A stretch of 64,000 nucleotides of DNA from Geodermatophilus sp. YIM 151500 (lineage in GTDB: Bacteria > Actinomycetota > Actinomycetes > Mycobacteriales > Geodermatophilaceae): NCBI RefSeq assembly GCF_025716945.1, contig NZ_JAOVZT010000009.1, forward strand, positions 74,499-138,498, written 5' to 3'. The notes under the pieces are model-generated. The model did no database searches. It worked only from the letters and a program-made list of their open reading frames with translations, and was not told the DNA's origin. Shown here piece by piece: positions 1 to 64,000 of the stretch; position 1 is the first letter of the stretch; the number at the start of each line of letters is the position of its first letter. The translations under genes were made by a program, and so were the position numbers.

Positions 1-240
1 CGCCGCAAGCGCAAGGTGCTCATGCACCGCAGCGAGATCGAGAAGCTGATCGGCAAGACCCGCGAGGGCGGGCTGACGCTCGTCCCGCTCGACCTCTACT
101 TCAAGGACGGCCGGGTCAAGGCCACCCTCGCGCTGGCCCGGGGCAAGAAGTCCTACGACAAGCGGCAGGACCTCGCCGAGCGTGACTCGCGCCGGGAGAT
201 CCAGCGGGCCTTCGGCCGCTACGTCAAGGGACGGCGCTGA
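1..240 (+). CDS. smpB: SsrA-binding protein SmpB, C-terminal part (5' end outside window)
   Basis: The open frame enters from the left edge and ends at a TGA at 238-240, giving about 79 C-terminal residues. The segment [20 protein letters not shown] followed by [20 protein letters not shown] and a basic [14 protein letters not shown] tail is the well-known SmpB C-terminal half. SmpB is about 155-160 residues, so roughly the first half is missing. It binds tmRNA and places it in the A site of stalled ribosomes; the basic tail occupies the empty mRNA channel. The partner RNA, ssrA, lies 10.2 kb downstream in the same window, a looser linkage than the usual adjacent smpB-ssrA pair. Confidence 0.95.
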
Positions 241-284
241 ACCGCAGCTCCACCACCCGTCCGGCCGGTCGCCGGCGCGCCGCC

Positions 285-290
285 TACCGT
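285..290 (+). promoter_or_regulatory. Leaderless -10 element (TACCGT)
   Basis: TACCGT is followed by exactly 7 nt and then the ATG at 298. This is the actinobacterial leaderless arrangement, with transcription expected to begin at the start codon. It decides the start of the oxidoreductase: the upstream in-frame GTG at 289 overlaps the -10 box and is disfavoured. Confidence 0.55.
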
Positions 291-297
291 GAGCGCC

Positions 298-1221
298 ATG
301 CGCGGAGCGGCCTACGAGCAGTACGGCGACGTCTATGTCCTGGCGGTCCGCGACGACCTGCCCGGCCCGCCGGTCGGCCCGGACACCGTGCTCGTGCGGG
401 TGCACGCCGCCGGCGTGAACCCGGTCGACCTGAAGATCCGGCAGGGCGCGCTGACCGCCGCCTACCCGCACCACTTCCCGATCGTGCCGGGCTGGGACGT
501 CGCCGGCGTCGTCGAGGCCGCCGGCCCCGCGGTGGTCGCCTTCGCGCCCGGTGACGAGGTGTTCGGCTACGTTCGCCGGGACGACGTCCAGTGGGGGACG
601 ACGGCCGAGCTCGTGCCCGCCCCGCAGCGCTGCCTGGCCCGCAAGCCGCGGTCGCTGTCGTTCGCCGAGGCCGGCGCCCTGCCGCTGGCCGGGCTGACCG
701 CGTACCAGGCGCTGACCGAGGTGCTCGACGTCGGCGAGGGGGAGCGGGTGCTGGTGCACCGCGCGGCGGGCGGCGTCGGATTCTTCGCCGTCCAGATCGC
801 CGCCGCCCTCGGCGCGCACGTCATCGGGACGGCGAGCCCGCGCAACCACGGCTTCGTCCGCGACGGCGGCGCCGCGGAGGTCCACGACTACGCCGCCGGC
901 CCGCTGTCGGAGCAGCTGGGCGAGCCGGTCGACGCGGTGCTCGACCTGGTCGGCGGCGACGCGCTGGCCGACGCACCCAAGCAGGTGCGCGACCCGGCGC
1001 GGATCGTCTCGATCGTCGACCCGGCCGTCCGCGACCTCGGCGGCCGGTACGTCTTCGTGCGTCCCGAGCAGCACGACCTCGAGGAGCTGGCCCGCATGGC
1101 CGACGCCGGGCAGCTGCGGGTGCCGATCGCCAAGGCGTTCGGGCTGGAGCAGGTCCGCGAGGCGCACGAGCTGGTGGCCGGCGGGCACGTCCGCGGCAAG
1201 GTCGTGATCACGCTGGCTTGA
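298..1221 (+). CDS. NADPH:quinone oxidoreductase-like MDR-family protein
   Basis: A 307-residue zinc-independent medium-chain dehydrogenase/reductase. The N-terminal GroES-like half carries HAAGVNPVDLKIRQG and VPGWDVAGVV, and the Rossmann half carries RVLVHRAAGGVGFFAVQIAA, the AAGGVG type of NAD(P)H loop near residue 157. The catalytic-zinc cysteine and the structural-zinc Cys cluster of alcohol dehydrogenases are absent, as expected for quinone oxidoreductases. Such proteins reduce quinones or enones with NADPH in the cytoplasm; the substrate cannot be read from sequence. The ATG at 298 was chosen over GTG 289 because of the leaderless -10 box. It appears monocistronic, as the next gene has its own promoter-like box. 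Confidence 0.85.
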   Translation: MRGAAYEQYGDVYVLAVRDDLPGPPVGPDTVLVRVHAAGVNPVDLKIRQGALTAAYPHHFPIVPGWDVAGVVEAAGPAVVAFAPGDEVFGYVRRDDVQWGTTAELVPAPQRCLARKPRSLSFAEAGALPLAGLTAYQALTEVLDVGEGERVLVHRAAGGVGFFAVQIAAALGAHVIGTASPRNHGFVRDGGAAEVHDYAAGPLSEQLGEPVDAVLDLVGGDALADAPKQVRDPARIVSIVDPAVRDLGGRYVFVRPEQHDLEELARMADAGQLRVPIAKAFGLEQVREAHELVAGGHVRGKVVITLA

Positions 1222-1282
1222 TCCCGGGCGTCGTCCGGCAGCCGGCGGTACGCAGGAGCCCTCCGGCCGGCGCCGAGCGCAC

Positions 1283-1288
1283 TAGAGT
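1283..1288 (+). promoter_or_regulatory. Putative -10 element (TAGAGT) for the alpha/beta hydrolase gene
   Basis: TAGAGT lies 32 nt before the ATG at 1321, leaving room for a short leader with a GGCGAGG ribosome-binding site about 9 nt before that ATG. Assigned by pattern only. Confidence 0.35.
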
Positions 1289-1320
1289 GCTGCGCACCCG
1301 CTCCCGGCGAGGTGGGCCGC

Positions 1321-2181
1321 ATGAGCGTTGATTCCGCCGTCACCCTGGACGACGGCACACGGCTGGGCTACACGGAGGTCGGTGCGCCCGACGGCGCCCC
1401 TGTCCTGTTCTTCCACGGGACGCCGGGTTCCCGACTCGACGTGACCGTCGGACTGGAGGAGGACGCCCATCGGCTCGGGCTGCGCCTCGTCGCCGCGGAC
1501 CGACCCGGGTGCGGCGAGTCGCCGTTCGTCGGCTACCGGGTCCGGGACTGTCCCCGCCTGATGGCGGGGCTCCTCGATGCGCTGGGGATCGGCGAGGTCG
1601 CGGTCGTGGGGTTCTCCGGTGGCGGACGGTACGCCGCCGCGATCGCCGCGGAGCTGCCCGGCCGGGTCCGTCGCGCGGCCCTCGTGTCGAGCACCGCCCC
1701 GTCGGACCTGCCGGGCGTCCGGTCCACCTGGAGCAAGGAGGACAGGATGGTCTACGGGCTGGCCGTGCGGGCGCCGTGGCTGCTGCGGGCGTACCTCGCC
1801 AAGCTCTCCCGCGACATGCGACGCGATCCCAGGGCCCTGCTGAAGCTCTTCAGCGACCTCTCCGCGCCGGACCGCGCGGTCCTCGACCGGCCGGGCACCC
1901 CCGAGGCCCTGCAGCGGGTCGTCGGTGAAGCGCTGCGACCCGGCACGCGGGGCGTCGCGCACGACTTCGCGCTGGAGGCGCGGCCCTGGGGCGTCGACCT
2001 CCGCGGCATCCGCGTCCCGGTCGACGTCTGGCACGGGGACGACGACTCGATCGTCTCGCCGCAACAGGGACGCATCCTCGCGGGCGCCATCCCCGGGGCG
2101 CGGCTGCACCCGGTGCCGGGGGAGGGGCACCTCTCCATGCGTCTCGACCGGGCGGCCGACGTCCTGGAACCGCTCGCCTGA
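1321..2181 (+). CDS. Alpha/beta-fold hydrolase
   Basis: A 286-residue cytoplasmic alpha/beta hydrolase. The oxyanion region LFFHGTPGSRLD, the nucleophile elbow VVGFSGGGRYAA (Ser in GFSGG) and the C-terminal histidine in VPGEGHLSM are all visible, with the acid probably in WHGDDDSIV. Unlike the later homologue at 14108, this one keeps a complete triad. The ATG at 1321 is preferred over the upstream in-frame GTG at 1312 because a GGCGAGG ribosome-binding site sits about 9 nt before it. The substrate is unknown. It runs in the same direction as the following amidohydrolase, with a 39-nt gap. Confidence 0.85.
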   Translation: MSVDSAVTLDDGTRLGYTEVGAPDGAPVLFFHGTPGSRLDVTVGLEEDAHRLGLRLVAADRPGCGESPFVGYRVRDCPRLMAGLLDALGIGEVAVVGFSGGGRYAAAIAAELPGRVRRAALVSSTAPSDLPGVRSTWSKEDRMVYGLAVRAPWLLRAYLAKLSRDMRRDPRALLKLFSDLSAPDRAVLDRPGTPEALQRVVGEALRPGTRGVAHDFALEARPWGVDLRGIRVPVDVWHGDDDSIVSPQQGRILAGAIPGARLHPVPGEGHLSMRLDRAADVLEPLA

Positions 2182-2220
2182 CGGTGCGGCCCGCCGGCGG
2201 GCTGGGGGAGACTGCCCGCG

Positions 2221-3126
2221 ATGAGTGTCCGGCCCCCCACCGACGACTCCGACGTCCCCCGCTACTGGCGGGAGCTCGACCTGCCCGGGCTGGTCGACGT
2301 GCACGTGCACTTCCTGCCCGACCGGATGCAGGCCAAGGTCTGGCAGTTCTTCGCCGAGGCGGCGCGGAACTACGGCCGGGACTGGCCGATCCACTACGAG
2401 CTGCCGGTCGACGAGCGGCTGGCGGTGCTCGACCGGCTCGGCGTCCGGGCGTTCCCGACGCTGCCCTACCCGCACAAGCCCGGTATGGCCGTCTGGCTGA
2501 ACGACGAGGCGGCGGCCTTCGCCGCGGAGCACCGCCACGTGCTCCGGTCGGCCACCTTCTTCCCCGAGCCGGAGGCGCCGGGATACGTCGCCGAGGCCCT
2601 GGACGGCGGCGCGCGGGTGTTCAAGGTGCACGTGCAGGTCGGCGACTTCGACCCGCGGCACCCGCTGCTCGACCCGGTCTGGGCGCGGCTGGCGGACGCC
2701 GGCACGCCGGTGGTGATCCACTGCGGCTCGGGTCCGCGGCCCGGCCGGCACACCGGCCCCGCCCCGGTCGCCGAGCTGCTGGCCCGCCACCCGGGGCTGC
2801 GGCTGGTGATCGCGCACCTCGGCCTGCCCGACTACGGCGAGTTCCTCGACCTGGCCGAGCGCTTCGAGCGGGTGCACCTGGACACCACGATGTTCGCCAC
2901 CGACTTCATCGAGGACTTCGCGCCGTTCGATCGGGCCCACCTTCCGCGGCTGGCCGCGCTCGGCGACCGCGTGCTGCTGGGCAGCGACTTCCCGTCGATC
3001 CCGTACCCGTACGCCCACCAGCTGGCCGCGCTGCACCGGCTCGGGCTGGGCGAGGAGTGGCTGCGCGCCGTCCTGTGGCACAACGGGGCGCGGCTGTTCG
3101 GCCTGGACGGCGCCGCCGCGGCCTGA
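2221..3126 (+). CDS. Amidohydrolase 2 family metal-dependent hydrolase
   Basis: A 301-residue TIM-barrel amidohydrolase. Metal-ligand motifs appear in the expected order: VDVHVHFLPD (HxH) near residue 22, VVIHCGSG, VIAHLGLPDYGE and the late Asp in LLGSDFPSIPY. The family includes decarboxylases such as gamma-resorcylate and ACMS decarboxylase as well as hydrolases; none can be singled out. The ATG at 2221 follows a GGGGGAGA stretch about 10 nt upstream. It probably follows the upstream hydrolase as a short transcription unit. Confidence 0.85.
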   Translation: MSVRPPTDDSDVPRYWRELDLPGLVDVHVHFLPDRMQAKVWQFFAEAARNYGRDWPIHYELPVDERLAVLDRLGVRAFPTLPYPHKPGMAVWLNDEAAAFAAEHRHVLRSATFFPEPEAPGYVAEALDGGARVFKVHVQVGDFDPRHPLLDPVWARLADAGTPVVIHCGSGPRPGRHTGPAPVAELLARHPGLRLVIAHLGLPDYGEFLDLAERFERVHLDTTMFATDFIEDFAPFDRAHLPRLAALGDRVLLGSDFPSIPYPYAHQLAALHRLGLGEEWLRAVLWHNGARLFGLDGAAAA

Positions 3127-3245
3127 CCCGCCCTCCGGCCGCCGTCGTCGTGCGCTGATGTGCAGGTCCGCGGCCCGGAAGTGCACACCGGCGCCCACGG
3201 ACGGCGGCGCCCGTCGGCGGGGGGCCGGCCGGTAGGAAGGCACGT

Positions 3246-3620
3246 GTGCCCCCGAGCTTCTCGCTGACCGCCGCCGTGCTTGACACCCCCGACCCGCAGG
3301 GGCTGGCCCGCTTCTACCAGCGGCTGCTCGGCTGGCCGCTGCGCGACGACGACCCGGAGTGGGCGACGCTGCGCCCCGCGGGCGGCGGCACCGGTCTGTC
3401 GTTCCAGCGCGAGGAGCGGCACGTGCCGCCGGTGTGGCCGGCCGGGCCGGGCGATCCGCGCATGCAGGTGCACCTCGACATCCGGGTCGACGAGCTCGAC
3501 GCCGCCGTCGCGCACGCCGTCGACGCAGGTGGCCGGGTGGCGGAGTTCCAGCCGCAGGACGACGTCCGCGTCCTGCTCGACCCGGCCGGGCACCCGTTCT
3601 GCCTGTTCGTCGACGCGTGA
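3246..3620 (+). CDS. VOC (glyoxalase/bleomycin-resistance-like) family protein
   Basis: A 124-residue single vicinal-oxygen-chelate protein with two beta-alpha-beta-beta-beta modules: FSLTAAVLDTPDPQGLARFY at the N-terminus and MQVHLDIRVDELDAAVAHAV in the second half, ending in the typical LLDPAGHPFCLF. Many actinobacterial genomes carry dozens of such proteins, acting as lyases, dioxygenases or binding proteins. The likely GTG start is preceded by TAGGAA and then 7 nt (3233-3245), which suggests a leaderless transcript. A tandem 22-bp repeat lies just downstream. Confidence 0.85.
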   Translation: MPPSFSLTAAVLDTPDPQGLARFYQRLLGWPLRDDDPEWATLRPAGGGTGLSFQREERHVPPVWPAGPGDPRMQVHLDIRVDELDAAVAHAVDAGGRVAEFQPQDDVRVLLDPAGHPFCLFVDA

Positions 3621-3627
3621 GCCGGCC

Positions 3628-3671
3628 GGCCGGCACGGCCTCGGATTCCGGCCGGCACGGCCTCGGATTCC
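3628..3671. repeat. Perfect tandem duplication of a 22-bp unit
   Basis: Two adjacent identical copies, 3628-3649 and 3650-3671, beginning GGCCGGCACGGCC and ending TCGGATTCC. It lies 8 nt after the VOC stop codon. The remaining intergenic DNA up to 3846 shows no recognisable gene. Confidence 0.95.
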
Positions 3672-3846
3672 GGGGCGCGCGAGCACCGGTCCGGCTGCCG
3701 GTCAAGGCGCGCACGCGGAGGGAGAACCGGGCGTGTGCGGTGGCGCCCGGTTCCGAGCCGGGAGGGAGGCCTCGGCGCACACGCTAGGTCTCGGGTGGCC
3801 GCGGTCGCGATGGTGGTGACGTGCGGGCGGCCGGACGCCGGGTCGC

Positions 3847-3852
3847 TAGGGT
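3847..3852 (+). promoter_or_regulatory. Leaderless -10 element (TAGGGT)
   Basis: TAGGGT is followed by 7 nt and the ATG at 3860, a textbook actinobacterial leaderless promoter. It fixes the start of the SCO6745-like gene downstream of an in-frame extension reaching 3821. Confidence 0.6.
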
Positions 3853-3859
3853 GCCGCGC

Positions 3860-4792
3860 ATGGTCAGCGCCGATCGGTCCGGGTCCGCACTCGACGCGCG
3901 GCTGGTGTCCCGCGCCCACCGCGCCGTCGAGCCGCTGCACTCGCACGTCTACTTCGCGCCGGAGCTCGACGAGACGCTGGGCGGGCTGGGGCTCGAGCCC
4001 GGCCGGATGGTCTACTTCGCCGGCCGGGCGGCGCCGATGGGCGCGGTCGGCCCGGGCGTGGTGACGGCGACCTTCTGCAACTTCTCACCGGCGCTGGTGG
4101 CCCGGCACATCCCGCTGGCGTGGAGCATCGCCGCGCCGGAGCAGATCGTCGCCTCCCGCTGGGACGTCGCCCGGACCGCGCTCACCCGGCTGCTGGGCGG
4201 CGCCGAGGCGGTCGCCGCGCCGGAGGTGGCCGAGCTGGCGGGCCTGCTGCGCGAGGCGTGCACCGTGCTCACCCCCGAGGCCCGGCCCCTCTACGCCGCC
4301 CACGCCGACTTGCCCTGGCCCGACGACCCGTTGCTGCAGCTGTGGCACGGGGCCAGCCTGCTGCGCGAGTACCGCGGGGACGGGCACGTGGCCGCGCTGC
4401 TCGACGCCGACCTCACCGGCCTCGAGGCGCTCATCACGCACACCGCCACCGGGCGCGGGTTCACCGCGCAGGCCGCGAGGGAGCTGCGCGGCTGGACCGA
4501 GCAGGAGTGGGCCGCCGCCCGCGCCGCGCTGGTCGACCGCGGCCTGCTCCGCGATCACCCCGGCGACACCGGTGAGGGCGGCAACCCCGGTGGCGGTGAT
4601 CTCGCGCTCACCGACGAGGGCGTCGAGCTGCGGGAGACGATCGAGGCCGAGACCGACCTGCTGTCGGCCGACCCCTTCCTGCACCTGGGCCAGGAGCGCA
4701 CCGAGCGGGTGGTCGAGCTGGCCAGGGGGATGGCGCGCCGCATCGTCGGTGCCGGTGCCTACCCGCCGGGGCTGCTGGCCGCGCGGGGCTGA
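3860..4792 (+). CDS. SCO6745-family (SalK-like) protein
   Basis: A 310-residue helical protein recognisable as the actinobacterial SCO6745 family, some members of which are called SalK. Diagnostic stretches are RAHRAVEPLHSHVYFAPE at the N-terminus, YFAGRAAPMGAVGPGVVTAT, FCNFSPALVARHIPLAW, and the C-terminal winged-helix-like part ALVDRGLL followed by LTDEGVELRETIE. The family's biochemical function is not established; the C-terminal half resembles a MarR-like DNA-binding fold but may only be structural. Start chosen from the leaderless box. Single gene flanked by intergenic DNA. Confidence 0.75.
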   Translation: MVSADRSGSALDARLVSRAHRAVEPLHSHVYFAPELDETLGGLGLEPGRMVYFAGRAAPMGAVGPGVVTATFCNFSPALVARHIPLAWSIAAPEQIVASRWDVARTALTRLLGGAEAVAAPEVAELAGLLREACTVLTPEARPLYAAHADLPWPDDPLLQLWHGASLLREYRGDGHVAALLDADLTGLEALITHTATGRGFTAQAARELRGWTEQEWAAARAALVDRGLLRDHPGDTGEGGNPGGGDLALTDEGVELRETIEAETDLLSADPFLHLGQERTERVVELARGMARRIVGAGAYPPGLLAARG

Positions 4793-4896
4793 GCACCGGC
4801 TGACCGGGGCGCACCGGCGACCGGGCGCACCCCCGAGCGGTCGCCGGTCCGCCCGGCGCTCCCTATGGTCTGGGTCACACGGTCAAGGGAGTCGCC

Positions 4897-6510
4897 ATGT
4901 CCACCACGGACCGCCCGGCCAGCCCCGGCACGCGCACCGACGTCGACGCCGCCTTCCGCGGACACGCGACCTACCGCAGCCTCGGCGAGCAGCAGCTCAG
5001 CGAGGCCGAGGAGCGGTTCGAGAAGGGACGCCGCACCGTCGGGCTGTTCCTCGCGCCGGTGGTCACGATCGTGTTCGCGCTGCTGCCGCTCGACCTGCCG
5101 CGCGAGCAGCACCTGCTCGCCGCGGTGCTGCTCGGCGTCATCGTGCTGTGGATCACCGAGCCGGTGCCCATCCCGATCGGTGGCCTGATCGGGGTCGGTG
5201 TGATCGCCCTCCTCGGGGTCGTGTCGGGCGACGACGCGGTGGCCCCGCTCGGGTCGACGACGGTGTTCACCTTCATCGGCGCCTTCATCCTGGCCCAGGC
5301 GATGCTCAAGCACGGTGTGGCCCGGCGGTTCGCCATGACGATCCTGTCCTTGCGCTGGGTCGGCGGCTCCACCGCACGGCTGATCATCGCCTTCGGGTTG
5401 ATCACCGCGCTGCTGTCGGCGTTCGTGTCCAACACGGCCACGGTCGCGATGCTGCTGCCCACCGCGATCGGCATCCTGTCGGTCATCGCCAAGCTGCTGC
5501 AGCAGAAGGAGCTGGTGGCGCCGGACTTCGACCCGCTGCGGTTGCGGGTCGGCGTCGCCCTGATGCTGATGCTGGCCTACGGCGCGAGCGTCGGTGGGCT
5601 GATCACCCCCGTCGGCAGCCCGCCCAACCTGATCGGTCGCGGGCTGATCGAGGAGGCGACGGGCGAGCGGATCGGCTTCCTGTCCTGGATGCTCATGGCG
5701 CTGCCCATCTGCGCCTTGATGTTCGTGGCGCTGGCCGCGGTCCTGCTGCTGCTCAACCGGCCGGAGATCAAGCGGATCGAGGGCGTGCACGAGTACGTGC
5801 AGCAGGAGCGCGAGGCGCTCGGCCCGATGTCGCGGGCGGAGAAGAACACGCTCATCGCCTTCGGCGTCACCGTGGCCTTCTGGATCTTCCCCGGCGTCAT
5901 CGCGCTCACCGCGGGCACCGACTCCGACCTCTACACCGAGGTGGGCAACCGGCTCGACGAGGGCATCGTGGCCGTCCTCGGCGCCTCGCTGCTGTTCCTG
6001 CTGCCCACCGACTGGAAGGCCCGCGACTTCACGCTCAACTGGAGCGACGCGGCGAAGATCGACTGGGGCACCATCCTGCTGTTCGGCACCGGGATCATCT
6101 TCGGCTCGCTGCTGGCCTCCACCGGTCTGGCCGAGACGATCGGCAACAGCTCGGCCGATGCGCTCGGCCTGACCAACGTCTTCCTGATCACCATCTTCGC
6201 GGTGATCCTGGCGATCATCATCTCGGAGACGACGAGCAACACGGCCTCGGCGGCGGTCGTCGTCCCCATCATCATCCCGGTGGCGGTGGCCGCAGGGGTC
6301 AACCCGTTCGTCCCGGCGCTGGCGGCCACGTTCGCCGCGTCGTTCGGGTTCATGCTGCCGGTGTCGACGCCGCAGAACGCGATCGTCTACGGCTCGGGCG
6401 TCGTGCCGATCACGAAGATGATCCGGTCGGGCTTCTCGTTCGACGTGCTCGGGGCGATGCTCATCGTGCTTCTGCTGCCGATCATGATCGGCCTCGTCCT
6501 CGACGTCTGA
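4897..6510 (+). CDS. SLC13/DASS-family sodium:dicarboxylate-type permease
   Basis: A 537-residue inner-membrane transporter with about 11-13 hydrophobic segments. The two DASS signature motifs are present: FVSNTATVAMLLPTAIGI near residue 178 and SETTSNTASAAVVVPIII near residue 445; their Ser-Asn-Thr triplets bind Na+ and the substrate carboxylate in VcINDY. The soluble N-terminus of about 45 residues is predicted cytoplasmic. Likely substrates are C4-dicarboxylates, citrate or sulfate; sequence alone does not decide. The ATG is preceded by AAGGGAG with good spacing. The convergent downstream gene is separated by a strong shared terminator. Confidence 0.88.
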   Translation: MSTTDRPASPGTRTDVDAAFRGHATYRSLGEQQLSEAEERFEKGRRTVGLFLAPVVTIVFALLPLDLPREQHLLAAVLLGVIVLWITEPVPIPIGGLIGVGVIALLGVVSGDDAVAPLGSTTVFTFIGAFILAQAMLKHGVARRFAMTILSLRWVGGSTARLIIAFGLITALLSAFVSNTATVAMLLPTAIGILSVIAKLLQQKELVAPDFDPLRLRVGVALMLMLAYGASVGGLITPVGSPPNLIGRGLIEEATGERIGFLSWMLMALPICALMFVALAAVLLLLNRPEIKRIEGVHEYVQQEREALGPMSRAEKNTLIAFGVTVAFWIFPGVIALTAGTDSDLYTEVGNRLDEGIVAVLGASLLFLLPTDWKARDFTLNWSDAAKIDWGTILLFGTGIIFGSLLASTGLAETIGNSSADALGLTNVFLITIFAVILAIIISETTSNTASAAVVVPIIIPVAVAAGVNPFVPALAATFAASFGFMLPVSTPQNAIVYGSGVVPITKMIRSGFSFDVLGAMLIVLLLPIMIGLVLDV

Positions 6511-6524
6511 CCCGCTCCGCCGAA

Positions 6525-6585
6525 GGCATAGGAAGCTTTGCCCCCGGTATCGATCGCCGACACCGGGGGCAAAGCTTCCTATGCC
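6525..6585. terminator. Bidirectional hairpin terminator between convergent genes
   Basis: Perfect 24-bp inverted arms, 6525-6548 and 6562-6585, separated by a 13-nt loop. The arm reads GGCATAGGAAGC then TTTGCCCCCGGT. It sits 15 nt after the permease stop and 54 nt after the stop of the convergent flavoprotein, so it could end both transcripts. There is no U-tract, as usual in actinobacteria. Arms this long and exact can also be a dispersed repeat. Confidence 0.85.
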
Positions 6586-6639
6586 CTGGCGCGGTGGCGG
6601 GGTGGAGGCGGGGCGGATCCGGGGCACGGGCGCTGACCC

Positions 6640-7782
6640 TCAGCGGCGGGCCTCCGCGAGCGCGGCCTCGCCGACCTCGACCAGGGTGGCCTCCGGAGGC
6701 GTCGGGTGGAACGGGCCGCCGCGCACGTCGCGGTAGGCCCGCTCGAGCGGGGACCGCCGGTAGAACGCCGCACCACCGGCCACCTGCAGCGCCAGATCGG
6801 TCACCGCGACCGCTTCCAGGACGGCGTGCCGCTTCGCGACCAGCACGGTCCGCAGCGCGACGGGCCCGGCCTCGGGGTACTCGCCGACCTCCTCCAGGGC
6901 GCCGAGGACGCCCCACCGCGCGACCCGGAGCCGGGACTGCATCTCGCCCAGCTGGCGGGCCGCTCCGGCGGCGGGGGCTGTCTTGCTTGCGGTGAGACGG
7001 AGCGCCTCGTCGTAGGCGCCCTGGGCCACGCCGAGGTAGACGCCGGCGATCACCGGGGCGAAGTGCAGCACGGCCACCAGCAGCGGGCCGGTGAGCTCCC
7101 CGTAGGGACGGCGGCCGACCACCCGCTCCGCGGGGACGAAGACGTCGTCGAGGACGACGTCCTGGCTGGCGGTCCCGCGCATGCCGAGGGTGTCCCAGGT
7201 GTCGACGAGCGAGACGCCGGGACTGCTGAACGGGACGCCCGCGTGCAGCACCTCGGCGCCGGGACCGGGCTCGCCCAGCACGGCCGACGTGGCCAGGACC
7301 GTCGCCCCGGGCGCCTGGGAGCAGAAGGACTTGCGGCCGGTGAAGAGGTAACCGCCGTCCACCTCGACGGCGGTGGTGGTGGGGCTGACCCAGTCGGAGC
7401 CGCCGCTGGTGGCGAGGACGATGCCCTCCCCGGCGATGCGGCGCAGCGTCGCGCCGGCGTCCGGGGCGCCGCGGTGGTGGCGGTAGCGGTGCACCAGCGT
7501 GAGGTAGTGGTGCATGGCGGAGGCGAGGGACGCCGAACCGGACCAGCGGGCCAGCTCGTGCTGGGCGAGGACGACCTGGCGCCAGGAGGCGCCGAGGCCG
7601 CCGAGGTCCGCCGGTACGGCGAGACCGAGGTAGCCGGTCTCGCGCATGGCGTCGTAGGCCTCCGCGACGAACGTCGCGTCGCGGTCGTGCTCGGGCTCGT
7701 GCTCCGCCGCTCGGCGACCGATGTCCGCGGCCAGGGCGACGAACTGCTCGTCGGTGGACAGGGGCTGCAGGGTGGTGGTCAT
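6640..7782 (-). CDS. Acyl-CoA dehydrogenase-family flavoprotein
   Basis: A 380-residue FAD enzyme. The N-terminal helical domain contains YLGLAVPADLGGLGASW, the middle beta-domain has TSGGSDWVSP followed by GGYLFTGRKSFCSQAPGA, and the C-terminal helical bundle covers roughly residues 230-380. The catalytic Glu of true acyl-CoA dehydrogenases cannot be placed with confidence, so a flavin-dependent monooxygenase or desulfurisation-type role (DszC-like) is also possible. It is divergent from an HxlR regulator with about 70 nt between the two starts, which suggests local control by that regulator. Confidence 0.8.
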   Translation of the reverse strand: MTTTLQPLSTDEQFVALAADIGRRAAEHEPEHDRDATFVAEAYDAMRETGYLGLAVPADLGGLGASWRQVVLAQHELARWSGSASLASAMHHYLTLVHRYRHHRGAPDAGATLRRIAGEGIVLATSGGSDWVSPTTTAVEVDGGYLFTGRKSFCSQAPGATVLATSAVLGEPGPGAEVLHAGVPFSSPGVSLVDTWDTLGMRGTASQDVVLDDVFVPAERVVGRRPYGELTGPLLVAVLHFAPVIAGVYLGVAQGAYDEALRLTASKTAPAAGAARQLGEMQSRLRVARWGVLGALEEVGEYPEAGPVALRTVLVAKRHAVLEAVAVTDLALQVAGGAAFYRRSPLERAYRDVRGGPFHPTPPEATLVEVGEAALAEARR

Positions 7783-7853
7783 GCGGCGACGGTGCCGAGC
7801 GCCCGGCGGCCTGACCAGTTCACGTTCTGCACCGGGTGCGGGAGCATGGCGGC

Positions 7854-8531
7854 ATGTCCCGGTACGGCCAGTACTGCCCGATCACGCGTTCCCTCGAGGT
7901 GCTCGGCGACCGCTGGACGCTGCTGATCGTCCGGGACCTGCTGCTCGGCGCCGAGCGCTTCAACGAGCTGTCCCGGGGGTTGCCGGGGCTCTCCCGAGGG
8001 CTGCTGTCGAAGCGGCTCGACCACCTGGTCCGGACGGGCCTGGTCGAGCACCGCGACGGTCGCTACGCGGTGACCCGCGCCGCCGAGGAGCTGCGCCCGA
8101 TCGTGTTCGGGCTGGCGGAGTGGGGCGCGCGCTGGGCGTTCGGCGAGCCGCGACCCGACGAGCTGGACGCGACCACGCTCATGTGGTGGATCCGCGGGGG
8201 CATCGATCCGGGGGGCTTCGGCGAGCGGGACCCGGTGGTCGTGGAGGTGTGCTTCCGCGGCGGGCGGCGACGGCTGTTCTGGCTGGTCGTCCGGCGCGAC
8301 GACGTGTCGCTCTGCTTCACCCGCCCCGACTTCCCGAGCGACGTGGTCGTCGACGTGGGCCTCGACGTCCTGTACCAGGTGTGGGAGGGCCGGATCGAGT
8401 ACGGCGCCGCCGTGCGCGACGGTCTGCTGACGGTCACCGGCGACACGGCCCTGGTCCGGGCGCTGCCCCGCGCTCTCCGGCTGAGCCCCATCGCGGGCTA
8501 CGTCCGCGCGGCGATGGCCGACGCCCGCTGA
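7854..8531 (+). CDS. HxlR-family winged-helix transcriptional regulator with C-terminal SCP2-like domain
   Basis: A 225-residue protein. Residues about 5-95 form an HxlR-type winged helix, with CPITRSLEVLGDRWTLLIVR and RFNELSRGLPGLSRGLLSKR, and the conserved cysteine before PITRSLE. The extra 120 residues (VVVEVCFRGGRRRLFWLVVR and beyond) resemble an SCP2/sterol-carrier fold, often fused to this regulator type in actinobacteria and perhaps sensing a hydrophobic ligand. The ATG at 7854 has GGGAG 9 nt upstream; the in-frame GTG at 7836 lacks this. It is divergent from the acyl-CoA dehydrogenase-like gene, its most likely target. Confidence 0.85.
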   Translation: MSRYGQYCPITRSLEVLGDRWTLLIVRDLLLGAERFNELSRGLPGLSRGLLSKRLDHLVRTGLVEHRDGRYAVTRAAEELRPIVFGLAEWGARWAFGEPRPDELDATTLMWWIRGGIDPGGFGERDPVVVEVCFRGGRRRLFWLVVRRDDVSLCFTRPDFPSDVVVDVGLDVLYQVWEGRIEYGAAVRDGLLTVTGDTALVRALPRALRLSPIAGYVRAAMADAR

Positions 8532-8710
8532 CCGACACCGGTTCACGAGCGGAACCGCTCACCCCGCCCGGTCCCGGGTTCACCCGTCCGGGGCTGGACG
8601 GGCGTGTCACCATGGACGACGGCCCGACGGGCGCCGCGAACGGCCGGCGCCGTCTGCGAGCGAGCGAGGGGAGCGGACGTGCGCACCGAACCTCCGCATC
8701 CCAGTAGCGA

Positions 8711-8773
8711 GGTCCTCCCCGCCTGAGCGTCCCGCCGACCGGTTCGGCAGGGGAGGACCGCCGCCCGCGCTCA
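8711..8773 (+). promoter_or_regulatory. Structured 5' region ahead of corA: long hairpin with possible pseudoknot
   Basis: GGTCCTCCCC at 8711-8720 pairs perfectly with GGGGAGGACC at 8750-8759. TGAGCG inside the loop (8724-8729) is complementary to CGCTCA just 3' of the hairpin (8768-8773), which would make an H-type pseudoknot. It sits 30 nt before the CorA start. A Mg2+-responsive leader is an attractive idea, but I see no M-box consensus. The rest of the 271-nt gap (8532-8802) shows nothing recognisable. Confidence 0.4.
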
Positions 8774-8802
8774 CCCCTCGCCGTCCGTCCCGGGAGTCCG
8801 CC

Positions 8803-9927
8803 GTGTCCGACCGCCGTCGCGCGCTGCCCGCGCTCGCCACCCTGACCCGCCGCCCGCGCCCGGAGCTCCGCCCGCCGGCGCCGGTCGCGCCCGCGCCGGC
8901 CCGCCGCTCGCGGATGGTCGACAACGCCGTCTACGCCGCCGGACGGCGGATCGCGACGCCGTCGTCCGCGGCCGAGAGCCGCGCCGAGCTGGACGGCGAG
9001 CCGGGCCGCCTGGCCTGGCTGGGGCTGTACCGGCCCGAGCCGCACGAGCTCGGCCGGTTGGCCGAATTGTTCGACCTGCCCGAGCTGGCCGTCGAGGACG
9101 CGATCACCGCCCACCAGCGGCCGAAGTTCGAGCGCTACGGCGGCACGCTGTTCGTCGTCCTCAAGGCCGCCCGGTACCGGGACGTGACCGAGGAGGTCGA
9201 GTTCGGCGAGCTGCACCTGTTCCTCGGCCGCGACTTCGCGATCAGCGTGCGGCACAGCGAGTCGCCGGACCTGTCACGGGTGCGCCGCCGGCTGGAGAGC
9301 GAGCCGGCGCTGCTGGCCAAGGGGAGCGAGGCGGTGCTGTACGCGGTGCTCGACGCGGTCGTCGACGGGTACTCGCCGGTGGTCGCCGGGCTGGCCAACG
9401 ACATCGACGAGATCGAGACGCAGGTGTTCGGCGGCGACCCCCGGGTGTCGCGGCGGATCTACGAGCTCTCCCAGGAGGTGCTGGAGTTCCAGCGGGCCGC
9501 GCAGCCGCTGACCGGCATCCTCGCCGCCATCCAGGCCGGCTTCGACAAGTACGGCGTCGACGAGGAGTTGCGCGGCTACCTGCGCGACGTCGCCGACCAC
9601 GTCGTGCAGGTCAACGAGCGGGTGGAGGCCTTCCGGATGCAGCTGCGCGACATCCTGACGGTCAACGCGACCCTGGTGGCGCAGCGGCAGAACGAGGAGA
9701 TCCGCGAGCTGACCGAGGCGTCGATCGCGCAGGGCGAGGAGGTCAAGAAGATCTCCGCCTGGGCGGCCATCCTGTTCGCGCCGACGCTGGTCGGCACGGT
9801 CTACGGGATGAACTTCGAGGCCATGCCGGAGCTGGGCTGGGCGTTCGGCTACCCGTTCGCCCTGGTGCTCATGGCCGGGGTCTCGTCGGCGCTGTACGTG
9901 GTGTTCAAGCGGCGCGACTGGATCTGA
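8803..9927 (+). CDS. corA: CorA-family magnesium/cobalt transporter
   Basis: A 374-residue CorA channel subunit. The long cytoplasmic N-terminal domain ends in a helical funnel containing QEVLEFQRAAQPL and QVNERVEAFRMQLRDILTVN, followed by two C-terminal transmembrane helices. The pore signature YGMN appears as GTVYGMNFEAMPELGW between them, and the protein ends in the usual short basic tail VFKRRDWI. The first 40 residues are Pro/Arg-rich and atypical. The GTG start has GGGAG about 8 nt upstream. CorA forms homopentamers importing Mg2+ by membrane potential. The 5' region is unusually structured. Confidence 0.92.
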   Translation: MSDRRRALPALATLTRRPRPELRPPAPVAPAPARRSRMVDNAVYAAGRRIATPSSAAESRAELDGEPGRLAWLGLYRPEPHELGRLAELFDLPELAVEDAITAHQRPKFERYGGTLFVVLKAARYRDVTEEVEFGELHLFLGRDFAISVRHSESPDLSRVRRRLESEPALLAKGSEAVLYAVLDAVVDGYSPVVAGLANDIDEIETQVFGGDPRVSRRIYELSQEVLEFQRAAQPLTGILAAIQAGFDKYGVDEELRGYLRDVADHVVQVNERVEAFRMQLRDILTVNATLVAQRQNEEIRELTEASIAQGEEVKKISAWAAILFAPTLVGTVYGMNFEAMPELGWAFGYPFALVLMAGVSSALYVVFKRRDWI

Positions 9928-10036
9928 GCCCCGCGGCGTTCCGCCGAGCAGCGCACCGTGGGATCGTCGCCGGGAGGCCGACGCCGCGTGCGTCGGCGCG
10001 AGAGCCCGGAGCGGAACGGACGACGGAGGGCCCGCG

Positions 10037-10189
10037 ATGACGACACCACCGAACGGTCCGACCCCGGACGACGACGAATCGCCTGCGCCCCGCTCGTCCG
10101 AACCCGGGCGTGCCGCCGGCGTGGAGCTCGGCAAGTCCGACGACGGCGGCACCTTCGAGCCCGAGGAGGACGCGCAGCCCGACGGCTGA
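10037..10189 (+). CDS. Small acidic hypothetical protein (50 aa)
   Basis: A short ORF of 50 codons preceded by a strong GGAGGG ribosome-binding site 6 nt from the ATG. The product is very acidic and Pro/Gly-rich, with the run TPDDDESPAPRSSEP at the N-terminus and VELGKSDDGGTFEPEEDAQP at the C-terminus; no membrane segment or known domain is visible. It is probably intrinsically disordered. It starts 109 nt after corA and is followed by a hairpin, so it may be a separate unit. Codon use is high-GC3 like neighbouring genes, which supports it being real. Function unknown. Confidence 0.6.
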   Translation: MTTPPNGPTPDDDESPAPRSSEPGRAAGVELGKSDDGGTFEPEEDAQPDG

Positions 10190-10254
10190 GCGCCCTACCA
10201 GCCGCCGGGCTGCGCCCGGTCACCGGGCCGCTGACCCCGTGCACCGTGTCTCGA

Positions 10255-10276
10255 GGACGTTCCCGCAGGAACGTCC
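10255..10276 (+). terminator. Short hairpin downstream of the small acidic ORF
   Basis: GGACGTTCC pairs with GGAACGTCC around a CGCA tetraloop. It lies about 65 nt after the stop at 10189 and ahead of the ssrA promoter. Confidence 0.5.
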
Positions 10277-10385
10277 GCGGGCCACGGACCGGCCGGCCCA
10301 CGCGAGCATCCCGGGTCCGATGGGACGTCGTCGGCACGGGCCGCGCGTCACCCCGGCGGGGGAACATCCGGACGGCGGGGCCCGT

Positions 10386-10391
10386 TACCCT
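10386..10391 (+). promoter_or_regulatory. Putative ssrA -10 element (TACCCT)
   Basis: TACCCT lies 17 nt upstream of the mature tmRNA 5' end at 10409, consistent with a short precursor trimmed by RNase P. Confidence 0.4.
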
Positions 10392-10408
10392 GACTGCACA
10401 ACTGAACA

Positions 10409-10782
10409 GGGGGTGATTGGTCTCGACTTCGGTCGGGTGCCCAGGGGAAGCGAGCCGAGGAAGCCGACGATGAGCTCGTTAACCACGCGTCGGAACCAAC
10501 ACAAGCGCCGACTCCAGTCAGCGCGAGTTCGCCCTCGCTGCCTGATAGCAGCGTAGGCAACTCTGTCAGCCCGGGTTCGTCATCGGCCCGGATCCTGGCA
10601 TCAGCTAGATGACTCACCGCGCGTGCCGGTCGCGGGCGCGCGCGGGACATCGAACAGCGACTGGGCCCGTCACACCGACTCGTCCGTGTGATCGGTGGGG
10701 CCGAGCAGAGACGCAGCGGACTGCGCTCGGAGAAGCCCTGGACATGCGTCGAAGGACGCGGGTTCGATTCCCGCCACCTCCA
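10409..10782 (+). ncRNA. ssrA: tmRNA (transfer-messenger RNA)
   Basis: The 374-nt gene begins GGGGGTGATTGGTCTCGACT, the canonical tmRNA 5' end, and finishes with a T-arm GGTTCGATTCCCGCC and CACCTCC, which pairs with GGGGGTG to form the acceptor stem (one G-U). The discriminator is A and is followed by CAG, so the CCA tail is not encoded and must be added. The tag reading frame starts at GCC 10507 and runs to TGA 10543-10545, followed at once by TAG. It encodes ADSSQREFALAA, the actinobacterial tag consensus. The RNA rescues stalled ribosomes together with SmpB, whose gene end lies at the left edge of the window. Confidence 0.97.
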
Positions 10783-10833
10783 CAGACAGACAGAGGTGTC
10801 CTGGCGAACAGCCGGCACCTCGGTTGGCGACAT

Positions 10834-10870
10834 GGGCTGGGGGCACCGCGCACGGCGGTGCCCCCAGCCC
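10834..10870 (+). terminator. ssrA terminator hairpin
   Basis: A perfect 16-bp stem, GGGCTGGGGGCACCGC with its complement, around a 5-nt loop. It begins 52 nt after the tmRNA 3' end. Nothing recognisable lies between 10871 and 11031. Confidence 0.85.
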
Positions 10871-11031
10871 TCGCCATGTCCGCTACGCGTGCGGCGGGTG
10901 CACGGCGCCGCGGCGGCGGGAGTTGTGAGCGGTCACCCCCGGCGGGCTGGGCGTCGTCGAGCTGGCGGTGATCACCGGGCAGGTCGCGGCGGGCGGGCAG
11001 CGCGGGCGCCCGGCCCGGCGGCCGCACCGGT

Positions 11032-11113
11032 GCGTGGTCCGATCCGACCACGCCGCGGCCGCTGGTGGTTGGTCGCTTCGGGCGATGAGGTGCCGCGCCC
11101 GGATTCCTAGCGT
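11032..11113 (+). promoter_or_regulatory. Palindromic operator plus TAGCGT promoter (copy 1)
   Basis: GCGTGGTC-N6-GACCACGC at 11032-11053 is a perfect 8-bp inverted repeat. GGTTGGTCG follows at 11067 and the -10 box TAGCGT is at 11108-11113, exactly 55 bp from the operator end. The same layout recurs at 13983-14064, where the 22-bp operator core is identical at 19 of 22 positions. The LuxR-type regulator encoded between the two copies is the obvious candidate binder. Confidence 0.7.
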
Positions 11114-11155
11114 CCAGGGCGTCAGGAACAACGCCCGGACCCCAGGAGGCGACCG

Positions 11156-11437
11156 ATGTCCGTCGTCATGATGATCGACAACCCTCACGGCTCGCAGGAG
11201 ATCTACGAGCGGGTCGCGGCCGGCCGGCGCCTGCCGATCGGCGGCAGCGTGCACCTGGCCGGGCCGGGCCCGAACGGCGGCTGGCGCGTGATCGACGTGT
11301 TCGACAGCGAGGAGGAGGGACGCCGGTTCGTCCGCGACGAGCTGGCCCCCGCGCTGCGCGCCGCCGGGGCGCAGGGCCCGCCGCCGCCCGTGGAGTTCTG
11401 GCCGGTGTACCGCTGCGTGACGGGGGTGCCGGCATGA
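11156..11437 (+). CDS. Small dimeric alpha/beta-barrel-like protein (ABM-like)
   Basis: A 93-residue cytoplasmic protein with SVVMMIDNPHGSQEIYERV at the N-terminus and WRVIDVFDSEEEGRRFVRDE in the middle. This resembles the ferredoxin-like barrel of antibiotic-biosynthesis monooxygenase (ABM) or related small dimeric proteins; similarity to the N-terminal domain encoded at 31895 supports this. The catalytic function is unknown. An AGGAGG site lies 6 nt before the ATG. It is the first gene of a two-gene operon driven by the palindrome promoter and overlaps the next gene by 4 nt (ATGA), so translation is probably coupled. Confidence 0.7.
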   Translation: MSVVMMIDNPHGSQEIYERVAAGRRLPIGGSVHLAGPGPNGGWRVIDVFDSEEEGRRFVRDELAPALRAAGAQGPPPPVEFWPVYRCVTGVPA

Positions 11438-12174
11438 CCGCGACCACGTCCCCGGGACGGCCGGGCCCCACCGCGCGGCCGTCGCCGTCGATGCGCTCGG
11501 CGGGGCATGCCCGGGGCCTCGGGCCGGGCTCGTGGAGCCGTCCGCGGCGGCTGCTGGGTGCGGCGACCGTCGCCGTGGGACCGCTCGTGCTGCTCGGCGG
11601 CATCCTCTACCACCCGTTCATCGCCGACCTGCGGCACAAGCACGACGTGGCGGTCGCGCTGGAGGCGTCCACGATCCGGTGGTCGGTCGCCCACCTCGTC
11701 GCGGCCGTCGGCTCGGCGCTGGTCGCGCTCGCGTTCCTCGCGGTCACGGCGGCGCTGCGTCAGCGGGGCGAGTGGCGGTGGAGCGGGCGCGTGGTGCCGT
11801 TCGTCGTCGTCGGCAGCACGCTGTTCGCGCTGCTGCCCGCGATGGAGATCGCGGTGCTGGCGGCCTCGTTGGCCGGCGCCGACGCCGAGGCGGTGCTGAT
11901 CGAGCTCGACCCCTGGTTCCGGCCGGTGTTGCTCGGTTCGGCGGCGGTGTTCGCCGTCGGGATGGCCTGCGCGGCACGGGCCGTCGTGCGCGCCAGGGTG
12001 CTCGGGCGGGCGATGACCGCGCTCGTCGTCGGCGCGCTGGCGGTGACCGCGGTAGCGCGCTTCCTCCCGTTCGGCGCGGCGCTGACCGTGGGCGCGGCCG
12101 CGCTGGTGGTCGGCCTGCTGCCGCTGGTGGGCACCGTGGCGGCCCGACCGCCGGTCCCGGCCGGGCTGGGCTGA
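11434..12174 (+). CDS. Hypothetical six-helix membrane protein
   Basis: A 246-residue integral membrane protein. After a basic, Pro/Ser-rich cytoplasmic leader of about 35 residues, hydrophobic segments follow near residues 42-62, 85-105, 120-140, 155-175, 185-205 and 207-228. Examples are LVALAFLAVTAALRQR and VVPFVVVGSTLFALLP. No catalytic or transport motif is visible and I cannot assign a family; DUF4386/DUF998-like small membrane proteins are a loose analogy. It is translated with an ATGA overlap from the preceding small barrel protein and is closed off by a strong hairpin, so the two form one operon next to the LuxR regulator. Confidence 0.7.
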   Translation: MTATTSPGRPGPTARPSPSMRSAGHARGLGPGSWSRPRRLLGAATVAVGPLVLLGGILYHPFIADLRHKHDVAVALEASTIRWSVAHLVAAVGSALVALAFLAVTAALRQRGEWRWSGRVVPFVVVGSTLFALLPAMEIAVLAASLAGADAEAVLIELDPWFRPVLLGSAAVFAVGMACAARAVVRARVLGRAMTALVVGALAVTAVARFLPFGAALTVGAAALVVGLLPLVGTVAARPPVPAGLG

Positions 12175-12186
12175 CGTCGGGACTCC

Positions 12187-12231
12187 GGGCCGGGCTCCGG
12201 CGGATCCGCACGATCCGCCGGAGCCCGGCCC
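12187..12231 (+). terminator. Perfect 20-bp-stem terminator
   Basis: Arms 12187-12206 and 12212-12231 (GGGCCGGGCTCCGGCGGATC and its complement) enclose a 5-nt CGCAC loop. It separates the two-gene operon from the regulator gene and leaves 52 nt for a promoter of the latter. Confidence 0.9.
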
Positions 12232-12283
12232 GCACCCCTGGACCGGCCGGGCCGGTCGGCGGTTCCATGGGGTGGGGAGACGG

Positions 12284-13924
12284 ATGACGCTCGCGGAGAA
12301 GCTCACGACGGCGCGGGAGGCGGTGGCCGCCCGGGAGTGGGCGCGGGCCTACGACGCGCTGCGCGCCGCCGACCGGGACGGCGAGCTGGGGGCCGACGAC
12401 CTGGAGCGGCTGGCTCTGGCGGCCTACCTGAGCGGGCACGACGAGGCCCACGAGGACGCGATGGAGCGCCTCGTGCACCGGCTGGACGAGGCGGGCGAGG
12501 CCCGCCGCGCGGCGCGGACCGCGTTCTGGCTGGCCCTCGCCCTGGTCCTGCGCGGCGAGCCGGCCCGCGGCGGCGGCTGGCTGGCCCGCGCCGAGCGCAC
12601 CCTGGCCGAGGCGGGGAACCCGCCGTGCCCAGAGCAGGGCCTGCTGATGGCGGCGATGGCCCTGCACCACCTGGGCGCCGGGGAGAGCGAGGCCGCGGCG
12701 GAGGTGTTCGACCAGGTCATCGCCATCGGCCGGCGCTTCCACGACCCCGACGTCACCGCCTTCGGCGTCTGCGGCTGCGGGCAGGCCATGATCGCGGGGG
12801 GCCGGCGCGACACCGGGCTGCGCCTCCTCGACGAGGCGATGGTCGCCGTGACGGCGGACGACGTCTCGCCGGTCACCGTCGGCATCGTGTACTGCGCGGT
12901 GGTCGTGACCTGCCACCAGGCCCTCGACCTGCACCGGGCGCGCGAGTGGACGGGCGTGCTCAGCCGGTGGTGCGCCGCCCAGCCCGACCTCGTGCCCTAC
13001 CGGGGACAGTGCCTCGTGCACCGCGCGCAGGTGCTCGCGTTGGAGGGCCGCTGGCCGGAGGCCATGGAGGAGGTGGCCCGGGCGCGGGAGCGGCTGGCCG
13101 ATCCGCCCGGCCAGCCGGCGGTCGGGATGGCCTGGTACGAGACCGGCGAGCTGCTCCGGCGGCTGGGCCGGCACGCCGACGCCGAGGACTGCTACCGGCG
13201 GGCGAGCCAGCACGGCCACTCGCCGCAGCCCGGCATGCTCCTGCTGCGGCTGGCCCAGGGGCGCGGCGCGGAGGCCCGCTCCGCGGTCGACGCCGCGCTG
13301 GCGACCGCGACGTCCGCGGCCGACCGCTGGCCGTTGCTCGCCGCGGCGATCGAGGTCTGCTGCGCCGCCGGCGACCCGGCGGCTGCCCGCGCGGCCGCCG
13401 ACGAGCTGGACGCGCTCGCCCGGGAGCAGCCCGGCGAGTGGCCGCGGGCGATCGCCACGACCGCGGTGGGCACCGTGCTGCTGGCGGAGGGGGCCACCCG
13501 GGAGGCAGGGGCGGTGCTCGCCCGCGCCCGGGACGCCTGGCGCGAGCTGCGCGTGCCCTACGAGGCGGCCCGGGTGCGGATCCTGCTGGGCGAGATGTGC
13601 TCGGCCCTCGGCGACGCCGACGGGGCGCTGCTGGAGTGGGACGCCGCCCGCTACACCTTCGAGGAGCTCGGCGCGGTCGACGACCTGGCCCGGGTCGCCG
13701 CGCGGCTGGCGCCGGAGGCACCCGAGCGCCCCAGCGGGCTGACCCACCGGGAGCTGGAGGTGCTCCGGCTGGTGGCGCAGGGGCAGACGAACCGCGAGAT
13801 CGCCGACGCCCTGGTGCTCAGCGAGCACACGGTCCGGCGGCACCTGCAGAACGTCTTCGCCCGGCTCGGGGTCTCCTCCCGCGCGGCCGCGGTCGCCTTC
13901 GCCGTGCAGCACGACCTCGTCTGA
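12284..13924 (+). CDS. LuxR-family transcriptional regulator with TPR-like sensor region
   Basis: A 546-residue protein. Residues about 1-470 are alpha-helical repeats of TPR type, for example TLAEAGNPPCPEQGLLMAAM and RRASQHGHSPQPGMLLLRLA. The last 60 residues form a LuxR/GerE helix-turn-helix with LTHRELEVLRLVAQGQTNRE and LSEHTVRRHLQNVFARLG. Unlike the three larger LuxR proteins in the window it lacks an N-terminal P-loop ATPase, so it resembles a MalT-type protein stripped of its NTPase. The ATG at 12284 has GGGGAGA upstream; the GTG at 12272 does not. It sits between two operons bearing the same palindrome and probably controls both. Confidence 0.85.
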   Translation: MTLAEKLTTAREAVAAREWARAYDALRAADRDGELGADDLERLALAAYLSGHDEAHEDAMERLVHRLDEAGEARRAARTAFWLALALVLRGEPARGGGWLARAERTLAEAGNPPCPEQGLLMAAMALHHLGAGESEAAAEVFDQVIAIGRRFHDPDVTAFGVCGCGQAMIAGGRRDTGLRLLDEAMVAVTADDVSPVTVGIVYCAVVVTCHQALDLHRAREWTGVLSRWCAAQPDLVPYRGQCLVHRAQVLALEGRWPEAMEEVARARERLADPPGQPAVGMAWYETGELLRRLGRHADAEDCYRRASQHGHSPQPGMLLLRLAQGRGAEARSAVDAALATATSAADRWPLLAAAIEVCCAAGDPAAARAAADELDALAREQPGEWPRAIATTAVGTVLLAEGATREAGAVLARARDAWRELRVPYEAARVRILLGEMCSALGDADGALLEWDAARYTFEELGAVDDLARVAARLAPEAPERPSGLTHRELEVLRLVAQGQTNREIADALVLSEHTVRRHLQNVFARLGVSSRAAAVAFAVQHDLV

Positions 13925-13980
13925 CCGACGCCCTTCCCGCGCGGCACGGGTCCGCCGCGCCCCCGCGCGGGTCCGGCGCG

Positions 13981-14064
13981 GGGCGTGGCCCGTTCGGACC
14001 ACGCCCGGGCCGGCACGGTTGGTCGTCCTGGTCGATGCCGGCACCGGGTCGCGCTCCCTAGCGT
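13981..14064 (+). promoter_or_regulatory. Palindromic operator plus TAGCGT promoter (copy 2)
   Basis: GGGCGTGG-N10-CCACGCCC at 13981-14006, followed by GGTTGGTCG at 14017 and TAGCGT at 14059-14064. The 22-bp core at 13983-14004 matches copy 1 at 19 of 22 positions, and the distance from core to -10 box is 55 bp in both. The operator lies 56 nt after the stop of the LuxR-type regulator gene. Confidence 0.7.
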
Positions 14065-14107
14065 CGACGGCGTCCGAGAAACACGAGCACGACCGGAGGA
14101 GGCCGTC

Positions 14108-15043
14108 ATGCGCGCCACCGACACGACCGGCCGGACGGGCCCCGGCGGCGACGCCGCGGGAGCGGGCACGATCGCCGGCATCCGCGCGGACACGATCCGC
14201 GACCTGCCGCTGACCGAGCGGCGGCTCGAGGCCGCCGGCATCCCGACCGCCGTCCTGGAGGGCGGCGATGGCCCGCCGGTCGTGCTGCTGCACGGCCCCG
14301 GCGAGTTCGCCGTTCTGTGGGGCCGCGTCGTCCCCCCGCTCACCGCGACCCACCGGGTCGTGGTGCCCGACCTGCCCGGCCACGGCGCCTCCGGGCTGCC
14401 CGGCGACGGGCCGCTGGACGCCGAGCGCTTCCTGTCCTGGCTGCGGCACCTGATCGGGCAGACCTGCCCGGCGCCGCCCGCGCTCGTCGGCCACCTGGCC
14501 GGCGGCGCCCTCGCGCTGCGCCACGCGATCGACGGCGGACCGGTGGAGCGCGTGGTCCTGGTCGACTCGACCGGGCTGGCCATGAGCCGGCCGGCGGTGT
14601 CGTTCGCCGCGGCGCTCGCCGGCTACCTCGCCCACCCGACGGTGCGCAGCCTGGACCGCTTCGTCGGCCGGTGCATGTACGACTTCGACGGCATGCGGCG
14701 CGAGCTGGGGCCGCGCTGGGACCCGTTCGCCGACTACGCGCTCGCGGGCGTGCGGCAGCGCGGCGCCCGCTCGGCGGTGCTGGCCTTCGCGACCGCCTTC
14801 GGCATGTTCCCGCTCCGCCGTCGCGACCTGGCCCGGATCCCGGTCCCGGTGTCGATGATCTGGGGACGCCACGACCTGCAGAACCGGCTGCGGATCGCCG
14901 AGGCGGCGGCCACGCGGTTCGGCTGGCCGCTCGAGGTCGTCGAGGACGTGCGCGACGACCCCTGCTGGGAGCGGCCCGACGCCGCCGTCCCGGCCCTGCG
15001 GGCCGCCCTGGCCCGGCCGCTGCGCCGGCACGTGCCGGCCTGA
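14108..15043 (+). CDS. Alpha/beta-hydrolase-fold protein lacking the catalytic serine and histidine
   Basis: A 311-residue protein with a clear alpha/beta-hydrolase core: PPVVLLHGPGEFAVLWGRVV, VVVPDLPGHGASGLPG and a late acid in MIWGRHD. At the nucleophile elbow, however, the sequence is LVGHLAGGALALR, with Leu where GHSxGG has Ser. The region that should supply histidine reads EDVRDDPCWERPDA with no His. The fold is kept but the hydrolytic triad is not, suggesting a ligand-binding or regulatory role. GGAGGAGG precedes the ATG. It is driven by operator copy 2 and follows the LuxR-type regulator. A short ORF begins at its stop codon. Confidence 0.85.
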   Translation: MRATDTTGRTGPGGDAAGAGTIAGIRADTIRDLPLTERRLEAAGIPTAVLEGGDGPPVVLLHGPGEFAVLWGRVVPPLTATHRVVVPDLPGHGASGLPGDGPLDAERFLSWLRHLIGQTCPAPPALVGHLAGGALALRHAIDGGPVERVVLVDSTGLAMSRPAVSFAAALAGYLAHPTVRSLDRFVGRCMYDFDGMRRELGPRWDPFADYALAGVRQRGARSAVLAFATAFGMFPLRRRDLARIPVPVSMIWGRHDLQNRLRIAEAAATRFGWPLEVVEDVRDDPCWERPDAAVPALRAALARPLRRHVPA

Positions 15044-15261
15044 TGGTCCCGGCGCGAGGGTCCGGCCGAACCGCGCGTGGCCGTCCCGGTGACGGGTTCC
15101 GGCCGCACGAGCCGGCCTACCTCTACCTGCTGCACCTCCCCGGCCGGGACGTCCACAAGATCATGGCGACCGATGGGTACGAGTTCCGCATCCGCGACCA
15201 CCGCCGGCTCGGGTTGGTCCCCCCGTCCCTGGACGCAGCCTCCGGCAGCCGCGCGGCCTGA
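15043..15261 (+). CDS. Small hypothetical protein coupled to the pseudo-hydrolase gene
   Basis: A 72-codon ORF whose ATG shares a base with the preceding stop (TGATG), suggesting termination-reinitiation. The first 20 residues are Arg/Gly-rich and unremarkable; the rest contains HEPAYLYLLHLPGRDVHKIM and YEFRIRDHRRLGLVPPSLD, which reads like real protein rather than GC-rich noise. No family recognised and no membrane segment. The coding case rests on the coupling and composition only. Confidence 0.4.
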   Translation: MVPARGSGRTARGRPGDGFRPHEPAYLYLLHLPGRDVHKIMATDGYEFRIRDHRRLGLVPPSLDAASGSRAA

Positions 15262-15347
15262 GTCCTGCCATCCTCTTCTCGACGGCGCGACGTCGACCGG
15301 TCGGCCGGGTGGGCGAAGGCTCGGCGGATCACGACGCAGGAGGTCGG

Positions 15348-16982
15348 ATGAGCACGACGGCGGGGCGAGCCGCGGGGCAGGCCGACGAGGAGCGCCGCCG
15401 CGGCGCGTTCAGCTCCCGGCGCGTCTTCATCCTGGCGGCGATCGGCTCCGCGGTCGGGCTCGGCAACATCTGGCGGTTCCCCTACGTCGCCTACGAGAAC
15501 GGCGGCGGCGCCTTCGTGCTGCCGTACCTGGTGGCGCTGCTGAGCGCCGGCATCCCGTTCCTGCTGCTGGACTACGCGATCGGCCACCGCCACCGCGGTT
15601 CCGCACCGCTCTCCTTCGCCCGGCTGCGCCGGGGCACCGAGGGGCTGGGCTGGTGGCAGGTGGCCATCTGCTTCGTCATCGCGGTCTACTACGCGGCGGT
15701 CATCGCCTGGGCGCTGCGGTACACCCTCTTCTCGCTCGACGAGACCTGGGGCGCCGACCCCGAGGCGTTCTTCTTCGGGGAGTTCCTCCAGGTCGGGGAC
15801 GTCGAGGTCACCGTCGACGTGGTGCCCGGGGTGGTCGTGCCCCTCGTGCTCGTCTGGCTGGCCGTCCTCCTGATCATGGCCCTCGGCGTCCAGCGCGGGA
15901 TCGGCGCCACCTCGCTGGTCTTCATCCCGGTGTTGGTGCTCGCCTTCGCCGCGCTCGTGGTGCAGGCGCTGCTGCTGCCGGGCGCGGCTGGCGGCCTGGA
16001 CGCGCTGTTCACGCCCGACTGGTCGGCGCTCGCCTCCGCCTCCGTCTGGGCCGCCGCGTTCGGCCAGATCTTCTTCTCGCTGTCGATCGGCTTCGGCATC
16101 ATGATCACGTACGCCTCGTACGTCGGCCGCCGCGAGGACATGATCGGCTCCGGCCTCGTGGTCGGCTTCTCGAACTCCGGCTTCGAGCTGCTCGCCGGCA
16201 TCGGCGTGTTCGCCGCCCTGGGCTTCATGGCCCAGGCAGGCGGGGTCGCGGTCGGCGAGGTCGCCAGCGACGGGATCGGCCTGGCCTTCATCGCCTTCCC
16301 GACGATCATCAGCGAGGCCCCGGCCGGCGCCCTCATCGGCGTCCTGTTCTTCGGGTCGCTCGTCATCGCCGGCATCACCTCGCTGGTCAGCGTGATCGAG
16401 GTCGTGATCTCCGCCGTCCGCGACAAGCTCGACACCAGCCGTCTCACCGCGACCCTCGCGGTCGGCGTCCCCGCCGCGGTGCTCAGCCTGGTGCTCTTCA
16501 CCACGACGAGCGGCGTCTACGTGCTGGACGTCGTCGACCACTTCGTCAACCAGTACGGCATCCTCGTCGTGGCCCTGGTCAGCATGCTGATCGTCGTCTG
16601 GGCGGTGCGGGCCCTGACCGGCCTCGGCGAGCACCTCAACGTGCACGGCCGGCCCCGGGTCGGCGTCGGCTGGCGGGTGCTGACGAGCCTCGTCGCCCCG
16701 GCGGGCCTGGCCGTCGTGCTCGTGTTCGCGCTGCGGGACGACCTGGCCGCGCCCTACGAGGACTACCCCAGCTGGCTGCTGCTGGTGTTCGGCTGGGGGA
16801 TGGTCGTGGCGCTGCCGCTGATCGGCTTCCTGCTCGCCCGGCTGCCGTGGCGCGCCGGCACCCACCTGGACGGGCCGCCACCCGGCTCCGATCCGGCGGC
16901 GCCGTTGCACGCGGCCCCCGTGACGGGCCCGACCGCCCGACATCGCCCGGCAACCGGGCACGAGGAGGGGCGACGGCGATGA
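15348..16982 (+). CDS. metP: Sodium-dependent neutral amino acid (methionine/alanine) transporter MetP, NSS family
   Basis: A 544-residue NSS/SNF-family symporter with about 12 transmembrane helices. The TM1 signature GSAVGLGNIWRFPYVAYENG at residues ~30-50 supplies Na+ and substrate ligands, and SLSIGFGIMITYASY forms the unwound TM6 region. The tiny downstream gene encodes a MetS-like subunit, which in Corynebacterium glutamicum is needed with MetP for high-affinity methionine and alanine uptake; that pairing drives the name. The ATG at 15348 follows a GCAGGAGG site; the longer frame from 15309 has no such support. The stop overlaps the metS start by 4 nt. Confidence 0.88.
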   Translation: MSTTAGRAAGQADEERRRGAFSSRRVFILAAIGSAVGLGNIWRFPYVAYENGGGAFVLPYLVALLSAGIPFLLLDYAIGHRHRGSAPLSFARLRRGTEGLGWWQVAICFVIAVYYAAVIAWALRYTLFSLDETWGADPEAFFFGEFLQVGDVEVTVDVVPGVVVPLVLVWLAVLLIMALGVQRGIGATSLVFIPVLVLAFAALVVQALLLPGAAGGLDALFTPDWSALASASVWAAAFGQIFFSLSIGFGIMITYASYVGRREDMIGSGLVVGFSNSGFELLAGIGVFAALGFMAQAGGVAVGEVASDGIGLAFIAFPTIISEAPAGALIGVLFFGSLVIAGITSLVSVIEVVISAVRDKLDTSRLTATLAVGVPAAVLSLVLFTTTSGVYVLDVVDHFVNQYGILVVALVSMLIVVWAVRALTGLGEHLNVHGRPRVGVGWRVLTSLVAPAGLAVVLVFALRDDLAAPYEDYPSWLLLVFGWGMVVALPLIGFLLARLPWRAGTHLDGPPPGSDPAAPLHAAPVTGPTARHRPATGHEEGRRR

Positions 16983-17113
16983 GCACGAGCGCGATCGTGA
17001 TGATGCTGGTGGCGATGGCCGTAATCTGGGGCGGCCTCGCCCTGGCCGTCGCCAGCCTCCTGCGCCACGGCGCCGTCGAGGACCGCGCCGAGAACCCGCG
17101 CCGGGACCGCTGA
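16979..17113 (+). CDS. metS: MetS-like small subunit of the methionine/alanine importer
   Basis: A 44-residue single-span membrane protein: a short N-terminus, one hydrophobic helix containing AIVMMLVAMAVIWGGLALAV, then a charged tail (LLRHGAVEDRAENPRRDR). Length, the WGG motif in the helix and position after an NSS transporter match the MetS family. ATGA overlap with metP gives translational coupling. It has no catalytic role by itself. Confidence 0.85.
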   Translation: MSTSAIVMMLVAMAVIWGGLALAVASLLRHGAVEDRAENPRRDR

Positions 17114-17251
17114 CCCGGCGGCCGACGCCAAACGCATCGACCCGGGAGCGTGTCCCACGAGAGCGCTGCGGCCACCCGGCGTCCGACACCCCCTGCGGCG
17201 GGGCCCGGACGCCAGCGGCTCGGCGCGTGCGGTCTGGGCGGGAGGTTGACG

Positions 17252-17659
17252 ATGAGCGAACTGGACGACTTCCTCGCGTGGGTGGGATCCCGACTCAGGG
17301 ACGCGGAGAGCGCCCTGCACGACGGGGACGCCGCTCCCCGGTTGGCCATCTGGTCCCGCCGTGAACCGGTCACCGTGCTGGGCGCTTGGAGTTCCGCCGG
17401 CGGGCAGGAGGAGGTCAGGGCCCTGTTCACCGAGCTCGCGAAGGGCTTCTCCGACTGCACGTCCTACACGTACGAGATCGTCGCGGCCGACGTGATCGGT
17501 GACATGGCCTACACCGTCGGCTACGAGCACACGCAGGCGTCCGTCAACGGCGAACCCCGGACCTACTCCCTCCGCGCGACCCAGATCTACCGCCGCGAGG
17601 ACGCGGAGTGGAGGGTCGCCCACCGACACGCGGACACGGTTGCGGACCGCGGGGGGTGA
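17252..17659 (+). CDS. SnoaL/NTF2-like protein
   Basis: A 135-residue cytoplasmic alpha+beta-barrel protein of the SnoaL or DUF4440 type. Visible motifs are DGDAAPRLAIWSRREPVTVL, then GAWSSAGGQEEVRALFTELA and the C-terminal ATQIYRREDAEWRVAHRHAD. Proteins of this fold act as isomerases, cyclases or simply bind small molecules; no catalytic residue set can be assigned. Start ATG 17252 is preceded by GGGAGG. It stands alone between metPS and a convergent GntR gene. Confidence 0.8.
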   Translation: MSELDDFLAWVGSRLRDAESALHDGDAAPRLAIWSRREPVTVLGAWSSAGGQEEVRALFTELAKGFSDCTSYTYEIVAADVIGDMAYTVGYEHTQASVNGEPRTYSLRATQIYRREDAEWRVAHRHADTVADRGG

Positions 17660-17663
17660 TCCG

Positions 17664-17750
17664 GTCCTGCCGGCACGCGCGACGACGTGAACAGCGAGGC
17701 GCGGACGTCGCTCCGGGCGCGGACCTCCCGGCGGCCGATGCCGGCAGGAC
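17664..17750. repeat. 12-bp inverted repeat with 63-bp spacer
   Basis: GTCCTGCCGGCA at 17664-17675 and its exact complement at 17739-17750. It lies between convergent genes and may act as a terminator or be incidental in GC-rich DNA. Confidence 0.5.
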
Positions 17751-17830
17751 GACGACGCCGTCGTCGCCGGACCAGAACTGATCACCCGGACCGAAGGTGA
17801 CCCCACCGACGTCAGGGAGCTGTCGCGCTG
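17730..17830 (-). pseudogene. Fragment of an RraA/HMG-aldolase-like gene
   Basis: On the minus strand just downstream of the GntR gene, an open frame contains QLPDVGGVTFGPGDQF and WSGDDGVVVLPA. This matches the C-terminal GVxVxPGDxVxxDDDGVVVVP signature of the RraA-like family (4-hydroxy-4-methyl-2-oxoglutarate aldolases and RNase E inhibitors). Only about 33 residues are recognisable; the N-terminal active-site region is absent and the flanking translation is unlike the family. It is best read as the remnant of a deleted gene once in the GntR operon. Confidence 0.5.
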
Positions 17831-17905
17831 CCCCGCGCCGGTCGTGGTGCTCTTGCGGGGGTTCGAGCCGGCCCGGCCCACCGGCCGCGGTGACGTCCCG
17901 AGCGG

Positions 17906-18595
17906 TCACGACCGGTCGGTGCCGGCGTGCGGCTTGGCGAGCCGCCAGGCCGACTTGGCTCCCAGGCTCGTCTCGATGTGCGTGCGCATGATCTCCGCGG
18001 CCGTCTCGGCGTCACCCTCGACGATCGCCTCGAACAGCAGCTCGTGCTCGCGGTCCTTGACCGCGCGTTCCTCTGCGCTGCGCTCCACCTGCGCCCCGTG
18101 GCGCCGGTAGCGGTCGGCCGTGTCCCAGAGGCCGTCGAGCATCTCGACGAGCCGCGCGTTGTGCGACGCCCGGTAGACGGCCTCGTGGAAGCGCCGGTGC
18201 GCGATGAGCTGCTCCATCGTCGGGTTGCTGGGCAGGGCCCGCAGTCCGTGCAGGCCGGCCCGCATCTCCGCGGTGTCCTCTCGGGTGCGACGTTGGGCGG
18301 CGAGGGAGGCGGCCAGCGGGTCGAGGGAGCGACGCACCTCGAGCAGGTCGCGGGCCTCCTCGGCGTCGAGCGGGGTGACCCGCGCGTCGCGGTGCGCGCC
18401 CAGCTCGACGAGGCCCTGCTCCTTGAGGCGGCGCAGCGCCTCGCGCAGCGGCGTGGTGCTGATGCCGATCCGGCGGGCGAGCAGCTCCTGGTTGATGACG
18501 GCGCCGGGCTCGAGCTCGCCGGAAAGGATCAGGTCGCGAACCTCCCTGTAAGCGAAGTCGCTCTTCGTGGCATACAGCCGTGCGGACGCGGTCAT
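17906..18595 (-). CDS. GntR-family (FadR/FCD subfamily) transcriptional regulator
   Basis: A 229-residue regulator. The N-terminal winged helix carries AYREVRDLILSGELEPGAVI and RIGISTTPLREALRRLKEQG; the C-terminal all-helical FCD domain (about residues 85-215) contains RRFHEAVYRASHNARLVEML and EHELLFEAIVEGDAETAAEI, with the Asp/His metal-ligand pattern of FCD proteins. Members sense organic acids. It is divergent from aconitase, so that gene is a probable target, and the RraA-like remnant downstream points to oxo-acid catabolism. CAGGAGG lies before the ATG. Confidence 0.88.
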   Translation of the reverse strand: MTASARLYATKSDFAYREVRDLILSGELEPGAVINQELLARRIGISTTPLREALRRLKEQGLVELGAHRDARVTPLDAEEARDLLEVRRSLDPLAASLAAQRRTREDTAEMRAGLHGLRALPSNPTMEQLIAHRRFHEAVYRASHNARLVEMLDGLWDTADRYRRHGAQVERSAEERAVKDREHELLFEAIVEGDAETAAEIMRTHIETSLGAKSAWRLAKPHAGTDRS

Positions 18596-18614
18596 CCGAA
18601 CCTCCTGCCGTGCG

Positions 18615-18736
18615 GCCTATAGCCTACCCAGCCAGGCCGGGCCGATGACCAAAGCATCTCCTCAGCACGATCCGCTCCTCCGGCGCCCGAGCCGCCGGGG
18701 TCTAGCCGTCCGGCCGACGATGCTCGTAGCCTATAA
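18615..18736. promoter_or_regulatory. Divergent gntR-aconitase promoter region with shared TAGCCTA boxes
   Basis: GGCCTATAGCCTAC (18614-18627) and GTAGCCTATAAG (18726-18737) share TAGCCTA and GCCTATA. The first overlaps the likely minus-strand -10 box of the GntR gene (TAGGCT); the second overlaps the likely plus-strand -10 of aconitase. They are candidate GntR operators, by pattern only. Confidence 0.4.
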
Positions 18737-18849
18737 GTTAGAGCCCTCAGGCGAGCGCTTGGCACAGCCTCGGCGCCACCGTCGTCCCGGACAGCCACAA
18801 CGACACGTGCCACCCGCCGCCGGTACGCATCCCAGGAGGAACGACTCGC

Positions 18850-21684
18850 ATGAGCACGCACGGCCCCGTCGTCGCGCGCGACAGCTTCGGCACCGCGGGG
18901 GAGCTCGCGGTGGGGGAGCGGCGCTACGCGATCCACCGGCTCGGCGACATCGTCCCGGCCGGGTTGCCGATCAGCCTGAGGATCGTGCTGGAGAACCTGC
19001 TGCGGCACGAGGACGGCGTACGGGTCACCGCCGAGCAGGTCGAGTCCCTGCTGGCCTGGGGGCAGGACCGATCCGCCGGCGCTGCGGTCGACCTGAGCCC
19101 GTCGCGGATCTTCCTGCACGACACCAACGGCGTCCCGACGCTGGCCGACCTCGCCGCCATGCGCGACGCAGCGCACGTGCTGCGCGGCCGCGCCGAGCTG
19201 GTCAACCCGACGATCCCGGCGGAGCTCGTCGTCGACCACTCGGTGATCGCCGACGCGTTCGGCACCCCGGATGCGTTCGCCCGCAACGTGGAGATCGAGT
19301 ACGCCCGCAACGGCGAGCGCTACCGGTTCCTGCGCTGGGGGCAGTCGACGCTGCGCAACGTCGCCGTCGTCCCACCGGGGACGGGAATCATGCACCAGGT
19401 CAACGTCGAGCACCTGGCGCGCGTCGTCATGGACGTCGACGGCCGGGCCTTCCCCGACGTGTGCCTGGGCACCGACTCGCACACCACGATGGTCAACGGG
19501 CTCGGCGTGCTCGGCTGGGGCATCGGCGGCATCGAGGCCGAGGCGGCCATGCTCGGCCAGTCGCTCTCCATGCTGCTGCCGCCGGTCGTCGGGGTGCGCC
19601 TGCACGGCGCCCTGCCGGAGGGCGCGACCGCCACCGAACTGGTGCTGACGCTCACCGAGGTGCTCCGCGCCCACGGCGTGGTCGGCACGTTCGTCGAGTT
19701 CTACGGCCCCGGCGTCGCGCAGACCTCGCTGGCCGACCGCGTGACCATCTCCAACATGAGCCCGGAGTTCGGCTCGACCTGCGCCTTCTTCCCCGTCGAC
19801 GAGGAGACGCTGCGGTACCTGCGCTTCACCGGGCGCCCGGCCGAGCGGGTGGCCCTCGTGGAGGCCTACGCCAAGGAGCAGGGGTTGTGGCACGACCCCA
19901 CGGTCGTGCCCCGCTACACCGAGCTGCTGGAGCTGGACCTGGCCGGCGTCGTCCCGTCCCTCGCCGGCCCGAGCCGGCCGCAGCAGCGGGTCCGTCTCGA
20001 CCGGGCCAAGGAGGAGTTCCGGTCCGCGCTCGCCGCGGCCGTCGCGCTGGATGCGGCGCCCAGCGAGGCCGCCGTGACGTCGTGGGTCGACGAGGCGTCG
20101 CAGGAGTCGTTCCCCGCCAGCGATGCGCCGGCCGTCGACTCCGAGACCCCGGCTGCCGGCCTGCCCGCGATGCCCGCGCCCGACGAGCCGGTGTCCGCGA
20201 GGACCGCCGGGACGGTGCCGGTCACCCTGGCCGGGCGGACCGCGGAGCTCGCCCACGGCAGCGTCGCGATCGCGGCGATCACCTCGTGCACCAACACGTC
20301 GAACCCGTCGGTCATGGTGGCCGCCGCGCTGCTCGCGAAGAACGCGGTCGAGCGGGGGCTCCGCGCCAAGCCGTGGGTCAAGACCAGCCTCTCGCCCGGC
20401 TCGCGGACCGTCACCGACTACTTCGACGAGGCGGGGCTGACGCCCTACCTCGAGCTGCTCGGCTTCCACCTGACCGGCTACGGCTGCATGACCTGCATCG
20501 GGGCCTCCGGGCCGCTGATCGACGAGGTGTCCGCCGCGGTCACCGAGCACGACCTGAACGTCGTCTCGGTGCTCTCCGGGAACCGCAACTTCGACGGCCG
20601 GATCAACCCCGACGTGCGGATGAACTACCTCGCCTCCCCGCCGCTGGTCATCGCGTACGCGCTGACCGGCACCATGGACGTCGACCTGATGACCGAGCCA
20701 CTGGGCGCCGGCTCCGACGGGGAACCGGTGTACCTGCGCGACATCTGGCCCGGCTCGCGCGAGGTCGAGGAGGTCATCGCGGCCACCTTGGACGCGGACA
20801 TGTTCACCCGCGCCTACGCCGACGTGTTCTCCGGCGACGAGCGGTGGCGGGGGCTGGACGCGCCGGCGGGGGAGACCTTCGCCTGGGACGACGGCTCGAC
20901 GTACCTGCGCCGGCCGCCCTACCTCGACGGCATGTCCCCGGAGCCCGCGCCGGTGCGGGACATCACCGGTGCACGGGTCCTGGTCAAGCTCGCCGACTCG
21001 GTGACCACCGACCACATCTCCCCGGCCGGGGCGATCCCGCCACAGACCCCGGCGGGGCAGTACCTGACCGGCCTCGGGGTGTCGCGGTTCGAGCTGAACA
21101 CCTACGCCTCGCGCCGCGGCAACCACGAGGTGATGATGCGTGGCTGCTTCGCTAACGTCCGGCTGCGCAACCAGCTCGTGCCCGGCACGGTCGGCGGCTG
21201 GACGCAGAACCTGCTCACCCGTGAGGTCACCTCCGTCTACGACGCCGCCCTCGCCTACCGCGAGCTCGACGTCCCGCTGGTGGTGCTGGCCGGCAAGGAG
21301 TACGGCAGCGGATCCTCCCGGGACTGGGCCGCCAAGGGACCGGCCCTGCTGGGCGTGCGCGCGGTGCTCGCCGAGTCGTTCGAGCGCATCCACCGATCGA
21401 ACCTGGTCGGCATGGGCGTGCTCCCGCTGCAGTTCCTCGACGGCGAGGACGCCGACACCCTCGGGCTCACCGGGACCGAGGTCTTCGACATCCGCGGCCT
21501 GGCCGAGGCGGTGGCGCTGCGCGGCAGGCCGGCGACCGTGGCGGTGTCTGCCGACGGGCGGTCGTTCCGCGCCCGGGTCCGCCTGGACACCGCGCGGGAG
21601 GCCGACTACTACCGGCACGGCGGGATCATGCGCTTCGTCGTGCGGAACCTGCTCGGGGCGGAGCAGGGAAGCCCGGCCCCCTGA
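18850..21684 (+). CDS. acnA: Aconitate hydratase A with an inserted acidic segment
   Basis: A 944-residue 4Fe-4S aconitase. The cluster cysteines are in AITSCTNTSNPSVM (residue ~479) and GYGCMTCIGASG (~545 and 548); the swivelling domain 4 ends the protein with GKEYGSGSSRDWAAKG. It isomerises citrate and isocitrate in the cytoplasm. Between domains, residues about 409-445 form a low-complexity insert containing SWVDEASQESFPASDAPA, not a conserved part of the catalytic core. The usual TetR-type acnR neighbour is missing; instead a divergent GntR gene adjoins it. AGGAGG lies 9 nt before the ATG. A specialised paralogue is possible. Confidence 0.92.
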   Translation: MSTHGPVVARDSFGTAGELAVGERRYAIHRLGDIVPAGLPISLRIVLENLLRHEDGVRVTAEQVESLLAWGQDRSAGAAVDLSPSRIFLHDTNGVPTLADLAAMRDAAHVLRGRAELVNPTIPAELVVDHSVIADAFGTPDAFARNVEIEYARNGERYRFLRWGQSTLRNVAVVPPGTGIMHQVNVEHLARVVMDVDGRAFPDVCLGTDSHTTMVNGLGVLGWGIGGIEAEAAMLGQSLSMLLPPVVGVRLHGALPEGATATELVLTLTEVLRAHGVVGTFVEFYGPGVAQTSLADRVTISNMSPEFGSTCAFFPVDEETLRYLRFTGRPAERVALVEAYAKEQGLWHDPTVVPRYTELLELDLAGVVPSLAGPSRPQQRVRLDRAKEEFRSALAAAVALDAAPSEAAVTSWVDEASQESFPASDAPAVDSETPAAGLPAMPAPDEPVSARTAGTVPVTLAGRTAELAHGSVAIAAITSCTNTSNPSVMVAAALLAKNAVERGLRAKPWVKTSLSPGSRTVTDYFDEAGLTPYLELLGFHLTGYGCMTCIGASGPLIDEVSAAVTEHDLNVVSVLSGNRNFDGRINPDVRMNYLASPPLVIAYALTGTMDVDLMTEPLGAGSDGEPVYLRDIWPGSREVEEVIAATLDADMFTRAYADVFSGDERWRGLDAPAGETFAWDDGSTYLRRPPYLDGMSPEPAPVRDITGARVLVKLADSVTTDHISPAGAIPPQTPAGQYLTGLGVSRFELNTYASRRGNHEVMMRGCFANVRLRNQLVPGTVGGWTQNLLTREVTSVYDAALAYRELDVPLVVLAGKEYGSGSSRDWAAKGPALLGVRAVLAESFERIHRSNLVGMGVLPLQFLDGEDADTLGLTGTEVFDIRGLAEAVALRGRPATVAVSADGRSFRARVRLDTAREADYYRHGGIMRFVVRNLLGAEQGSPAP

Positions 21685-21791
21685 CCGGGAACCGGGACGT
21701 CGTCGCTTCCGGGGTTCGTGCCGGCGCCGTCGCGCTCGCGGTCCGGTCGGCGAGGGCTGCGCCGGTGACCCGCAGGGAGGACGCTCCCGGC

Positions 21792-22538
21792 ATGGCCCAT
21801 CCCATCGGTCCGGGACGGCGCCGTGGCTGGGCGATCGCCGCACAGATGTCCGCCGTCCTCGCCGTGCTCTTCGGGCTCCTCCTCGGAGCCGGATGGCTCG
21901 TGTCGGGGCCGGAGGCCGACACCGACGTGGAGGTCGCCGACGGCCGGCTCACCTCCTGGTTCGCCGAGAACCGGGTCGAGGAACTGGCGACCCCCTCCCG
22001 GGTGGTGTCGGACCTGGGGTCGACCGGCGTGGTCATCGGCGCCGGCGTCGTCGCCGCCGCGGTCGCCGGCTCCCTCCTGCGCAGCTGGTGGCCGGTGCGG
22101 CTCCTCGCGGCGGCCCTGATCGGCGAGCTGGTGGTCTTCCTCGCCGTCTCCTCGATCATCGACCGGGAGCGTCCGCCGGTGCCGCACCTCGACGCACAAC
22201 TGCCGCCGACCTCGAGCTACCCGTCCGGGCACACGGCGGCGTCCCTGTGCCTGTACGGCGGCATCGCAGCAGTGGTCTACCTCGTCAGCCGGTCGCGGTG
22301 GCGCAGGGTCGTCGTGGTCGGAGCGGGCGTGGTCGTGCTCGCCGTCGCCACCTCCCGGCTCTACCGGGGCGCCCACTGGCCGACCGACGTCGCGGCGAGC
22401 GTGCTCTTCGCCTCCGCCTGGCTGTGGACCTGCATCCGCGCGCTCGCGCCGGCGGACCGGCCCGTCGGACGGGGGAGCCGCCGCGGCGGTCGATCGCGGG
22501 CATCCGCCGCCGGGGACCCCTCGCGACCACACCGGTAG
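21792..22538 (+). CDS. PAP2-family membrane phosphatase
   Basis: A 248-residue integral membrane protein with about six hydrophobic segments. The phosphatase motifs are IDRERPPVP (a C1-like RP motif), SYPSGHTAAS (C2) and SRLYRGAHWPTDV (C3, with catalytic His and Asp). These enzymes hydrolyse lipid phosphates such as phosphatidate or undecaprenyl pyrophosphate outside the membrane. The ATG at 21792 has GGGAGG upstream; the in-frame GTG at 21765 has none. The final stop codon lies inside the LysR box that controls the next gene. Confidence 0.87.
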   Translation: MAHPIGPGRRRGWAIAAQMSAVLAVLFGLLLGAGWLVSGPEADTDVEVADGRLTSWFAENRVEELATPSRVVSDLGSTGVVIGAGVVAAAVAGSLLRSWWPVRLLAAALIGELVVFLAVSSIIDRERPPVPHLDAQLPPTSSYPSGHTAASLCLYGGIAAVVYLVSRSRWRRVVVVGAGVVVLAVATSRLYRGAHWPTDVAASVLFASAWLWTCIRALAPADRPVGRGSRRGGRSRASAAGDPSRPHR

Positions 22539-22553
22539 GTTCCGCCTATCGGT
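22531..22553 (+). promoter_or_regulatory. LysR-type operator upstream of the lysR-like gene (box 1)
   Basis: ACCGGTAGG-N5-CCTATCGGT, an inverted repeat with one mismatch that contains the LysR T-N11-A signature (TAGG...CCTA). It ends 18 nt before the regulator's GTG start, suggesting autorepression. The same structure recurs at 23488. Confidence 0.75.
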
Positions 22554-22571
22554 TCGCGGGAGGGAACGCGG

Positions 22572-23564
22572 GTGGACGTCCGGCAGCTGGCCTACTTCCT
22601 CGCCGTCGTCGAGACCATGAACGTCGGCCGGGCCGCGGAGCAGCTGCACATCGCGCAGCCGTCGCTGTCCCAGGCGATCGGGACGCTCGAGCGCGAGCTC
22701 GGCGTGCCGCTGTTCCACCGGGTCGGCCGCGGCATCGTGCTCAGCGACGCCGGCGCCCAGCTGGTCGAGCCGGCCCGGCAGGTGGTCCGCGACCTGGAGG
22801 CCGCCCGGGCCGCGGCCCGCTCCACCCGCGAGTTCCGGCGCGGCCGGGTGGAGCTCGTCGCGATGCCGAGCCCGGGCATGGAGCCGCTGGCCACCCTGGT
22901 CCGCGACTTCACCGCCGCCCATCCGGCGATGACGGTCACGGCGGACGCCGCGTTCACCCCCGAGGAGGTGGTCCAGGCGGTCAAGGCCGGCCGGGCCGAG
23001 CTCGGGCTGCTCGGCGCCGCGTCGCCGCCCCACACCGGCGGTCTGCGCGTCCTGCCGATCGAGGAGCAACCGCTGGTCCTCGTGTCGCCGCCCGGGGACG
23101 ACGCGCCGGAAGAGCCCCCGGACGCGGCGGGCCGACGCACGGCGACCCGCGAGGACCTCGCCGGCGTGCGGCTCGTCGTCAGCACGGAGGGCAGCCTGAT
23201 GCGGCGGATGGTGGACGACGTGCTGGCCAGCGGCGTCGACGCGCGGATCGTCGTCGAGGTCGAGCACCGCACGTCGATCCTGCCCCTGGTGCTCGCCGGT
23301 GTCGGGCACGCCGTCCTGCCGTCGTCCTGGACCCCGCTGGCCCGGCGGTCCGGCGCCCGCGTGCGGCGCATCGAACCCGCCGTCCTGCTCCGGATCGCCC
23401 TCGTCTCCCGCACGGGCACCCTCACCCCGGCCGCCGAGGCGTTCGTCGCGTGCGTGCAGGACTACGTCACCGGGCGGCGGACCCCGGACCGACAGGCAGG
23501 GCCTATCGGTGGCATCGACGATCCGTCTTGGACGCCGGGGGACGGAGCGCCGTTCACTGGATGA
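22572..23564 (+). CDS. LysR-family transcriptional regulator
   Basis: A 330-residue LysR protein: N-terminal winged helix (MDVRQLAYFLAVVETMNVGR, then AEQLHIAQPSLSQAIGTLER) and a C-terminal periplasmic-binding-type effector domain from about residue 90. The effector is probably a hydroxy-acid such as tartrate or malate, inferred from the downstream dehydrogenase. A GGAGGG site precedes the GTG start. The last coding bases contain the second copy of the operator found before the gene, so the regulator gene physically carries the control site of its neighbour. Confidence 0.9.
   Translation: MDVRQLAYFLAVVETMNVGRAAEQLHIAQPSLSQAIGTLERELGVPLFHRVGRGIVLSDAGAQLVEPARQVVRDLEAARAAARSTREFRRGRVELVAMPSPGMEPLATLVRDFTAAHPAMTVTADAAFTPEEVVQAVKAGRAELGLLGAASPPHTGGLRVLPIEEQPLVLVSPPGDDAPEEPPDAAGRRTATREDLAGVRLVVSTEGSLMRRMVDDVLASGVDARIVVEVEHRTSILPLVLAGVGHAVLPSSWTPLARRSGARVRRIEPAVLLRIALVSRTGTLTPAAEAFVACVQDYVTGRRTPDRQAGPIGGIDDPSWTPGDGAPFTG
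23488..23510 (+). promoter_or_regulatory. LysR-type operator upstream of the dehydrogenase gene (box 2)
   Basis: ACCGACAGG-N5-CCTATCGGT, with the same right half-site and the same 5-nt spacer as box 1 and one mismatch in the left half. It lies inside the 3' end of the lysR-like gene, 86 nt before the dehydrogenase start. Confidence 0.75.
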
Positions 23565-23595
23565 CGACCCCAGCAGCCGTCCCCCGGAGGCCGTC

Positions 23596-24678
23596 ATGCC
23601 CGCCCAGCGCACGTTCCGCATCGCCGCGATCCCCGCCGACGGGGTCGGCATCGAGGTCGTGGCGGCCGGCCGCGCCGTCCTCGACGCCCTCGCCGGCGCG
23701 TCGAAGGGTCGCTTCGCCTTCGACTGGCAGGAGTTCCCCTGGGGCTCGGAGTACTACGCCGAGCACGGCCGCATGATGGCGGAGGACGGCCTCGACCAGC
23801 TCAGGGACTTCGACGCCATCTACTTCGGCGCGGTCGGCTGGCCGACCGTCCCCGACCACGTCAGCCTCTGGGGCCTGCGCCTGAAGATCTGCCAGAGCTT
23901 CGACCAGTGGGCCAACGTCCGCCCCGTCGAGTTCCTCCCCGGCGTCCAGAGCCCGCTCCGCAAGGCCGACACCACCGACCTGGGCTGGGTCGTCGTCCGC
24001 GAGAACTCCGAGGGCGAGTACGCCGGGTTCGGCGGCCGCAACTTCGCCGCCCGCGGCGACCGCGGCGAGGTCGGCATCCAGTCCGCGGTGTTCACCGAGG
24101 TCGGCTGCGAGCGGATCATCCGGTTCGCCTTCGACCTGGCCCGCAGCCGGCCGCGCAAGAAGGTCTCCAGCGTCACCAAGAGCAACGCCCAGCAGTACGG
24201 CATGGTGCTGTGGGACGACGTGTTCCGGCGGGTCGCAGGCGAGTACCCGGACGTCGAGACCGAGAGCGTGCTGGTCGACGCCATGGCGGCGAAGTTCGTG
24301 CTCCGCCCCGAGGACCTGTCGGTCGTCGTCGCCTCGAACCTGAACGCCGACATCCTGTCCGACCTCGGCAGCGCGCTCGCCGGCAGCCTCGGCCTCGCGG
24401 CCAGCGCCAACCTCAACCCCGAGCGGCGCTACCCGTCCATGTTCGAGCCGGTCCACGGCTCCGCGCCCGACATCGCCGGGCAGGGGATCTGCAACCCCGT
24501 CGGCGCCATCGGCAGCGCGGCGCTGATGCTCGAGCACTTCGGCCTGCACGACGAGGCCAAGGCCGTCCAGCACGCCATCGAGGTCACCTCCGGCAAGGGC
24601 ATCCGCACCCGCGACGTCGGCGGGACCGCGGGCACGGCGGAGGTCACCGCGGCCATCATCGACAACCTGTCCGCCTGA
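23596..24678 (+). CDS. Tartrate dehydrogenase/D-malate dehydrogenase (decarboxylating) family enzyme
   Basis: A 360-residue NAD-dependent beta-hydroxyacid oxidative decarboxylase related to isopropylmalate dehydrogenase. Visible are FRIAAIPADGVGIEVVAAGR, RENSEGEYAGFGGR, the catalytic Lys/Asp stretch TKSNAQQYGMVLWDDVF, VDAMAAKFVLRPEDLSVVVA and FEPVHGSAPDIAGQG (NAD adenine loop). The AGFGGR region and length are those of TtuC/DmlA rather than LeuB. It oxidises D-malate or tartrate to pyruvate or oxaloglycolate, using Mn2+ or Mg2+. GGAGG lies before the ATG. LysR control is expected from box 2. Confidence 0.88.
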   Translation: MPAQRTFRIAAIPADGVGIEVVAAGRAVLDALAGASKGRFAFDWQEFPWGSEYYAEHGRMMAEDGLDQLRDFDAIYFGAVGWPTVPDHVSLWGLRLKICQSFDQWANVRPVEFLPGVQSPLRKADTTDLGWVVVRENSEGEYAGFGGRNFAARGDRGEVGIQSAVFTEVGCERIIRFAFDLARSRPRKKVSSVTKSNAQQYGMVLWDDVFRRVAGEYPDVETESVLVDAMAAKFVLRPEDLSVVVASNLNADILSDLGSALAGSLGLAASANLNPERRYPSMFEPVHGSAPDIAGQGICNPVGAIGSAALMLEHFGLHDEAKAVQHAIEVTSGKGIRTRDVGGTAGTAEVTAAIIDNLSA

Positions 24679-24693
24679 CCGCGCTGCCTGCGA

Positions 24694-24723
24694 GGAGCCC
24701 CGTCCCCGCCGGGTCGGGGCTCC
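24694..24723. terminator. Hairpin between convergent dehydrogenase and methyltransferase genes
   Basis: GGAGCCCCG and CGGGGCTCC form a perfect 9-bp stem around a 12-nt loop. Confidence 0.7.
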
Positions 24724-24729
24724 CGCGGC

Positions 24730-25374
24730 TCAGCGCGGCGCGCGGGGGACGCGGGCCACGACGACGAACTCGTTGTAGGTGAACACCCGGCCAGCCCAGC
24801 GGGGGAACGGGAAGGAGAAGGACCGCTCGACGGGGAGGCCGACCTCGCGGCACAGCCCGGCGAGGCCGGTGAAGTCGACGAAGCGGATGTGGGTCGCGTC
24901 CGAGGCCCAGCCGCGCTCCTGCGGGCAGATGAGCACGACCTTCCCGCCCGGGCGCACGTAGGGCAGGTGGTCGCGCAGCAGCGCGACCGCCGTCTCGTGC
25001 GGCACGTGCTCGACGACGTGGGCGACGAGCAACGAGTCGTGGGCGCCGGGGCGGGCGTGCGGGCTGGCGCGGAACTCCTCCGGCGTGAACGCCGTGAAGC
25101 CCCGCTCGCGCGCGGTCCGCACCGACGTGGGGTTGTGGTCGATGCCCACCCCGTTCCCGTCCAGGTGGGCGAGGTTGCGGCCGAGACCGCAACCCAGGTC
25201 CAGGGCCCGGCCGAGGTTCAGCCGGCGGATGTTCCACCGGTACGGCCGCTGGACGTCGAGCCGCTGCTTCCAGGAGGCCCCGGCGAGGCGGGCCAGGCGG
25301 TCGGTGTAGCCCACCGAGGCGGTGTCCAGCGGCGCGCCGGAGCGCGGGGCGGCGGGTCGCGCGCGGTGGATCAC
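24730..25374 (-). CDS. Class I SAM-dependent methyltransferase
   Basis: A 214-residue methyltransferase. Motif I is ALDLGCGLGRNLAHL, followed by GVGIDHNPTSVRTARERGF (motif II), LLVAHVVEHVPHE (motif III) and YVRPGGKVVLICPQ. The 50-residue N-terminal stretch with SWKQRLDVQRPYRWNIRRL is common in uncharacterised actinobacterial members. Substrate unknown. The GTG at 25374 has GGGAG upstream and a TAGGGT -10 box about 40 nt away on the minus strand. It is divergent from a large LuxR-type regulator. Confidence 0.85.
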   Translation of the reverse strand: MIHRARPAAPRSGAPLDTASVGYTDRLARLAGASWKQRLDVQRPYRWNIRRLNLGRALDLGCGLGRNLAHLDGNGVGIDHNPTSVRTARERGFTAFTPEEFRASPHARPGAHDSLLVAHVVEHVPHETAVALLRDHLPYVRPGGKVVLICPQERGWASDATHIRFVDFTGLAGLCREVGLPVERSFSFPFPRWAGRVFTYNEFVVVARVPRAPR

Positions 25375-25549
25375 GAGGGACTCCCGGAGCCGACGGGTAT
25401 CCCGCGACACCCTAGGCGGTGCCCGCCGTGCCCCTCGTCCAGGTGCACCTCGTCCGGGCGGCCCCGCGGGCGGCGGAGGGAGACGCGCCGAGCCCGGGCG
25501 CACCGCGGGCCCGCAGACGGTGACACGGTGCCGGGCGGGGCGGTACGAC

Positions 25550-28321
25550 GTGCGGGTGGACGCGGCGCCACTGATCGGGCGGGCCGAGGCCGTGACCGCC
25601 GTGCGGACCGCCGTCACCCGCGCCGCGGAGGGCAGCGGCGGGGTCCTGCTGGTCCTCGGCGAGGCCGGGGTCGGGAAGTCCCGGCTGCTCGCCGAGGCGG
25701 TGGGGCTGGCTCGCGGCGACCGGGTGGACGTGCTGTGCGGCCGGGCCACGGAGTCCGGGGGTGCCTACCGGCCGCTGACCGAGGCGCTGCTCCGCGGCGG
25801 CGCCGACGACCTCGATCCCGGAACGGTGCCGAGGTCGTTCCGGGCCGCACTGGGTCGCCTGCTGCCGGGCTGGGCGACCGGGGGAGGGGACGGGTCGGAG
25901 CCCAGCGTCGACCCGGTGCTCGTCCTGGGCGAGGCCGTCGTCCGGCTGCTGGACGCGCTCGTCGGCGGGCCGTGCCTGCTCGTGCTGGAGGACCTGCACT
26001 GGGCCGACGCCGACACGCTCGCGCTGCTGGAGTACCTCGCCGGCCGCCTGCGGGACCGACCGGTGCTCGTCGCGGCGTCCGCGCGCGACGACGAGCCGGG
26101 ATCCGCGGCGGTCGACCGGCTCGCCACCGGCCCGGGTGTCCGCACGCTCACCCTGTCCCGGCTGGGCCCGGCGGAGCTCACGACCCTTGCCGGGGTGCGG
26201 GCCGCCGGCCGGCTGGGGGAGGACCAGCTCGCCGCCCTCGTCGCGCGTGCCGACGGGTTGCCCCTGCTGGTCGAGGAGCTCGTCGACGAGGTGGTGCGGA
26301 CGGCTCCGGCCGCGACGTCCACCCCCGTCCCCCGGACGATGACCGCGTTGGTGCGCCGTCGGTTCGCCGTCCTCGACCCCGTCGCGCAGACGTGCCTGCG
26401 TGCGGCCGCGGTGGCCGGCACGGATCCCGACTGGGCGTTGCTCCCGCCCGTGGTCGGGCAGCCGGAGGACGTCGTGCTCGCCGCCGCCCGGGCCGCCGCC
26501 GACGCCCACCTGCTGCGCGAGGCCACCGGTCAGCTGTGCTGGCGGCACGCGCTGATGCGCGAGGCCGTCGTCGCGGGCCTGCTCCCGCCCGAACGGGCCG
26601 CCCTGGCCAGGCGGGTCGCCGATGCGCTGCTGGCCCGCGGCCGGGACGAGGACGCCGCCCGCGCCGCCGAGCTGCTGGCCGCGGGCGACGAGCGGGACCG
26701 GGCCGCCACCCTCTTCCTGGCGCTGGCGCGGCGGGACAGGACGACCGGCGCGCTCCGTCGCGCCGAGCAGCTGCTCGACCGGGCGGCGGGCACGGGCGCC
26801 GTCCCCGCCGCGGTCGCGATCGAACGGGTCACCGTGCTGACGGCCACCGGTCGCGTCGGTGACGCGCTGGACGCCGGTGTGGCGGCCCTGCCCTCCGCGA
26901 CGGGCGAGCTGCACGCCGAGCTGTGCCTGCGACTGGGCCGCACGGCGGTGACCGCCCGGCAGTGGCGGGATGCCGAGGCCTACGTCGAGCGGGCCGGACG
27001 CCCCGACGACCCGCGTTCGCTGCTGCTGGCCGCTGACGCCGCGTTCGGCGCCGGCGACGTGGAGCGGGCGGACGGCCTGGCCACCGCGGCGGTGACCCGT
27101 GCGGAGCGCTCCGGAGAACCGGCTCCGCTGTGCGAGGCGCTCGACATCGCCGGCCGGGTGGCCCGGCTGCGCAGTCCCGCGGCCGCGCGGGCGGCCTTCG
27201 CCCGAGCCGCGCAGGTGGCCGCCGAACACCGGCTGGTCCCGCAGGAGGTCGCGGCGCTGATCGGGCTGGGCACGGTCGAGCTGCTGGAACGGGAGACCTC
27301 CGAGGCCCTGCCCCGGGCCCGCGAGCTGGCGGCGGCGGCGGGACTGCTCGGTCAGGCCGGCGCCGCCGACGTCGTCCTCTTCGACGGCGTGCTCGTGCAG
27401 CAGGGTCCGCGAGCCGTGGAGGCACCGGCACGGGTGCTCCACGACCGGGCGGTCCGGCTGCACATGCCGGAGGTGCAGGCCGGCAGCGCGTTCTTCGTCG
27501 CGCTCGCCCGGGCCGCATCGGGGGACCCGACCGGCACGGAGGAGGCGCTGGGCCGGCTCCTCGTGTCCGGCGCCTGGCCGGACGTCGGACCGCTGGCGGC
27601 CGCCGTCCGCGCGCTGCCGCTGCTGCTGGCGCACGACCTCGCCGGCGCCAACACGGTGCTCGACGCGGGCCTGTCCGGGCTCGTGCAGCACCGGGTGGCC
27701 GCTCCGCTGCACCAGTTCGGGCTGTGGGCGCTGCTGCGCACGGCGGTCGACGACCGGGGCGCGGCGGCCCGGGAGGTGCTGAGCGGGCTCCCGGCGGTGC
27801 TGCGCCCGGCCAACCGCGGGGCGTTGCACTACGCCGACGCGATCGCCGCGGGCCGCGGCGGAAGACCCGACGCCGCCGCGGCCCACTTCGCCCGGGGCGA
27901 GGCCGACCTCGCCCGCATCCCCTGGCTGCACCGGCTGTTCCGCCTCCTGGTGCTCGAGGCGGCGGTCGCCGACGGCTGGGGAGACCCGGTCCCGCTGCTG
28001 CGCCGCGATCTCGGCGAGCACGAACGCGCCGGCGACGCCCCGCTGGCCCGTACCTGCCGCGACCTGCTCAGGAGGGCCGGCGCCCCGACGCGGCGCCGCG
28101 GCACCACCCCGGTGCCCGGCGGGCTCCGCGCCGCGGGGGTCACCAGCCGCGAGATGGACGTGCTCACCCTGGTGGTCACCGGGCTGACCAACGCGGAGAT
28201 CGCCGCCCGGCTCTTCCTCTCGCCGCGCACGGTGGAGACCCACGTGGCGGGCCTGCTCGCCAAGCTCGGCGCCGCCGACCGGGGGCAGCTCCGCAGCCGG
28301 GTGGCGGCGCTAACTCGGTAG
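25550..28321 (+). CDS. Large ATPase-LuxR (LAL-type) transcriptional regulator
   Basis: A 923-residue regulator. The N-terminal NTPase has Walker A LGEAGVGKSRLL at residues ~37-48 and a Walker B-like LLVLEDLHWADADT near 150; a long helical-repeat middle follows, and the last 60 residues are a LuxR/GerE DNA-binding domain (SREMDVLTLVVTGLTNAEIA, then LSPRTVETHVAGLLAKLGA). Such proteins integrate ATP binding and an unknown inducer. The start is uncertain: GTG at 25550 and GTG at 25556 are both possible. It precedes an FAD monooxygenase by 78 nt, a likely target. Confidence 0.87.
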   Translation: MRVDAAPLIGRAEAVTAVRTAVTRAAEGSGGVLLVLGEAGVGKSRLLAEAVGLARGDRVDVLCGRATESGGAYRPLTEALLRGGADDLDPGTVPRSFRAALGRLLPGWATGGGDGSEPSVDPVLVLGEAVVRLLDALVGGPCLLVLEDLHWADADTLALLEYLAGRLRDRPVLVAASARDDEPGSAAVDRLATGPGVRTLTLSRLGPAELTTLAGVRAAGRLGEDQLAALVARADGLPLLVEELVDEVVRTAPAATSTPVPRTMTALVRRRFAVLDPVAQTCLRAAAVAGTDPDWALLPPVVGQPEDVVLAAARAAADAHLLREATGQLCWRHALMREAVVAGLLPPERAALARRVADALLARGRDEDAARAAELLAAGDERDRAATLFLALARRDRTTGALRRAEQLLDRAAGTGAVPAAVAIERVTVLTATGRVGDALDAGVAALPSATGELHAELCLRLGRTAVTARQWRDAEAYVERAGRPDDPRSLLLAADAAFGAGDVERADGLATAAVTRAERSGEPAPLCEALDIAGRVARLRSPAAARAAFARAAQVAAEHRLVPQEVAALIGLGTVELLERETSEALPRARELAAAAGLLGQAGAADVVLFDGVLVQQGPRAVEAPARVLHDRAVRLHMPEVQAGSAFFVALARAASGDPTGTEEALGRLLVSGAWPDVGPLAAAVRALPLLLAHDLAGANTVLDAGLSGLVQHRVAAPLHQFGLWALLRTAVDDRGAAAREVLSGLPAVLRPANRGALHYADAIAAGRGGRPDAAAAHFARGEADLARIPWLHRLFRLLVLEAAVADGWGDPVPLLRRDLGEHERAGDAPLARTCRDLLRRAGAPTRRRGTTPVPGGLRAAGVTSREMDVLTLVVTGLTNAEIAARLFLSPRTVETHVAGLLAKLGAADRGQLRSRVAALTR

Positions 28322-28399
28322 CCGGTACGGATCCCGCCAGGGCGCGGGATGGCGACGCTGAGGGCCGACACGATCCCCTCCCACCGAGGAAGCCCCGTC

Positions 28400-30010
28400 A
28401 TGCCGCTCCAGCCCGAGACGTACGACGTCCTCGTCGTCGGCGCCGGCCCCGCCGGACTCACCACGGCCATCGGCCTCGCCCGCGCCGGCATCCGGGTGCT
28501 GGTGGTCGAGAAGCACCCGGGGACGTCGATCTTCCCGAAGGCGGCCGGCGTCCGGCCGCGGACCATGGAGATCCTCCGCTCCTGGGGCCTGGACCAGCGC
28601 GTCTCCTCGGCCGGGCAGGACGTCCGGCTGGAGCTCGGGATCTCCCCCGTGCTGGCCGCTCCGCTGGCGGCCGTGGAGTCGCTGGGCGCGCCCGCAGCCC
28701 AGTACGTCTCCACCCTGAGCCCGTCGCGGTTCGCGTTCGTGCCGCAGGACCACTTGGAACCGGTGCTGCTCGAGCACCTGGTCGACCGCGGCGGGCAGGT
28801 GCGGTTCCGCACGGAGCTGGTGGGCTTCGAGGTCGACGGCGACGGCGTGCGCGCGAGGCTGCGCCCGCGGTCGACGTCCGCGCCGGCGTGCTCCGCGCCG
28901 GAGCACCCCGCGCCCGAGTACGACGTGCGCGCCTGGTACCTCGTCGGCGCGGACGGTCCGCGCAGCACCGTCCGCCAGGCTCTCGGCATCGAGGTGGAGC
29001 ACCTCGGCTCGGAGGGGCGGCAGCTGACGTACCTGTTCGCCGCCGACCTCGACGCGGTGGTCCCCGACCCGCCGTTCGCCCTGCACTGGGTGACGAGCCC
29101 GGGGGCGGAGGCGCTGTTCGTGGCGTCGGGACGGCACCGGTGGGGGTACGGCTGGGAACCGGCGGACGGCGACCCCGTCGCCCCCACGTCCGAGCAGGTG
29201 GTGGCCCGCATCCGCGCTTCCGCCGGCCTCCCGGACCTCGACGTCGAGATGCAGGGTGCGTTCGAGTGGACGTTCGGCGCCGAGATCGCCGCCCGGTTCC
29301 GCAGCGGCCCGGTCTTCCTCGTGGGCGATGCGGCCACCCGGACGACGCCGCGGAGGGCCACCGGCATGAACACGGGCATGGCGGCGGCGCACAACCTGGC
29401 GTGGAAGCTCGCCTGGGTGCTGCGCGGCTGGGCCGACGAGGCGCTGCTCGACACGTACGAGGAGGAGCGCCGTCCGGTGGGGCTGGCCAACGCGCAGCGG
29501 TCGCTGCAGCTGCGCGAGGGAGCCCACGAGGCCTCGGGCCTCGAGGACTTCGGCGTCACCTACGTCTCCGCGGCCGTCGCGCCCACGGAGGACGTCGACC
29601 CGCCGGCGACCATCGGCGAGCGCGCCGCTCCCGGTCGCCGCGCGCCGCACGCCTGGCTGGACGTGACCGGCCGCCGGATGTCCACCCTCGACCTGTTCGA
29701 CGGGCGGCTGACGCTGCTCACCGGGCCGGCCGGCGGCGACTGGTGCGCCACCGCCGAGCGGCTCGCGCCGGAGGGGCCGCCGCTCGCCGCGCTCAGGTTC
29801 GGGCCGGACCTCCCCGACCCGGACGGCTCGCTCGCCCTCCGGTACCGCGTCGGAGCCCGGGGTGCGGTGCTCGTCCGTCCGGACGGGTTCGTGGCGTGGC
29901 AGGCCCCGGCCCCGGCCGCGTCCGTGGACCGGGCGAGCCTGCTCCGCTCCGCGGTCGACCTGGCCACGGGGCGTGCGGGAGCGACCGATGTCGTCGACCT
30001 GTCCGCCTGA
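28400..30010 (+). CDS. FAD-dependent aromatic hydroxylase-like monooxygenase
   Basis: A 536-residue flavoprotein monooxygenase of the PheA/TfdB/tetracycline-hydroxylase type. Features are the FAD-binding VVGAGPAGLTTAIGLARAGI, a DG-type middle motif VGADGPRSTVRQALGI, FLVGDAATRTTPRRATGMNT (second FAD motif), and a thioredoxin-like C-terminal domain of about 130 residues. Such enzymes hydroxylate aromatic compounds with NAD(P)H; substrate unknown. A GAGGAAG site precedes the ATG. It follows the LAL regulator in the same direction. Confidence 0.88.
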   Translation: MPLQPETYDVLVVGAGPAGLTTAIGLARAGIRVLVVEKHPGTSIFPKAAGVRPRTMEILRSWGLDQRVSSAGQDVRLELGISPVLAAPLAAVESLGAPAAQYVSTLSPSRFAFVPQDHLEPVLLEHLVDRGGQVRFRTELVGFEVDGDGVRARLRPRSTSAPACSAPEHPAPEYDVRAWYLVGADGPRSTVRQALGIEVEHLGSEGRQLTYLFAADLDAVVPDPPFALHWVTSPGAEALFVASGRHRWGYGWEPADGDPVAPTSEQVVARIRASAGLPDLDVEMQGAFEWTFGAEIAARFRSGPVFLVGDAATRTTPRRATGMNTGMAAAHNLAWKLAWVLRGWADEALLDTYEEERRPVGLANAQRSLQLREGAHEASGLEDFGVTYVSAAVAPTEDVDPPATIGERAAPGRRAPHAWLDVTGRRMSTLDLFDGRLTLLTGPAGGDWCATAERLAPEGPPLAALRFGPDLPDPDGSLALRYRVGARGAVLVRPDGFVAWQAPAPAASVDRASLLRSAVDLATGRAGATDVVDLSA

Positions 30011-30035
30011 GCCGGCCGACGTCGACCCGGCGCCG

Positions 30036-30269
30036 TCAGGCGTGATCGCGGACGCCCGTCACGCCGGCCGCCGTCGCGCACGACGCGCAGCAGAACATCC
30101 GGCTGTCGGCCTGGACCCCGTGCCCGATGACCCGGCAGCCGCAGTGCTCGCAGGTCGGCGCCAGCCGGTGGATCGCGCACTCGAAGCTGTCGAAGGTGTG
30201 CACTTGACCGCCGGTGTGCACCTCGAAGCTCTGCTCGTAGTCGTTGCCGCACACGTCGCAGCGGGCCAT
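30036..30269 (-). CDS. Small cysteine-rich zinc-binding protein
   Basis: A 77-residue protein with three Cys clusters: RCDVCGNDY at the start, TCEHCGCRVIGHG in the middle and MFCCASCATAAG near the end. The arrangement is that of a treble-clef or ribbon-type metal binder. It is a common uncharacterised actinobacterial protein; a metal-handling or protein-contact role is inferred only. The ATG at 30269 has GGAGGAGG upstream. Same strand as the sigma factor/MDMPI pair, 22 nt after the MDMPI stop, so probably cotranscribed. Confidence 0.75.
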   Translation of the reverse strand: MARCDVCGNDYEQSFEVHTGGQVHTFDSFECAIHRLAPTCEHCGCRVIGHGVQADSRMFCCASCATAAGVTGVRDHA

Positions 30270-30291
30270 CGCCTTCCTCCTCCGCACCGGT

Positions 30292-31167
30292 TCAATCGAG
30301 GGCCAGGGCGGCCGCGCCGGCGAGGATCCGGTCGGCGTGGGCGACGGCGCCGCTCACGAAGGGGGCGAGCTGGTCGGGTCGGATCCGGTTGGCGGCCAAC
30401 CGGCAGAAGCCGACGGTGTCCGCGACGATCGTCACTCCTTCGCCGCCGCCGGAGCCCTGATCGGCCGGCCGGCCGAACGTGACGTCCCAGGTCCCGCCGC
30501 CCGGGCCGGTCAGCACGAGGTGCAGGTCGACCGGGACCGAGGTCCCGGTCCCGACCCGCGCGACGCCGACCGGCAGCAACCGGACGGCGAGGTCGCTCAT
30601 GCGCCGGAGGGCCGACGGGTCGGGCACCGATCCGGGCAGGCCGACCGCGGCACGGACGTCGTTCTCGTGCGTCCACAGCTCGAACGCCCGCACGACGAGG
30701 AGCGCGCCCAGCGGAAGATGCAGGCCGTGGAGCGCCACCGGTCCGTCCGGGTCCGCGTCCCGCAGCAGGGCCAGCGTGCGGTCGGCGGACCTCCGCCAGT
30801 CGCGGCGGGTCGACGCGGGCGCGCGCCCGGACTGCCCGACGGCCGTCGGCTGCGTCGACGCGACGTGGTCGGCGGCCGCGACGGCCGGGTCCCCGGCGAG
30901 CGCACGCCGCACGTCGTCCTCGACGCCGATGAGGTGACCGACGAGACCCTGGACGTCGAGGTCGCGGAGCACCGGCCGTCGCCAGTGGGCGTCGTCGAGC
31001 GCGGACAACGCGCCGGCGAAGGCGTCGGCGGCCCGCTCGAAGACCTCGACCGGCGAGATGTCCGGCGTCTCGGGCAGCGCGCGGCCGGGCGGGCGGGCGC
31101 GCCGCGAGGCGTCGAGCACCCGCTCGCGCAGGCCTGCGGGCAGCGGCAGCGGCGTGTCGGCGGTCAC
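30292..31167 (-). CDS. Maleylpyruvate-isomerase-type (MDMPI/DinB) mycothiol-dependent enzyme or regulator
   Basis: A 291-residue protein of the MDMPI family. Residues about 40-210 form the DinB-like four-helix bundle, with candidate metal ligands in GLVGHLIGVEDD (His) and RAFELWTHENDVR (Glu and His); the C-terminal about 80 residues are the MDMPI-C part. Mycothiol replaces glutathione in these organisms. The gene overlaps the upstream ECF sigma factor by 4 nt, and the N-terminal 40 residues are an extension. This tight pairing suggests a redox-sensing partner or anti-sigma factor; that is inference. Confidence 0.8.
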   Translation of the reverse strand: MTADTPLPLPAGLRERVLDASRRARPPGRALPETPDISPVEVFERAADAFAGALSALDDAHWRRPVLRDLDVQGLVGHLIGVEDDVRRALAGDPAVAAADHVASTQPTAVGQSGRAPASTRRDWRRSADRTLALLRDADPDGPVALHGLHLPLGALLVVRAFELWTHENDVRAAVGLPGSVPDPSALRRMSDLAVRLLPVGVARVGTGTSVPVDLHLVLTGPGGGTWDVTFGRPADQGSGGGEGVTIVADTVGFCRLAANRIRPDQLAPFVSGAVAHADRILAGAAALALD

Positions 31168-31724
31168 GACGACTCCAGGAGCTGGCGGTCGAGCAGCGCC
31201 TCCAGCCTCGCCAGGGCCAGGCGCATCCGCGACTTGGCCGTGCCCTCCGGGATGCCGAGGTGCCGTGCCACCTCGCGGTAGCTGAGGCCCCCGAAGTACG
31301 CCAGCTCCACCACGCTCCGCTGGTCGGGGGGCAGCAACCGGACGGCGTCGCGGACGGCCGACGCCGTCTCGGCGGCGGCCACCTGCTCACCGGGCGACGG
31401 GGCGTGCGGGGGCGGGACCGACCGCCCGTGCCGCTCCTCGCGCGCCCATCGGCGCAGCTCGCTCCGCAGCACGTCGTGGGCGCGGTGCCGTGCCCGGATG
31501 ACCAGGTAGGTCCGCAGGCTGCCGAGGGTCTCGTCGTACCGCTCGGGATGGCACCAGAGATCGACGAACACGTCCTGGACGACGTCCTGCGCGGCCGCGG
31601 CGTCCCCCAGGACGCGCCTCGCGGTCGTGTGGACGGCGGGGGCCACCGCGTCGAAGACCTCGGCGAGGGCCCGGTCGTCGCCGGCCGACAGTCGGGCGGA
31701 GTGCAGGGAGTCGGTGGACTCCAC
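31164..31724 (-). CDS. ECF-subfamily RNA polymerase sigma factor
   Basis: A 186-residue sigma-70 family member. Region 2 contains AAAQDVVQDVFVDLWCHPER and region 4 contains LPPDQRSVVELAYFGGLSYR plus EGTAKSRMRLALARLEAL. No extra domain. TACGGT with a 7-nt gap (31732-31737) places a leaderless promoter exactly at the GTG. The 3' end overlaps the MDMPI-type gene by 4 nt, so the two are translationally coupled. Target promoters are not visible in the window with certainty. Confidence 0.9.
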   Translation of the reverse strand: MESTDSLHSARLSAGDDRALAEVFDAVAPAVHTTARRVLGDAAAAQDVVQDVFVDLWCHPERYDETLGSLRTYLVIRARHRAHDVLRSELRRWAREERHGRSVPPPHAPSPGEQVAAAETASAVRDAVRLLPPDQRSVVELAYFGGLSYREVARHLGIPEGTAKSRMRLALARLEALLDRQLLESS

Positions 31725-31731
31725 GGCGCGG

Positions 31732-31737
31732 ACCGTA
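31732..31737 (-). promoter_or_regulatory. Leaderless -10 element of the ECF sigma gene
   Basis: TACGGT on the minus strand, 7 nt before the GTG at 31724. Confidence 0.5.
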
Positions 31738-31894
31738 CCGCCGCACCCCGTGCGGTGGCAGCGGTCGCGCCGCGGACCGGCCGCGGACCGGGCCGGGGCG
31801 CCGCGGCCGGGGACGCGCCGGCGGGGTGATCCGGTCCCTCGGCCGGCGGCGCACTGGGGACGCCGACGGGGGAACTCGACAGAGGAGGGTCGTC

Positions 31895-32668
31895 ATGGCG
31901 GTCATCGCGGAGATCGTGCTGCGGGGCATCACGCCGGAGCAGTACGACGCGGTCCGGGCACGGGCCGGGTGGCTGGAGCGGACGCCGGCCGGAGGGCTGG
32001 CCCACCTGACGTGGTGGGAGGGCTCGGACTGCCGGAACGTCGACGGCTGGGAGAGCGAGGCCGCCTTCGCCGAGTTCGGCGAGACGCGGCTCGGCCCGGC
32101 CATGGCGGCGCTGGGGATCGACGTGCGGCCCGAGGTCGCGTTCCACCCGGCGCACGAGGTCTACACCCCCCGGCGCGGAGCCGTCACCGCCACCGCTCCG
32201 CAGGCCGCGGCCCCGGCCGACGGCGTCGCCCTCGTCCGTGCCGGCTACGCCGCCTTCGCCGCCGGCGACATCCCCGGCCTGCTGGCGACCTTCGCGCCCG
32301 ACGTGGTCTGGACCGTGCCGGACAGCACCCCCTTCGGCGGCCGGTCCACCGGACGGGAGGCGACCGGTGAGTTCTTCGCCGGCCTGCCGCGGCACTTCGC
32401 CGAGCTGCGGGTCGAGCCCGACACGTACCTCGACGCCGGCTCGACCGTGGTCGTGCTCGGCCACCACCGCGGGCGCAGCACGGCCGGAGCGGACTTCGAG
32501 GTGCCGTTCGCGCACGTCTGGACGCTGGGCGCCGGTGCGATCACCGGCTTCACCGAGCACCTGGACACGGCCAAGGTCAACGCGGCCCTGTCCGGCACGG
32601 CGTGGACGAGCGCCGCCGCGCCGCCGACCGCCGCCGCTCCGCCGACCGCGGTCGGCGCGCCCGCCTGA
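31895..32668 (+). CDS. Fusion of a dimeric alpha/beta-barrel domain and a SnoaL-like domain
   Basis: A 257-residue two-domain protein. Residues about 1-90 (AVIAEIVLRGITPEQYDAVR, GLAHLTWWEGSDCRNVDGWE) resemble a ferredoxin-like ABM barrel; residues 105-230 are an NTF2/SnoaL fold (VRAGYAAFAAGDIPGLLATF, TAGADFEVPFAHVWTLGAGA). The two are joined by a Thr/Ala/Pro linker, and the C-terminal 20 residues are Pro/Ala-rich and probably disordered. A polyketide-type cyclase or a stress protein are both possible. GAGGAGGG precedes the ATG. Start of a run of five same-strand genes. Confidence 0.8.
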   Translation: MAVIAEIVLRGITPEQYDAVRARAGWLERTPAGGLAHLTWWEGSDCRNVDGWESEAAFAEFGETRLGPAMAALGIDVRPEVAFHPAHEVYTPRRGAVTATAPQAAAPADGVALVRAGYAAFAAGDIPGLLATFAPDVVWTVPDSTPFGGRSTGREATGEFFAGLPRHFAELRVEPDTYLDAGSTVVVLGHHRGRSTAGADFEVPFAHVWTLGAGAITGFTEHLDTAKVNAALSGTAWTSAAAPPTAAAPPTAVGAPA

Positions 32669-32778
32669 CCGGCCGTCCGGGATGGGACGCCTCGACGGCG
32701 CGGTCCCACGTCCCTTGCCGCTCCGCGCGGCGAGGGTGTAGACCCGCCAGGGTCCGCAGCCTGCGGAGGGGAAACGCG

Positions 32779-34239
32779 ATGGCCGCAGTTCTCGACGTGC
32801 CCGACGTCCGGTCCGGGCGGCGACCCGGAGGCGGCCTGCAGCACGCCGTCGTGGTGGGCGGCAGCATGGCCGGCCTGCTGGCCGCGCGCGTGCTGGCCAC
32901 GCACGCCGACCGCGTGACGCTGGTCGAGCGCGACGCGCTGCCCGACGGCGCGGAGCACCGCCGGGGGGTCCCGCAGGGCCGGCACGCCCACATCCTGCTG
33001 CCGCGCGGGCGGCTGCTCCTCGACCGGCTCTTCCCCGGCTTCAGCGACGGCCTGCTCGCCGCCGGCGCCGTGCCGGTCTCCGTGCCCGGCGAGGTGCTGA
33101 TGCTCGGTCCCTTCGGGTGGATGGACCGTCGCGCCGCCGGCTGGGACCTGCTGGCGGCCGGTCGGCCGGTCTTCGAGGCCGAGGTCCGCCGGCGGGTGCG
33201 CGCGCTGCCCGGCGTTATCGTGCTCGACGGCGCCGACGTCACCGCGCTGCGCGCGTCCGCCGACCGGCGGCGGGTGACCGGGGTGACCGTCCGCGCGGCC
33301 GGGACCGGCGCCGGCGAGGAGCTCGACGCCGACCTCGTCGTCGACGCCTCCGGCCGGGGCACCCACGCCGCCGCCTGGCTGGCCGACCTGGGGATCGCCG
33401 CTCCGGAGCAGACGCGCGTCGACGCGGACATCGCCTACGCCACACGCATCTTCGCCGTCCCCGACGGCTGGACCGCCGACTGGAAGGTCCTGATGCTCAC
33501 CTCCCAGCCGCCGGGGATCCCGCGCACCGGCTACCTGTTCCCGATCGAGGGTCGCCGGTGGATCGTCTCGGTGATGGGTGCGGCCGGTCAGCACCCGCCC
33601 ACCGACGAGGCGGGGTGGCACGCGTTCGTCCGGAGCCTGCGGTCGCCGGTCATCGCCGACGCGCTGGCCGGCGCCGAGCCGCTGACCGACATCCGCGGGC
33701 ACCGCGGCACGACCAACCGGCGATGGCACGTCGACCGCGCCCGCGACTGGCCGGAGCGGTTCGTCGTCGTCGGCGATGCCGTCTGCGCGTTCAACCCCAT
33801 CTACGGGCAGGGCATGACGACCGCCGCGCTCGCGGCGACGACCCTCGACGACTGCCTCTGCGAGCACCGGAGGCGGCGCGGTGGGGACCTGGACGGCTTC
33901 GCCCGGCGGTTCCAGCGCAGGCTGGCCCGCCGCACCGCCGACCCGTGGAGCCTGTCGACCGGGGAGGACCTCCGTTTCCCGACCACCACCGGCATGCAGG
34001 TCACGCCGGCGACCCGGATGATGCACGGCTACCTCGACCGGGTCTCCGCCGCGAGCACCCGCGACCCCGCGGTCGGCGACGCCTACGTCCGGGTGCTGGG
34101 CATGCTGGCCCGGCCGGCGTCGCTGTTCGCGCCGCGCGTCCTCGCCGCGGCGGCGCGGACCCCCGCCGTGCCCGACACCGGTTCACCACCCCCGCGGCGG
34201 TCCGCCACCGCCCCGGCGCTCGCCGGCACCGCGGCCTGA
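32779..34239 (+). CDS. FAD-dependent oxidoreductase (hydroxylase-like)
   Basis: A 486-residue flavoprotein. The N-terminal dinucleotide motif is AVVVGGSMAGLLAARVLATH, the middle DADLVVDASGRGTHAAAWLA, and the second FAD motif FVVVGDAVCAFNPIYGQGMT. The pattern is that of 2-polyprenylphenol/geranylgeranyl-reductase-like hydroxylases. The substrate is unknown. GGAGGGG lies 7 nt before the ATG at 32779. The following hydrolase starts 10 nt after its stop, suggesting an operon. Confidence 0.85.
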   Translation: MAAVLDVPDVRSGRRPGGGLQHAVVVGGSMAGLLAARVLATHADRVTLVERDALPDGAEHRRGVPQGRHAHILLPRGRLLLDRLFPGFSDGLLAAGAVPVSVPGEVLMLGPFGWMDRRAAGWDLLAAGRPVFEAEVRRRVRALPGVIVLDGADVTALRASADRRRVTGVTVRAAGTGAGEELDADLVVDASGRGTHAAAWLADLGIAAPEQTRVDADIAYATRIFAVPDGWTADWKVLMLTSQPPGIPRTGYLFPIEGRRWIVSVMGAAGQHPPTDEAGWHAFVRSLRSPVIADALAGAEPLTDIRGHRGTTNRRWHVDRARDWPERFVVVGDAVCAFNPIYGQGMTTAALAATTLDDCLCEHRRRRGGDLDGFARRFQRRLARRTADPWSLSTGEDLRFPTTTGMQVTPATRMMHGYLDRVSAASTRDPAVGDAYVRVLGMLARPASLFAPRVLAAAARTPAVPDTGSPPPRRSATAPALAGTAA

Positions 34240-34249
34240 GCGGGGCGTC

Positions 34250-35116
34250 GTGACCACGGCCGAACGGCTCGTCCCGGTCGAGGAGGGCTCCGTCGTCGTC
34301 GACGGCGTCCGCAGCCCGTACCTGCACGCCGGCCCGGCCTCTCCCGGGACCGTCGTGTTCGTGCACGGCAACCCCGGACCGGCGGAGGACTGGCGGCGGC
34401 TCGTCGCCCGCACCGGCGTGTTCGCCCGCGCGGTCGCGCCGGACATGCCCGGCTTCGGCGACGCCGACAAACCCGACCGGTTCGTCTACACCGTCGACGG
34501 CTACGCCCGGCACCTCGCCGGCCTGCTCGACCGGCTCGACGTCCGCCGCGCCCACCTCGTGCTGCACGACTTCGGCGGGCCGTGGGGGCTGAGCTGGGCC
34601 GCCGACCACCCCGACCGGGTGGCCAGCCTGACGCTGGTGAACATCGGCGTGATGCGCGACTACCAGTGGCACTACCTGGCCCGCATCTGGCGCACCACCG
34701 GGCTCGGCGAGCTGTTCCTCCGGACGGCGACGCTGCCGGCCTCCCGCCTCCTGCTGCGCCACGGCACGCCGCGCGGCCTGCCCCGCGAGGTCGTCGAGGG
34801 GCTCCACCGCTCGCTCACGGACCCGGCCGTCGGCCGCGCCGTGCTGCGGCTGTACCGGGCGACCGACATGGCCGCCGTGTCCGAGCACCTGCACGCCCGG
34901 CTGCGCCCGCTCGACGTGCCGGTGCTCGTGGCCTGGGGGCGGCACGACCCGTACGTCCCCGTCCGCTACGCCGACCGGCAGCGGGAGACGTTCCCCGGCG
35001 CCCGGGTGGTCGTGCTGGAGGACAGCGGGCACTGGCCGATGCACGACGACCCGGTCGCGCTCGAGCAGGCGGTGCTGCCCTTCCTCCGGTCCGCCACCGG
35101 CGCCGGCGCGGGCTGA
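34250..35116 (+). CDS. Alpha/beta hydrolase of the haloalkane dehalogenase/epoxide hydrolase type
   Basis: A 288-residue alpha/beta hydrolase in which the nucleophile position is Asp: AHLVLHDFGGPWGLSWA. The oxyanion region is VVFVHGNPGPAEDW, the acid is probably in VAWGRHDPYVP, and the histidine is in LEDSGHWPMHDDP. Asp at this position (HDFGG/HDWGG) marks dehalogenases and epoxide hydrolases rather than esterases; the second halide-binding Trp of dehalogenases is replaced by Phe. It starts with GTG 10 nt after the FAD oxidoreductase stop. Confidence 0.82.
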   Translation: MTTAERLVPVEEGSVVVDGVRSPYLHAGPASPGTVVFVHGNPGPAEDWRRLVARTGVFARAVAPDMPGFGDADKPDRFVYTVDGYARHLAGLLDRLDVRRAHLVLHDFGGPWGLSWAADHPDRVASLTLVNIGVMRDYQWHYLARIWRTTGLGELFLRTATLPASRLLLRHGTPRGLPREVVEGLHRSLTDPAVGRAVLRLYRATDMAAVSEHLHARLRPLDVPVLVAWGRHDPYVPVRYADRQRETFPGARVVVLEDSGHWPMHDDPVALEQAVLPFLRSATGAGAG

Positions 35117-35126
35117 GGCGGGGTCC

Positions 35127-35573
35127 GTGGCCGGCGAGGTCGACGTGGTGACCGAGGCGGTGATCCGTCGTCCGGTCGAGGAGGTCGCCGGCTACGCCGG
35201 CGACCCCACCCACGCACCCGAGTGGTACGCCAACGTCTCCAGCGTCGAGTGGCGGACGCCGCCGCCGGTCGCGGTCGGCTCGCGGATGGACTTCGTCGCC
35301 TCGTTCCTCGGCCGCCGGCTGGCCTACACCTACGAGGTGACCGAGCTGGAGCCGGGACGGCGGCTGGTGATGCGGACCGCCCAGGGCCCGTTCCTGATGG
35401 AGACCACCTACACCTGGGAGCGCCTGCCCGACGACGCGACGCGCATGACGCTGCGCAACCGCGGCCGGCCGTCGGGGTTCTCCCGGCTGGCCGCGCCGTT
35501 CCTGACCGGCGCCGTCCGGCGGGCGAACCGCGCCGACCTGGCCCGGCTGCGGCAGCGCCTCGAGCGCGCGTGA
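35127..35573 (+). CDS. SRPBCC-family (START-like) ligand-binding protein
   Basis: A 148-residue START-fold protein: VDVVTEAVIRRPVEEVAGYA at the N-terminus, VGSRMDFVASFLGRRLAYTY in the middle, and the long C-terminal helix AVRRANRADLARLRQRLERA. Such proteins bind hydrophobic ligands or act as polyketide cyclases. GTG start 10 nt after the hydrolase gene, and closed off by a hairpin; it is the last gene of the run beginning at 31895 or 32779. Confidence 0.85.
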   Translation: MAGEVDVVTEAVIRRPVEEVAGYAGDPTHAPEWYANVSSVEWRTPPPVAVGSRMDFVASFLGRRLAYTYEVTELEPGRRLVMRTAQGPFLMETTYTWERLPDDATRMTLRNRGRPSGFSRLAAPFLTGAVRRANRADLARLRQRLERA

Positions 35574-35577
35574 GCGC

Positions 35578-35612
35578 AGTGGATCCGTCGCGGTGGCCGC
35601 GACGGAGCCACT
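35578..35612. terminator. Hairpin terminator between convergent genes
   Basis: 16-nt arms AGTGGATCCGTCGCGG and its complement with one mismatch, around a 3-nt loop. Four nt after the SRPBCC stop and 5 nt before the channel gene's stop on the other strand. Confidence 0.75.
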
Positions 35613-35617
35613 CCGCG

Positions 35618-36643
35618 TCAGCGGTGGGAGCGGACGACGACGAGGACGTCCTCGGGCTGCAGCGTGCCGATCAGCGGGTCGTCGAAGCGCAGCGTGCGCC
35701 CGCCGCGGGTCACCGACAGGACGACGTCGCGCAGCTGCCGGGGGCCCAGCCCCACCTCGTCGGTGGTCGCCGTCCGCTGGAAGAGGTCCAGGCCGGTGCC
35801 GCCGGTGGTGAGGTCCTCGATGACCGAGACCACCCGGGGGCTGTCGGTCGACAGCCCGAGCAGCCGGCCGGCCGTCGCCGAGGTCGTGATGACGGTGTCG
35901 GCGCCGGACTGGCGCAGCAGCGTGGCGTTCTCCTCCTCCCGGACGCTGGTCGTGATCGGCACGCTCGGGTTGAGCTGCCGCACGGTCAGCGTGATGAGGA
36001 CGGCGGCGTCGTCCCGGTTGGCCGCCACGATCACCGCCCGCGCGCGCTCCACGGAGGCCCGGCGCAGCACGTCGGCGCGTCCGGCGTCGCCGACGATGCC
36101 GGTCAGGCCGAGGGAGTTCGCCTCCTCGATGGCGCGCGGGTCGGTGTCCACGACGACGATCCGGTCCGGAGGGGTGCCGGCGGCCTGCAGCGCGCGGATG
36201 GCGCTGCGGCCCTTGGTGCCGTAGCCGCACACGATGACGTGCTGCCGCACGCGGGACCTCCAGCGTCGGATCCGGAACTCCTCCCGGGTGCGCGTGGTCA
36301 GCGCCTCGAGGGTCGTCCCGATGAGGATGATCAGGAACAGCACGCGCAGCGGCGTAATGACCGCCAGGTTGACCAGCCGCGCGGTGTCGGACGCGGGCGT
36401 GATGTCGCCGTAGCCCGTCGTCGAGAGGGTGACGGTCGTGTAGTAGAAGGCGTCGAGGAGGTCGACCTGGCCGTCGAGGTTGTCCCGGTAGCCCTCGCGG
36501 TCGACGTAGACGATCGCCACGGTGAGCAGGAGCACGAGCGTCGCGGCCACCAGCCGCTGCAGCACCTGGCGGGTCGGCGACACCTCGACGTGCGCCAGGA
36601 CGACGCCGGTGTGCTCGCTGCTCTCGCCGCCGTCGCCCGCCAC
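35618..36643 (-). CDS. Potassium channel family protein with TrkA-N (RCK) domain
   Basis: A 341-residue membrane protein. Two transmembrane helices (LVLLLTVAIVYVD and PLRVLFLIILIGTTLEAL) flank a pore loop with the selectivity filter TLSTTGYGDITPAS near residue 75. A cytoplasmic RCK/TrkA-N domain follows with the NAD-binding HVIVCGYGTKGRSAIRAL, and a TrkA-C-like end. It is a ligand-gated K+ channel of the Kch/MthK type. A leaderless TATCGT box 7 nt from the GTG supports this start. Confidence 0.9.
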   Translation of the reverse strand: MAGDGGESSEHTGVVLAHVEVSPTRQVLQRLVAATLVLLLTVAIVYVDREGYRDNLDGQVDLLDAFYYTTVTLSTTGYGDITPASDTARLVNLAVITPLRVLFLIILIGTTLEALTTRTREEFRIRRWRSRVRQHVIVCGYGTKGRSAIRALQAAGTPPDRIVVVDTDPRAIEEANSLGLTGIVGDAGRADVLRRASVERARAVIVAANRDDAAVLITLTVRQLNPSVPITTSVREEENATLLRQSGADTVITTSATAGRLLGLSTDSPRVVSVIEDLTTGGTGLDLFQRTATTDEVGLGPRQLRDVVLSVTRGGRTLRFDDPLIGTLQPEDVLVVVRSHR

Positions 36644-36650
36644 GCGCGGG

Positions 36651-36656
36651 ACGATA
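36651..36656 (-). promoter_or_regulatory. Leaderless -10 element (TATCGT) of the K+ channel gene
   Basis: Minus-strand TATCGT with 7 nt to the GTG at 36643. Confidence 0.55.
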
Positions 36657-36816
36657 GCCAGCGGATGCGCCGCTCGCGCGGAGCCGCACCCTCAGGGGTG
36701 AGGCGCGGTGCCGTTCGCGACGAGGCGCCGGCCGTCCGGGAGGCGGACGTCGGCCGCGGCTGGTATCGCTGCGGTGCCGACGGCGAGGGTCGTCGTCCGA
36801 GCGTCCGGAGGTCCCC

Positions 36817-37977
36817 ATGCACCGCAGCCGTCGCGGCCCCGTCCTGCTCGCCGTCGCAGTCCTCGCCGTCCCGGCCCTGGTCGGCTCGGCGGCCGCCACC
36901 CCCGCCGTCGAGGAGCGCGCCACCGGCGGGGCCGAAGCCGGCGAGCTGCTGGTCATCGGCCACCGCGGCGCCTCCGGCTACCGACCCGAGCACACCCTCG
37001 CCGCCTACGAGCTGGCCGCCAGGATGGGCGCCGACTACATCGAGCCCGACGTCGTCAGCACGAAGGACGGCGTGCTCGTCGCCCGGCACGAGAACGAGAT
37101 CTCGGGCACGACCGACGTCGCCGAGCGGCCGGAGTTCGCCGACCGGCGGACCACGAAGACCGTCGACGGCGTCGAGCTGACCGGCTGGTTCACCGAGGAC
37201 TTCACCCTGGAGGAGCTCCGGACGCTGCGGGCGGTGGAGCGGCTGCCCGACCTCCGCGAGGAGAACACCCTCTACGACGGCATCTACGCGGTGCCCACCC
37301 TCGACGAGGTGCTCGAGCTGCGCGCCCGGCTCAGCGAGGAGCTCGGGCGGGAGATCGGCGTCTACCCCGAGACCAAGCACCCGACCTACTTCGACGAGCT
37401 GGGTCTGTCGTTGGAGGAGCCGCTGGTGGCGGCGCTGGAGGAGGCCGGCCTCGACGACGCCGACGACCCGGTGTTCGTGCAGTCGTTCGAGACCACGAAC
37501 CTGCGCGAGCTGGCCGAGGACGGGCTGGCCGTGCCGCTGGTGCAGCTGCTGTCGGCCGAGGGGGCGCCCTACGACCTGGTCGCCGCCGGCGACGGCACCA
37601 CCTACGCCGACCTGGTCACCCCCGAGGGGCTGGCCGGGATCGCCGAGTACGCGTCGGGCATCGGCCCGGCGAAGGACCAGGTGATCCCGGTCGGGGACGA
37701 CGGCGCCCTGGGCGAGCCGACGACGCTGGTGGACGACGCGCACGCGGCCGGCCTGCTCGTGCACCCGTACACGATGCGCAACGAGAACTCGTTCCTGCCG
37801 CCGGCCCTGCAAGAGGGCGCTGGCCAGAGCGATGGCCAGGGCGCTGGCCAGGTCGAGGACGACGAGTACGGGCGGGCGATCGACGAGCAGCTGGCGTTCT
37901 GGGAGGCCGGCGTCGACGGCTTCTTCACCGACAACCCCGACACCGGCCTCGTCTCCCGCGAGTTGTTCACCGACTGA
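36817..37977 (+). CDS. Secreted glycerophosphodiester phosphodiesterase
   Basis: A 386-residue protein with a Sec signal peptide (residues about 1-30, RSRRGPVLLAVAVLAVPALV) and the GP-PDE catalytic barrel. Active-site motifs are VIGHRGASGYRPEHTLAAY, then YIEPDVVSTKDGVLVARHEN, and IGVYPETKHPTYF in the middle. It hydrolyses glycerophosphodiesters to glycerol 3-phosphate outside the cell, with Ca2+ in related enzymes. Near the C-terminus a short repetitive Gly/Gln segment (GAGQSDGQGAGQ) is unusual. The GGAGG site before the ATG is good. Followed by a hairpin. Confidence 0.9.
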   Translation: MHRSRRGPVLLAVAVLAVPALVGSAAATPAVEERATGGAEAGELLVIGHRGASGYRPEHTLAAYELAARMGADYIEPDVVSTKDGVLVARHENEISGTTDVAERPEFADRRTTKTVDGVELTGWFTEDFTLEELRTLRAVERLPDLREENTLYDGIYAVPTLDEVLELRARLSEELGREIGVYPETKHPTYFDELGLSLEEPLVAALEEAGLDDADDPVFVQSFETTNLRELAEDGLAVPLVQLLSAEGAPYDLVAAGDGTTYADLVTPEGLAGIAEYASGIGPAKDQVIPVGDDGALGEPTTLVDDAHAAGLLVHPYTMRNENSFLPPALQEGAGQSDGQGAGQVEDDEYGRAIDEQLAFWEAGVDGFFTDNPDTGLVSRELFTD

Positions 37978-37984
37978 CGGCAGC

Positions 37985-38023
37985 GGAGTGCGGGAGCGCA
38001 GTCATCCTGCGCTCCCGCACTCC
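37985..38023 (+). terminator. Perfect 17-bp-stem terminator
   Basis: GGAGTGCGGGAGCGCAG and its complement around TCATC, 7 nt after the phosphodiesterase stop. Confidence 0.85.
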
Positions 38024-38067
38024 ACCAGGGGGCAGCCGCGACGGCGCACCGATCGCGCCCGACCGGC

Positions 38068-38073
38068 TAGCGT
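38068..38073 (+). promoter_or_regulatory. Leaderless -10 element (TAGCGT)
   Basis: TAGCGT with 6 nt to the GTG at 38080 of the LAL regulator. Confidence 0.5.
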
Positions 38074-38079
38074 GGCGCC

Positions 38080-40887
38080 GTGCCCGCGGAACTCGTGGGA
38101 CGTGCGGCCGAACTCGCGGCCCTGGTGGCGTGCTGCCGGCAGGCGGAGTCCGCATTCGCTCCCGCGGTCGCGATCGTCACCGGGCCGCCCGGCGCGGGGA
38201 AGAGCCGGCTGCTCGCGGAGATGGGCGCCCGCGTCGCGGCACCCCGCCGGGTGCGCGTCGGCGGGTACGAGCCGGACTCGGCCATCCCGCTGGCCGCCGC
38301 CCGCGAGCTGCTGCGCAGCCTCTCGGCGCGGACCGAGGGGGCACTCGTGGAGCGGCTCCTCTTCGGCTCCCGCACCGCCGCCGGGGACACGCTCCAGCTC
38401 TTCGAGGCCGCCGCCCGCGCGATGACGGCCCGACCGCTGCTGCACGTGGTGGTCGACGACCTGCAGTGGGTCGACGAGACCTCGCTCGCCCTCCTGCACT
38501 ACGCCGTCCGGGCCGCGGAGGCCACCGCCTCCCCGCTGGTCGTGGTGGCCGCCGGCCGGCCCACCGTGCCCGCGGACCGCTTCGCATCGGCGCTCGCCGG
38601 TGTGGTGACCGATCCCGAGCGGCTGCTCCGGGTGGACCTGGCGCCGCTCGACCAGCGGGCGGGCAGCGAGCTCGCCCGCGGGTTGGCACCCCGTCTGGAC
38701 GAGCGGGCGGCGCAGGACGTCTGGCGCCGGGCCGGCGGCTCTCCGTTCTGGATCGAGGTGCTGGCCCTGGCGCGGAGCGGTCGAGGTGCCGACGGCGCCC
38801 TGGAGCGGCGGCTGCGGGCCGCGTCCGGCGACGCCGGCAGGCTGCTCGCCGTCCTCGCCGTCGCGGGACGCCCGGTCGATCCGGCCACGCTCGCGGGAGC
38901 GCTCGACCGGCCGCCGGCCCGATGCGACCGCGCCGTGGCCGATCTGCTCGCGCTCGGCCTGGCCGCCGACGACGGAGCCGGACCGGCGGTCGTCCACGAC
39001 ATCGTCCGCGAGCGGGTCCTGCAGCGCCTGCCCTCCGAGGCGGCCCGGGAGGTGCACCGGCGGCTGGCCGAGGAGCTGGCCCGCCGGGCGACGGACGACG
39101 GCTCGCTGCTCGAGGCCCTCGAGCACGGCCGGCGCGGCGGCGTCCCGGACGTCGGGACGGCGCTGCGGCTGGCGCGATCCTCTCGCCGGCGGCTCCTCGG
39201 GCCGGCCGGGCTGGCCCTGCTGCGGGCGGTCGCCGCCGACGCCGACCCCGCGACCGCCGACGGCGCGGCCCTCCGGCGGGCGGTCGCCGGGCTCGCCGCC
39301 GAGCTCGGGCAGCACGAGCTCGCGCTGGACGCGTGGTCGGCGGTCGCGCGGTCCGCCACCTCCCCGGAGGGGATGGCCGAGGCGATGCTGGCGGCCTCGG
39401 AGTGCGCGCTGCACCTGGGCCGTGCCGTCGAGGCGGAACGGTTGCTCGGGCAGGCGGCCCGGGTCGCTCCTGCGGACGACGCGACGGCGATCGAGCTCGA
39501 CGCCCGGGCCGCAACCGTGCACCTCTGGCTGCGACACCGCGAGCCCGCGGGCCGGGAAGCCGCGCGGCGCGCCGTCCGACGGGCGCGGGAGCTCGCCGCG
39601 CGGCGGGGCGGCCCGGCGGCCCTGGGGCCCGGGGAGCGCCGGGCCTGGCTGCGCGCCCACCTCGCCGGCGCGGAGGCCGCGATCCTGGCCGACCGGCCGG
39701 CCGAGGTGCTGCAGCTGACCGACGAACTGGCGGAGGTCGCGGCGGCCGACGACCCCCGCGTCCGGTTGCGCGCGCTCGTCGAGGGCGGCATCGCGCTGCG
39801 CTGGCTCGGCCGCAACGCCGACGCCGAGGCGCGGCTCCGGCTCACCTGGGCCGAGGCACGCGCCGAGGCGCTGCCGCAGTCGGTGCTCGAGGTCGGCGCG
39901 TCGCTGGCCAAGGTGCTGCACTCGCGCGGGCGGCTGGCGGAGGCCGCGGAGGTGCTCGCCGAGTGCGAGGCCCTCGGGCAGCGGCTGGCCGAGTTCTGCC
40001 CCGCCCGCGCCTTCACGCCGGTCGTCGCGGCGCTCGTGGCGGCCTCGGTCGGCGACTGGCGGACGGCGGTGGGGCGGCTGCGGGCCGTCGCCGCGACCGA
40101 GGTCGACCCGCACTACCGGGCGCACGCCCGGCTCGAGGCGGCGTTGCTGTCCGCGCGCTACGACCCGCGGCACGCGCCGCACGTGCGGGGCGACGTCGAG
40201 CACGCGCTCGCGGACGCCGCGGAGTCGGGGTGCCGCCGGTGCGGCTTCGAGGTCACCGCCCGGTCGGCCGAGGCGCTGGCCCGGATCGGGGACCTCGGCT
40301 CCGCGCACCGGCTGGTCGACGGATGGGCGCCCGACCCGCGGGACGGCAACCGCGCGCTGCAGTGGTGGGGCGGTCAGGCGCGAGCCGCCGTCGCGACCGC
40401 GGAGGGCGCACTCGACGCCGCGGCGGCGATGTGGGCCGGGACCGTCGCGGCGGCCGAGCGCTCCGGCATGGTGCTCGAGGCGCTCTGGGCCCGGCAGGAC
40501 CTGGCCGCCGTCGTCGCCGCGACCGACCGCGGCCGGGGCGCGGAGCTGTGGCGGCGCACCGGCGAGGAGGCCGGCCTGCTCGGCGCGCGCACCGAGCAGC
40601 AGGTGGCCGAGCGGGCGCTGCGCGCGCTCGGCGTGCGCACCTGGCGGCGCGGCGCCGCCGCGGGTCCGCCGGGGCTGACCGACCGGGAGCGGGAGATCGC
40701 CGAGCGGATCGCCGCGGGTCTGAACAACGCCGAGATCGCCGCAGCGCTGTTCCTCTCCCGCAAGACCGTCGAGCGGCACGTCTCGAACGTCCTCGCCCGC
40801 TGCGGCGCCCGGAACCGGGCGGAGCTGGCCGCCGCCTGGTCGAGCCGGGCGCACGCGGCGTCCGGACCCGAGGGAGTTCCCCGATGA
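38080..40887 (+). CDS. Large ATPase-LuxR (LAL-type) transcriptional regulator
   Basis: A 935-residue regulator. Walker A is TGPPGAGKSRLLAEMG at residues ~30-45; the Walker B-like VVVDDLQWVDETSLALLHYA follows near 125. A long helical-repeat section spans residues 300-850, and the LuxR domain ends the protein (TDREREIAERIAAGLNNAEI, then SRKTVERHVSNVLARCGARN). It is leaderless by the TAGCGT/GTG arrangement. The secreted beta-barrel-like gene 76 nt downstream is the nearest possible target. Domain layout equals that of the regulators at 25550 and 46131. Confidence 0.87.
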   Translation: MPAELVGRAAELAALVACCRQAESAFAPAVAIVTGPPGAGKSRLLAEMGARVAAPRRVRVGGYEPDSAIPLAAARELLRSLSARTEGALVERLLFGSRTAAGDTLQLFEAAARAMTARPLLHVVVDDLQWVDETSLALLHYAVRAAEATASPLVVVAAGRPTVPADRFASALAGVVTDPERLLRVDLAPLDQRAGSELARGLAPRLDERAAQDVWRRAGGSPFWIEVLALARSGRGADGALERRLRAASGDAGRLLAVLAVAGRPVDPATLAGALDRPPARCDRAVADLLALGLAADDGAGPAVVHDIVRERVLQRLPSEAAREVHRRLAEELARRATDDGSLLEALEHGRRGGVPDVGTALRLARSSRRRLLGPAGLALLRAVAADADPATADGAALRRAVAGLAAELGQHELALDAWSAVARSATSPEGMAEAMLAASECALHLGRAVEAERLLGQAARVAPADDATAIELDARAATVHLWLRHREPAGREAARRAVRRARELAARRGGPAALGPGERRAWLRAHLAGAEAAILADRPAEVLQLTDELAEVAAADDPRVRLRALVEGGIALRWLGRNADAEARLRLTWAEARAEALPQSVLEVGASLAKVLHSRGRLAEAAEVLAECEALGQRLAEFCPARAFTPVVAALVAASVGDWRTAVGRLRAVAATEVDPHYRAHARLEAALLSARYDPRHAPHVRGDVEHALADAAESGCRRCGFEVTARSAEALARIGDLGSAHRLVDGWAPDPRDGNRALQWWGGQARAAVATAEGALDAAAAMWAGTVAAAERSGMVLEALWARQDLAAVVAATDRGRGAELWRRTGEEAGLLGARTEQQVAERALRALGVRTWRRGAAAGPPGLTDREREIAERIAAGLNNAEIAAALFLSRKTVERHVSNVLARCGARNRAELAAAWSSRAHAASGPEGVPR

Positions 40888-40906
40888 ACGCGGACGACCC
40901 CGTTCC

Positions 40907-40912
40907 TAGCGT
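40907..40912 (+). promoter_or_regulatory. -10 element (TAGCGT) for the secreted protein gene
   Basis: TTCCTAGCGTCC at 40903-40914 is the same core as in the paired promoters at 11104 and 14055, but no matching palindrome lies upstream. It is 51 nt before the ATG at 40963. Confidence 0.45.
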
Positions 40913-40962
40913 CCCTGCCACAGCGTCCCCGGGGCGGGGACGCCCGGACAGGGAGGGTCGCG

Positions 40963-41460
40963 ATGAGGAGCGCACGCACCACCACGGTCGGGATCGTCGC
41001 GGCGGCACTGGCCTGCTCGGGAGCGGCGGCCGCGGACGCCGCGCCGGCGACGGCGCCGGTCGGGGAGTCCCTGGAGCTGCTGGACGTCAGCCGGCCGGTC
41101 GCCGTCCCGGACGCGGTTCGGGACGGCGCCCCGCCGAGCCCGGGTGACGTCTTCCGGTTCGACAACCTGCTGCGCCACCCCGACCGTCGGGACGCCGCCA
41201 CGCGGCAGGTGCTCGGCCGCTTCCCCAGCACGTGCACCGTCGTCGAGGGGACCCGGGCGGAATGCGCGGGGACGCTCGTGCTCCGGGACGGCACCATCGA
41301 GGTGACCGGCACGCCGGACCTGGCGCTCGACACGATCGACATGACGGTCCTGGGTGGCAGCGGCCGCTACGCCGCGGTCAGCGGAAGCGCCCGGCTCACC
41401 CCGACCGGTGCCGACGGCGTCTCACGGCTCGTCGTGTCGCTGCAGCGCCCGGCGCACTGA
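40963..41460 (+). CDS. Secreted allene-oxide-cyclase-like beta-barrel protein
   Basis: A 165-residue protein with a Sec signal peptide (TTVGIVAAALACSGAAAADA). The mature part resembles the AOC/dirigent-like barrel in CTVVEGTRAECAGTLVLRDG and LGGSGRYAAVSGSARLTPTG. No bacterial activity is established for this group. GGGAGGG lies 6 nt before the ATG. Preceded by its own -10 box, following the LAL regulator, and terminated by the hairpin at 41479. Confidence 0.8.
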   Translation: MRSARTTTVGIVAAALACSGAAAADAAPATAPVGESLELLDVSRPVAVPDAVRDGAPPSPGDVFRFDNLLRHPDRRDAATRQVLGRFPSTCTVVEGTRAECAGTLVLRDGTIEVTGTPDLALDTIDMTVLGGSGRYAAVSGSARLTPTGADGVSRLVVSLQRPAH

Positions 41461-41478
41461 GACGGAGGCGTGGAGCCC

Positions 41479-41525
41479 GAGCGGAGGGGATCCGGCGCGG
41501 TCACCGCGACGGATCCCCTCCGCTC
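41479..41525. terminator. 22-bp-stem terminator shared by convergent genes
   Basis: GAGCGGAGGGGATCC then GGCGCGG pairs with its complement with one mismatch around TCA. It overlaps the last base pairs of the minus-strand PepSY gene (stop at 41524). Confidence 0.85.
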
Positions 41526-41853
41526 AGTCGGCGTCGGGGGTCTCCTGCTCCTCGGCGACGACCGCGAAGCTCTCGTCGAGCTGCACCTCGACCTCGGTGC
41601 CGTCGTCGAGCAGCACCTCGACCTCGTAGGCACCCTCCTCCGTGCTGACCTCGGAGTCGCTGATCACCCCGGCGCCGACGTGGGCGAGCGCGGCCTCCAC
41701 GGCGCGCTCGTAGGCCGGGCTCTGGATCTGCGCCTCGGCGCTCTCCCCGGCGTCGGGCGCGAGGGCGCTGGCGATCGCGATGCCGGTGCCGATCGAGGCG
41801 AATCCGGTGGTCGCAGCGGTGATGATGAGCAGGCGGGTGGTGGGGCGGCGCAT
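41524..41853 (-). CDS. Secreted PepSY-domain protein
   Basis: A 109-residue protein with a signal peptide or anchor (RRPTTRLLIITAATTGFASI) and an acidic PepSY-like domain (YERAVEAALAHVGAGVISDS, YEVEVLLDDGTEVEVQLDES). PepSY proteins are often placed beside two-component systems, as here. The ATG at 41853 has GAAGGAG upstream. The promoter carries 11-bp direct repeats recognisable as OmpR/PhoP-type sites, so the neighbouring response regulator may control it. Confidence 0.8.
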   Translation of the reverse strand: MRRPTTRLLIITAATTGFASIGTGIAIASALAPDAGESAEAQIQSPAYERAVEAALAHVGAGVISDSEVSTEEGAYEVEVLLDDGTEVEVQLDESFAVVAEEQETPDAD

Positions 41854-41893
41854 GGTGGTGCTCCTTCGGGCAGGACTGCTGTCGTCGCGCACG

Positions 41894-41927
41894 ACGCTAG
41901 GCAGGGGAGGTGAGAGCACGATGAGAG
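41894..41927. promoter_or_regulatory. PepSY gene -10 element and candidate response-regulator boxes
   Basis: Minus-strand TAGCGT -10 box at 41894-41899. TGAGAG at 41911-41916 and 41922-41927 is an 11-bp-spaced direct repeat overlapping the -35 region, the usual geometry of OmpR/PhoP regulators. CTCTCA at 41941 is a third, inverted copy nearer the regulator gene. Confidence 0.55.
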
Positions 41928-41968
41928 GTGCGGCGGTCGGCTCTCACCGGCGCCTTACCCAGGTGCGG

Positions 41969-41974
41969 TAGGTC
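41969..41974 (+). promoter_or_regulatory. Leaderless -10-like element of the response regulator gene
   Basis: TAGGTC with 6 nt to the ATG at 41981. The last base is C rather than T, so the match is imperfect. Confidence 0.35.
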
Positions 41975-41980
41975 TGCACC

Positions 41981-42655
41981 ATGCGTGTCCTGGTGGTCGA
42001 GGACGAGGCCCGGCTGGCCGAGCTGCTGCGCCGCGGCCTGGTCGAGGAGGGCCACGCCGTCGAGGTGGCCGGCACCGGCGAGGACGCGCTCTGGTGGGCC
42101 ACCGAGGAGAGCTTCGACGTCGTCGTCCTCGACGTGATGCTGCCCCCGCCGGACGGCTTCGAGGTCTGCCGCCGGCTGCGCCAGCGCCGCATCTGGACGC
42201 CGGTCCTGCTGCTCACCGCGCGCGGCGCGGTCGGCGACCGGGTGACCGGCCTGGACGCCGGGGCCGACGACTACCTCGTCAAGCCGTTCGCCTTCGACGA
42301 GCTGCTGGCGCGGCTGCGGGCCCTGGCCCGGCGGGGCGGGGTGGAGCGCCCGCCGGTGCTGGAGGCCGGCGACCTGCGGCTGGACCCGGCGTCCCGACGC
42401 GTGTGGCGGGGGGAGCAGGAGGTGGCGCTCTCCGCGCGCGAGTTCGCCCTGCTGGCCACGTTCATGCGCCGTCCCGGGCAGGTGCTCTCCCGCGGGCAGC
42501 TCCTCGACGCGACCTGGGACTCCGCCTACGAGCGGGGGTCCAACGTCGTCGACGTCTACGTCGGCTACCTGCGGGACAAGATCGACCGCCCCTTCGACCG
42601 CCGCTCGCTGGAGACGGTGCGCGGGGTCGGCTACCGGCTGCGGGCCGACGGATGA
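41981..42655 (+). CDS. OmpR/PhoB-type response regulator
   Basis: A 224-residue response regulator. The receiver (residues about 1-115) has the acidic pair in VVEDEARLAELLRRGL, phospho-acceptor Asp in DVVVLDVMLPPPDGFE and the conserved Lys in YLVKPFAFDELLARL. The C-terminal winged helix has REFALLATFMRRPGQVLSRG and VDVYVGYLRDKIDRPFDRRS. It ends 4 nt into the sensor kinase gene (ATGA), so both are coexpressed. The PepSY gene is divergent. Confidence 0.92.
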   Translation: MRVLVVEDEARLAELLRRGLVEEGHAVEVAGTGEDALWWATEESFDVVVLDVMLPPPDGFEVCRRLRQRRIWTPVLLLTARGAVGDRVTGLDAGADDYLVKPFAFDELLARLRALARRGGVERPPVLEAGDLRLDPASRRVWRGEQEVALSAREFALLATFMRRPGQVLSRGQLLDATWDSAYERGSNVVDVYVGYLRDKIDRPFDRRSLETVRGVGYRLRADG

Positions 42656-43992
42656 ACCGGCTGCCGCTGCGGGCCCGCCTCACGCTGGCCTTCGCGCTCG
42701 CGATGGCCGTCGTGCTGGGCGCGGCCGGCGTGTTCGTGCAGCTGCGGCTCGCGGACACGCTGCTCGACCGGGAGGCGCACGCCCTCGACGTCCGCGCCGA
42801 GGCGCTGGCGGCCGAACTGGGTGACGCCCCGCTGCCCGGCAGCCCGACCGACTTCGCCCAGTTCATGGACCCCCGGGGACGGGTGGTGGCCGCGACGCCC
42901 GGCTTCGAGCAGCCGCTGTTCGCACCGGCGGACGTCGCCGGTGCCGAGGCCGACGACCCGCTCGTCGTCGAGGCCGACGTGCAGCTCCCGGACGACGACG
43001 AGGCCGAGCCGGTGCTGCTGCGCGCCGGCCCCGCGGCCGGCGGGGTGCTCGTGGTCGGCAGCTCGCTGGAGGAGCGGGCCGACGCGCTGGACGACCTGCG
43101 CACCCAGATGCTCGTCGGCGGGCCGGTGGCGCTGCTGCTGGCCTCCGGCGCCGGCTGGCTGCTCGCGGGGGCCGCGCTGCGCCCGGTGGAGGCCATGCGG
43201 CGCCGGGCCGCCGCGATCTCCGCGGACAGCGCCGGCGAGCGACTGCCGGTGCCGCCGTCGCGCGACGAGGTGTACCGGCTGGGGACGACGCTGAACGCGA
43301 TGCTCGACCGCCTCGACGCGGGGCTGCGCCGGGAGCGCCGGTTCGTCGCCGACGCCAGCCACGAGCTGCGGACGCCGCTCGCGCTGCTGCGCGCCGAGCT
43401 GGACCTGGCGCTGCGCCGTCCCCGTTCGTCGGAGGAGCTGACCGCGGCCCTGCGGTCGGCCGCTGGTGACGTCGACCGGCTCACCCGGCTGGCCGAGGAC
43501 CTGCTGGCGCTGGCCGGCGGCGAGGAGGGGTCCGAGCTGCTGCGGGCCGAGCCGGTCGCCGTCCCCGACCTGCTGCACGCGATCGCCGGCCGCTTCGCCG
43601 CGCGGGCCGCCACCGAGGGCCGCACGGTGCTCGTCGAGCCGGGCGACGGCGCGGTCGTGCGGGGCGACCGGCTGCGCCTGGAGCAGGCGCTCTCGAACCT
43701 GGTCGACAACGCGCTCCGGCACGGCGGCGGCCGCGTCCTGCTGTCGGCCTCCGCCGAGGACGGCGCCGTGCTGGTGAGCGTGCGCGACGAGGGGCCGGGG
43801 TTCGGCGCGGACTTCCTGCCGCACGCCTTCGAGCGGTTCAGCCGCGCGGAACGCTCACGTACCTCGTCCGGAGCGGGGCTGGGGCTGGCGATCGTCGAGC
43901 TGACCGCCCGGGCCCACGGCGGCGAGGTGCGGGCCGGGGACGACCCGGCCGGCGGCGCGGTGGTCACCATGCGGCTGCCCGCCGCGCGCTGA
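42652..43992 (+). CDS. Sensor histidine kinase
   Basis: A 446-residue membrane kinase. Two transmembrane helices (LTLAFALAMAVVLGAAGVFV near the N-terminus and LVGGPVALLLASGAGWLLAG near residue 165) enclose an acidic extracytoplasmic sensor loop of about 120 residues. HAMP, the H-box FVADASHELRTPLALLRAEL (His ~237), N-box LEQALSNLVDNALRHGG, G1 VRDEGPGFG and G2 GAGLGLAIVELTARAHGG follow in order. The inducing signal is not evident; the acidic loop and PepSY partner would suit a cation or envelope signal. Translation is coupled to the response regulator. Confidence 0.92.
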   Translation: MNRLPLRARLTLAFALAMAVVLGAAGVFVQLRLADTLLDREAHALDVRAEALAAELGDAPLPGSPTDFAQFMDPRGRVVAATPGFEQPLFAPADVAGAEADDPLVVEADVQLPDDDEAEPVLLRAGPAAGGVLVVGSSLEERADALDDLRTQMLVGGPVALLLASGAGWLLAGAALRPVEAMRRRAAAISADSAGERLPVPPSRDEVYRLGTTLNAMLDRLDAGLRRERRFVADASHELRTPLALLRAELDLALRRPRSSEELTAALRSAAGDVDRLTRLAEDLLALAGGEEGSELLRAEPVAVPDLLHAIAGRFAARAATEGRTVLVEPGDGAVVRGDRLRLEQALSNLVDNALRHGGGRVLLSASAEDGAVLVSVRDEGPGFGADFLPHAFERFSRAERSRTSSGAGLGLAIVELTARAHGGEVRAGDDPAGGAVVTMRLPAAR

Positions 43993-44006
43993 CCGGCGGG
44001 GCGACC

Positions 44007-44027
44007 CGGACCGCACGGCCCGGTCCG
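44007..44027. terminator. Weak hairpin between convergent genes
   Basis: CGGACCG pairs with CGGTCCG around a 7-nt loop between the kinase and MarR genes. Short for this genome. Confidence 0.4.
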
Positions 44028-44036
44028 CGGGCGGAC

Positions 44037-44525
44037 TCAGCGGGGGCCGAGGTGGCGCAGCAGCGTCTCGCCGATGTCGTGCAGCGCGGCGACCTGCTCG
44101 GGGGAGAGCTGGTCGAACAGGTGCCTGCGGACGCTCTCCACGTGGATGGGTGCGGCCTTCTCCAGCGCCGCGAACCCCTCGTCCGTCAGGATCGCCAGCT
44201 GCCCGCGGGCGTCCTCCTCGCACACCTGCCGGCGCACCCAGCCGCGCTCCTCGAGCCGGGAGACGGCGTGCGAGAGGCGGCTGCGGGAGGACAGGCAGCG
44301 GTCGGCCAGCTCGCTCATCCGCAGCATCCGGCCGGGCGTCTCCGACAGCTGCACCAGGATCTCGTAGTAGGCGTGCGAGATGCCGGCGTCACGGCTGAGC
44401 TCGCGGTCGAGCCGGTCGTGCAGCAGCAAGGAGCTGTACAACCACGCCCGCCAGGCCTTCTGCTCGTCGGCGTCCAGCCAGCGCGGCTCACCCGAGGGGG
44501 CGGACGGCGCGCCGCTCGCGGTCAT
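44037..44525 (-). CDS. MarR-family transcriptional regulator
   Basis: A 162-residue winged-helix regulator. Helix-turn-helix and wing are LRMSELADRCLSSRSRLSHA and EDARGQLAILTDEGFAALEK; flanking helices form the dimerisation domain. The ATG at 44525 (MTASGAP) is fixed by a TATCCT -10 box 6 nt upstream. Targets unknown; the divergent spacing suggests self-control or control of nearby stress genes. Confidence 0.88.
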   Translation of the reverse strand: MTASGAPSAPSGEPRWLDADEQKAWRAWLYSSLLLHDRLDRELSRDAGISHAYYEILVQLSETPGRMLRMSELADRCLSSRSRLSHAVSRLEERGWVRRQVCEEDARGQLAILTDEGFAALEKAAPIHVESVRRHLFDQLSPEQVAALHDIGETLLRHLGPR

Positions 44526-44531
44526 GGGCAC

Positions 44532-44537
44532 AGGATA
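44532..44537 (-). promoter_or_regulatory. Leaderless -10 element (TATCCT) of the MarR gene
   Basis: Minus-strand TATCCT with 6 nt to the ATG at 44525. Confidence 0.5.
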
Positions 44538-44651
44538 CCGGCGGGACGATCAAGCGCTCAACCAGCGATCACCGCCCGCGCACCCGGGCCGCGACGTCCC
44601 GGTCACGGCGCGGGCGCGCGGACGGTGGTCCCGGGCGCGGACGTCCGTCGG

Positions 44652-45167
44652 TCAGGCCGCGGCGGCCGCTGCGGACCGGGAGTCCGGCCGCAGCGCGGAC
44701 GCCCGGTAGCCCTCGATCACCAGCTCGCGGGTGGCCATGTTCACCCAGCCCAGGTGGACCACCGCCGTGCGGGCGAGCTCGCCGAGACCCGGGGCGGCGC
44801 TGCGGTAGGTGGCGCCGCACTCGATGGCGAAGCGGGCGTCGGGCCACCGGAAGGCCGGGTCGAGGAAGACCTCCAGCGGGGGCGGCGGCATCCCGGCGGG
44901 TGGGTGGGCGTAGCCGAGGACGTCCGCGTACGCCGTCCCCGCGGTCGCGGAGAGCACCTCGCGGGCGTCGATGGCGCCGACCCCGTCGGGCCGGATGACG
45001 AACTCGTCGATGCCCCGCACGTGCCCGCCGGCCGGTTCGCCGTCGACGATCGTGCCCTCGAACGTGTTGTGCATCCGCACGCCCTCGGGCAGCAGCCCGA
45101 CGACGACGAGCTCGGTGAGCCGGCCCTCCATCCGGAAGATGCGGGCGCGGGTGGACCGGTCAGACAT
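44652..45167 (-). CDS. DUF3237-family protein
   Basis: A 171-residue protein, recognisable by RLTELVVVGLLPEGVRMHNT, then GGHVRGIDEFVIRPDGVGAI and FRWPDARFAIECGATYRSAA. DUF3237 proteins form a small beta-barrel of unknown function. Its ATG at 45167 lies 8 nt inside the end of the MBL-fold gene, so both are cotranscribed and probably translationally coupled. The C-terminus is alanine-rich. Confidence 0.8.
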   Translation of the reverse strand: MSDRSTRARIFRMEGRLTELVVVGLLPEGVRMHNTFEGTIVDGEPAGGHVRGIDEFVIRPDGVGAIDAREVLSATAGTAYADVLGYAHPPAGMPPPPLEVFLDPAFRWPDARFAIECGATYRSAAPGLGELARTAVVHLGWVNMATRELVIEGYRASALRPDSRSAAAAAA

Positions 45168-46017
45168 GGACCTTCTCCTTCGTCGGTTGCGGTCGTGCTT
45201 CCGGTTGCGGTTCGAAGCCGGCGAGCAGCGCCTTCAGCTCGGCCTGGGTCACCCCGGGCACCGGGTCGGCGGACGGCGTCGTGCGCAGCGTCGCCACGAC
45301 CCGGTCGAGGCAGTCGTGCACGGGGGGCAGGTGGGAGCTGAGGACGACGCTCGGCTGCAGCCCGGCGAGCGCGTCGAGGGCGGAGCCCAGCGCGACCGGG
45401 TCGGCCATCGTCACCCAGCTGCTGTCCACGGTGGCCCAGGCCACCTGGCTGGGTGCCAGCACCTCCGGCGGGATGTCGTCCGCGCGGCGGGCGGCGGCCA
45501 TGCCCGGCTCGGGCAGCGGGGCGCCGAAGCAGTCGGAGCTGAACAGCGCACCGGAGCGGTCGTCGAGCAGCCCGACCGTCGCCGGGCTGTCGAACAGCGG
45601 TGGTCGCAGCGCGCGCAGGTTCCGGTCGCCGACGTTGACGGTCTCGCCCGGGTTGACCAGCCGCACCCGGTCGAGCGGGAACGGGCCGTCGGGCAGCATC
45701 CGCCCGATCGCCATGAACGAGGTGAGCACGCGGGCCCGCGGCGCCAGCTCGAGCAGCCGGCGCAGGCTGCCGGTGTGGTCGCGGTCCTCGTGCGTCAGCC
45801 AGATCCAGCGCAGGTCCTCGATCGCGACGATCGAGGCCAGCGCGTCGACGAAGTCCTCGCCCAGGGCCGCGGTGCCGGTGTCGACGAGCACGGGCTCGGA
45901 GGCGTGGACGACGAAGGCGTTCATCGGGATGACGCCGACGCCGGGCACGGGCCAGTGGGTGGGGATCACCGTGGTGTCGGGGCCGGCCCGGAACGGCTCG
46001 CTCAGGACGGGGTCCAT
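45160..46017 (-). CDS. MBL-fold metallo-hydrolase
   Basis: A 285-residue metallo-beta-lactamase-fold enzyme. The metal motif is WIWLTHEDRDHTGSLRRLLE (H-x-D-x-D-H type, with Asp in place of the second His), and downstream elements ALFSSDCFGAPLPEPG and SHLPPVHDCLD supply further ligands. This variant motif is close to that of flavodiiron-like and related MBL proteins. GAGGAACC with a strong AGGAGG lies before the ATG at 46017. The upstream repeat cluster at 46104 is a candidate operator for the LAL regulator. Confidence 0.82.
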   Translation of the reverse strand: MDPVLSEPFRAGPDTTVIPTHWPVPGVGVIPMNAFVVHASEPVLVDTGTAALGEDFVDALASIVAIEDLRWIWLTHEDRDHTGSLRRLLELAPRARVLTSFMAIGRMLPDGPFPLDRVRLVNPGETVNVGDRNLRALRPPLFDSPATVGLLDDRSGALFSSDCFGAPLPEPGMAAARRADDIPPEVLAPSQVAWATVDSSWVTMADPVALGSALDALAGLQPSVVLSSHLPPVHDCLDRVVATLRTTPSADPVPGVTQAELKALLAGFEPQPEARPQPTKEKVHV

Positions 46018-46103
46018 CGGTTCCTCCTGACCACCGGGGGACGGACCGGTCGGTCGAGGACGAGCCTCCGCCCGGGCGCGCGGGCGGCGGATCGGTGCGC
46101 GGT

Positions 46104-46155
46104 ACCCGGTCAACGGGTGGCGGCACCCGGTTAACGACGGGTGGTGGCACCCGGT
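46104..46155. repeat. Three-copy ACCCGGT repeat cluster upstream of the MBL-fold operon
   Basis: ACCCGGT at 46104, 46125 and 46149 (21- and 24-bp spacing), each within a longer imperfect unit of about 22 bp that also reads as an inverted repeat (ACCCG...CGGGT). The cluster overlaps the end of the LAL regulator gene and lies about 90-140 bp upstream of the MBL gene start. Confidence 0.5.
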
Positions 46156-49133
46156 TGACGACGAGCGCGCCCGGGTCGGCCGGCGGCGGGCGCGCGCTGG
46201 GCGGACGGGCGCTGTTCGGCGGGCGCGCGCTCGTCGGCGGGCAGGCGCTGGGTGGCGAGCGCGGCCAGCGCCGCGCGGTCGGAGGCACCGGTCTTGCGCA
46301 GCAGGTCCGCCACGTGCTTCTCCACCGTGCGCGGGGACAGCACGAGCGCCTCGGCGATGCGCCGGTTGGTCAGCCGGTGGCCGAGCAGCCGGAGCACGTC
46401 CACCTCGCGGCTGGTGACGCCGCGGGCGAGCAGGTCGTCGGGCACCGGCGACAGCCCGCGCCCGCGGCGGGGGACCCGGCCACCGGCCTCGCGCAGCCGG
46501 GTGCGGCAGGCGGTCGCCAGACGCGGCCGGTCGTGGTCGGCGAACCAGCGCACCGCGGCCTGCAGCCACCCCACCGGATCGCCCCACCCGTCGCGCCGCG
46601 CGGCCGGCGCGACCAGCCACCCAGTCAGGTGCAGCAGCCAGTCGGCGTCGACGTAGCCGGCGAGGTCGGCCGTGCCCGCCGCGAACGCGGTCTCCGCCGC
46701 GGCGGGGGAGGACCGGCCGAGCCGGACCGCCCGCGACACCTGCAGCAGCGACCGGTTGAACCGGGTGCCGCTGCCGGGGGCGGCGGCGGCCCGGGTGGCC
46801 GCCTCGTCGGCGTCCGGCCGGTCGAGCGCGTGCAGCAGGGCCCACAACCCCCAGTGCGGGAAGTGGTGCCCCGGCGCCGCTCCGAGCAGTTCCACCGCCC
46901 GGTCCAGGGACGCCCTCGCCGCCTCCGGATCGCCCTCGTGGAGCGCGAGCATGGCCCGGACCCGCCCGTGCTCGCCCGCCGCGACCGCGACCTCGCCGCC
47001 GCCGGCCGCGCGGGCCCGGTCGAGGGCCTCCTCCATCCGTTCCGTGTCGAGCTCGTGGGCGTAGGAGCGGGCCAGGGTGAGCAGCGCGGGGGCGAGCACG
47101 GCCGATCCGGTGCGGCGCGCCGCCGCCGCGGCCTGCACGGCGGCCGCGCGGCCGGCGGCCGGCCGTCCGCGCGCCACGAGCGCCTCGGCGAGGTGGAACT
47201 CGACCAGCGCCAGCGTCGCCGTGGTGCCGGTCTCCACCGCCGCCCGGCGGGCCTGCTCGAGCCGGTCGGTCCGCATCGTGTCGAGCAGGTCGACCGTGCC
47301 GAGCTCGTGCAGCGCGCGGGCGCGCCAGGAGCCCAGCGCGTGCAGATCAGCCAGGTCCAGCGCCGCGGCGAACGCGCGCTCGGCGGCGTCGACGTCGTGC
47401 AACCGGTCGGCCCGCCCGATCACCTCCCACGCCTCGCACGCCACCTCCGGTGCCACGTCCGGCGCCGCGAGCACGGCCCGCGCCCGGGACCGCGCGCGGG
47501 CCGGCAAGCCGGCTGCCGCGTCGATCTGCGCGCCCAGCACGGCGGCGGCCGGGCCGGGGAGCCCGGCGTCGGCGAGCTGCCGGCGCGCCTCCTCGAGCCG
47601 ACCGGCGCCCAGCAGCGCCCGGGCGAGGCTGAGCCGGAGGGCGCCGGCGCGCTCCGCGTCGTCACAGCGGTCGCGCCGCCCGTCGCAGCGGTCGCGCCGC
47701 CCGTCGCAGCGGTCGCGCCGCTCGTCGAGCGCCGGGGCCGCCAGGGCCAGCGCGGCGTCGACGTCGCCGGCGAGCGCCCGCACGGCGGCCAGGTCCTCGC
47801 GGGTGGCCAGTGTGTCCGCCCCCGCGCCGCCGAGCAGCTCCAGCGCCCGCTCGAGGTGCGCGGCCGCGGTGCCGAGGGCGCCGCCGCGCCGCTCCCGGTT
47901 CCCGAGCTCGACGAGCAGCGTCGCGGCGCGCTCGGCGTCCCCGGCCAGCTCGGCCAGGTGGGCGGCGACCGCCAACTCCGGGCCGGCCGGCCGCGGGTGC
48001 ACCTCGGTGACCACGTCCAGCGCGCGCCGGGCCAGTGCGGACCGGTCCGGGCCGATGAGCGAGGTGGCGATGTGGTCGCGGGTGAGGGCGTGCCGGAAGC
48101 GCAGGGCGCCGTCGTCCGGGTCGGTGGTGAGGAAGGCGGCGTACGACGCCTCCCGCAGCGAGGCGAGCACCTCCCCGGGGGGCAGGCCCGTCACGCGCGC
48201 GAGCGTCTCCGGCTCGAGCCGGCGTCCCAGCAGCGCCGCGGCCTGCAGCACCGCCCGGGTGCGCGGGTGGAGGGTGGCCAGGCGCGCGGTGACCGAGTCG
48301 GCGACGGTGGGCGGCACGGCCGCGTGCAGCCGGCGCTCCACGACCCGCCAGCCGTCGTCGGTGTCGAGCAGCGCGCCGGCGCGGGCCAGCCCGGCGAGCA
48401 GTTCCTCCACGTGGAAGGGCACGCCGTCGGCGCGGTCGCGGACGAACCGCAGCAGCCCGGCGGGCACCGCGTCGACGCCCAGGCAGGCGCGCACCATGCG
48501 GTCGACGTCGCGGTCGTCGAGCGGACCCAGCTCCACCAGCTGCGCGGCGCGGGTGTCGGCCGCCCGGCGGACCGCCCGGTAGGCATCCCCGGGGGGCTCC
48601 GGGCGCAGCGTGACCAGGCAGCCCGCGGCGTGGTCGGCGGTGTTGGCGAGCAGGTAGTCGAGCACCACCACGGTGTCGGAGTCGGCCCAGTGCAGGTCCT
48701 CGACCAGCAGCAGGGCGCCGCGCTCCCGGGTGGCCGCGTGCAGCAACCGCAGCAGCGCCTCCGCCAGCGCGGGCGGGGCGGGCGGTGGGAGCGTTCCGGC
48801 GTGCTCGCCGGTCAGCCGGTCCAGCAGGGCGCGCACCGGCCGCAACCCGGGGTGCGCCGGCCAGCCCGCCCGGAAGGCGCCGGCCACGGCCTCGGCGAAC
48901 GGCCCGGTCGGGTAGGCGGTGCCGCGCTCGAGCACCCGTCCGTGCAGCACCTGCAGGCCGCGGCCGGCCGCCCGGGTGCGCGCCTCCGCCAGCAACCGGG
49001 ACTTGCCCGTCCCGGCCTCGCCGAGCAGCGCCAGGCCGCGACCCCGGCGCGAAGCCGCGTCGTCGACGGCGTCCGCGACGGCGCGCAGCTCGGCGTCCCG
49101 CCCGACGAGGACCGGGCACAGCAGCGGGCCCAC
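46131..49133 (-). CDS. Large ATPase-LuxR (LAL-type) transcriptional regulator
   Basis: A regulator of about 1000 residues. The N-terminal NTPase has Walker A LGEAGTGKSRLLAEAR near residue 35 and LLVEDLHWADSDTVVVLDYL (Walker B) near 155. A helical-repeat section follows, and the LuxR domain has VTSREVDVLRLLGHRLTNRR and LSPRTVEKHVADLLRKTGAS, with an extra basic tail of about 45 residues. The GTG at 49133 is the proposed start, but the frame stays open upstream, so the N-terminus is uncertain. A threefold heptad repeat occurs at about residues 470-490. Cotranscription with the MBL-fold gene is possible. Confidence 0.8.
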   Translation of the reverse strand: MGPLLCPVLVGRDAELRAVADAVDDAASRRGRGLALLGEAGTGKSRLLAEARTRAAGRGLQVLHGRVLERGTAYPTGPFAEAVAGAFRAGWPAHPGLRPVRALLDRLTGEHAGTLPPPAPPALAEALLRLLHAATRERGALLLVEDLHWADSDTVVVLDYLLANTADHAAGCLVTLRPEPPGDAYRAVRRAADTRAAQLVELGPLDDRDVDRMVRACLGVDAVPAGLLRFVRDRADGVPFHVEELLAGLARAGALLDTDDGWRVVERRLHAAVPPTVADSVTARLATLHPRTRAVLQAAALLGRRLEPETLARVTGLPPGEVLASLREASYAAFLTTDPDDGALRFRHALTRDHIATSLIGPDRSALARRALDVVTEVHPRPAGPELAVAAHLAELAGDAERAATLLVELGNRERRGGALGTAAAHLERALELLGGAGADTLATREDLAAVRALAGDVDAALALAAPALDERRDRCDGRRDRCDGRRDRCDDAERAGALRLSLARALLGAGRLEEARRQLADAGLPGPAAAVLGAQIDAAAGLPARARSRARAVLAAPDVAPEVACEAWEVIGRADRLHDVDAAERAFAAALDLADLHALGSWRARALHELGTVDLLDTMRTDRLEQARRAAVETGTTATLALVEFHLAEALVARGRPAAGRAAAVQAAAAARRTGSAVLAPALLTLARSYAHELDTERMEEALDRARAAGGGEVAVAAGEHGRVRAMLALHEGDPEAARASLDRAVELLGAAPGHHFPHWGLWALLHALDRPDADEAATRAAAAPGSGTRFNRSLLQVSRAVRLGRSSPAAAETAFAAGTADLAGYVDADWLLHLTGWLVAPAARRDGWGDPVGWLQAAVRWFADHDRPRLATACRTRLREAGGRVPRRGRGLSPVPDDLLARGVTSREVDVLRLLGHRLTNRRIAEALVLSPRTVEKHVADLLRKTGASDRAALAALATQRLPADERAPAEQRPSAQRAPAAGRPGRARRQPGATTRR
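47660..47722 (-). repeat. Three tandem 21-bp repeats inside the LAL regulator gene
   Basis: Units at 47660-47680, 47681-47701 and 47702-47722, nearly identical, encoding RRDRCDG three times (the last ending in D). The repeat preserves reading frame and introduces three evenly spaced cysteines. Confidence 0.9.
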
Positions 49134-49212
49134 GCCCCGAGCCTCGCGCGGCCGCCGGTGTCGGACAAGCGGCTGGCCGACGAGCGTCCCGTCGGCCGCG
49201 GCCCGGCGACGG

Positions 49213-49273
49213 GTCGGCACGTCGAGGAGGAGACTGGTCGGCACGTCGAGGAGGAGACTGGTCGGCATGTCGA
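49213..49273 (+). repeat. 24-bp tandem repeat carrying the ribosome-binding site of a small membrane protein gene
   Basis: Two exact copies (49213-49236 and 49237-49260) and a partial third (49261-49273). Each contains GAGGAGGAGA. In the partial copy the ATG start codon replaces the ACG of the complete copies. Confidence 0.9.
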
Positions 49274-49599
49274 CCCCGACCCTCACCGGCGCCCGCACCC
49301 GCTTCCCGTCGTCCGTGCTCGTGGTGGTCGGGCTGGCCGCCGGCTTCGGCGTGGCACAGGGCACCGGGATCCGCTGGCTCGGCGGCGCGCTGTTCGTCGG
49401 CGCGGGGCTGGCCGCGGCCTGGCTCTGGTACCGCCGCCGCGGGCTCGCCGTCGCGCTGGGCCTGGCCGGCGTGTACGTCGCCGCTTTCGTGCTCGCGCAC
49501 GTGCTCGCCCTCGGCGTCGGCCTGTCCGCGTGGCTGGCGGTGACGCTGGTGACCGCCGCCGCCGCGGGCGTCACCTACGCGGTCGCCGACCGGCGCTGA
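49267..49599 (+). CDS. Small three- or four-helix membrane protein
   Basis: A 110-residue integral membrane protein: hydrophobic segments SVLVVVGLAAGFGVAQGTGI, LGGALFVGAGLAAAWLWYRR, LAVALGLAGVYVAAFVLAHV and WLAVTLVTAAAAGVTYAVAD. No family recognised. The ATG at 49267 has a perfect GAGGAGG, present in the tandem repeat, about 9 nt upstream. An in-frame extension to 48919 exists, so the start is not certain. Divergent from the LAL regulator. Confidence 0.6.
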   Translation: MSTPTLTGARTRFPSSVLVVVGLAAGFGVAQGTGIRWLGGALFVGAGLAAAWLWYRRRGLAVALGLAGVYVAAFVLAHVLALGVGLSAWLAVTLVTAAAAGVTYAVADRR

Positions 49600-49763
49600 G
49601 TGCACCGGTCGGCCCCCTGCGGGGTCCCGTCGCGAGCCTGCGAGCGGCGGGGGGCAGGGGGTCCTTCGAGTAGCCTGGGAAGGTCGCCGGGACGGCGGCC
49701 GTTCACCACCGGTGTCGGGCGCCAGCGGGCGCCGAACCCCCGAGCTCCCGAGGTGCCCTCCGC

Positions 49764-51653
<1,890 letters not shown>

Positions 51654-51884
51654 CACCCCCACCCGGCGTCGACCATCGGCGGCTGGTCGCCCCCATCGGC
51701 GTGTCGGCCAGCCCTTCGGCGATGATCGCCCCAGGGTCGCGTGCCCACGAACTCACGCCGGGTGACGACGCTCCGGACGGCGGCGGCACGCCCGCCGAGC
51801 GCGAGCCGAGGCGCGCCGCGCCGGCTGCCTACGGTCTCGTCGGACCACTGGCACACCCACCAGCGAGAGGCGGGCCGAGCGCCG

Positions 51885-52382
51885 ATGACGACCACCCGTG
51901 CGGCCGAGAGCGGGTTCCGGGCCGGGATCGACGTCCGGGTCAGCCTGCGCGACGACGCCGGGCTCGGGGGTGAGGCGTTCGACGGGGCCTGGTTCCCGCG
52001 CACCCGCGACCTGTCGGTGGAGGTCCCGGAGCTGATCGCCGAGCTCGACCGGCGGGGCGTGCGCGTGGAGCGCTTCACCTACGCGCTCGACGCCTGGCGG
52101 CCCGCGCCGCGCAAGGTCGTCGTGCAGGGACGCGTCGTGCGCACCGGTGGCTTCCGCAGCATGGACCCGCTGGTCGTCTGCCTCACCTGGGCCGGCGGCA
52201 ACCGGCGCGCCGACCTGCTCGTCATCCCACCGGAGACCGACGTCATCACCGGCGCCCGGGCGCTGCGGCTGGGCCTGCGCCGGGGCCTGCCGCGCTCGCC
52301 GCAGATGGTGCTGGCGGCGGCCCGGTCGACCCCACTGCCGCAGGTGCCCGCTCTGCCGCGGATGCCCGCACGGGTCGGCTGA
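51885..52382 (+). CDS. DUF5994-family protein
   Basis: A 165-residue protein. The conserved DUF5994 features are GGEAFDGAWFPRTRDLSVEV, RRGVRVERFTYALDAWRPAP, and RTGGFRSMDPLVVCLTWAGG. It is an actinobacterial family of unknown function, probably a small beta-rich cytoplasmic protein. Start at ATG 51885, with GAGAGG about 14 nt upstream. No promoter is obvious. Confidence 0.75.
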   Translation: MTTTRAAESGFRAGIDVRVSLRDDAGLGGEAFDGAWFPRTRDLSVEVPELIAELDRRGVRVERFTYALDAWRPAPRKVVVQGRVVRTGGFRSMDPLVVCLTWAGGNRRADLLVIPPETDVITGARALRLGLRRGLPRSPQMVLAAARSTPLPQVPALPRMPARVG

Positions 52383-52397
52383 GCGCGCGACCCGTGC

Positions 52398-52403
52398 CAG
52401 GGT
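52398..52403 (+). promoter_or_regulatory. Leaderless -10-like element of the cupin gene (CAGGGT)
   Basis: CAGGGT is followed by 7 nt and the ATG at 52411; the first base is C rather than T, so support is moderate. Confidence 0.4.
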
Positions 52404-52410
52404 GTCGGGC

Positions 52411-52788
52411 ATGACCGACTGCCGGATCATCCGCGCGAGCGACTCCCGGTCGTATGCCGGGAAGCAGGGCCTCGACTACTTCGAGGGCGTCTCGAGGCAG
52501 AGCTGCGGGGCCGAGGGGCTGTGCCTGCACCTGCTCGTGCTGCCGCCCGGTGCCGAGGCGCGGGCGCACCTGCACGAGGCGCACGAGTCGGCGATCTACG
52601 TGCTCGAGGGCTCGGCGTCCATGCGGCACGGCCCGGACCTCGAGCGGCTCGACACGGTGGGCGCCGGCGACTTCGTCTACATCCCGGCCGGCGTCCCGCA
52701 CCAGCCGTTCAACCCGACCGACCACCCGGTGCGGGCGCTGATCGCCCGGACCGACCCGAACGAGCAGGAGAGCGTCGTCCTGCTCTGA
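52411..52788 (+). CDS. Cupin-domain protein
   Basis: A 125-residue single cupin barrel. The metal-binding motif GAEARAHLHEAHESAIYVLE (HxH...E pattern) and the second half VGAGDFVYIPAGVPHQPFNP are both present. Cupins of this class include dioxygenases and sensors. The ATG at 52411 has a leaderless-like box. The C-terminal helix keeps ARTDPNEQESVV, common in 2-4-gene clusters with unknown roles. Confidence 0.82.
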   Translation: MTDCRIIRASDSRSYAGKQGLDYFEGVSRQSCGAEGLCLHLLVLPPGAEARAHLHEAHESAIYVLEGSASMRHGPDLERLDTVGAGDFVYIPAGVPHQPFNPTDHPVRALIARTDPNEQESVVLL

Positions 52789-52854
52789 CCGCGCCGGTTC
52801 CGCCCGTGGCGAACCGGCTGGACGCCGGTCGACGGCATCGGCTGGGGTGGGTCC

Positions 52855-53835
52855 GTGCGACTGCTCGTCCTCGGCGGCACCCTGTTCCTCGGTCGGCACG
52901 TGGCCCGCGCCGCGCTCGACCGCGGCCACGAGGTGGCCACCTTCACCCGCGGGATCACCGGGTCGCCTCCGGACGGCGTCCGCGCGCTGCACGGCGACCG
53001 GGACGACGCCGCCGCCCTGCCCGCAGCGCTCGAGGGCTGGGCGCCGGAGCTCGTCGTCGACACCTCCTGCCAGACCCGCGCCGCCGCCCGGCACGCGGCC
53101 GCCGCGCTGGCCGGCGTCCGCGGGTACGCCTTCGTCAGCAGCCTCAACGCCTACCGGAACTGGCCGCCCGGGCCCCTCGGGCCGGAGGACGGCGAGCCCA
53201 CCTGGACCACGGACGACGACGAGTACGGACCGGTCAAGGCCTACGCCGAGCGGGAGCTCGCCGCGGCGCTCCGAGGGCGCTTCCTCACCGCCCGCGCCGG
53301 CCTGATCGTCGGACCCCACGACCCGGTGCACCGGCTCGGCTGGTGGCTGGAGCGCATCGCCCGCGGCGGCCGGGTGGTCGTCCCGGCCGAGGGCCTGGAC
53401 CAGCCCATCGCCGCGGTCGACGCCCGCGACCTGGCCGGCTGGCTGGTCGCGATGGCCGAGCGCGGCGAGTCGGGGGCGGTCAACGCGACCGGCCCGGTCG
53501 GGATGACCACGCTCGGCGGCCTGCTCGCGATCTGCCGGCGGGTGACCGGCGGGGACGCGGAGTGGGCGCCCACCCCCGAGGCCGACCTGCTCGCCGCAGG
53601 GGTGGAACCGTGGGTGCACCTGCCGCTGTGGCTGCCCGCCGGCATGGCCCGCACCGCCTGGGACGTCGACACCGCTCGTGCCCGCGCCCTCGGCCTGCCC
53701 GGCCGGCCGCTGGAGGAGACGGTCGCCGACACGTGGGCGTGGCTGCGGACCGGCGAGCGCAAGCCGCCGCCGCACGGCCTGCCCGAGCCCGGCCTGCCGC
53801 CGGAGCTGGAGGCCCGCCTGCTGGCCGCCGGGTGA
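52855..53835 (+). CDS. NAD-dependent epimerase/dehydratase-like (short-chain) protein
   Basis: A 326-residue Rossmann-fold protein. The NAD motif is RLLVLGGTLFLGRHVARAAL, followed by AFVSSLNAYRNWPPGPLG, YGPVKAYAERELA (the YxxxK-like stretch) and a C-terminal substrate domain. Probably a sugar epimerase/reductase-like protein, without evidence for a specific substrate. The GTG at 52855 has no strong ribosome-binding site (GGGTGGGTCC). A weak hairpin follows before the convergent TauE gene. Confidence 0.8.
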   Translation: MRLLVLGGTLFLGRHVARAALDRGHEVATFTRGITGSPPDGVRALHGDRDDAAALPAALEGWAPELVVDTSCQTRAAARHAAAALAGVRGYAFVSSLNAYRNWPPGPLGPEDGEPTWTTDDDEYGPVKAYAERELAAALRGRFLTARAGLIVGPHDPVHRLGWWLERIARGGRVVVPAEGLDQPIAAVDARDLAGWLVAMAERGESGAVNATGPVGMTTLGGLLAICRRVTGGDAEWAPTPEADLLAAGVEPWVHLPLWLPAGMARTAWDVDTARARALGLPGRPLEETVADTWAWLRTGERKPPPHGLPEPGLPPELEARLLAAG

Positions 53836-53883
53836 CCCGGCCCCGGGGACGGCGGCCCTCCGACGGGGACCGCCGCCCGGTGA

Positions 53884-54846
53884 TCAGTCGGGGCGCTGGA
53901 CGGTGTCGGCGGGGGAGGACGCCGTGTTGTCGGTGAGGACGACGGGGCGCGACGGGGTCGAGCCGGAGGCCGACTCCAGCGCCCGGTCGCTGCGGTGCTG
54001 CCGGTAGGAGTAGGCGACCGCCGCCGCCCACACCGCGAGGATCACCGCGTAGGACGCGGAGCGCACCGGATCGGACGCGTCGACCCAGTCGCTGCGCAGC
54101 AGCGTGCGGGCGTTGGTGAGCACGATCATCCCGCCGACCAGCGAGCCGAGCAGGCGCGGCGGGACGTGCCGCACCAGCCACGCGGCGATCGGGGCGGCGA
54201 CGGCGCCACCGATCAGCAGGGCCACCGCCCACGTGAAGTCCACGCCCTGCGACCCGAGCGCGAGCAGGAAGCCCAGGCTCGCGCCCACGGCGACGATGAA
54301 CTCCGAGGTGTCGATCGACCCGATGACCGTGCGCGGCTCCATCCGGCCGCTGGCCAGGATCGCCGGGGTGCCGACCGGCCCCCAGCCGCCGCCACCGGTC
54401 GCGTCGACGAAGCCGGCGACCAGCCCCAGCGGGCCGAGGAACCGCTTGCGCATCGGCTTGCCCAGGTGCCGGCGGTCGATGCCGCGGAGGGTGAAGCGGC
54501 CCAGGATGTACAAGCCCAGGGTCAGCAGGATCAGCGCCATGACCGGGGCGGCGACCGCGGTCGAGAGGCTGGACAGCAGCTGGGCACCGACGAAGGCACC
54601 GATCGCGCCCGGGACGCCGATCTTGGCGACGACCTTCCAGTCGACGTTGCCGAACTTCCAGTGCGACAACCCGGAGAACAGGGTCGTGCCGATCTCGGCG
54701 AAGTGGACGGTGGCCGAGGCCGCGGCCGGGTTGGTCCCGATGGCGAGCAGCAGCGTGGTCGAGGTGACGCCGTAGGCCATGCCGAGGCTGCCGTCGACGA
54801 GCTGGGCGCCCAGGCCGACGAGGGCCAGCAGGACGAGGGTCTTCAC
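53884..54846 (-). CDS. TauE/SafE-family sulfite exporter-like membrane protein
   Basis: A 320-residue permease with about eight transmembrane segments in two repeats. The N-terminus TLVLLALVGLGAQLVDGSLG and GMAYGVTSTTLLLAIGTNPA, then GFVDATGGGGWGPVGTPAIL (second repeat) are typical. Proposed cargo is a sulfur-containing anion, or another anion. The GTG at 54846 has GGAG upstream. A cysteine-type leader peptide gene precedes it, a strong hint of sulfur-responsive expression. Confidence 0.82.
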   Translation of the reverse strand: MKTLVLLALVGLGAQLVDGSLGMAYGVTSTTLLLAIGTNPAAASATVHFAEIGTTLFSGLSHWKFGNVDWKVVAKIGVPGAIGAFVGAQLLSSLSTAVAAPVMALILLTLGLYILGRFTLRGIDRRHLGKPMRKRFLGPLGLVAGFVDATGGGGWGPVGTPAILASGRMEPRTVIGSIDTSEFIVAVGASLGFLLALGSQGVDFTWAVALLIGGAVAAPIAAWLVRHVPPRLLGSLVGGMIVLTNARTLLRSDWVDASDPVRSASYAVILAVWAAAVAYSYRQHRSDRALESASGSTPSRPVVLTDNTASSPADTVQRPD

Positions 54847-54922
54847 GAGCGGGACTCCAGGAGGTCCGGACACCGGGCACGCCGGAGGACGGCGCGGTCG
54901 CGCGGTGCAGCGGGAGGGGACG

Positions 54923-54941
54923 GCGCCGGGCGGCCCGGCGC
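54923..54941 (-). terminator. Hairpin after the leader ORF (possible attenuator)
   Basis: GCGCCGGG pairs with CCCGGCGC around a 3-nt loop, 7 nt after the leader stop on the minus strand and 76 nt before the TauE start. Confidence 0.5.
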
Positions 54942-54948
54942 GGTGGGG

Positions 54949-55047
54949 TCAGGAGCCCGGACAGGCGGCGGTGCAGACGCGCAGCAGGTCGACGTGTCGC
55001 CGGCTCACCAGGAGCACCGCGGTCGTCCCTGCCATCGTCCCTGCCAC
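54949..55047 (-). CDS. Actinobacterial RHVDLLRVC-type leader peptide
   Basis: A very short minus-strand ORF ending RRHVDLLRVCTAACPGS before the TGA at 54949. RHVDLLRV with nearby Cys residues is the signature of the actinobacterial leader peptides found before sulfur-assimilation and transport genes. Cysteine-rich leader ORFs act as cysteine-responsive attenuators in mycobacteria. Three in-frame starts are possible: GTG 55047 (leaderless, with TAGACA 7 nt upstream), ATG 55035 and GTG 55008. A hairpin follows, then the TauE gene. Confidence 0.72.
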   Translation of the reverse strand: MAGTMAGTTAVLLVSRRHVDLLRVCTAACPGS

Positions 55048-55209
55048 GGCGCAATGTCTACCAGATCGGTCGACTTAGGCGTCAAGCGGGTGGCGCGCCG
55101 GGCAGGGCTTTTTCCCCCGGACGGATGTACCGGGCCCGCCGACCCACCTCGCCGGCCGAGGGGTGCCGGGCACCACGCGGGCCGTCCGCCGGGCACCGGC
55201 GGGGGCGGG

Positions 55210-55794
55210 TCAGCCCCGGGCCGCCTCGCCGGCCTCGCCGCCGACCTCGTCGGCCGGCCGCAGCGCGTCGACCAGGTCGGCGCGGGCGCGGGCCACCCGA
55301 GAGCGGATGGTGCCCACCGGGCAGCCGGCCACCTCGGCGGCCTCCGCGTAGGGGAGTCCCAGCACCTGGGTGAGCACGAAGGCCTCGCGGCGGTCGCGGT
55401 CGAGGCGGGCGAGCAGGTCGGCCAGCGCCGCCCCGACGCCCACGCCGTCGCCGTCGCCGTCGCCGTCCACCGGCGCCAGGGCCTCCAGCTCGGCGCCGCC
55501 GGGCACGAGCACCAGCCGGCGCCGCCGGCGCGACCGGACGGCGTCGGCGCACACCCGTCGGGCGATCGCCAGCAGCCAGGTGCGCAGCGAGGAGCGGCCC
55601 TCGAACCGGTGCAGCGCGCCGAAGGCCCGCAGGTAGGTCTCCTGCGCCAGGTCGTCGGCCGACTGCCGGTCGCCGAGGGCCGCGCAGAGCCGCCAGACGT
55701 CGGCCTGGGTGGCGCGGACGAGCGCGGCGGCGGCCAGCGGGTCGCCGTCCGCGGCCTCGGCGGCCAGCCGCTCCAGCTCGTCCACCGTCCGCAC
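55210..55794 (-). CDS. ECF sigma factor divergent from a copper operon
   Basis: A 194-residue sigma factor. Region 2: DRQSADDLAQETYLRAFGAL and FEGRSSLRTWLLAIARRVCA; region 4: LDRDRREAFVLTQVLGLPYA and CPVGTIRSRVARARADLVDA. An Asp/Gly-rich linker (VDGDGDGDGVGVGA) separates them and is unusual. A GGAGGG site precedes the GTG. Mycobacterial SigC is linked to copper acquisition, and the divergent operon here encodes the anti-sigma factor and copper proteins, so a comparable role is likely. Confidence 0.88.
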   Translation of the reverse strand: MRTVDELERLAAEAADGDPLAAAALVRATQADVWRLCAALGDRQSADDLAQETYLRAFGALHRFEGRSSLRTWLLAIARRVCADAVRSRRRRRLVLVPGGAELEALAPVDGDGDGDGVGVGAALADLLARLDRDRREAFVLTQVLGLPYAEAAEVAGCPVGTIRSRVARARADLVDALRPADEVGGEAGEAARG

Positions 55795-55817
55795 CGTCCG
55801 CCCTCCGCGAAAAACCC

Positions 55818-55844
55818 GGGAACCGGACGGCCCCCCTCGACGAC
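55818..55844 (+). promoter_or_regulatory. ECF-type promoter ahead of the anti-sigma/copper operon
   Basis: GGGAAC at 55818-55823 (ECF -35 type) and CGAC at 55841-55844 (-10 type) with 17 nt between them, 9 nt before the ATG at 55854. It should be read by the adjacent ECF sigma factor. Confidence 0.55.
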
Positions 55845-55853
55845 TACTCCAGC

Positions 55854-56504
55854 ATGCACTGCCCCGACATCCGCGAGGCGGTCTCGGCGCGCCTCGACGG
55901 CGAGGCGCCCGGGATCCCCGCCGCCGACCTCGACGGCCACCTGGCCGCCTGCCCCGGGTGCGCCGCCTGGGCCGAGGCGGCCGCCGCGCTTACGCGGCGC
56001 GCCCGCCTGGCTCCGGCGCCGGCGGTGCCGGATCTCACCGCCCGCGTCCTCGGCGCCCTGCCGCGGCAGCTGCCGGGTGCCCGCGCCGCGGCGCGGTCGC
56101 GGCTGGTGACCGCCGGGCTGCGCCTGGCGCTGCTCGCCGTCGGGGTGGCGCAGGCCGGCCTCGCCTGGCCGGCGCTCACCTCGGGCGCCGGCTCGATGAG
56201 CGCGCCGGTGCACCTGGCGCACGAGACCGGCGCGTGGAACGCCGCGCTGGCGGTCGCCTTCCTCGCCGTCGCCGCCGTCCCGCGGTGGGCCGCGGGCTCG
56301 CTGCCGTTCCTCGGCGCCTTCAGCGTGCTGCTGGCCGCGCACACGGTCGCCGACCTCGCCGCCGGTCACGTGCACGCCGAACGCGCGCTGGTCCACCTGC
56401 TGCTGCTCGTCGGCGTGCTGCTGGTCTCCCTCGTGGCCTGGCGGCGACGGCGGCCGCGCGAACGCACCGTGCGGGCCGTCGCGCGGCGCCGGGTGGCCGC
56501 ATGA
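55854..56504 (+). CDS. Membrane anti-sigma factor with zinc-finger (zf-HC2)
   Basis: A 216-residue protein. The N-terminus has the anti-sigma zinc motif HLAACPGCAAWAEAAAALTR (HxxxCxxC), followed from residue ~85 by five to six hydrophobic segments such as GLRLALLAVGVAQAGLAWPA and ALVHLLLLVGVLLVSLVAWR. It would hold the sigma factor at the membrane until released. The next gene starts at 56501, a 4-nt overlap (ATGA). Preceded by an ECF promoter. Confidence 0.85.
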   Translation: MHCPDIREAVSARLDGEAPGIPAADLDGHLAACPGCAAWAEAAAALTRRARLAPAPAVPDLTARVLGALPRQLPGARAAARSRLVTAGLRLALLAVGVAQAGLAWPALTSGAGSMSAPVHLAHETGAWNAALAVAFLAVAAVPRWAAGSLPFLGAFSVLLAAHTVADLAAGHVHAERALVHLLLLVGVLLVSLVAWRRRRPRERTVRAVARRRVAA

Positions 56505-58402
56505 CGCGGCCGACCTCGACCCGGCACCCCTCGACCCTGCACCCCTCGAGCCGGCGCCCCTTCATCCGGCGCCCCTTCATCCGGCGCCCCTTGATCCGGC
56601 ACCCCGCGGCCCGACGCCTCCCCGTCCTGTTCGCGCTGCTCGCCGGCTGGTTGCTGGCCGGCGTGCTCGGCGCCGGGCCGGCCGCCGCGCACGCCGAGCT
56701 GGTGTCGACCGCGCCGGGGGAGGGGGCGGAGTTGGCCGTGGCTCCCGCCTCGGTCGTGCTCGAGTTCACCGAGTCGGTGTCGCTGGGCGCGGGCTACGCG
56801 CGGGTGCTCGACGGGGACGGCGACCGGGTCGACACCGGTGCGCCGTCCGTCGACGGCAGCACGGTGACCATCCCGCTGCGCCACGACCTGCCCGACGACG
56901 GCTACCTGGTCACCTACCGCGTGATCTCGACCGACTCGCACCCGGTGAGCGGGGCGTTCGGTTTCGTGGTCGGGGACGCCGAGCCCGTCGACGAGGCGGT
57001 CGCGGACGCCGCCGACGACGGCGATGCGCTGGTCACCGGGCTGCTCGTCGTCGCCCGGTGGCTGGGCTTCGCCGGGCTGGCCCTGGGCGCCGGCATCCCC
57101 GCCTTTCTGCTGCTGTGCTGGCCGGAGGGCTGGGCGGCGCCGCGGCTGCACCGGGCGGCCGTGATCGGGGCGGGCCTGGTCGCCGCCGGTGCGGCGCTGC
57201 TGTTCCTGTTGCAGGGCCCCTACGCGGCGGGCGCCGGCCTCGGCGTGATCGCCGACCCCGACCTGCTCGTCGGGACCGCGGCGACCCCGTACGGCCTCAC
57301 CCTGCTGTTCCGCGTCGTCGTCGCCCTCGCGCTGCTCACCCTGCTCCGCCTCGGCGCGACGGCCGATCGGGCCGCCGCCGGGCCTTCACGGGCGGTCGTG
57401 GTCGTCGGGACCGTGCTCGCGGCCGGGCTGGTCGTCGCCACCGCGGCCGTCGGGCACCCCGTCGCCGGGCCGTTGCCGGCCTTCGCGGTCCTGGTCACCT
57501 CCGTGCACGTCGCGGCGATGACGGTCTGGGTCGGCGGGCTCGTCGCCCTGCTGGCCGGCCTGCTGCGGCCCGGCATACCGGCCGCCCAGCTCGGCACCGC
57601 GCTGACCCGCTTCTCCCGCCTGGCCTTCGGTGCGGTGACCGCGCTGGTGCTCAGCGGGGTGGCGCAGACGGTCCGCGAGCTCGGCTCGCTGTCGGGGCTG
57701 GTGTCGACCGCCTACGGCCGGGTGCTGCTGGCCAAGGTGCTGCTCGTGCTGCTCGTGCTGGGTGCGGCCGGCGTCTCCCGGGTCTGGGTGCAGCAGCACC
57801 TGGGCGCGCCGCGCCCGCGCCGTCCGGGGCGCCGGGTGACCGCGCACGCCTACTCGGCGGAGGCCGCGGCGGACGCCGGCGGCGCACCCGATCCCGACCC
57901 GACGGCGAGCGCCGCCCGGCTCCGCGCCGAGGCCCAGGCCGACGGCGCCGTCGAGGACGTCGGCCCGTTCCGCCGCTCCGTCCTGCTGGAGGCCGCCGTC
58001 GTCGCCGTCGTCCTGGCGCTGTCGGCGGTGCTGGCCGGCACCCCGCCGGCCCGCTCGGCGCTGGCCCAGCCGGACGACGCGATCCTGCCGCTGCAGACCG
58101 GGTCCGGCGAGGCGGGCACCGTGCAGGTCTCGCTCGATCCGGCGCGGCCGGGCGCCAACAGCCTGCACCTCTACCTCTACGACGAGGAGGGCCTGCCGGC
58201 CCAGCCGCAGGAGCTGCGGGTGACCCTCACCGAGGAGCAGCAGGAGATCGGGCCGCTCTCGCTCGACCTCGCGGGCGCCGGCCCCGGCCACTACGTGAGC
58301 CTCCCCACCATCCCGACCGCCGGCACCTGGACGCTCGCCGTCTCCGTGCGGCTCGACGAGTTCACCGCCGCCACCGCGCGCACCAGCTTCTCGGTGCGCT
58401 GA
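56501..58402 (+). CDS. CopC-CopD fusion copper-binding/transport protein
   Basis: A 633-residue fusion. Residues 1-66 form a long, Arg/Pro-rich N-terminus (six pentapeptide repeats) and a signal region LPVLFALLAGWLLAGVLGAG ending before HAELVSTAPG. The CopC domain has this mature His (candidate Cu(II) ligand) and TYRVISTDSHPVSGAFGFVV. The CopD domain follows with about eight helices, starting near LLVVARWLGFAGLALGAGIP. It probably imports or holds copper at the membrane. Coupled to the anti-sigma gene by ATGA. Confidence 0.88.
   Translation: MTRPTSTRHPSTLHPSSRRPFIRRPFIRRPLIRHPAARRLPVLFALLAGWLLAGVLGAGPAAAHAELVSTAPGEGAELAVAPASVVLEFTESVSLGAGYARVLDGDGDRVDTGAPSVDGSTVTIPLRHDLPDDGYLVTYRVISTDSHPVSGAFGFVVGDAEPVDEAVADAADDGDALVTGLLVVARWLGFAGLALGAGIPAFLLLCWPEGWAAPRLHRAAVIGAGLVAAGAALLFLLQGPYAAGAGLGVIADPDLLVGTAATPYGLTLLFRVVVALALLTLLRLGATADRAAAGPSRAVVVVGTVLAAGLVVATAAVGHPVAGPLPAFAVLVTSVHVAAMTVWVGGLVALLAGLLRPGIPAAQLGTALTRFSRLAFGAVTALVLSGVAQTVRELGSLSGLVSTAYGRVLLAKVLLVLLVLGAAGVSRVWVQQHLGAPRPRRPGRRVTAHAYSAEAAADAGGAPDPDPTASAARLRAEAQADGAVEDVGPFRRSVLLEAAVVAVVLALSAVLAGTPPARSALAQPDDAILPLQTGSGEAGTVQVSLDPARPGANSLHLYLYDEEGLPAQPQELRVTLTEEQQEIGPLSLDLAGAGPGHYVSLPTIPTAGTWTLAVSVRLDEFTAATARTSFSVR
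56521..56610 (+). repeat. Six tandem 15-bp repeats encoding RRPFI-type pentapeptides
   Basis: Units begin at 56521, 56536, 56551, 56566, 56581 and 56596. They encode RHPST, LHPSS, RRPFI, RRPFI, RRPLI and RHPAA. The two RRPFI copies are identical at DNA level. The central copies match the twin-arginine core (S-R-R-x-F-L/I). Confidence 0.9.
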
Positions 58403-58434
58403 CCCCCGCAGGCTGACCCCGCAGAAGGAGAACC

Positions 58435-59172
58435 GTGTCCCGCTCGATGCACCGGACGGCCGTCGTCCTGCTCGCCGTCCTGACCGCGCTCGCCGCGTCG
58501 GTCGGCCTGGCCGGCGGAGCCGCCGCGCACGTCACCGTCTCCTCCGCCGACGCCGCCCCCGGGGGCTACGGGAAGATGACCTTCCGCGTGCCCAACGAGA
58601 GCGACACCGCCCGCACCGTCGCCCTGCGCGTCTCCATCCCGGAGGAGGCCGCGCTGGCGTCGCTGCGTGCCCAGCCGGTGCCCGGCTGGACGGCCACGAT
58701 GACCACCGCGCAGCTGTCCGAACCGGCGGCGGTGCACGGGCAGGAGATCGACACGTACGTCTCCGTCGTCGAGTGGCGGGCCGACGAGGGCACCGGCATC
58801 GAGCCGGGCCAGTTCCAGGAGTTCTCGCTCTCCGGCGGGCCGTTCCCGGACGTCGAGCAGGTGGTGCTCCCGGCGGTGCAGACCTACAGCGACGGCAGCG
58901 AGGCGGCGTGGATCGAGCCGACCGTCGAGGGCCAGGGCGAGCCGGAGTACCCGGCCCCGGTGCTCGCCCTGAGCGGGGGAACCGGGGAGCAGGACGCCGC
59001 GCCCGCCGAGGTGCAGGAGGCCGCGGCTCCCGCCGCGGACGGCGAGGCCGCCGGCGACGGTGGCTCCGGTACGGCGACCGCCGCGCTGGTGCTCGCGGTG
59101 CTGGGTCTGCTCGCCGGGCTCGGCGGCCTGTACCTCGGGTGGTCGGCGCGCCGTCGTACCGTGGCTCCGTGA
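58435..59172 (+). CDS. YcnI-family (DUF1775) membrane-anchored copper-binding protein
   Basis: A 245-residue protein. A Sec signal peptide precedes AAAHVTVSSADAAPGGYGKM; in Bacillus YcnI the mature N-terminal His takes part in a Cu(II) mono-histidine brace. The YcnI domain contains TFRVPNESDTARTVALRVSI, then YVSVVEWRADEG and FSLSGGPFPDVEQVVLPAVQ. A Pro/Ala linker leads to a C-terminal helix GTATAALVLAVLGLLAGLGG and an Arg tail. AAGGAGAA precedes the GTG. Cotranscribed with copC-copD and sco. Confidence 0.87.
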   Translation: MSRSMHRTAVVLLAVLTALAASVGLAGGAAAHVTVSSADAAPGGYGKMTFRVPNESDTARTVALRVSIPEEAALASLRAQPVPGWTATMTTAQLSEPAAVHGQEIDTYVSVVEWRADEGTGIEPGQFQEFSLSGGPFPDVEQVVLPAVQTYSDGSEAAWIEPTVEGQGEPEYPAPVLALSGGTGEQDAAPAEVQEAAAPAADGEAAGDGGSGTATAALVLAVLGLLAGLGGLYLGWSARRRTVAP

Positions 59173-59843
59173 GCCGTACCGCCCGCACCCGCCTGCTCGC
59201 CCTGCTCGCCTCCGGCGGGCTCGTGCTGGCCGCGTGCGGCGGGTCGGACGACGGCGGCGACGCCGCTGGGGCCGACGGGCACGGAGGTCATGCCGGGCAC
59301 GGCGCCGCGGCGACGGTGGAGGGCCCCGACGACCGGTACGCCGGCATCGACCTGCCCGAGCCCTACCAGCGGCCCTCGTTCACGCTCACCGACACCGACG
59401 GGCAGCCCTACGACTTCACGGCCGAGACGGCCGGCACCCCGACGCTGCTGTTCTTCGGTTACACGAACTGTCCCGACATCTGCCCGACCACGATGGCCGA
59501 CGTCGCCGTGGCGTTGCGCCAGCTCGACCCGGCGGTCGCCGAAGGAGTGCGGGTGGTCTTCGTCACGACCGACCCGGCCACGGACACGCCGCAGGTGCTC
59601 GGCGAGTACCTCGACCTGTTCGACGCCGACCTGCCGACCGGCTTCGTCGGTCTGACCGGTGATCAGGCGACCATCGACCAGGCCCAGCTGTCGGCCGGGG
59701 TGCCGCTGGCCGAGGACCAGGGCCGGCTGCACAGCTCGCTGCTGCTGCTGTACTCCGCCGACGACGAGGCGCCGGTGGCCTTCGACGCCGGCAACACCCC
59801 GCGCGACATCGCCGACGACCTAGCGCTGGTCACCGGGGCCTGA
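59169..59843 (+). CDS. SCO1/SenC-family copper chaperone lipoprotein
   Basis: A 224-residue lipoprotein: lipobox LVLAACGGSDDG, a His/Gly-rich linker (DGHGGHAGHGAAA) and a thioredoxin-like Sco domain with FFGYTNCPDICPTTMADVAV (CxxxC) and the distal His in QGRLHSSLLLLYSADDEAPV. Sco proteins deliver copper to cytochrome c oxidase CuA. The GTG overlaps the YcnI stop by 4 nt (GTGA). It ends the copper operon. Confidence 0.92.
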   Translation: MSRTARTRLLALLASGGLVLAACGGSDDGGDAAGADGHGGHAGHGAAATVEGPDDRYAGIDLPEPYQRPSFTLTDTDGQPYDFTAETAGTPTLLFFGYTNCPDICPTTMADVAVALRQLDPAVAEGVRVVFVTTDPATDTPQVLGEYLDLFDADLPTGFVGLTGDQATIDQAQLSAGVPLAEDQGRLHSSLLLLYSADDEAPVAFDAGNTPRDIADDLALVTGA

Positions 59844-59906
59844 CCGGCGGCGTCCCCCCGGGGCCTGACCGGCGGCGTCCCGTCGGCGCCGGACCGGCGG
59901 CGGTCC
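59835..59906 (+). repeat. 25-bp-period direct repeats at the Sco gene end
   Basis: GGGGCCTGACCGGCGGCGTC is repeated at 59835 and 59860 (22-bp units), with a degenerate third at about 59885. The Sco stop codon lies in the first copy. Confidence 0.8.
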
Positions 59907-60069
59907 GGGGGAGCGCTGCACCGCGAGGACGGCGGCAGCGGGGACAGGCGCGACCCCGGGTCATCGGCGGCCGTGGTCCCGGATGGCACCGATGCGGGCA
60001 ACGGCTGTGACTCGTGCGGTGTGTGACGTAGTTGTCACGGCGTGTTGCTAGAGGACACGCCGTACGCAT

Positions 60070-60086
60070 GGTCACAGGACGGTCAC
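60070..60086 (+). promoter_or_regulatory. 11-bp-spaced GGTCAC direct repeat upstream of the M23 peptidase gene
   Basis: GGTCAC at 60070-60075 and 60081-60086, in the intergenic region before the peptidase. This spacing suits OmpR-class regulators; MtrA, which controls cell-wall peptidases in actinobacteria, is a plausible binder but unproven. Confidence 0.4.
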
Positions 60087-60152
60087 GGGGTGTTTGGATC
60101 GGTGACGACCGATTCGGGCCGACCCGGCCGCTTCCTCCGAACGGGCAGGTGC

Positions 60153-61010
60153 ATGACTCCGCAGCGCGACGCCACCGGGACGTACGGCTCCCCGGTTTCT
60201 CGTGAGGGCTCGCTGCGCGAGCGCGTCGAGCGGGAGGTGGCACTGCGGGAGCGGACGCTCCGGGGAGCCGCCGCTCCGGGACGGGCCCGCCGCCCGCGGG
60301 CCGGCCGGGTCGCGCGCCGCCCCGGACTGCTGCTGGGCGCCCTGGTCGCGGGCGGCCTGGCCGCCGGCGTGCTCATCGTGCCGACCGCTCCGGACGCCTC
60401 CGCCGAGCCCACGGCGGTGCTGGCCGCGCAGCACGAGCTGCTCGGCGGCGGCGAGGAGGGGCTGGAGCTCAAGCCGCAGGCGTCGATCAGCGTGGCCGAG
60501 GCCCAGGCGCGGCTGGAGGAGGTCGCCGCCTCCCGGGCCGAGCGAGCGGCAGTGGCCGCCGCCGCTGCCGAGGCCGAGGCGGCCGCCGCGGCCGCCGCCG
60601 CCGAGGCGGCGCGGCCCAAGACGGTCCTGCCCGTGGACGGCGCGCGGCTGACGAGCGGCTACGGCGCGCGGTGGGGCAAGTTCCACTACGGCATCGACCT
60701 GGCCGCGCCGATGCACACCCCCGAGTACGCGGCGGCCGACGGCGTCGTGCTCCGGGCCGGCTCGGCCAGCGGCTACGGCCTGGCCGTCTACCTCCTCCAC
60801 GAGAACGGTGACGTCACCGTTTACGGGCACATGGACAAGATCCTGGTCTCGCCCGGCGACTACGTGCAGGCGGGCGAGACCATCGCGCTGCTGGGCAACC
60901 GCGGCCAGTCGACCGGGCCGCACCTGCACTTCGAGGTGCGCGACGGCGGCGAGGACGGCGAGCGGATCAACCCGCTCCCGTGGCTGCGCGAGCGGGGCGT
61001 CGACATCTGA
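60153..61010 (+). CDS. M23-family cell-wall endopeptidase
   Basis: A 285-residue protein. After a basic, Arg-rich N-terminus (residues about 1-55) comes one transmembrane or signal segment (GLLLGALVAGGLAAGVLIVP), an alanine-rich coiled stretch (AVAAAAAEAEAAAAAAAAEA) and the LytM/M23 domain from residue ~165. Zn ligands are in FHYGIDLAAPMHTP (HxxxD) and GPHLHFEVRDGG (HxH). It cleaves peptidoglycan cross-links or acts as an activator. ATG 60153 is preferred to the open frame from 60042. The integrase frame on the other strand overlaps its 3' half. Confidence 0.87.
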   Translation: MTPQRDATGTYGSPVSREGSLRERVEREVALRERTLRGAAAPGRARRPRAGRVARRPGLLLGALVAGGLAAGVLIVPTAPDASAEPTAVLAAQHELLGGGEEGLELKPQASISVAEAQARLEEVAASRAERAAVAAAAAEAEAAAAAAAAEAARPKTVLPVDGARLTSGYGARWGKFHYGIDLAAPMHTPEYAAADGVVLRAGSASGYGLAVYLLHENGDVTVYGHMDKILVSPGDYVQAGETIALLGNRGQSTGPHLHFEVRDGGEDGERINPLPWLRERGVDI

Positions 61011-62392
61011 CCGGACCGACACCCCTGCACGGGTGCCGCGCCCCGGCGATGTAGAGTCGTCAACGGCTCGGGGATACACCGCCGGGCCGGCAAGGGGCTG
61101 TGGCGCAGCTGGTAGCGCACCACACTGGCAGTGTGGGGGTCAGGGGTTCGAGTCCCCTCAGCTCCACCCCGATGACCAGGCCGTTCTCCTTCGGGAGGGC
61201 GGCCTGAGTCGTCTCTGGTTGCAGTTGTGGTTGCAGTTGGACCGGCTCCACTCGGCAGCAGCAGGGTGCTCATCCGGTCGGCGGCCTCGCGGGCCAGGGC
61301 CGGCATGACGTGGCTGTAGATGTCCATGGTCGTGCGCATCTGTGCGTGGCCGAGCAGCTCCATGACCACCCGCGGGTGGACGTTCTCGCTCAGCAGCAGG
61401 GTGGCGGCCGTGTGCCGGCCGTCGTGCAGCCGGACGTGCCGGACGCCGGCGGCCCGGAGCAGGTCGGTCCAGGCGTCGTAGTCGGCCTTCTTGTCGATCG
61501 GCCGGCCGTTGGGCTGGGCGAAGACGAGGTCCTCGTCGTGCCACTCGGAGCCGGCCAGCATCCGCTCGCCGTTCTGGACGGCCTTGTGCCGGTGCAGCTC
61601 GGCCACGAGCGGCATCGGCAGCGCGAGCGTGCGCTGGCTGCGGCGGGTCTTCGGCTCCTCGTAGACCAGCCCGCCGCCGCGGACGCGGTGGATACTCCGC
61701 CGGACCGTCAGCGTGCCGGTGAGCAGGTCGATGTCCTTCCACTGCAGCGCCAGCGCTTCGGACTGCCGGAGGCCCAGGGCCAGGGCGACGGTCCAACGGG
61801 CGGCGTTGCGGACGTGCGCGGCTGCCTCCAGGACGGCGCGGGCCTCGCCGAGGTCCAGGGCGGTGGCGATGTCGCTGGGGCGCTGGGCGGGTGGGTCGAC
61901 GAGTGCGGCGACGTTGCGCGGGACGTGGCCTCGTTGGACCGCGACCGTGAGCGCCCGGGACAGGATGCGGTGGTGCCGCAGCACGGAAGCGGGGGAGTAG
62001 CCGGCGTCGAGCAGGGCGGTGTAGAGCTGGTCGAGGTGCTCCGGACGCAGCCGGTCGAGGCGGTGCCGGCCGATGCCGGGGATCAGGTGCCTCCGGACGG
62101 CGGACTCGTAGCTCTCCAGCGTCCGCTGTCGCACCCGGCGCGGGGCGATGGTGGCGAGCCAGTGCTCGAGCCACCAGGCGACCGTCGGGGTCGACGTCTC
62201 GCCCACCGTCCCGGAGTCGCGCTTGCGTTCGAGCTCGCGGACCTTCGCGACCACGACGCCGCGGCTCTTGTTGCTGACGTGCCGGCGATCGAGCCTGCCG
62301 TCGAGCGTGAACCCGACGGAGACGTAGCCGTGCCAGCGCCCGTCAGCGCCCTTGTAGATCGTCGACTCGCCGTTCGAGGCGCGTCCCGCCAT
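60860..62392 (-). CDS. Tyrosine integrase reading through tRNA-Ala
   Basis: A site-specific recombinase whose frame is 510 codons. The catalytic residues are Arg in GLRQSEALALQWKDID, Lys in YEEPKTRRSQRTLALP, HxxR in VRLHDGRHTAATLLL, His in LLGHAQMRTTMDIYSHVM and Tyr in the same stretch. The functional domain ends near residue 385. The frame then runs antisense through the tRNA and into the M23 gene with no stop, probably because integration removed the original stop. ATG 62392. An excisionase-like gene lies 73 nt upstream on the same strand. Confidence 0.85.
   Translation of the reverse strand: MAGRASNGESTIYKGADGRWHGYVSVGFTLDGRLDRRHVSNKSRGVVVAKVRELERKRDSGTVGETSTPTVAWWLEHWLATIAPRRVRQRTLESYESAVRRHLIPGIGRHRLDRLRPEHLDQLYTALLDAGYSPASVLRHHRILSRALTVAVQRGHVPRNVAALVDPPAQRPSDIATALDLGEARAVLEAAAHVRNAARWTVALALGLRQSEALALQWKDIDLLTGTLTVRRSIHRVRGGGLVYEEPKTRRSQRTLALPMPLVAELHRHKAVQNGERMLAGSEWHDEDLVFAQPNGRPIDKKADYDAWTDLLRAAGVRHVRLHDGRHTAATLLLSENVHPRVVMELLGHAQMRTTMDIYSHVMPALAREAADRMSTLLLPSGAGPTATTTATRDDSGRPPEGERPGHRGGAEGTRTPDPHTASVVRYQLRHSPLPARRCIPEPLTTLHRRGAAPVQGCRSGQMSTPRSRSHGSGLIRSPSSPPSRTSKCRCGPVDWPRLPSSAMVSPACT
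61094..61166 (+). tRNA. tRNA-Ala (anticodon GGC), attachment site of an integrated element
   Basis: A 73-nt tRNA: acceptor GGGGCTG pairs with CAGCTCC (one G-U), D-arm GCGCAGCTGGTAGCGC, anticodon stem CCACA/TGTGG with loop CTGGCAG (GGC, alanine), T-arm GGGGTTCGAGTCCCC. CCA is not encoded (discriminator A, then CCC). The integrase gene abuts its 3' end, so the element probably integrated in the T-arm/acceptor region (attL). Confidence 0.95.
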
Positions 62393-62465
62393 CGGTCACC
62401 CCTGGGTCGTGGGCTGGAGGTCCAGTCTGGCCGAGCGCTCGGCTGCGGGCACGAGCCCTGTGGAG

Positions 62466-62753
62466 TCACGCCGCGTCTGGGGACTGCGGGCCGAGCTCGA
62501 AGAGTTCCCGCTGGTCCGTGGTGGCCCGGGTCCGTCGCGGTGCACGGGGAGCCTCCAGGCGGCGGACGTAGCGCTCGAGCTCGGCCCTGGAGAGGCGGCA
62601 GCTGCGGCCGATGTGCACCGCGTGCAGCTCGTCGGCCTTCATCAGCGCGTAGACCGTGGTGCGGCCGATGCGGAGCACCTCGGCGGCCTCCTCGGGTGTG
62701 AGCAGCAGCGGGTCGCTGAACACCGGCTCCCGAGGTCGCTGCGCGTCGCCCAT
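62466..62753 (-). CDS. Helix-turn-helix (excisionase-type) DNA-binding protein
   Basis: A 95-residue protein of the MerR/excisionase winged-helix class: LLTPEEAAEVLRIGRTTVYA, then LMKADELHAVHIGRSCRLSR and AELERYVRRLEAPRAPRRTR, the typical Xis/helix-turn-helix 17 arrangement. It is on the same strand as the integrase and 73 nt away, the arrangement in many integrative elements. GAGGAGGG precedes the ATG at 62753. Confidence 0.85.
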   Translation of the reverse strand: MGDAQRPREPVFSDPLLLTPEEAAEVLRIGRTTVYALMKADELHAVHIGRSCRLSRAELERYVRRLEAPRAPRRTRATTDQRELFELGPQSPDAA

Positions 62754-62930
62754 GTGTCGCCCTCCTCGTCGGCCGGCCTCGTGCGCCGGCGTTCGGCGCC
62801 GCACCCTCACCCGGAGCGGGCGCCGTTTCCGGCCGGTTGGTGACAGTGCCCGGCGAACCTCCTGTTTCTCTCGTCTCCTGCCGTCCGGGCCGTTCATCAC
62901 CGAAGGGCGGGCGTCCTTCAGGGTCCTGGT

Positions 62931-62968
62931 CCTCCCGGATTCCTCCGGTGAACCTCCCGAGTTCCTCC
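62931..62968. repeat. Four 11-bp-phased CCTCC repeats between the excisionase-like and antitoxin genes
   Basis: CCTCC occurs at 62931, 62942, 62953 and 62964 with exactly 11-bp spacing, each followed by a G-rich base pair (CG or GG). Read on the other strand the units are CGGGAGG-like. The intergenic region 62754-63117 (364 bases) otherwise shows no gene. The array resembles phased binding sites for a recombinase or excisionase. Confidence 0.7.
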
Positions 62969-63117
62969 CGTACGCGAAGGGGTCGAGGCGGGGTCGTGCG
63001 AGGGCAGCCGTTCGGGCGGTCGCGGCGCAGGCATCCCGTGCCCCGCTCGACGAGGTCCGCACGGTCCGGGCGCTTCGCGTGCTGGGCGTAGATCGCGGGC
63101 GCGGGCACACTGGGCGT

Positions 63118-63354
63118 ATGAGTGCCGACCGGTTGGCGTTGATTACCACCGATCCGGCCGTGCTGAGCGGCCAGGCGGTGATCGCCGGCACCCGCGTGCC
63201 GGTCAGCGTGGTGCTCGACTGCCTTGCCGCCGGCATGAGCGCCGAACAGATCATCGAGGAGTACCCGACCCTGACCTCCGAAGGCGTGCAGGCCGCTGCC
63301 GCTTACGGGGCGCTGCTGGCCCGCGAGGAACTGGTCCCGCTGGGCCCCGAGTGA
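63118..63354 (+). CDS. DUF433-family antitoxin
   Basis: A 78-residue protein of the DUF433 family: LALITTDPAVLSGQAVIAGT, RVPVSVVLDCLAAGMSAEQI, IEEYPTLTSEGVQAAAAYGA. DUF433 proteins are small HTH-type partners of PIN-like (DUF5615) toxins. The GTGA stop-start overlap with the following toxin gene is typical of a toxin-antitoxin operon. No strong ribosome-binding site is seen before the ATG. Confidence 0.8.
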   Translation: MSADRLALITTDPAVLSGQAVIAGTRVPVSVVLDCLAAGMSAEQIIEEYPTLTSEGVQAAAAYGALLAREELVPLGPE

Positions 63355-63709
63355 AGGTCAAGCTTGACGAGAACATCCCTCGTTCGGCCGCCAGGTCCTC
63401 ACCGCCGCCGGACACGATGTCGACACCGTCGTCGAAGAGAACCTCGCAGGTGCAACGGATCCGCAGGTCGTGGCCGCTGCGGCCGCCACCGGACGACTGC
63501 TGATCACGCTGGATCGTGGACTGGGCGACATCCGGGCCTACCCACCGGGCAGCCACGCCGGGATCCTCGTACTGAGGCCATCTAATCAGTCGCCGCCGAC
63601 CGTGGCCGCTGCGCTCGCGGAGGTGGTCGCAGGTCACGACTTGGCCATGCTGGCCGGCACGGTCACCGTCGCCCAGCGTGGCCTGCTGCGTCTCCGCCGT
63701 CTCCAATAG
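63351..63709 (+). pseudogene. Frameshifted DUF5615/PIN-like toxin gene
   Basis: Starting at GTG 63351, the frame begins MKVKLDENIPRSAA, the conserved N-terminal motif of PIN-like toxins. At 63393-63395 it changes: the continuing protein in the other frame reads VLTAAGHDVDTVVEENLAG, then GRLLITLDRGLGDIRAYPPG and the C-terminal AMLAGTVTVAQRGLLRLRRL, with the expected second-half motif. One nucleotide appears to be missing, so the intact antitoxin is paired with a disabled toxin. Sequencing error cannot be excluded. Confidence 0.75.
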
Positions 63710-64000
63710 CGGCAGACCCGCACTCGCTCCGGGTGGGGCCACGCGCGTCGTGTTCGGCGTCCACGGGCAGCGTTGGTGTCGTCGATCGGTTGGGAAGCTC
63801 GGACACATCCTGGTCCAGGGGTGCGGACACGTCCTCGGCGTAGTCGCCTCCGCGGCAGCGCAATCTGAGGCCTGCCATCGGCCTCCGCAGCGCCGCACCG
63901 TCGACCTCGGCTACGTGCTCGATCCTCGCCTGCGGGCCCCCTCCTTCGCTCCCCTCTCAACTGCCCGGCTAGACAAGATCACGAGCCGGCACACCTCATG
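63710..64000. other. No gene recognised at the right edge
   Basis: This 291-nt stretch has no supported ORF; the codon use is unlike that of the chromosomal genes. No copy of the tRNA 3' end (attR) is visible, so the integrated element continues beyond the window. Confidence 0.6.

Follow-up and report, generated by a model that had tools for sequence, protein, structure and literature searches.

What controls the two operons that flank a LuxR-type regulator gene in Geodermatophilus sp. YIM 151500, and is it the product of the gene between them? In the 64,000-nucleotide stretch analysed here (the window), the upstream regions of both operons carry the same ordered set of short elements. We ask how alike these regions are, whether the likeness follows the regulator into other genomes, and what mode of control it suggests.

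Two promoters of one design

Promoters A and B, both on the forward strand, each consist of a palindrome, a second block and a -10 box. The palindrome, block 1, lies at 11032-11053 in promoter A (GCGTGGTCCGATCCGACCACGC; core TGG-N10-CCA at 11035-11050) and at 13983-14004 in promoter B (GCGTGGCCCGTTCGGACCACGC; core at 13986-14001), and the two copies of 22 bp are identical at 19 of 22 positions, exactly as the first-pass annotation had reported. Block 2, of the form TGG-N10-CGATG, is TTGGTCGCTTCGGGCGATG at 11069-11087, where it overlaps the -35 position, and TTGGTCGTCCTGGTCGATG at 14019-14037; the two score 16.8 and 17.7 bits with the block 2 PWM. A TAGCGT -10 box follows at 11108-11113 and 14059-14064, 25 and 26 nt respectively from the C of CGATG.

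The distance of 55 bp that had been given from palindrome to TAGCGT is the same at both promoters, but it is an end-to-start count, with 54 bases lying between. Likewise, the common block that had been placed 13-14 bp past the palindrome exists at both promoters as GGTTGGTCG, but it starts at 11067 and 14017, after 13 and 12 bases; this offset of one base is compensated before the -10 box. The same order of palindrome, TTGGTCG-N7-CGATG block and TAGCGT recurs in two other Geodermatophilaceae genomes.

Over 87 bp the two promoters agree at 51 positions, compared with a mean of 27.4 and a maximum of 46 among 20,000 random window pairs. Allowing up to three mismatches, the palindrome consensus occurs at only two places in the 64 kb (4 strand matches), whereas shuffled sequences average 0.09. 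A sigma-70 promoter scan gave no match, which says little because shuffled sequences were equally empty. By eye, the stretch from block 2 to the -10 box contains no -35 hexamer resembling TTGACA. If transcription is assumed to start 7 nt past TAGCGT, block 2 would be centred at about -42; class II activator sites are centred near -41.5 and overlap the -35 position.

The motif in the home genome and its relatives

A genome-wide motif scan had been proposed as a check. With a profile built with both promoters included, the two promoters score 56.6 and 54.2 bits and the next place in the genome 23.4. The regulon thus looks compact, as had been suggested, in that no third place scores near A and B, though diverged sites could escape such a profile. 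A home-genome scan for the palindrome at three mismatches adds nothing beyond the two true sites, since it gives 75 strand matches against 50 for the reversed control. One match, C4, near another LuxR gene was judged, by coordinates only, to fall inside that gene's reading frame.

Among 112 genomes of the family, the exact palindrome motif is found in three, in two copies each and always at the regulator locus; with one mismatch it is found in 27 genomes, 24 of them beyond those three, against 6 for the reversed control. Comparison of the locus, the other check that had been proposed, found the blocks kept in three genomes, L055 and L056 among them. Both of these retain palindrome A, and palindrome B except for its outer letters. 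The core letters differ between the two promoters (GATCC in one, GTTCG in the other) and are constant across all three genomes, so A and B separated before these genomes diverged.

A regulator without an ATPase

The gene at 12284-13924 (forward strand) encodes a TPR superhelix, with 25 helices in the structure model, followed by a C-terminal GerE helix-turn-helix (HTH; PF00196, 67.1 bits, cut-off 23.5). The Pfam scan and the model agree with the earlier description of TPR repeats and no ATPase: no ATPase (P-loop) family was matched at E 0.001, and the model shows helical repeats and then the HTH throughout. The Pfam scan found no receiver domain and no autoinducer-binding domain, with TPR in place of the latter, and the score with the NCBIfam MalT subfamily model NF003420, 43.1 bits, is below its cut-off of 537. 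By sequence, the HTH matches those of DevR, NarL and VraR in the PDB; the sensor part has only two marginal matches there, 9k7u and 9y6s, both helical repeats.

Within the phylum, 296 genomes were sampled, and 50 of them encode a family member at E <= 1e-70. Titles and the opening parts of abstracts in the literature yielded no description of this TPR-LuxR family or of its operator. To that extent the regulon is undescribed, as had been claimed; the system is a single case from a much broader family, a breadth that the sequence of the window could not reveal to the first-pass annotation.

A like operator beside the regulator's relatives

Block 2 stands just 3' of the regulator genes of relatives in several phyla. 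The pattern was first read off 77 training flanks, 60 of which supplied the PWM; at 10 bits it is found in 70 of the 77 training 3' flanks and in 25 of 30 held-out 3' flanks, compared with 0/30 reversed flanks, 0/30 5' flanks and 4/264 random stretches. A TANNNT box follows at 25-26 nt in 42/70 training and 20/25 held-out flanks, and in the held-out set at no other distance from 10 to 50 nt. A strict word, TGG-N10-CGA[TCA]G[CT], was set aside in favour of the matrix: it occurs in 61 of 79 flanks in the source loci but separates held-out flanks poorly (11/30, against 3/30 5' flanks), and the matrix alone separates them well.

The matrix finds no element in the 3' flank of the TPR-LuxR paralogue in the home genome (32% identity). 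Of two plasmid homologues, L214 carries the element (22.8 bits) and L215 lacks it (0.9 bits). The genes under like operators vary between loci and include a methyltransferase, a dead hydrolase, an FAD oxidoreductase and a flavin monooxygenase. Judged by these flanks, the putative operator is not private to the window locus; a like one accompanies the regulator family across phyla.

Operator symmetry and the recognition helix

As in the GerE family, SEHTVRRHLQN, encoded at 13820-13852 on the forward strand, is taken to be the recognition helix, which places the regulator in an S-x-H-T (H) class. The block 1 palindrome TGG-N10-CCA is present in 14/14 H loci, 3/61 K loci and 7/17 R loci, against 24 of 2140 random 45-mers; when loci under 10 bits are included, the counts become 17/17, 4/68 and 7/18. 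Block 1 of the K class is mostly non-palindromic, and in several K rows the half-site letters differ between blocks. Across 24 thinned non-K rows, the letters of the two blocks agree at the four half-site positions in 16, 16, 16 and 9 rows, where shuffles that ignore relatedness give 10.1, 7.6, 7.4 and 7.1; the fourth position shows no covariation in these rows. The link between H and palindrome involves at least six changes on the tree, and a phylogenetic pair test, with only three supported pairs, could not attain significance. In these comparisons the symmetry of block 1 follows the recognition helix of the neighbouring regulator.

The probable target genes

Operon A begins with a gene for a 93-aa protein (11156-11437, forward strand) that has no Pfam match and is possibly an ABM-like barrel. 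What speaks for its earlier description as a small barrel protein is a relative in L221 that matches ABM below the cut-off (E 0.026; 15.1 bits, cut-off 23.1); the ABM profile does not match the 93-aa protein itself. Upstream of three distant relatives of this gene (L221, L222, L223) the matrix has no match at 10 bits. In L221, TGG-N10-CGATTG with TAGCGT 26 nt on is readable by eye.

The second gene is an open reading frame for a 246-aa membrane protein (11434-12174, forward strand), relatives of which lie behind the regulator in 7 of 80 loci besides L104 (L110, L114, L119, L122, L155, L159 and L168). A perfect 21-bp inverted repeat at 12186-12232, not assigned to a strand, separates operon A from the regulator gene and is a likely terminator. 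A tmRNA gene precedes palindrome A.

Promoter B precedes a gene for an alpha/beta-hydrolase-fold protein (14108-15043, forward strand; PF12697, 65.1 bits), the model of which matches BphD/HsaD. The label of dead hydrolase holds: GHLAGG stands in place of the nucleophile motif G-x-Nu-x-G with its Ser, and RDDP in place of the catalytic His. Both residues are absent in 23 of the 25 hydrolase relatives found, one of the 23 (L119) having Thr at the nucleophile place; alignment A9 excludes L171 and L182, relatives at 41-42% that have Ser and His. A binding or regulatory role is likely for this conserved pseudo-hydrolase family.

A model for control, and its rivals

We propose that the regulator probably activates both promoters, binding both blocks in a class II manner. 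That it governs A and B, as the first-pass annotation held, appears strongly supported by comparison, because the element stands 3' of relatives' genes, half-sites covary and symmetry tracks the helix. This LuxR/GerE-type activator, with its ATPase-free TPR superhelix as sensor, would occupy two sites of the same half-site spacing at each promoter: the palindrome, centred at about -78, as a strong dimer site, and block 2 as a weaker one. The right half of block 2 would replace the -35 hexamer, and we therefore propose that the regulator contacts RNA polymerase as class II activators do. The TPR domain may sense a ligand, and the regulator would control two operons, one for the barrel-like and membrane proteins and one for the dead hydrolase.

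The regulator could instead bind these sites and repress, block 2 shutting off the -35 region as long as no ligand is bound. Many dimeric regulators do repress by covering this region, and block 2 spans it; we nevertheless consider repression improbable, since a position near -42 is characteristic of activator sites and no TTGACA-like hexamer was seen between the block and the -10 box. Less probable still is recognition of the element by a different protein, either a LuxR paralogue with an ATPase or a sigma factor of the ECF type, with the adjacent regulator a bystander. In the home genome the LuxR locus L263, whose regulator does carry an ATPase, has a promoter of the same type (TGG-N10-CGATG with TAGCGT 26 nt on), so cross-talk is possible; yet in 25 of 30 held-out loci it is the TPR-LuxR gene that has the element on its 3' side, and operator symmetry tracks that regulator's own helix.

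Two further readings dispense with an operator or with common regulation, and we regard both as very unlikely. Both palindromes lie 3' of genes, A after the tmRNA gene and B after the regulator gene, and might be terminators or RNA hairpins of these genes, but no T-run follows them, the conserved unit extends at fixed spacing through block 2 and the -10 box, and most K-class sites are not palindromic. A recent promoter duplication, with no shared regulation, would account for the 51 identities, but the core letters distinct in all three genomes speak of an old split through which the blocks have nonetheless persisted.

Implications

If activation by the regulator is correct, the operator and the promoter geometry of a widespread regulator family become defined, and the symmetry of the operator can be related to a residue of the helix, so that targets would be predictable from sequence. 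Since a like promoter code adjoins relatives of the regulator in several phyla, the rules of DNA recognition could be read from genomes, with these loci supplying natural specificity variants for how GerE HTHs recognise DNA. A bolder conjecture, which we think improbable as a whole, is that ATPase-free TPR-LuxR activators form a self-contained signalling module that crosses phyla. They would bring along their own promoter of two sites, with H or K at a single position of the recognition helix deciding its symmetry, and the co-regulated dead hydrolase would be no enzyme but a receptor for small molecules that signals to the TPR superhelix.

Comparison with known systems

The regulator resembles MalT and the LAL proteins, the large ATP-binding LuxR regulators, in its C-terminal GerE HTH and in a TPR-like sensor that is helical throughout, and MalT domain III is among its fold matches (1hz4, rank 36, E 1.1e-5); the ATPase present in those proteins is absent here. 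MalT sites overlap the -35 region, and the putative operator differs from MalT boxes in having two blocks that include a palindrome. The NarL/FixJ/DevR regulators have the GerE HTH (PF00196) in common with the regulator, which lacks their receiver domain. For the hydrolase, the meta-cleavage-product hydrolases BphD, HsaD, CarC and CumD are among the nearest solved relatives by profile and fold, and differ in that both the nucleophile Ser and the catalytic His are replaced in the window protein. The plant gibberellin receptor GID1 is a non-catalytic alpha/beta-hydrolase fold that serves as a receptor; its likeness to the window hydrolase lies in that non-catalytic fold.

The promoter pair and its conservation

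The first-pass annotation had described two transcription units flanking a LuxR-type regulator gene (12284-13924) that share one palindrome and an exact promoter geometry; this finding is real, and the interpretation placed on it is supported. Judged by sequence comparison, the promoter in the window is one case of a portable operator that accompanies a widespread family of ATPase-free TPR-LuxR regulators. Literature searches, by title and abstract opening, turned up no description of this family or its operator.

The two 22-bp palindromes (11032-11053 and 13983-14004), the common TTGGTCG element and the TAGCGT -10 boxes all lie where they had been placed, at promoter A, which precedes genes for a 93-aa, possibly barrel-like protein and a membrane protein, and at promoter B, which precedes a hydrolase gene. 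Each promoter has a palindromic block 1 with the core TGG-N10-CCA and a block 2, TGG-N10-CGATG. The claim of equal geometry is borne out: the gap from palindrome to TAGCGT is 54 bases in both promoters. The two blocks are spaced one base differently, and this is made up further downstream, where the C of CGATG and TAGCGT lie 25 nt apart in promoter A and 26 nt apart in promoter B. The promoters share 51 identical positions across 87-bp stretches, and none of 20,000 random window pairs was as alike.

Gene order (barrel, membrane protein, regulator, hydrolase) is kept in two further Geodermatophilaceae genomes, G014 (loci L055/L104) and G033 (locus L056), whose regulators are 93% and 74% identical to that of the window. 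The comparison with related genomes that had been proposed as a check found blocks and order retained, with the palindrome core, TTGGTCG-N7-CGATG and TAGCGT present in promoters A and B of both. L055 is so close to the window that even its spacers are largely retained; L056 is the informative comparison for conservation of these sequences, because its spacers drifted while the blocks stayed unchanged. A scan of the family genomes located the exact motif in 3 of 112, with two copies each, solely at this locus. The distribution of the locus is patchy, being common to three genera, and the hydrolase is present in 4 of 112 family genomes (E <= 1e-40).

Directly upstream of promoter A lies a tmRNA gene (10409-10783, tag ADSSQREFALAA). 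Mobile DNA commonly inserts at tmRNA 3' ends, and this neighbor may be relevant to the scattered occurrence of the locus. Downstream of operon A, ahead of the regulator gene, stands a perfect inverted repeat of 21 bp whose loop is 5 nt long (12186-12232).

A two-block element among relatives

When the TPR part of the regulator was scanned against one genome per species (84,980 species), 182 places were found to encode a relative, of which the best 80 were analysed; their titles include Actinobacteria, Chloroflexi, Gemmatimonadetes, Rhizobiales, other Proteobacteria and Fodinibius, among more. The flanks directly 3' of the regulator genes in these best 80 of 182 have a two-block element in common, which closes with CCGATGCG. 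A weight matrix for block 2, derived from 60 sites of the training flanks, reached at least 10 bits in 70 of 77 usable training loci (regulator C-terminus plus at least 100 nt of flank), against 11 of 742 random 250-mers. Among 30 held-out loci, taken from separate searches minus any near-identical to the 80, it did so in 25 of the 3' flanks, in none of the reverse strands or 5' flanks (0/30 each) and in 4 of 264 random 250-mers. A strict word for block 2 performed more poorly than the matrix (11/30 held-out against 3/30 5' flanks). TANNNT follows the C of CGATG by 25 or 26 nt in 42 of the 70 training loci and, of the held-out ones, in 20 of 25; the window's promoters show exactly these two distances. 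Within the 64-kb window the matrix reaches at least 12 bits at three places: promoters A and B and position 914.

By eye, the distance between blocks seems about 10 bp, or one helical turn, under the usual in the 3' flanks of L144 and L161. Locus L214, on Sinorhizobium meliloti plasmid pA, encodes a relative with the helix SQRTIDRHVSN and has block 2 at 22.8 bits with a TAGGAT box downstream.

Target genes

The 70 loci with block 2 from the best 80 of 182 yield 69 first genes, one locus being without a reading frame. Pfam assigns these to methyltransferase (20/69), alpha/beta-hydrolase (20/69), flavin monooxygenase-like (13/69) and BBE-type FAD oxidoreductase (6/69) families. Not counting L104, the regulator gene is followed by membrane-protein relatives in seven of the 80 loci. 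At L221, relatives of both genes of operon A come straight after a more distant LuxR gene. The matrix gives no block 2 at this locus, though TGG-N10-CGATTG with TAGCGT at 26 nt is readable by eye. The hydrolase had been called dead, and its nucleophile elbow (GHLAGG) and His position (RDDP) agree. Among 25 hydrolase relatives in the 80 loci, 23 are without both Ser and His, and the two that keep them are merely 41-42% identical. The hydrolase likely has a conserved non-catalytic role, in binding or sensing.

Symmetry of block 1 and the recognition helix

Where block 2 scores at least 10 bits, block 1 is palindromic (TGG-N10-CCA) in 14 of 14 loci whose recognition helix reads S-x-H-T, the class of the window's regulator, in 3 of 61 with K at this position and in 7 of 17 with R, where the H loci include near relatives of each other and of the window (L104). 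Inclusion of 11 loci below 10 bits, scored in the first 120 nt of flank, gives 17/17, 4/68 and 7/18; four of 107 loci gave no helix and are left out of these counts. The palindrome occurs in 24 of 2140 random 45-mers. K-class block 1 is mostly YACACAG-N-RCCCAY (43/61, a loose pattern, in flanks trimmed at the stop codon). By eye, block 1 in the K-class 3' flanks among L104-L183 resembles TACACA-N4-TACCCA, a direct repeat of 10-bp period, and not an inverted repeat.

A tree made from the TPR part alone, with 94 rows, requires at least 6 changes for H and at least 8 for palindromy, and every H row is palindromic save L141, which has no palindromy score there. A phylogenetic pair test of H against palindromy was not significant, because only three supported independent pairs exist. 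The variable letters after TGG in the right half of block 1 and in block 2 agree more than when shuffled: matches at four half-site positions in 24 thinned non-K rows were 16, 16, 16 and 9, against 10.1, 7.6, 7.4 and 7.1 in shuffles that take no account of relatedness (L104 and nine rows without CCA at the expected place were dropped). In 16 hand-picked H-class promoters, an alignment that omits L060 (TGT in block 2), L104, L150, L178 and L179, the invariant columns are TGG, CCA, TGG, CGA-G and TA---T.

Extent of the regulon

The regulon looks compact in the home genome, as had been suggested: a profile of these 16 promoters gives A and B 56.6 and 54.2 bits, scores that are partly by construction since the profile contains both, and nothing else above 23.4. 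The 23.4-bit place (locus L263, C33 of the home genome, about 8680-8795) is a divergent promoter between an acyl-CoA dehydrogenase-like gene (by eye) and a 143-aa gene, beside a LuxR gene (5545-7479) that bears an ATPase (P-loop by eye). Because this promoter has TGG-N10-CGATG and TAGCGT 26 nt on, with different half-site letters, the promoter grammar may extend to large ATP-binding LuxR (LAL-type) regulators. Scores above 29 bits in the family genomes come from the six sites of this locus, spread over three genomes, and from four further places, the profile having contained sequences of G000, G033 and G022. Of the four others (G022, G014 contig 34, G020 and G093), three adjoin regulator relatives by coordinates, and for G093 a relative is encoded within that locus at a distance of about 1 kb. 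Profile E-values, which appear too good for GC-rich genomes, were not used.

At L240/L264 (G075 contig 112), a BBE-type FAD oxidoreductase gene has the palindrome TGGCCAGAACTGACCA upstream. Here only 15 nt separate TAGCGT from the CGAGG that comes after block 2, a distance shorter by about one helical turn, and a divergent 1004-aa frame opens like an ATPase-type regulator.

Proposed mechanism and known systems

Blocks 1 and 2 have the same half-site spacing (TGG-N10-C-A), and the right half of block 2 occupies the -35 position. If the transcript began some 7 nt past TAGCGT, the center of block 2 would fall near -42 and that of block 1 near -78. We propose that the blocks would be two dimer sites, and that the proximal dimer would set protein against RNA polymerase, substituting for a -35 element. 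A sigma-70 scan gave no match, and shuffles were likewise empty. We infer from these sequence patterns that the regulator directly binds the blocks, activates, and responds to a signal.

As had been claimed, the regulator has TPR repeats and no ATPase: Pfam gives GerE (67.1 bits) and TPR_12, with no ATPase. Its predicted structure, built from a 30-sequence alignment (mean pLDDT 91.6), is a 25-helix superhelix followed by the HTH. PDB sequence matches are HTH relatives and two marginal helical-repeat matches. Among solved structures, meta-cleavage-product hydrolases are among the closest kin of the target hydrolase. For the regulator, a fold search with the superhelix matched generic TPR proteins, including domain III of MalT at rank 36.
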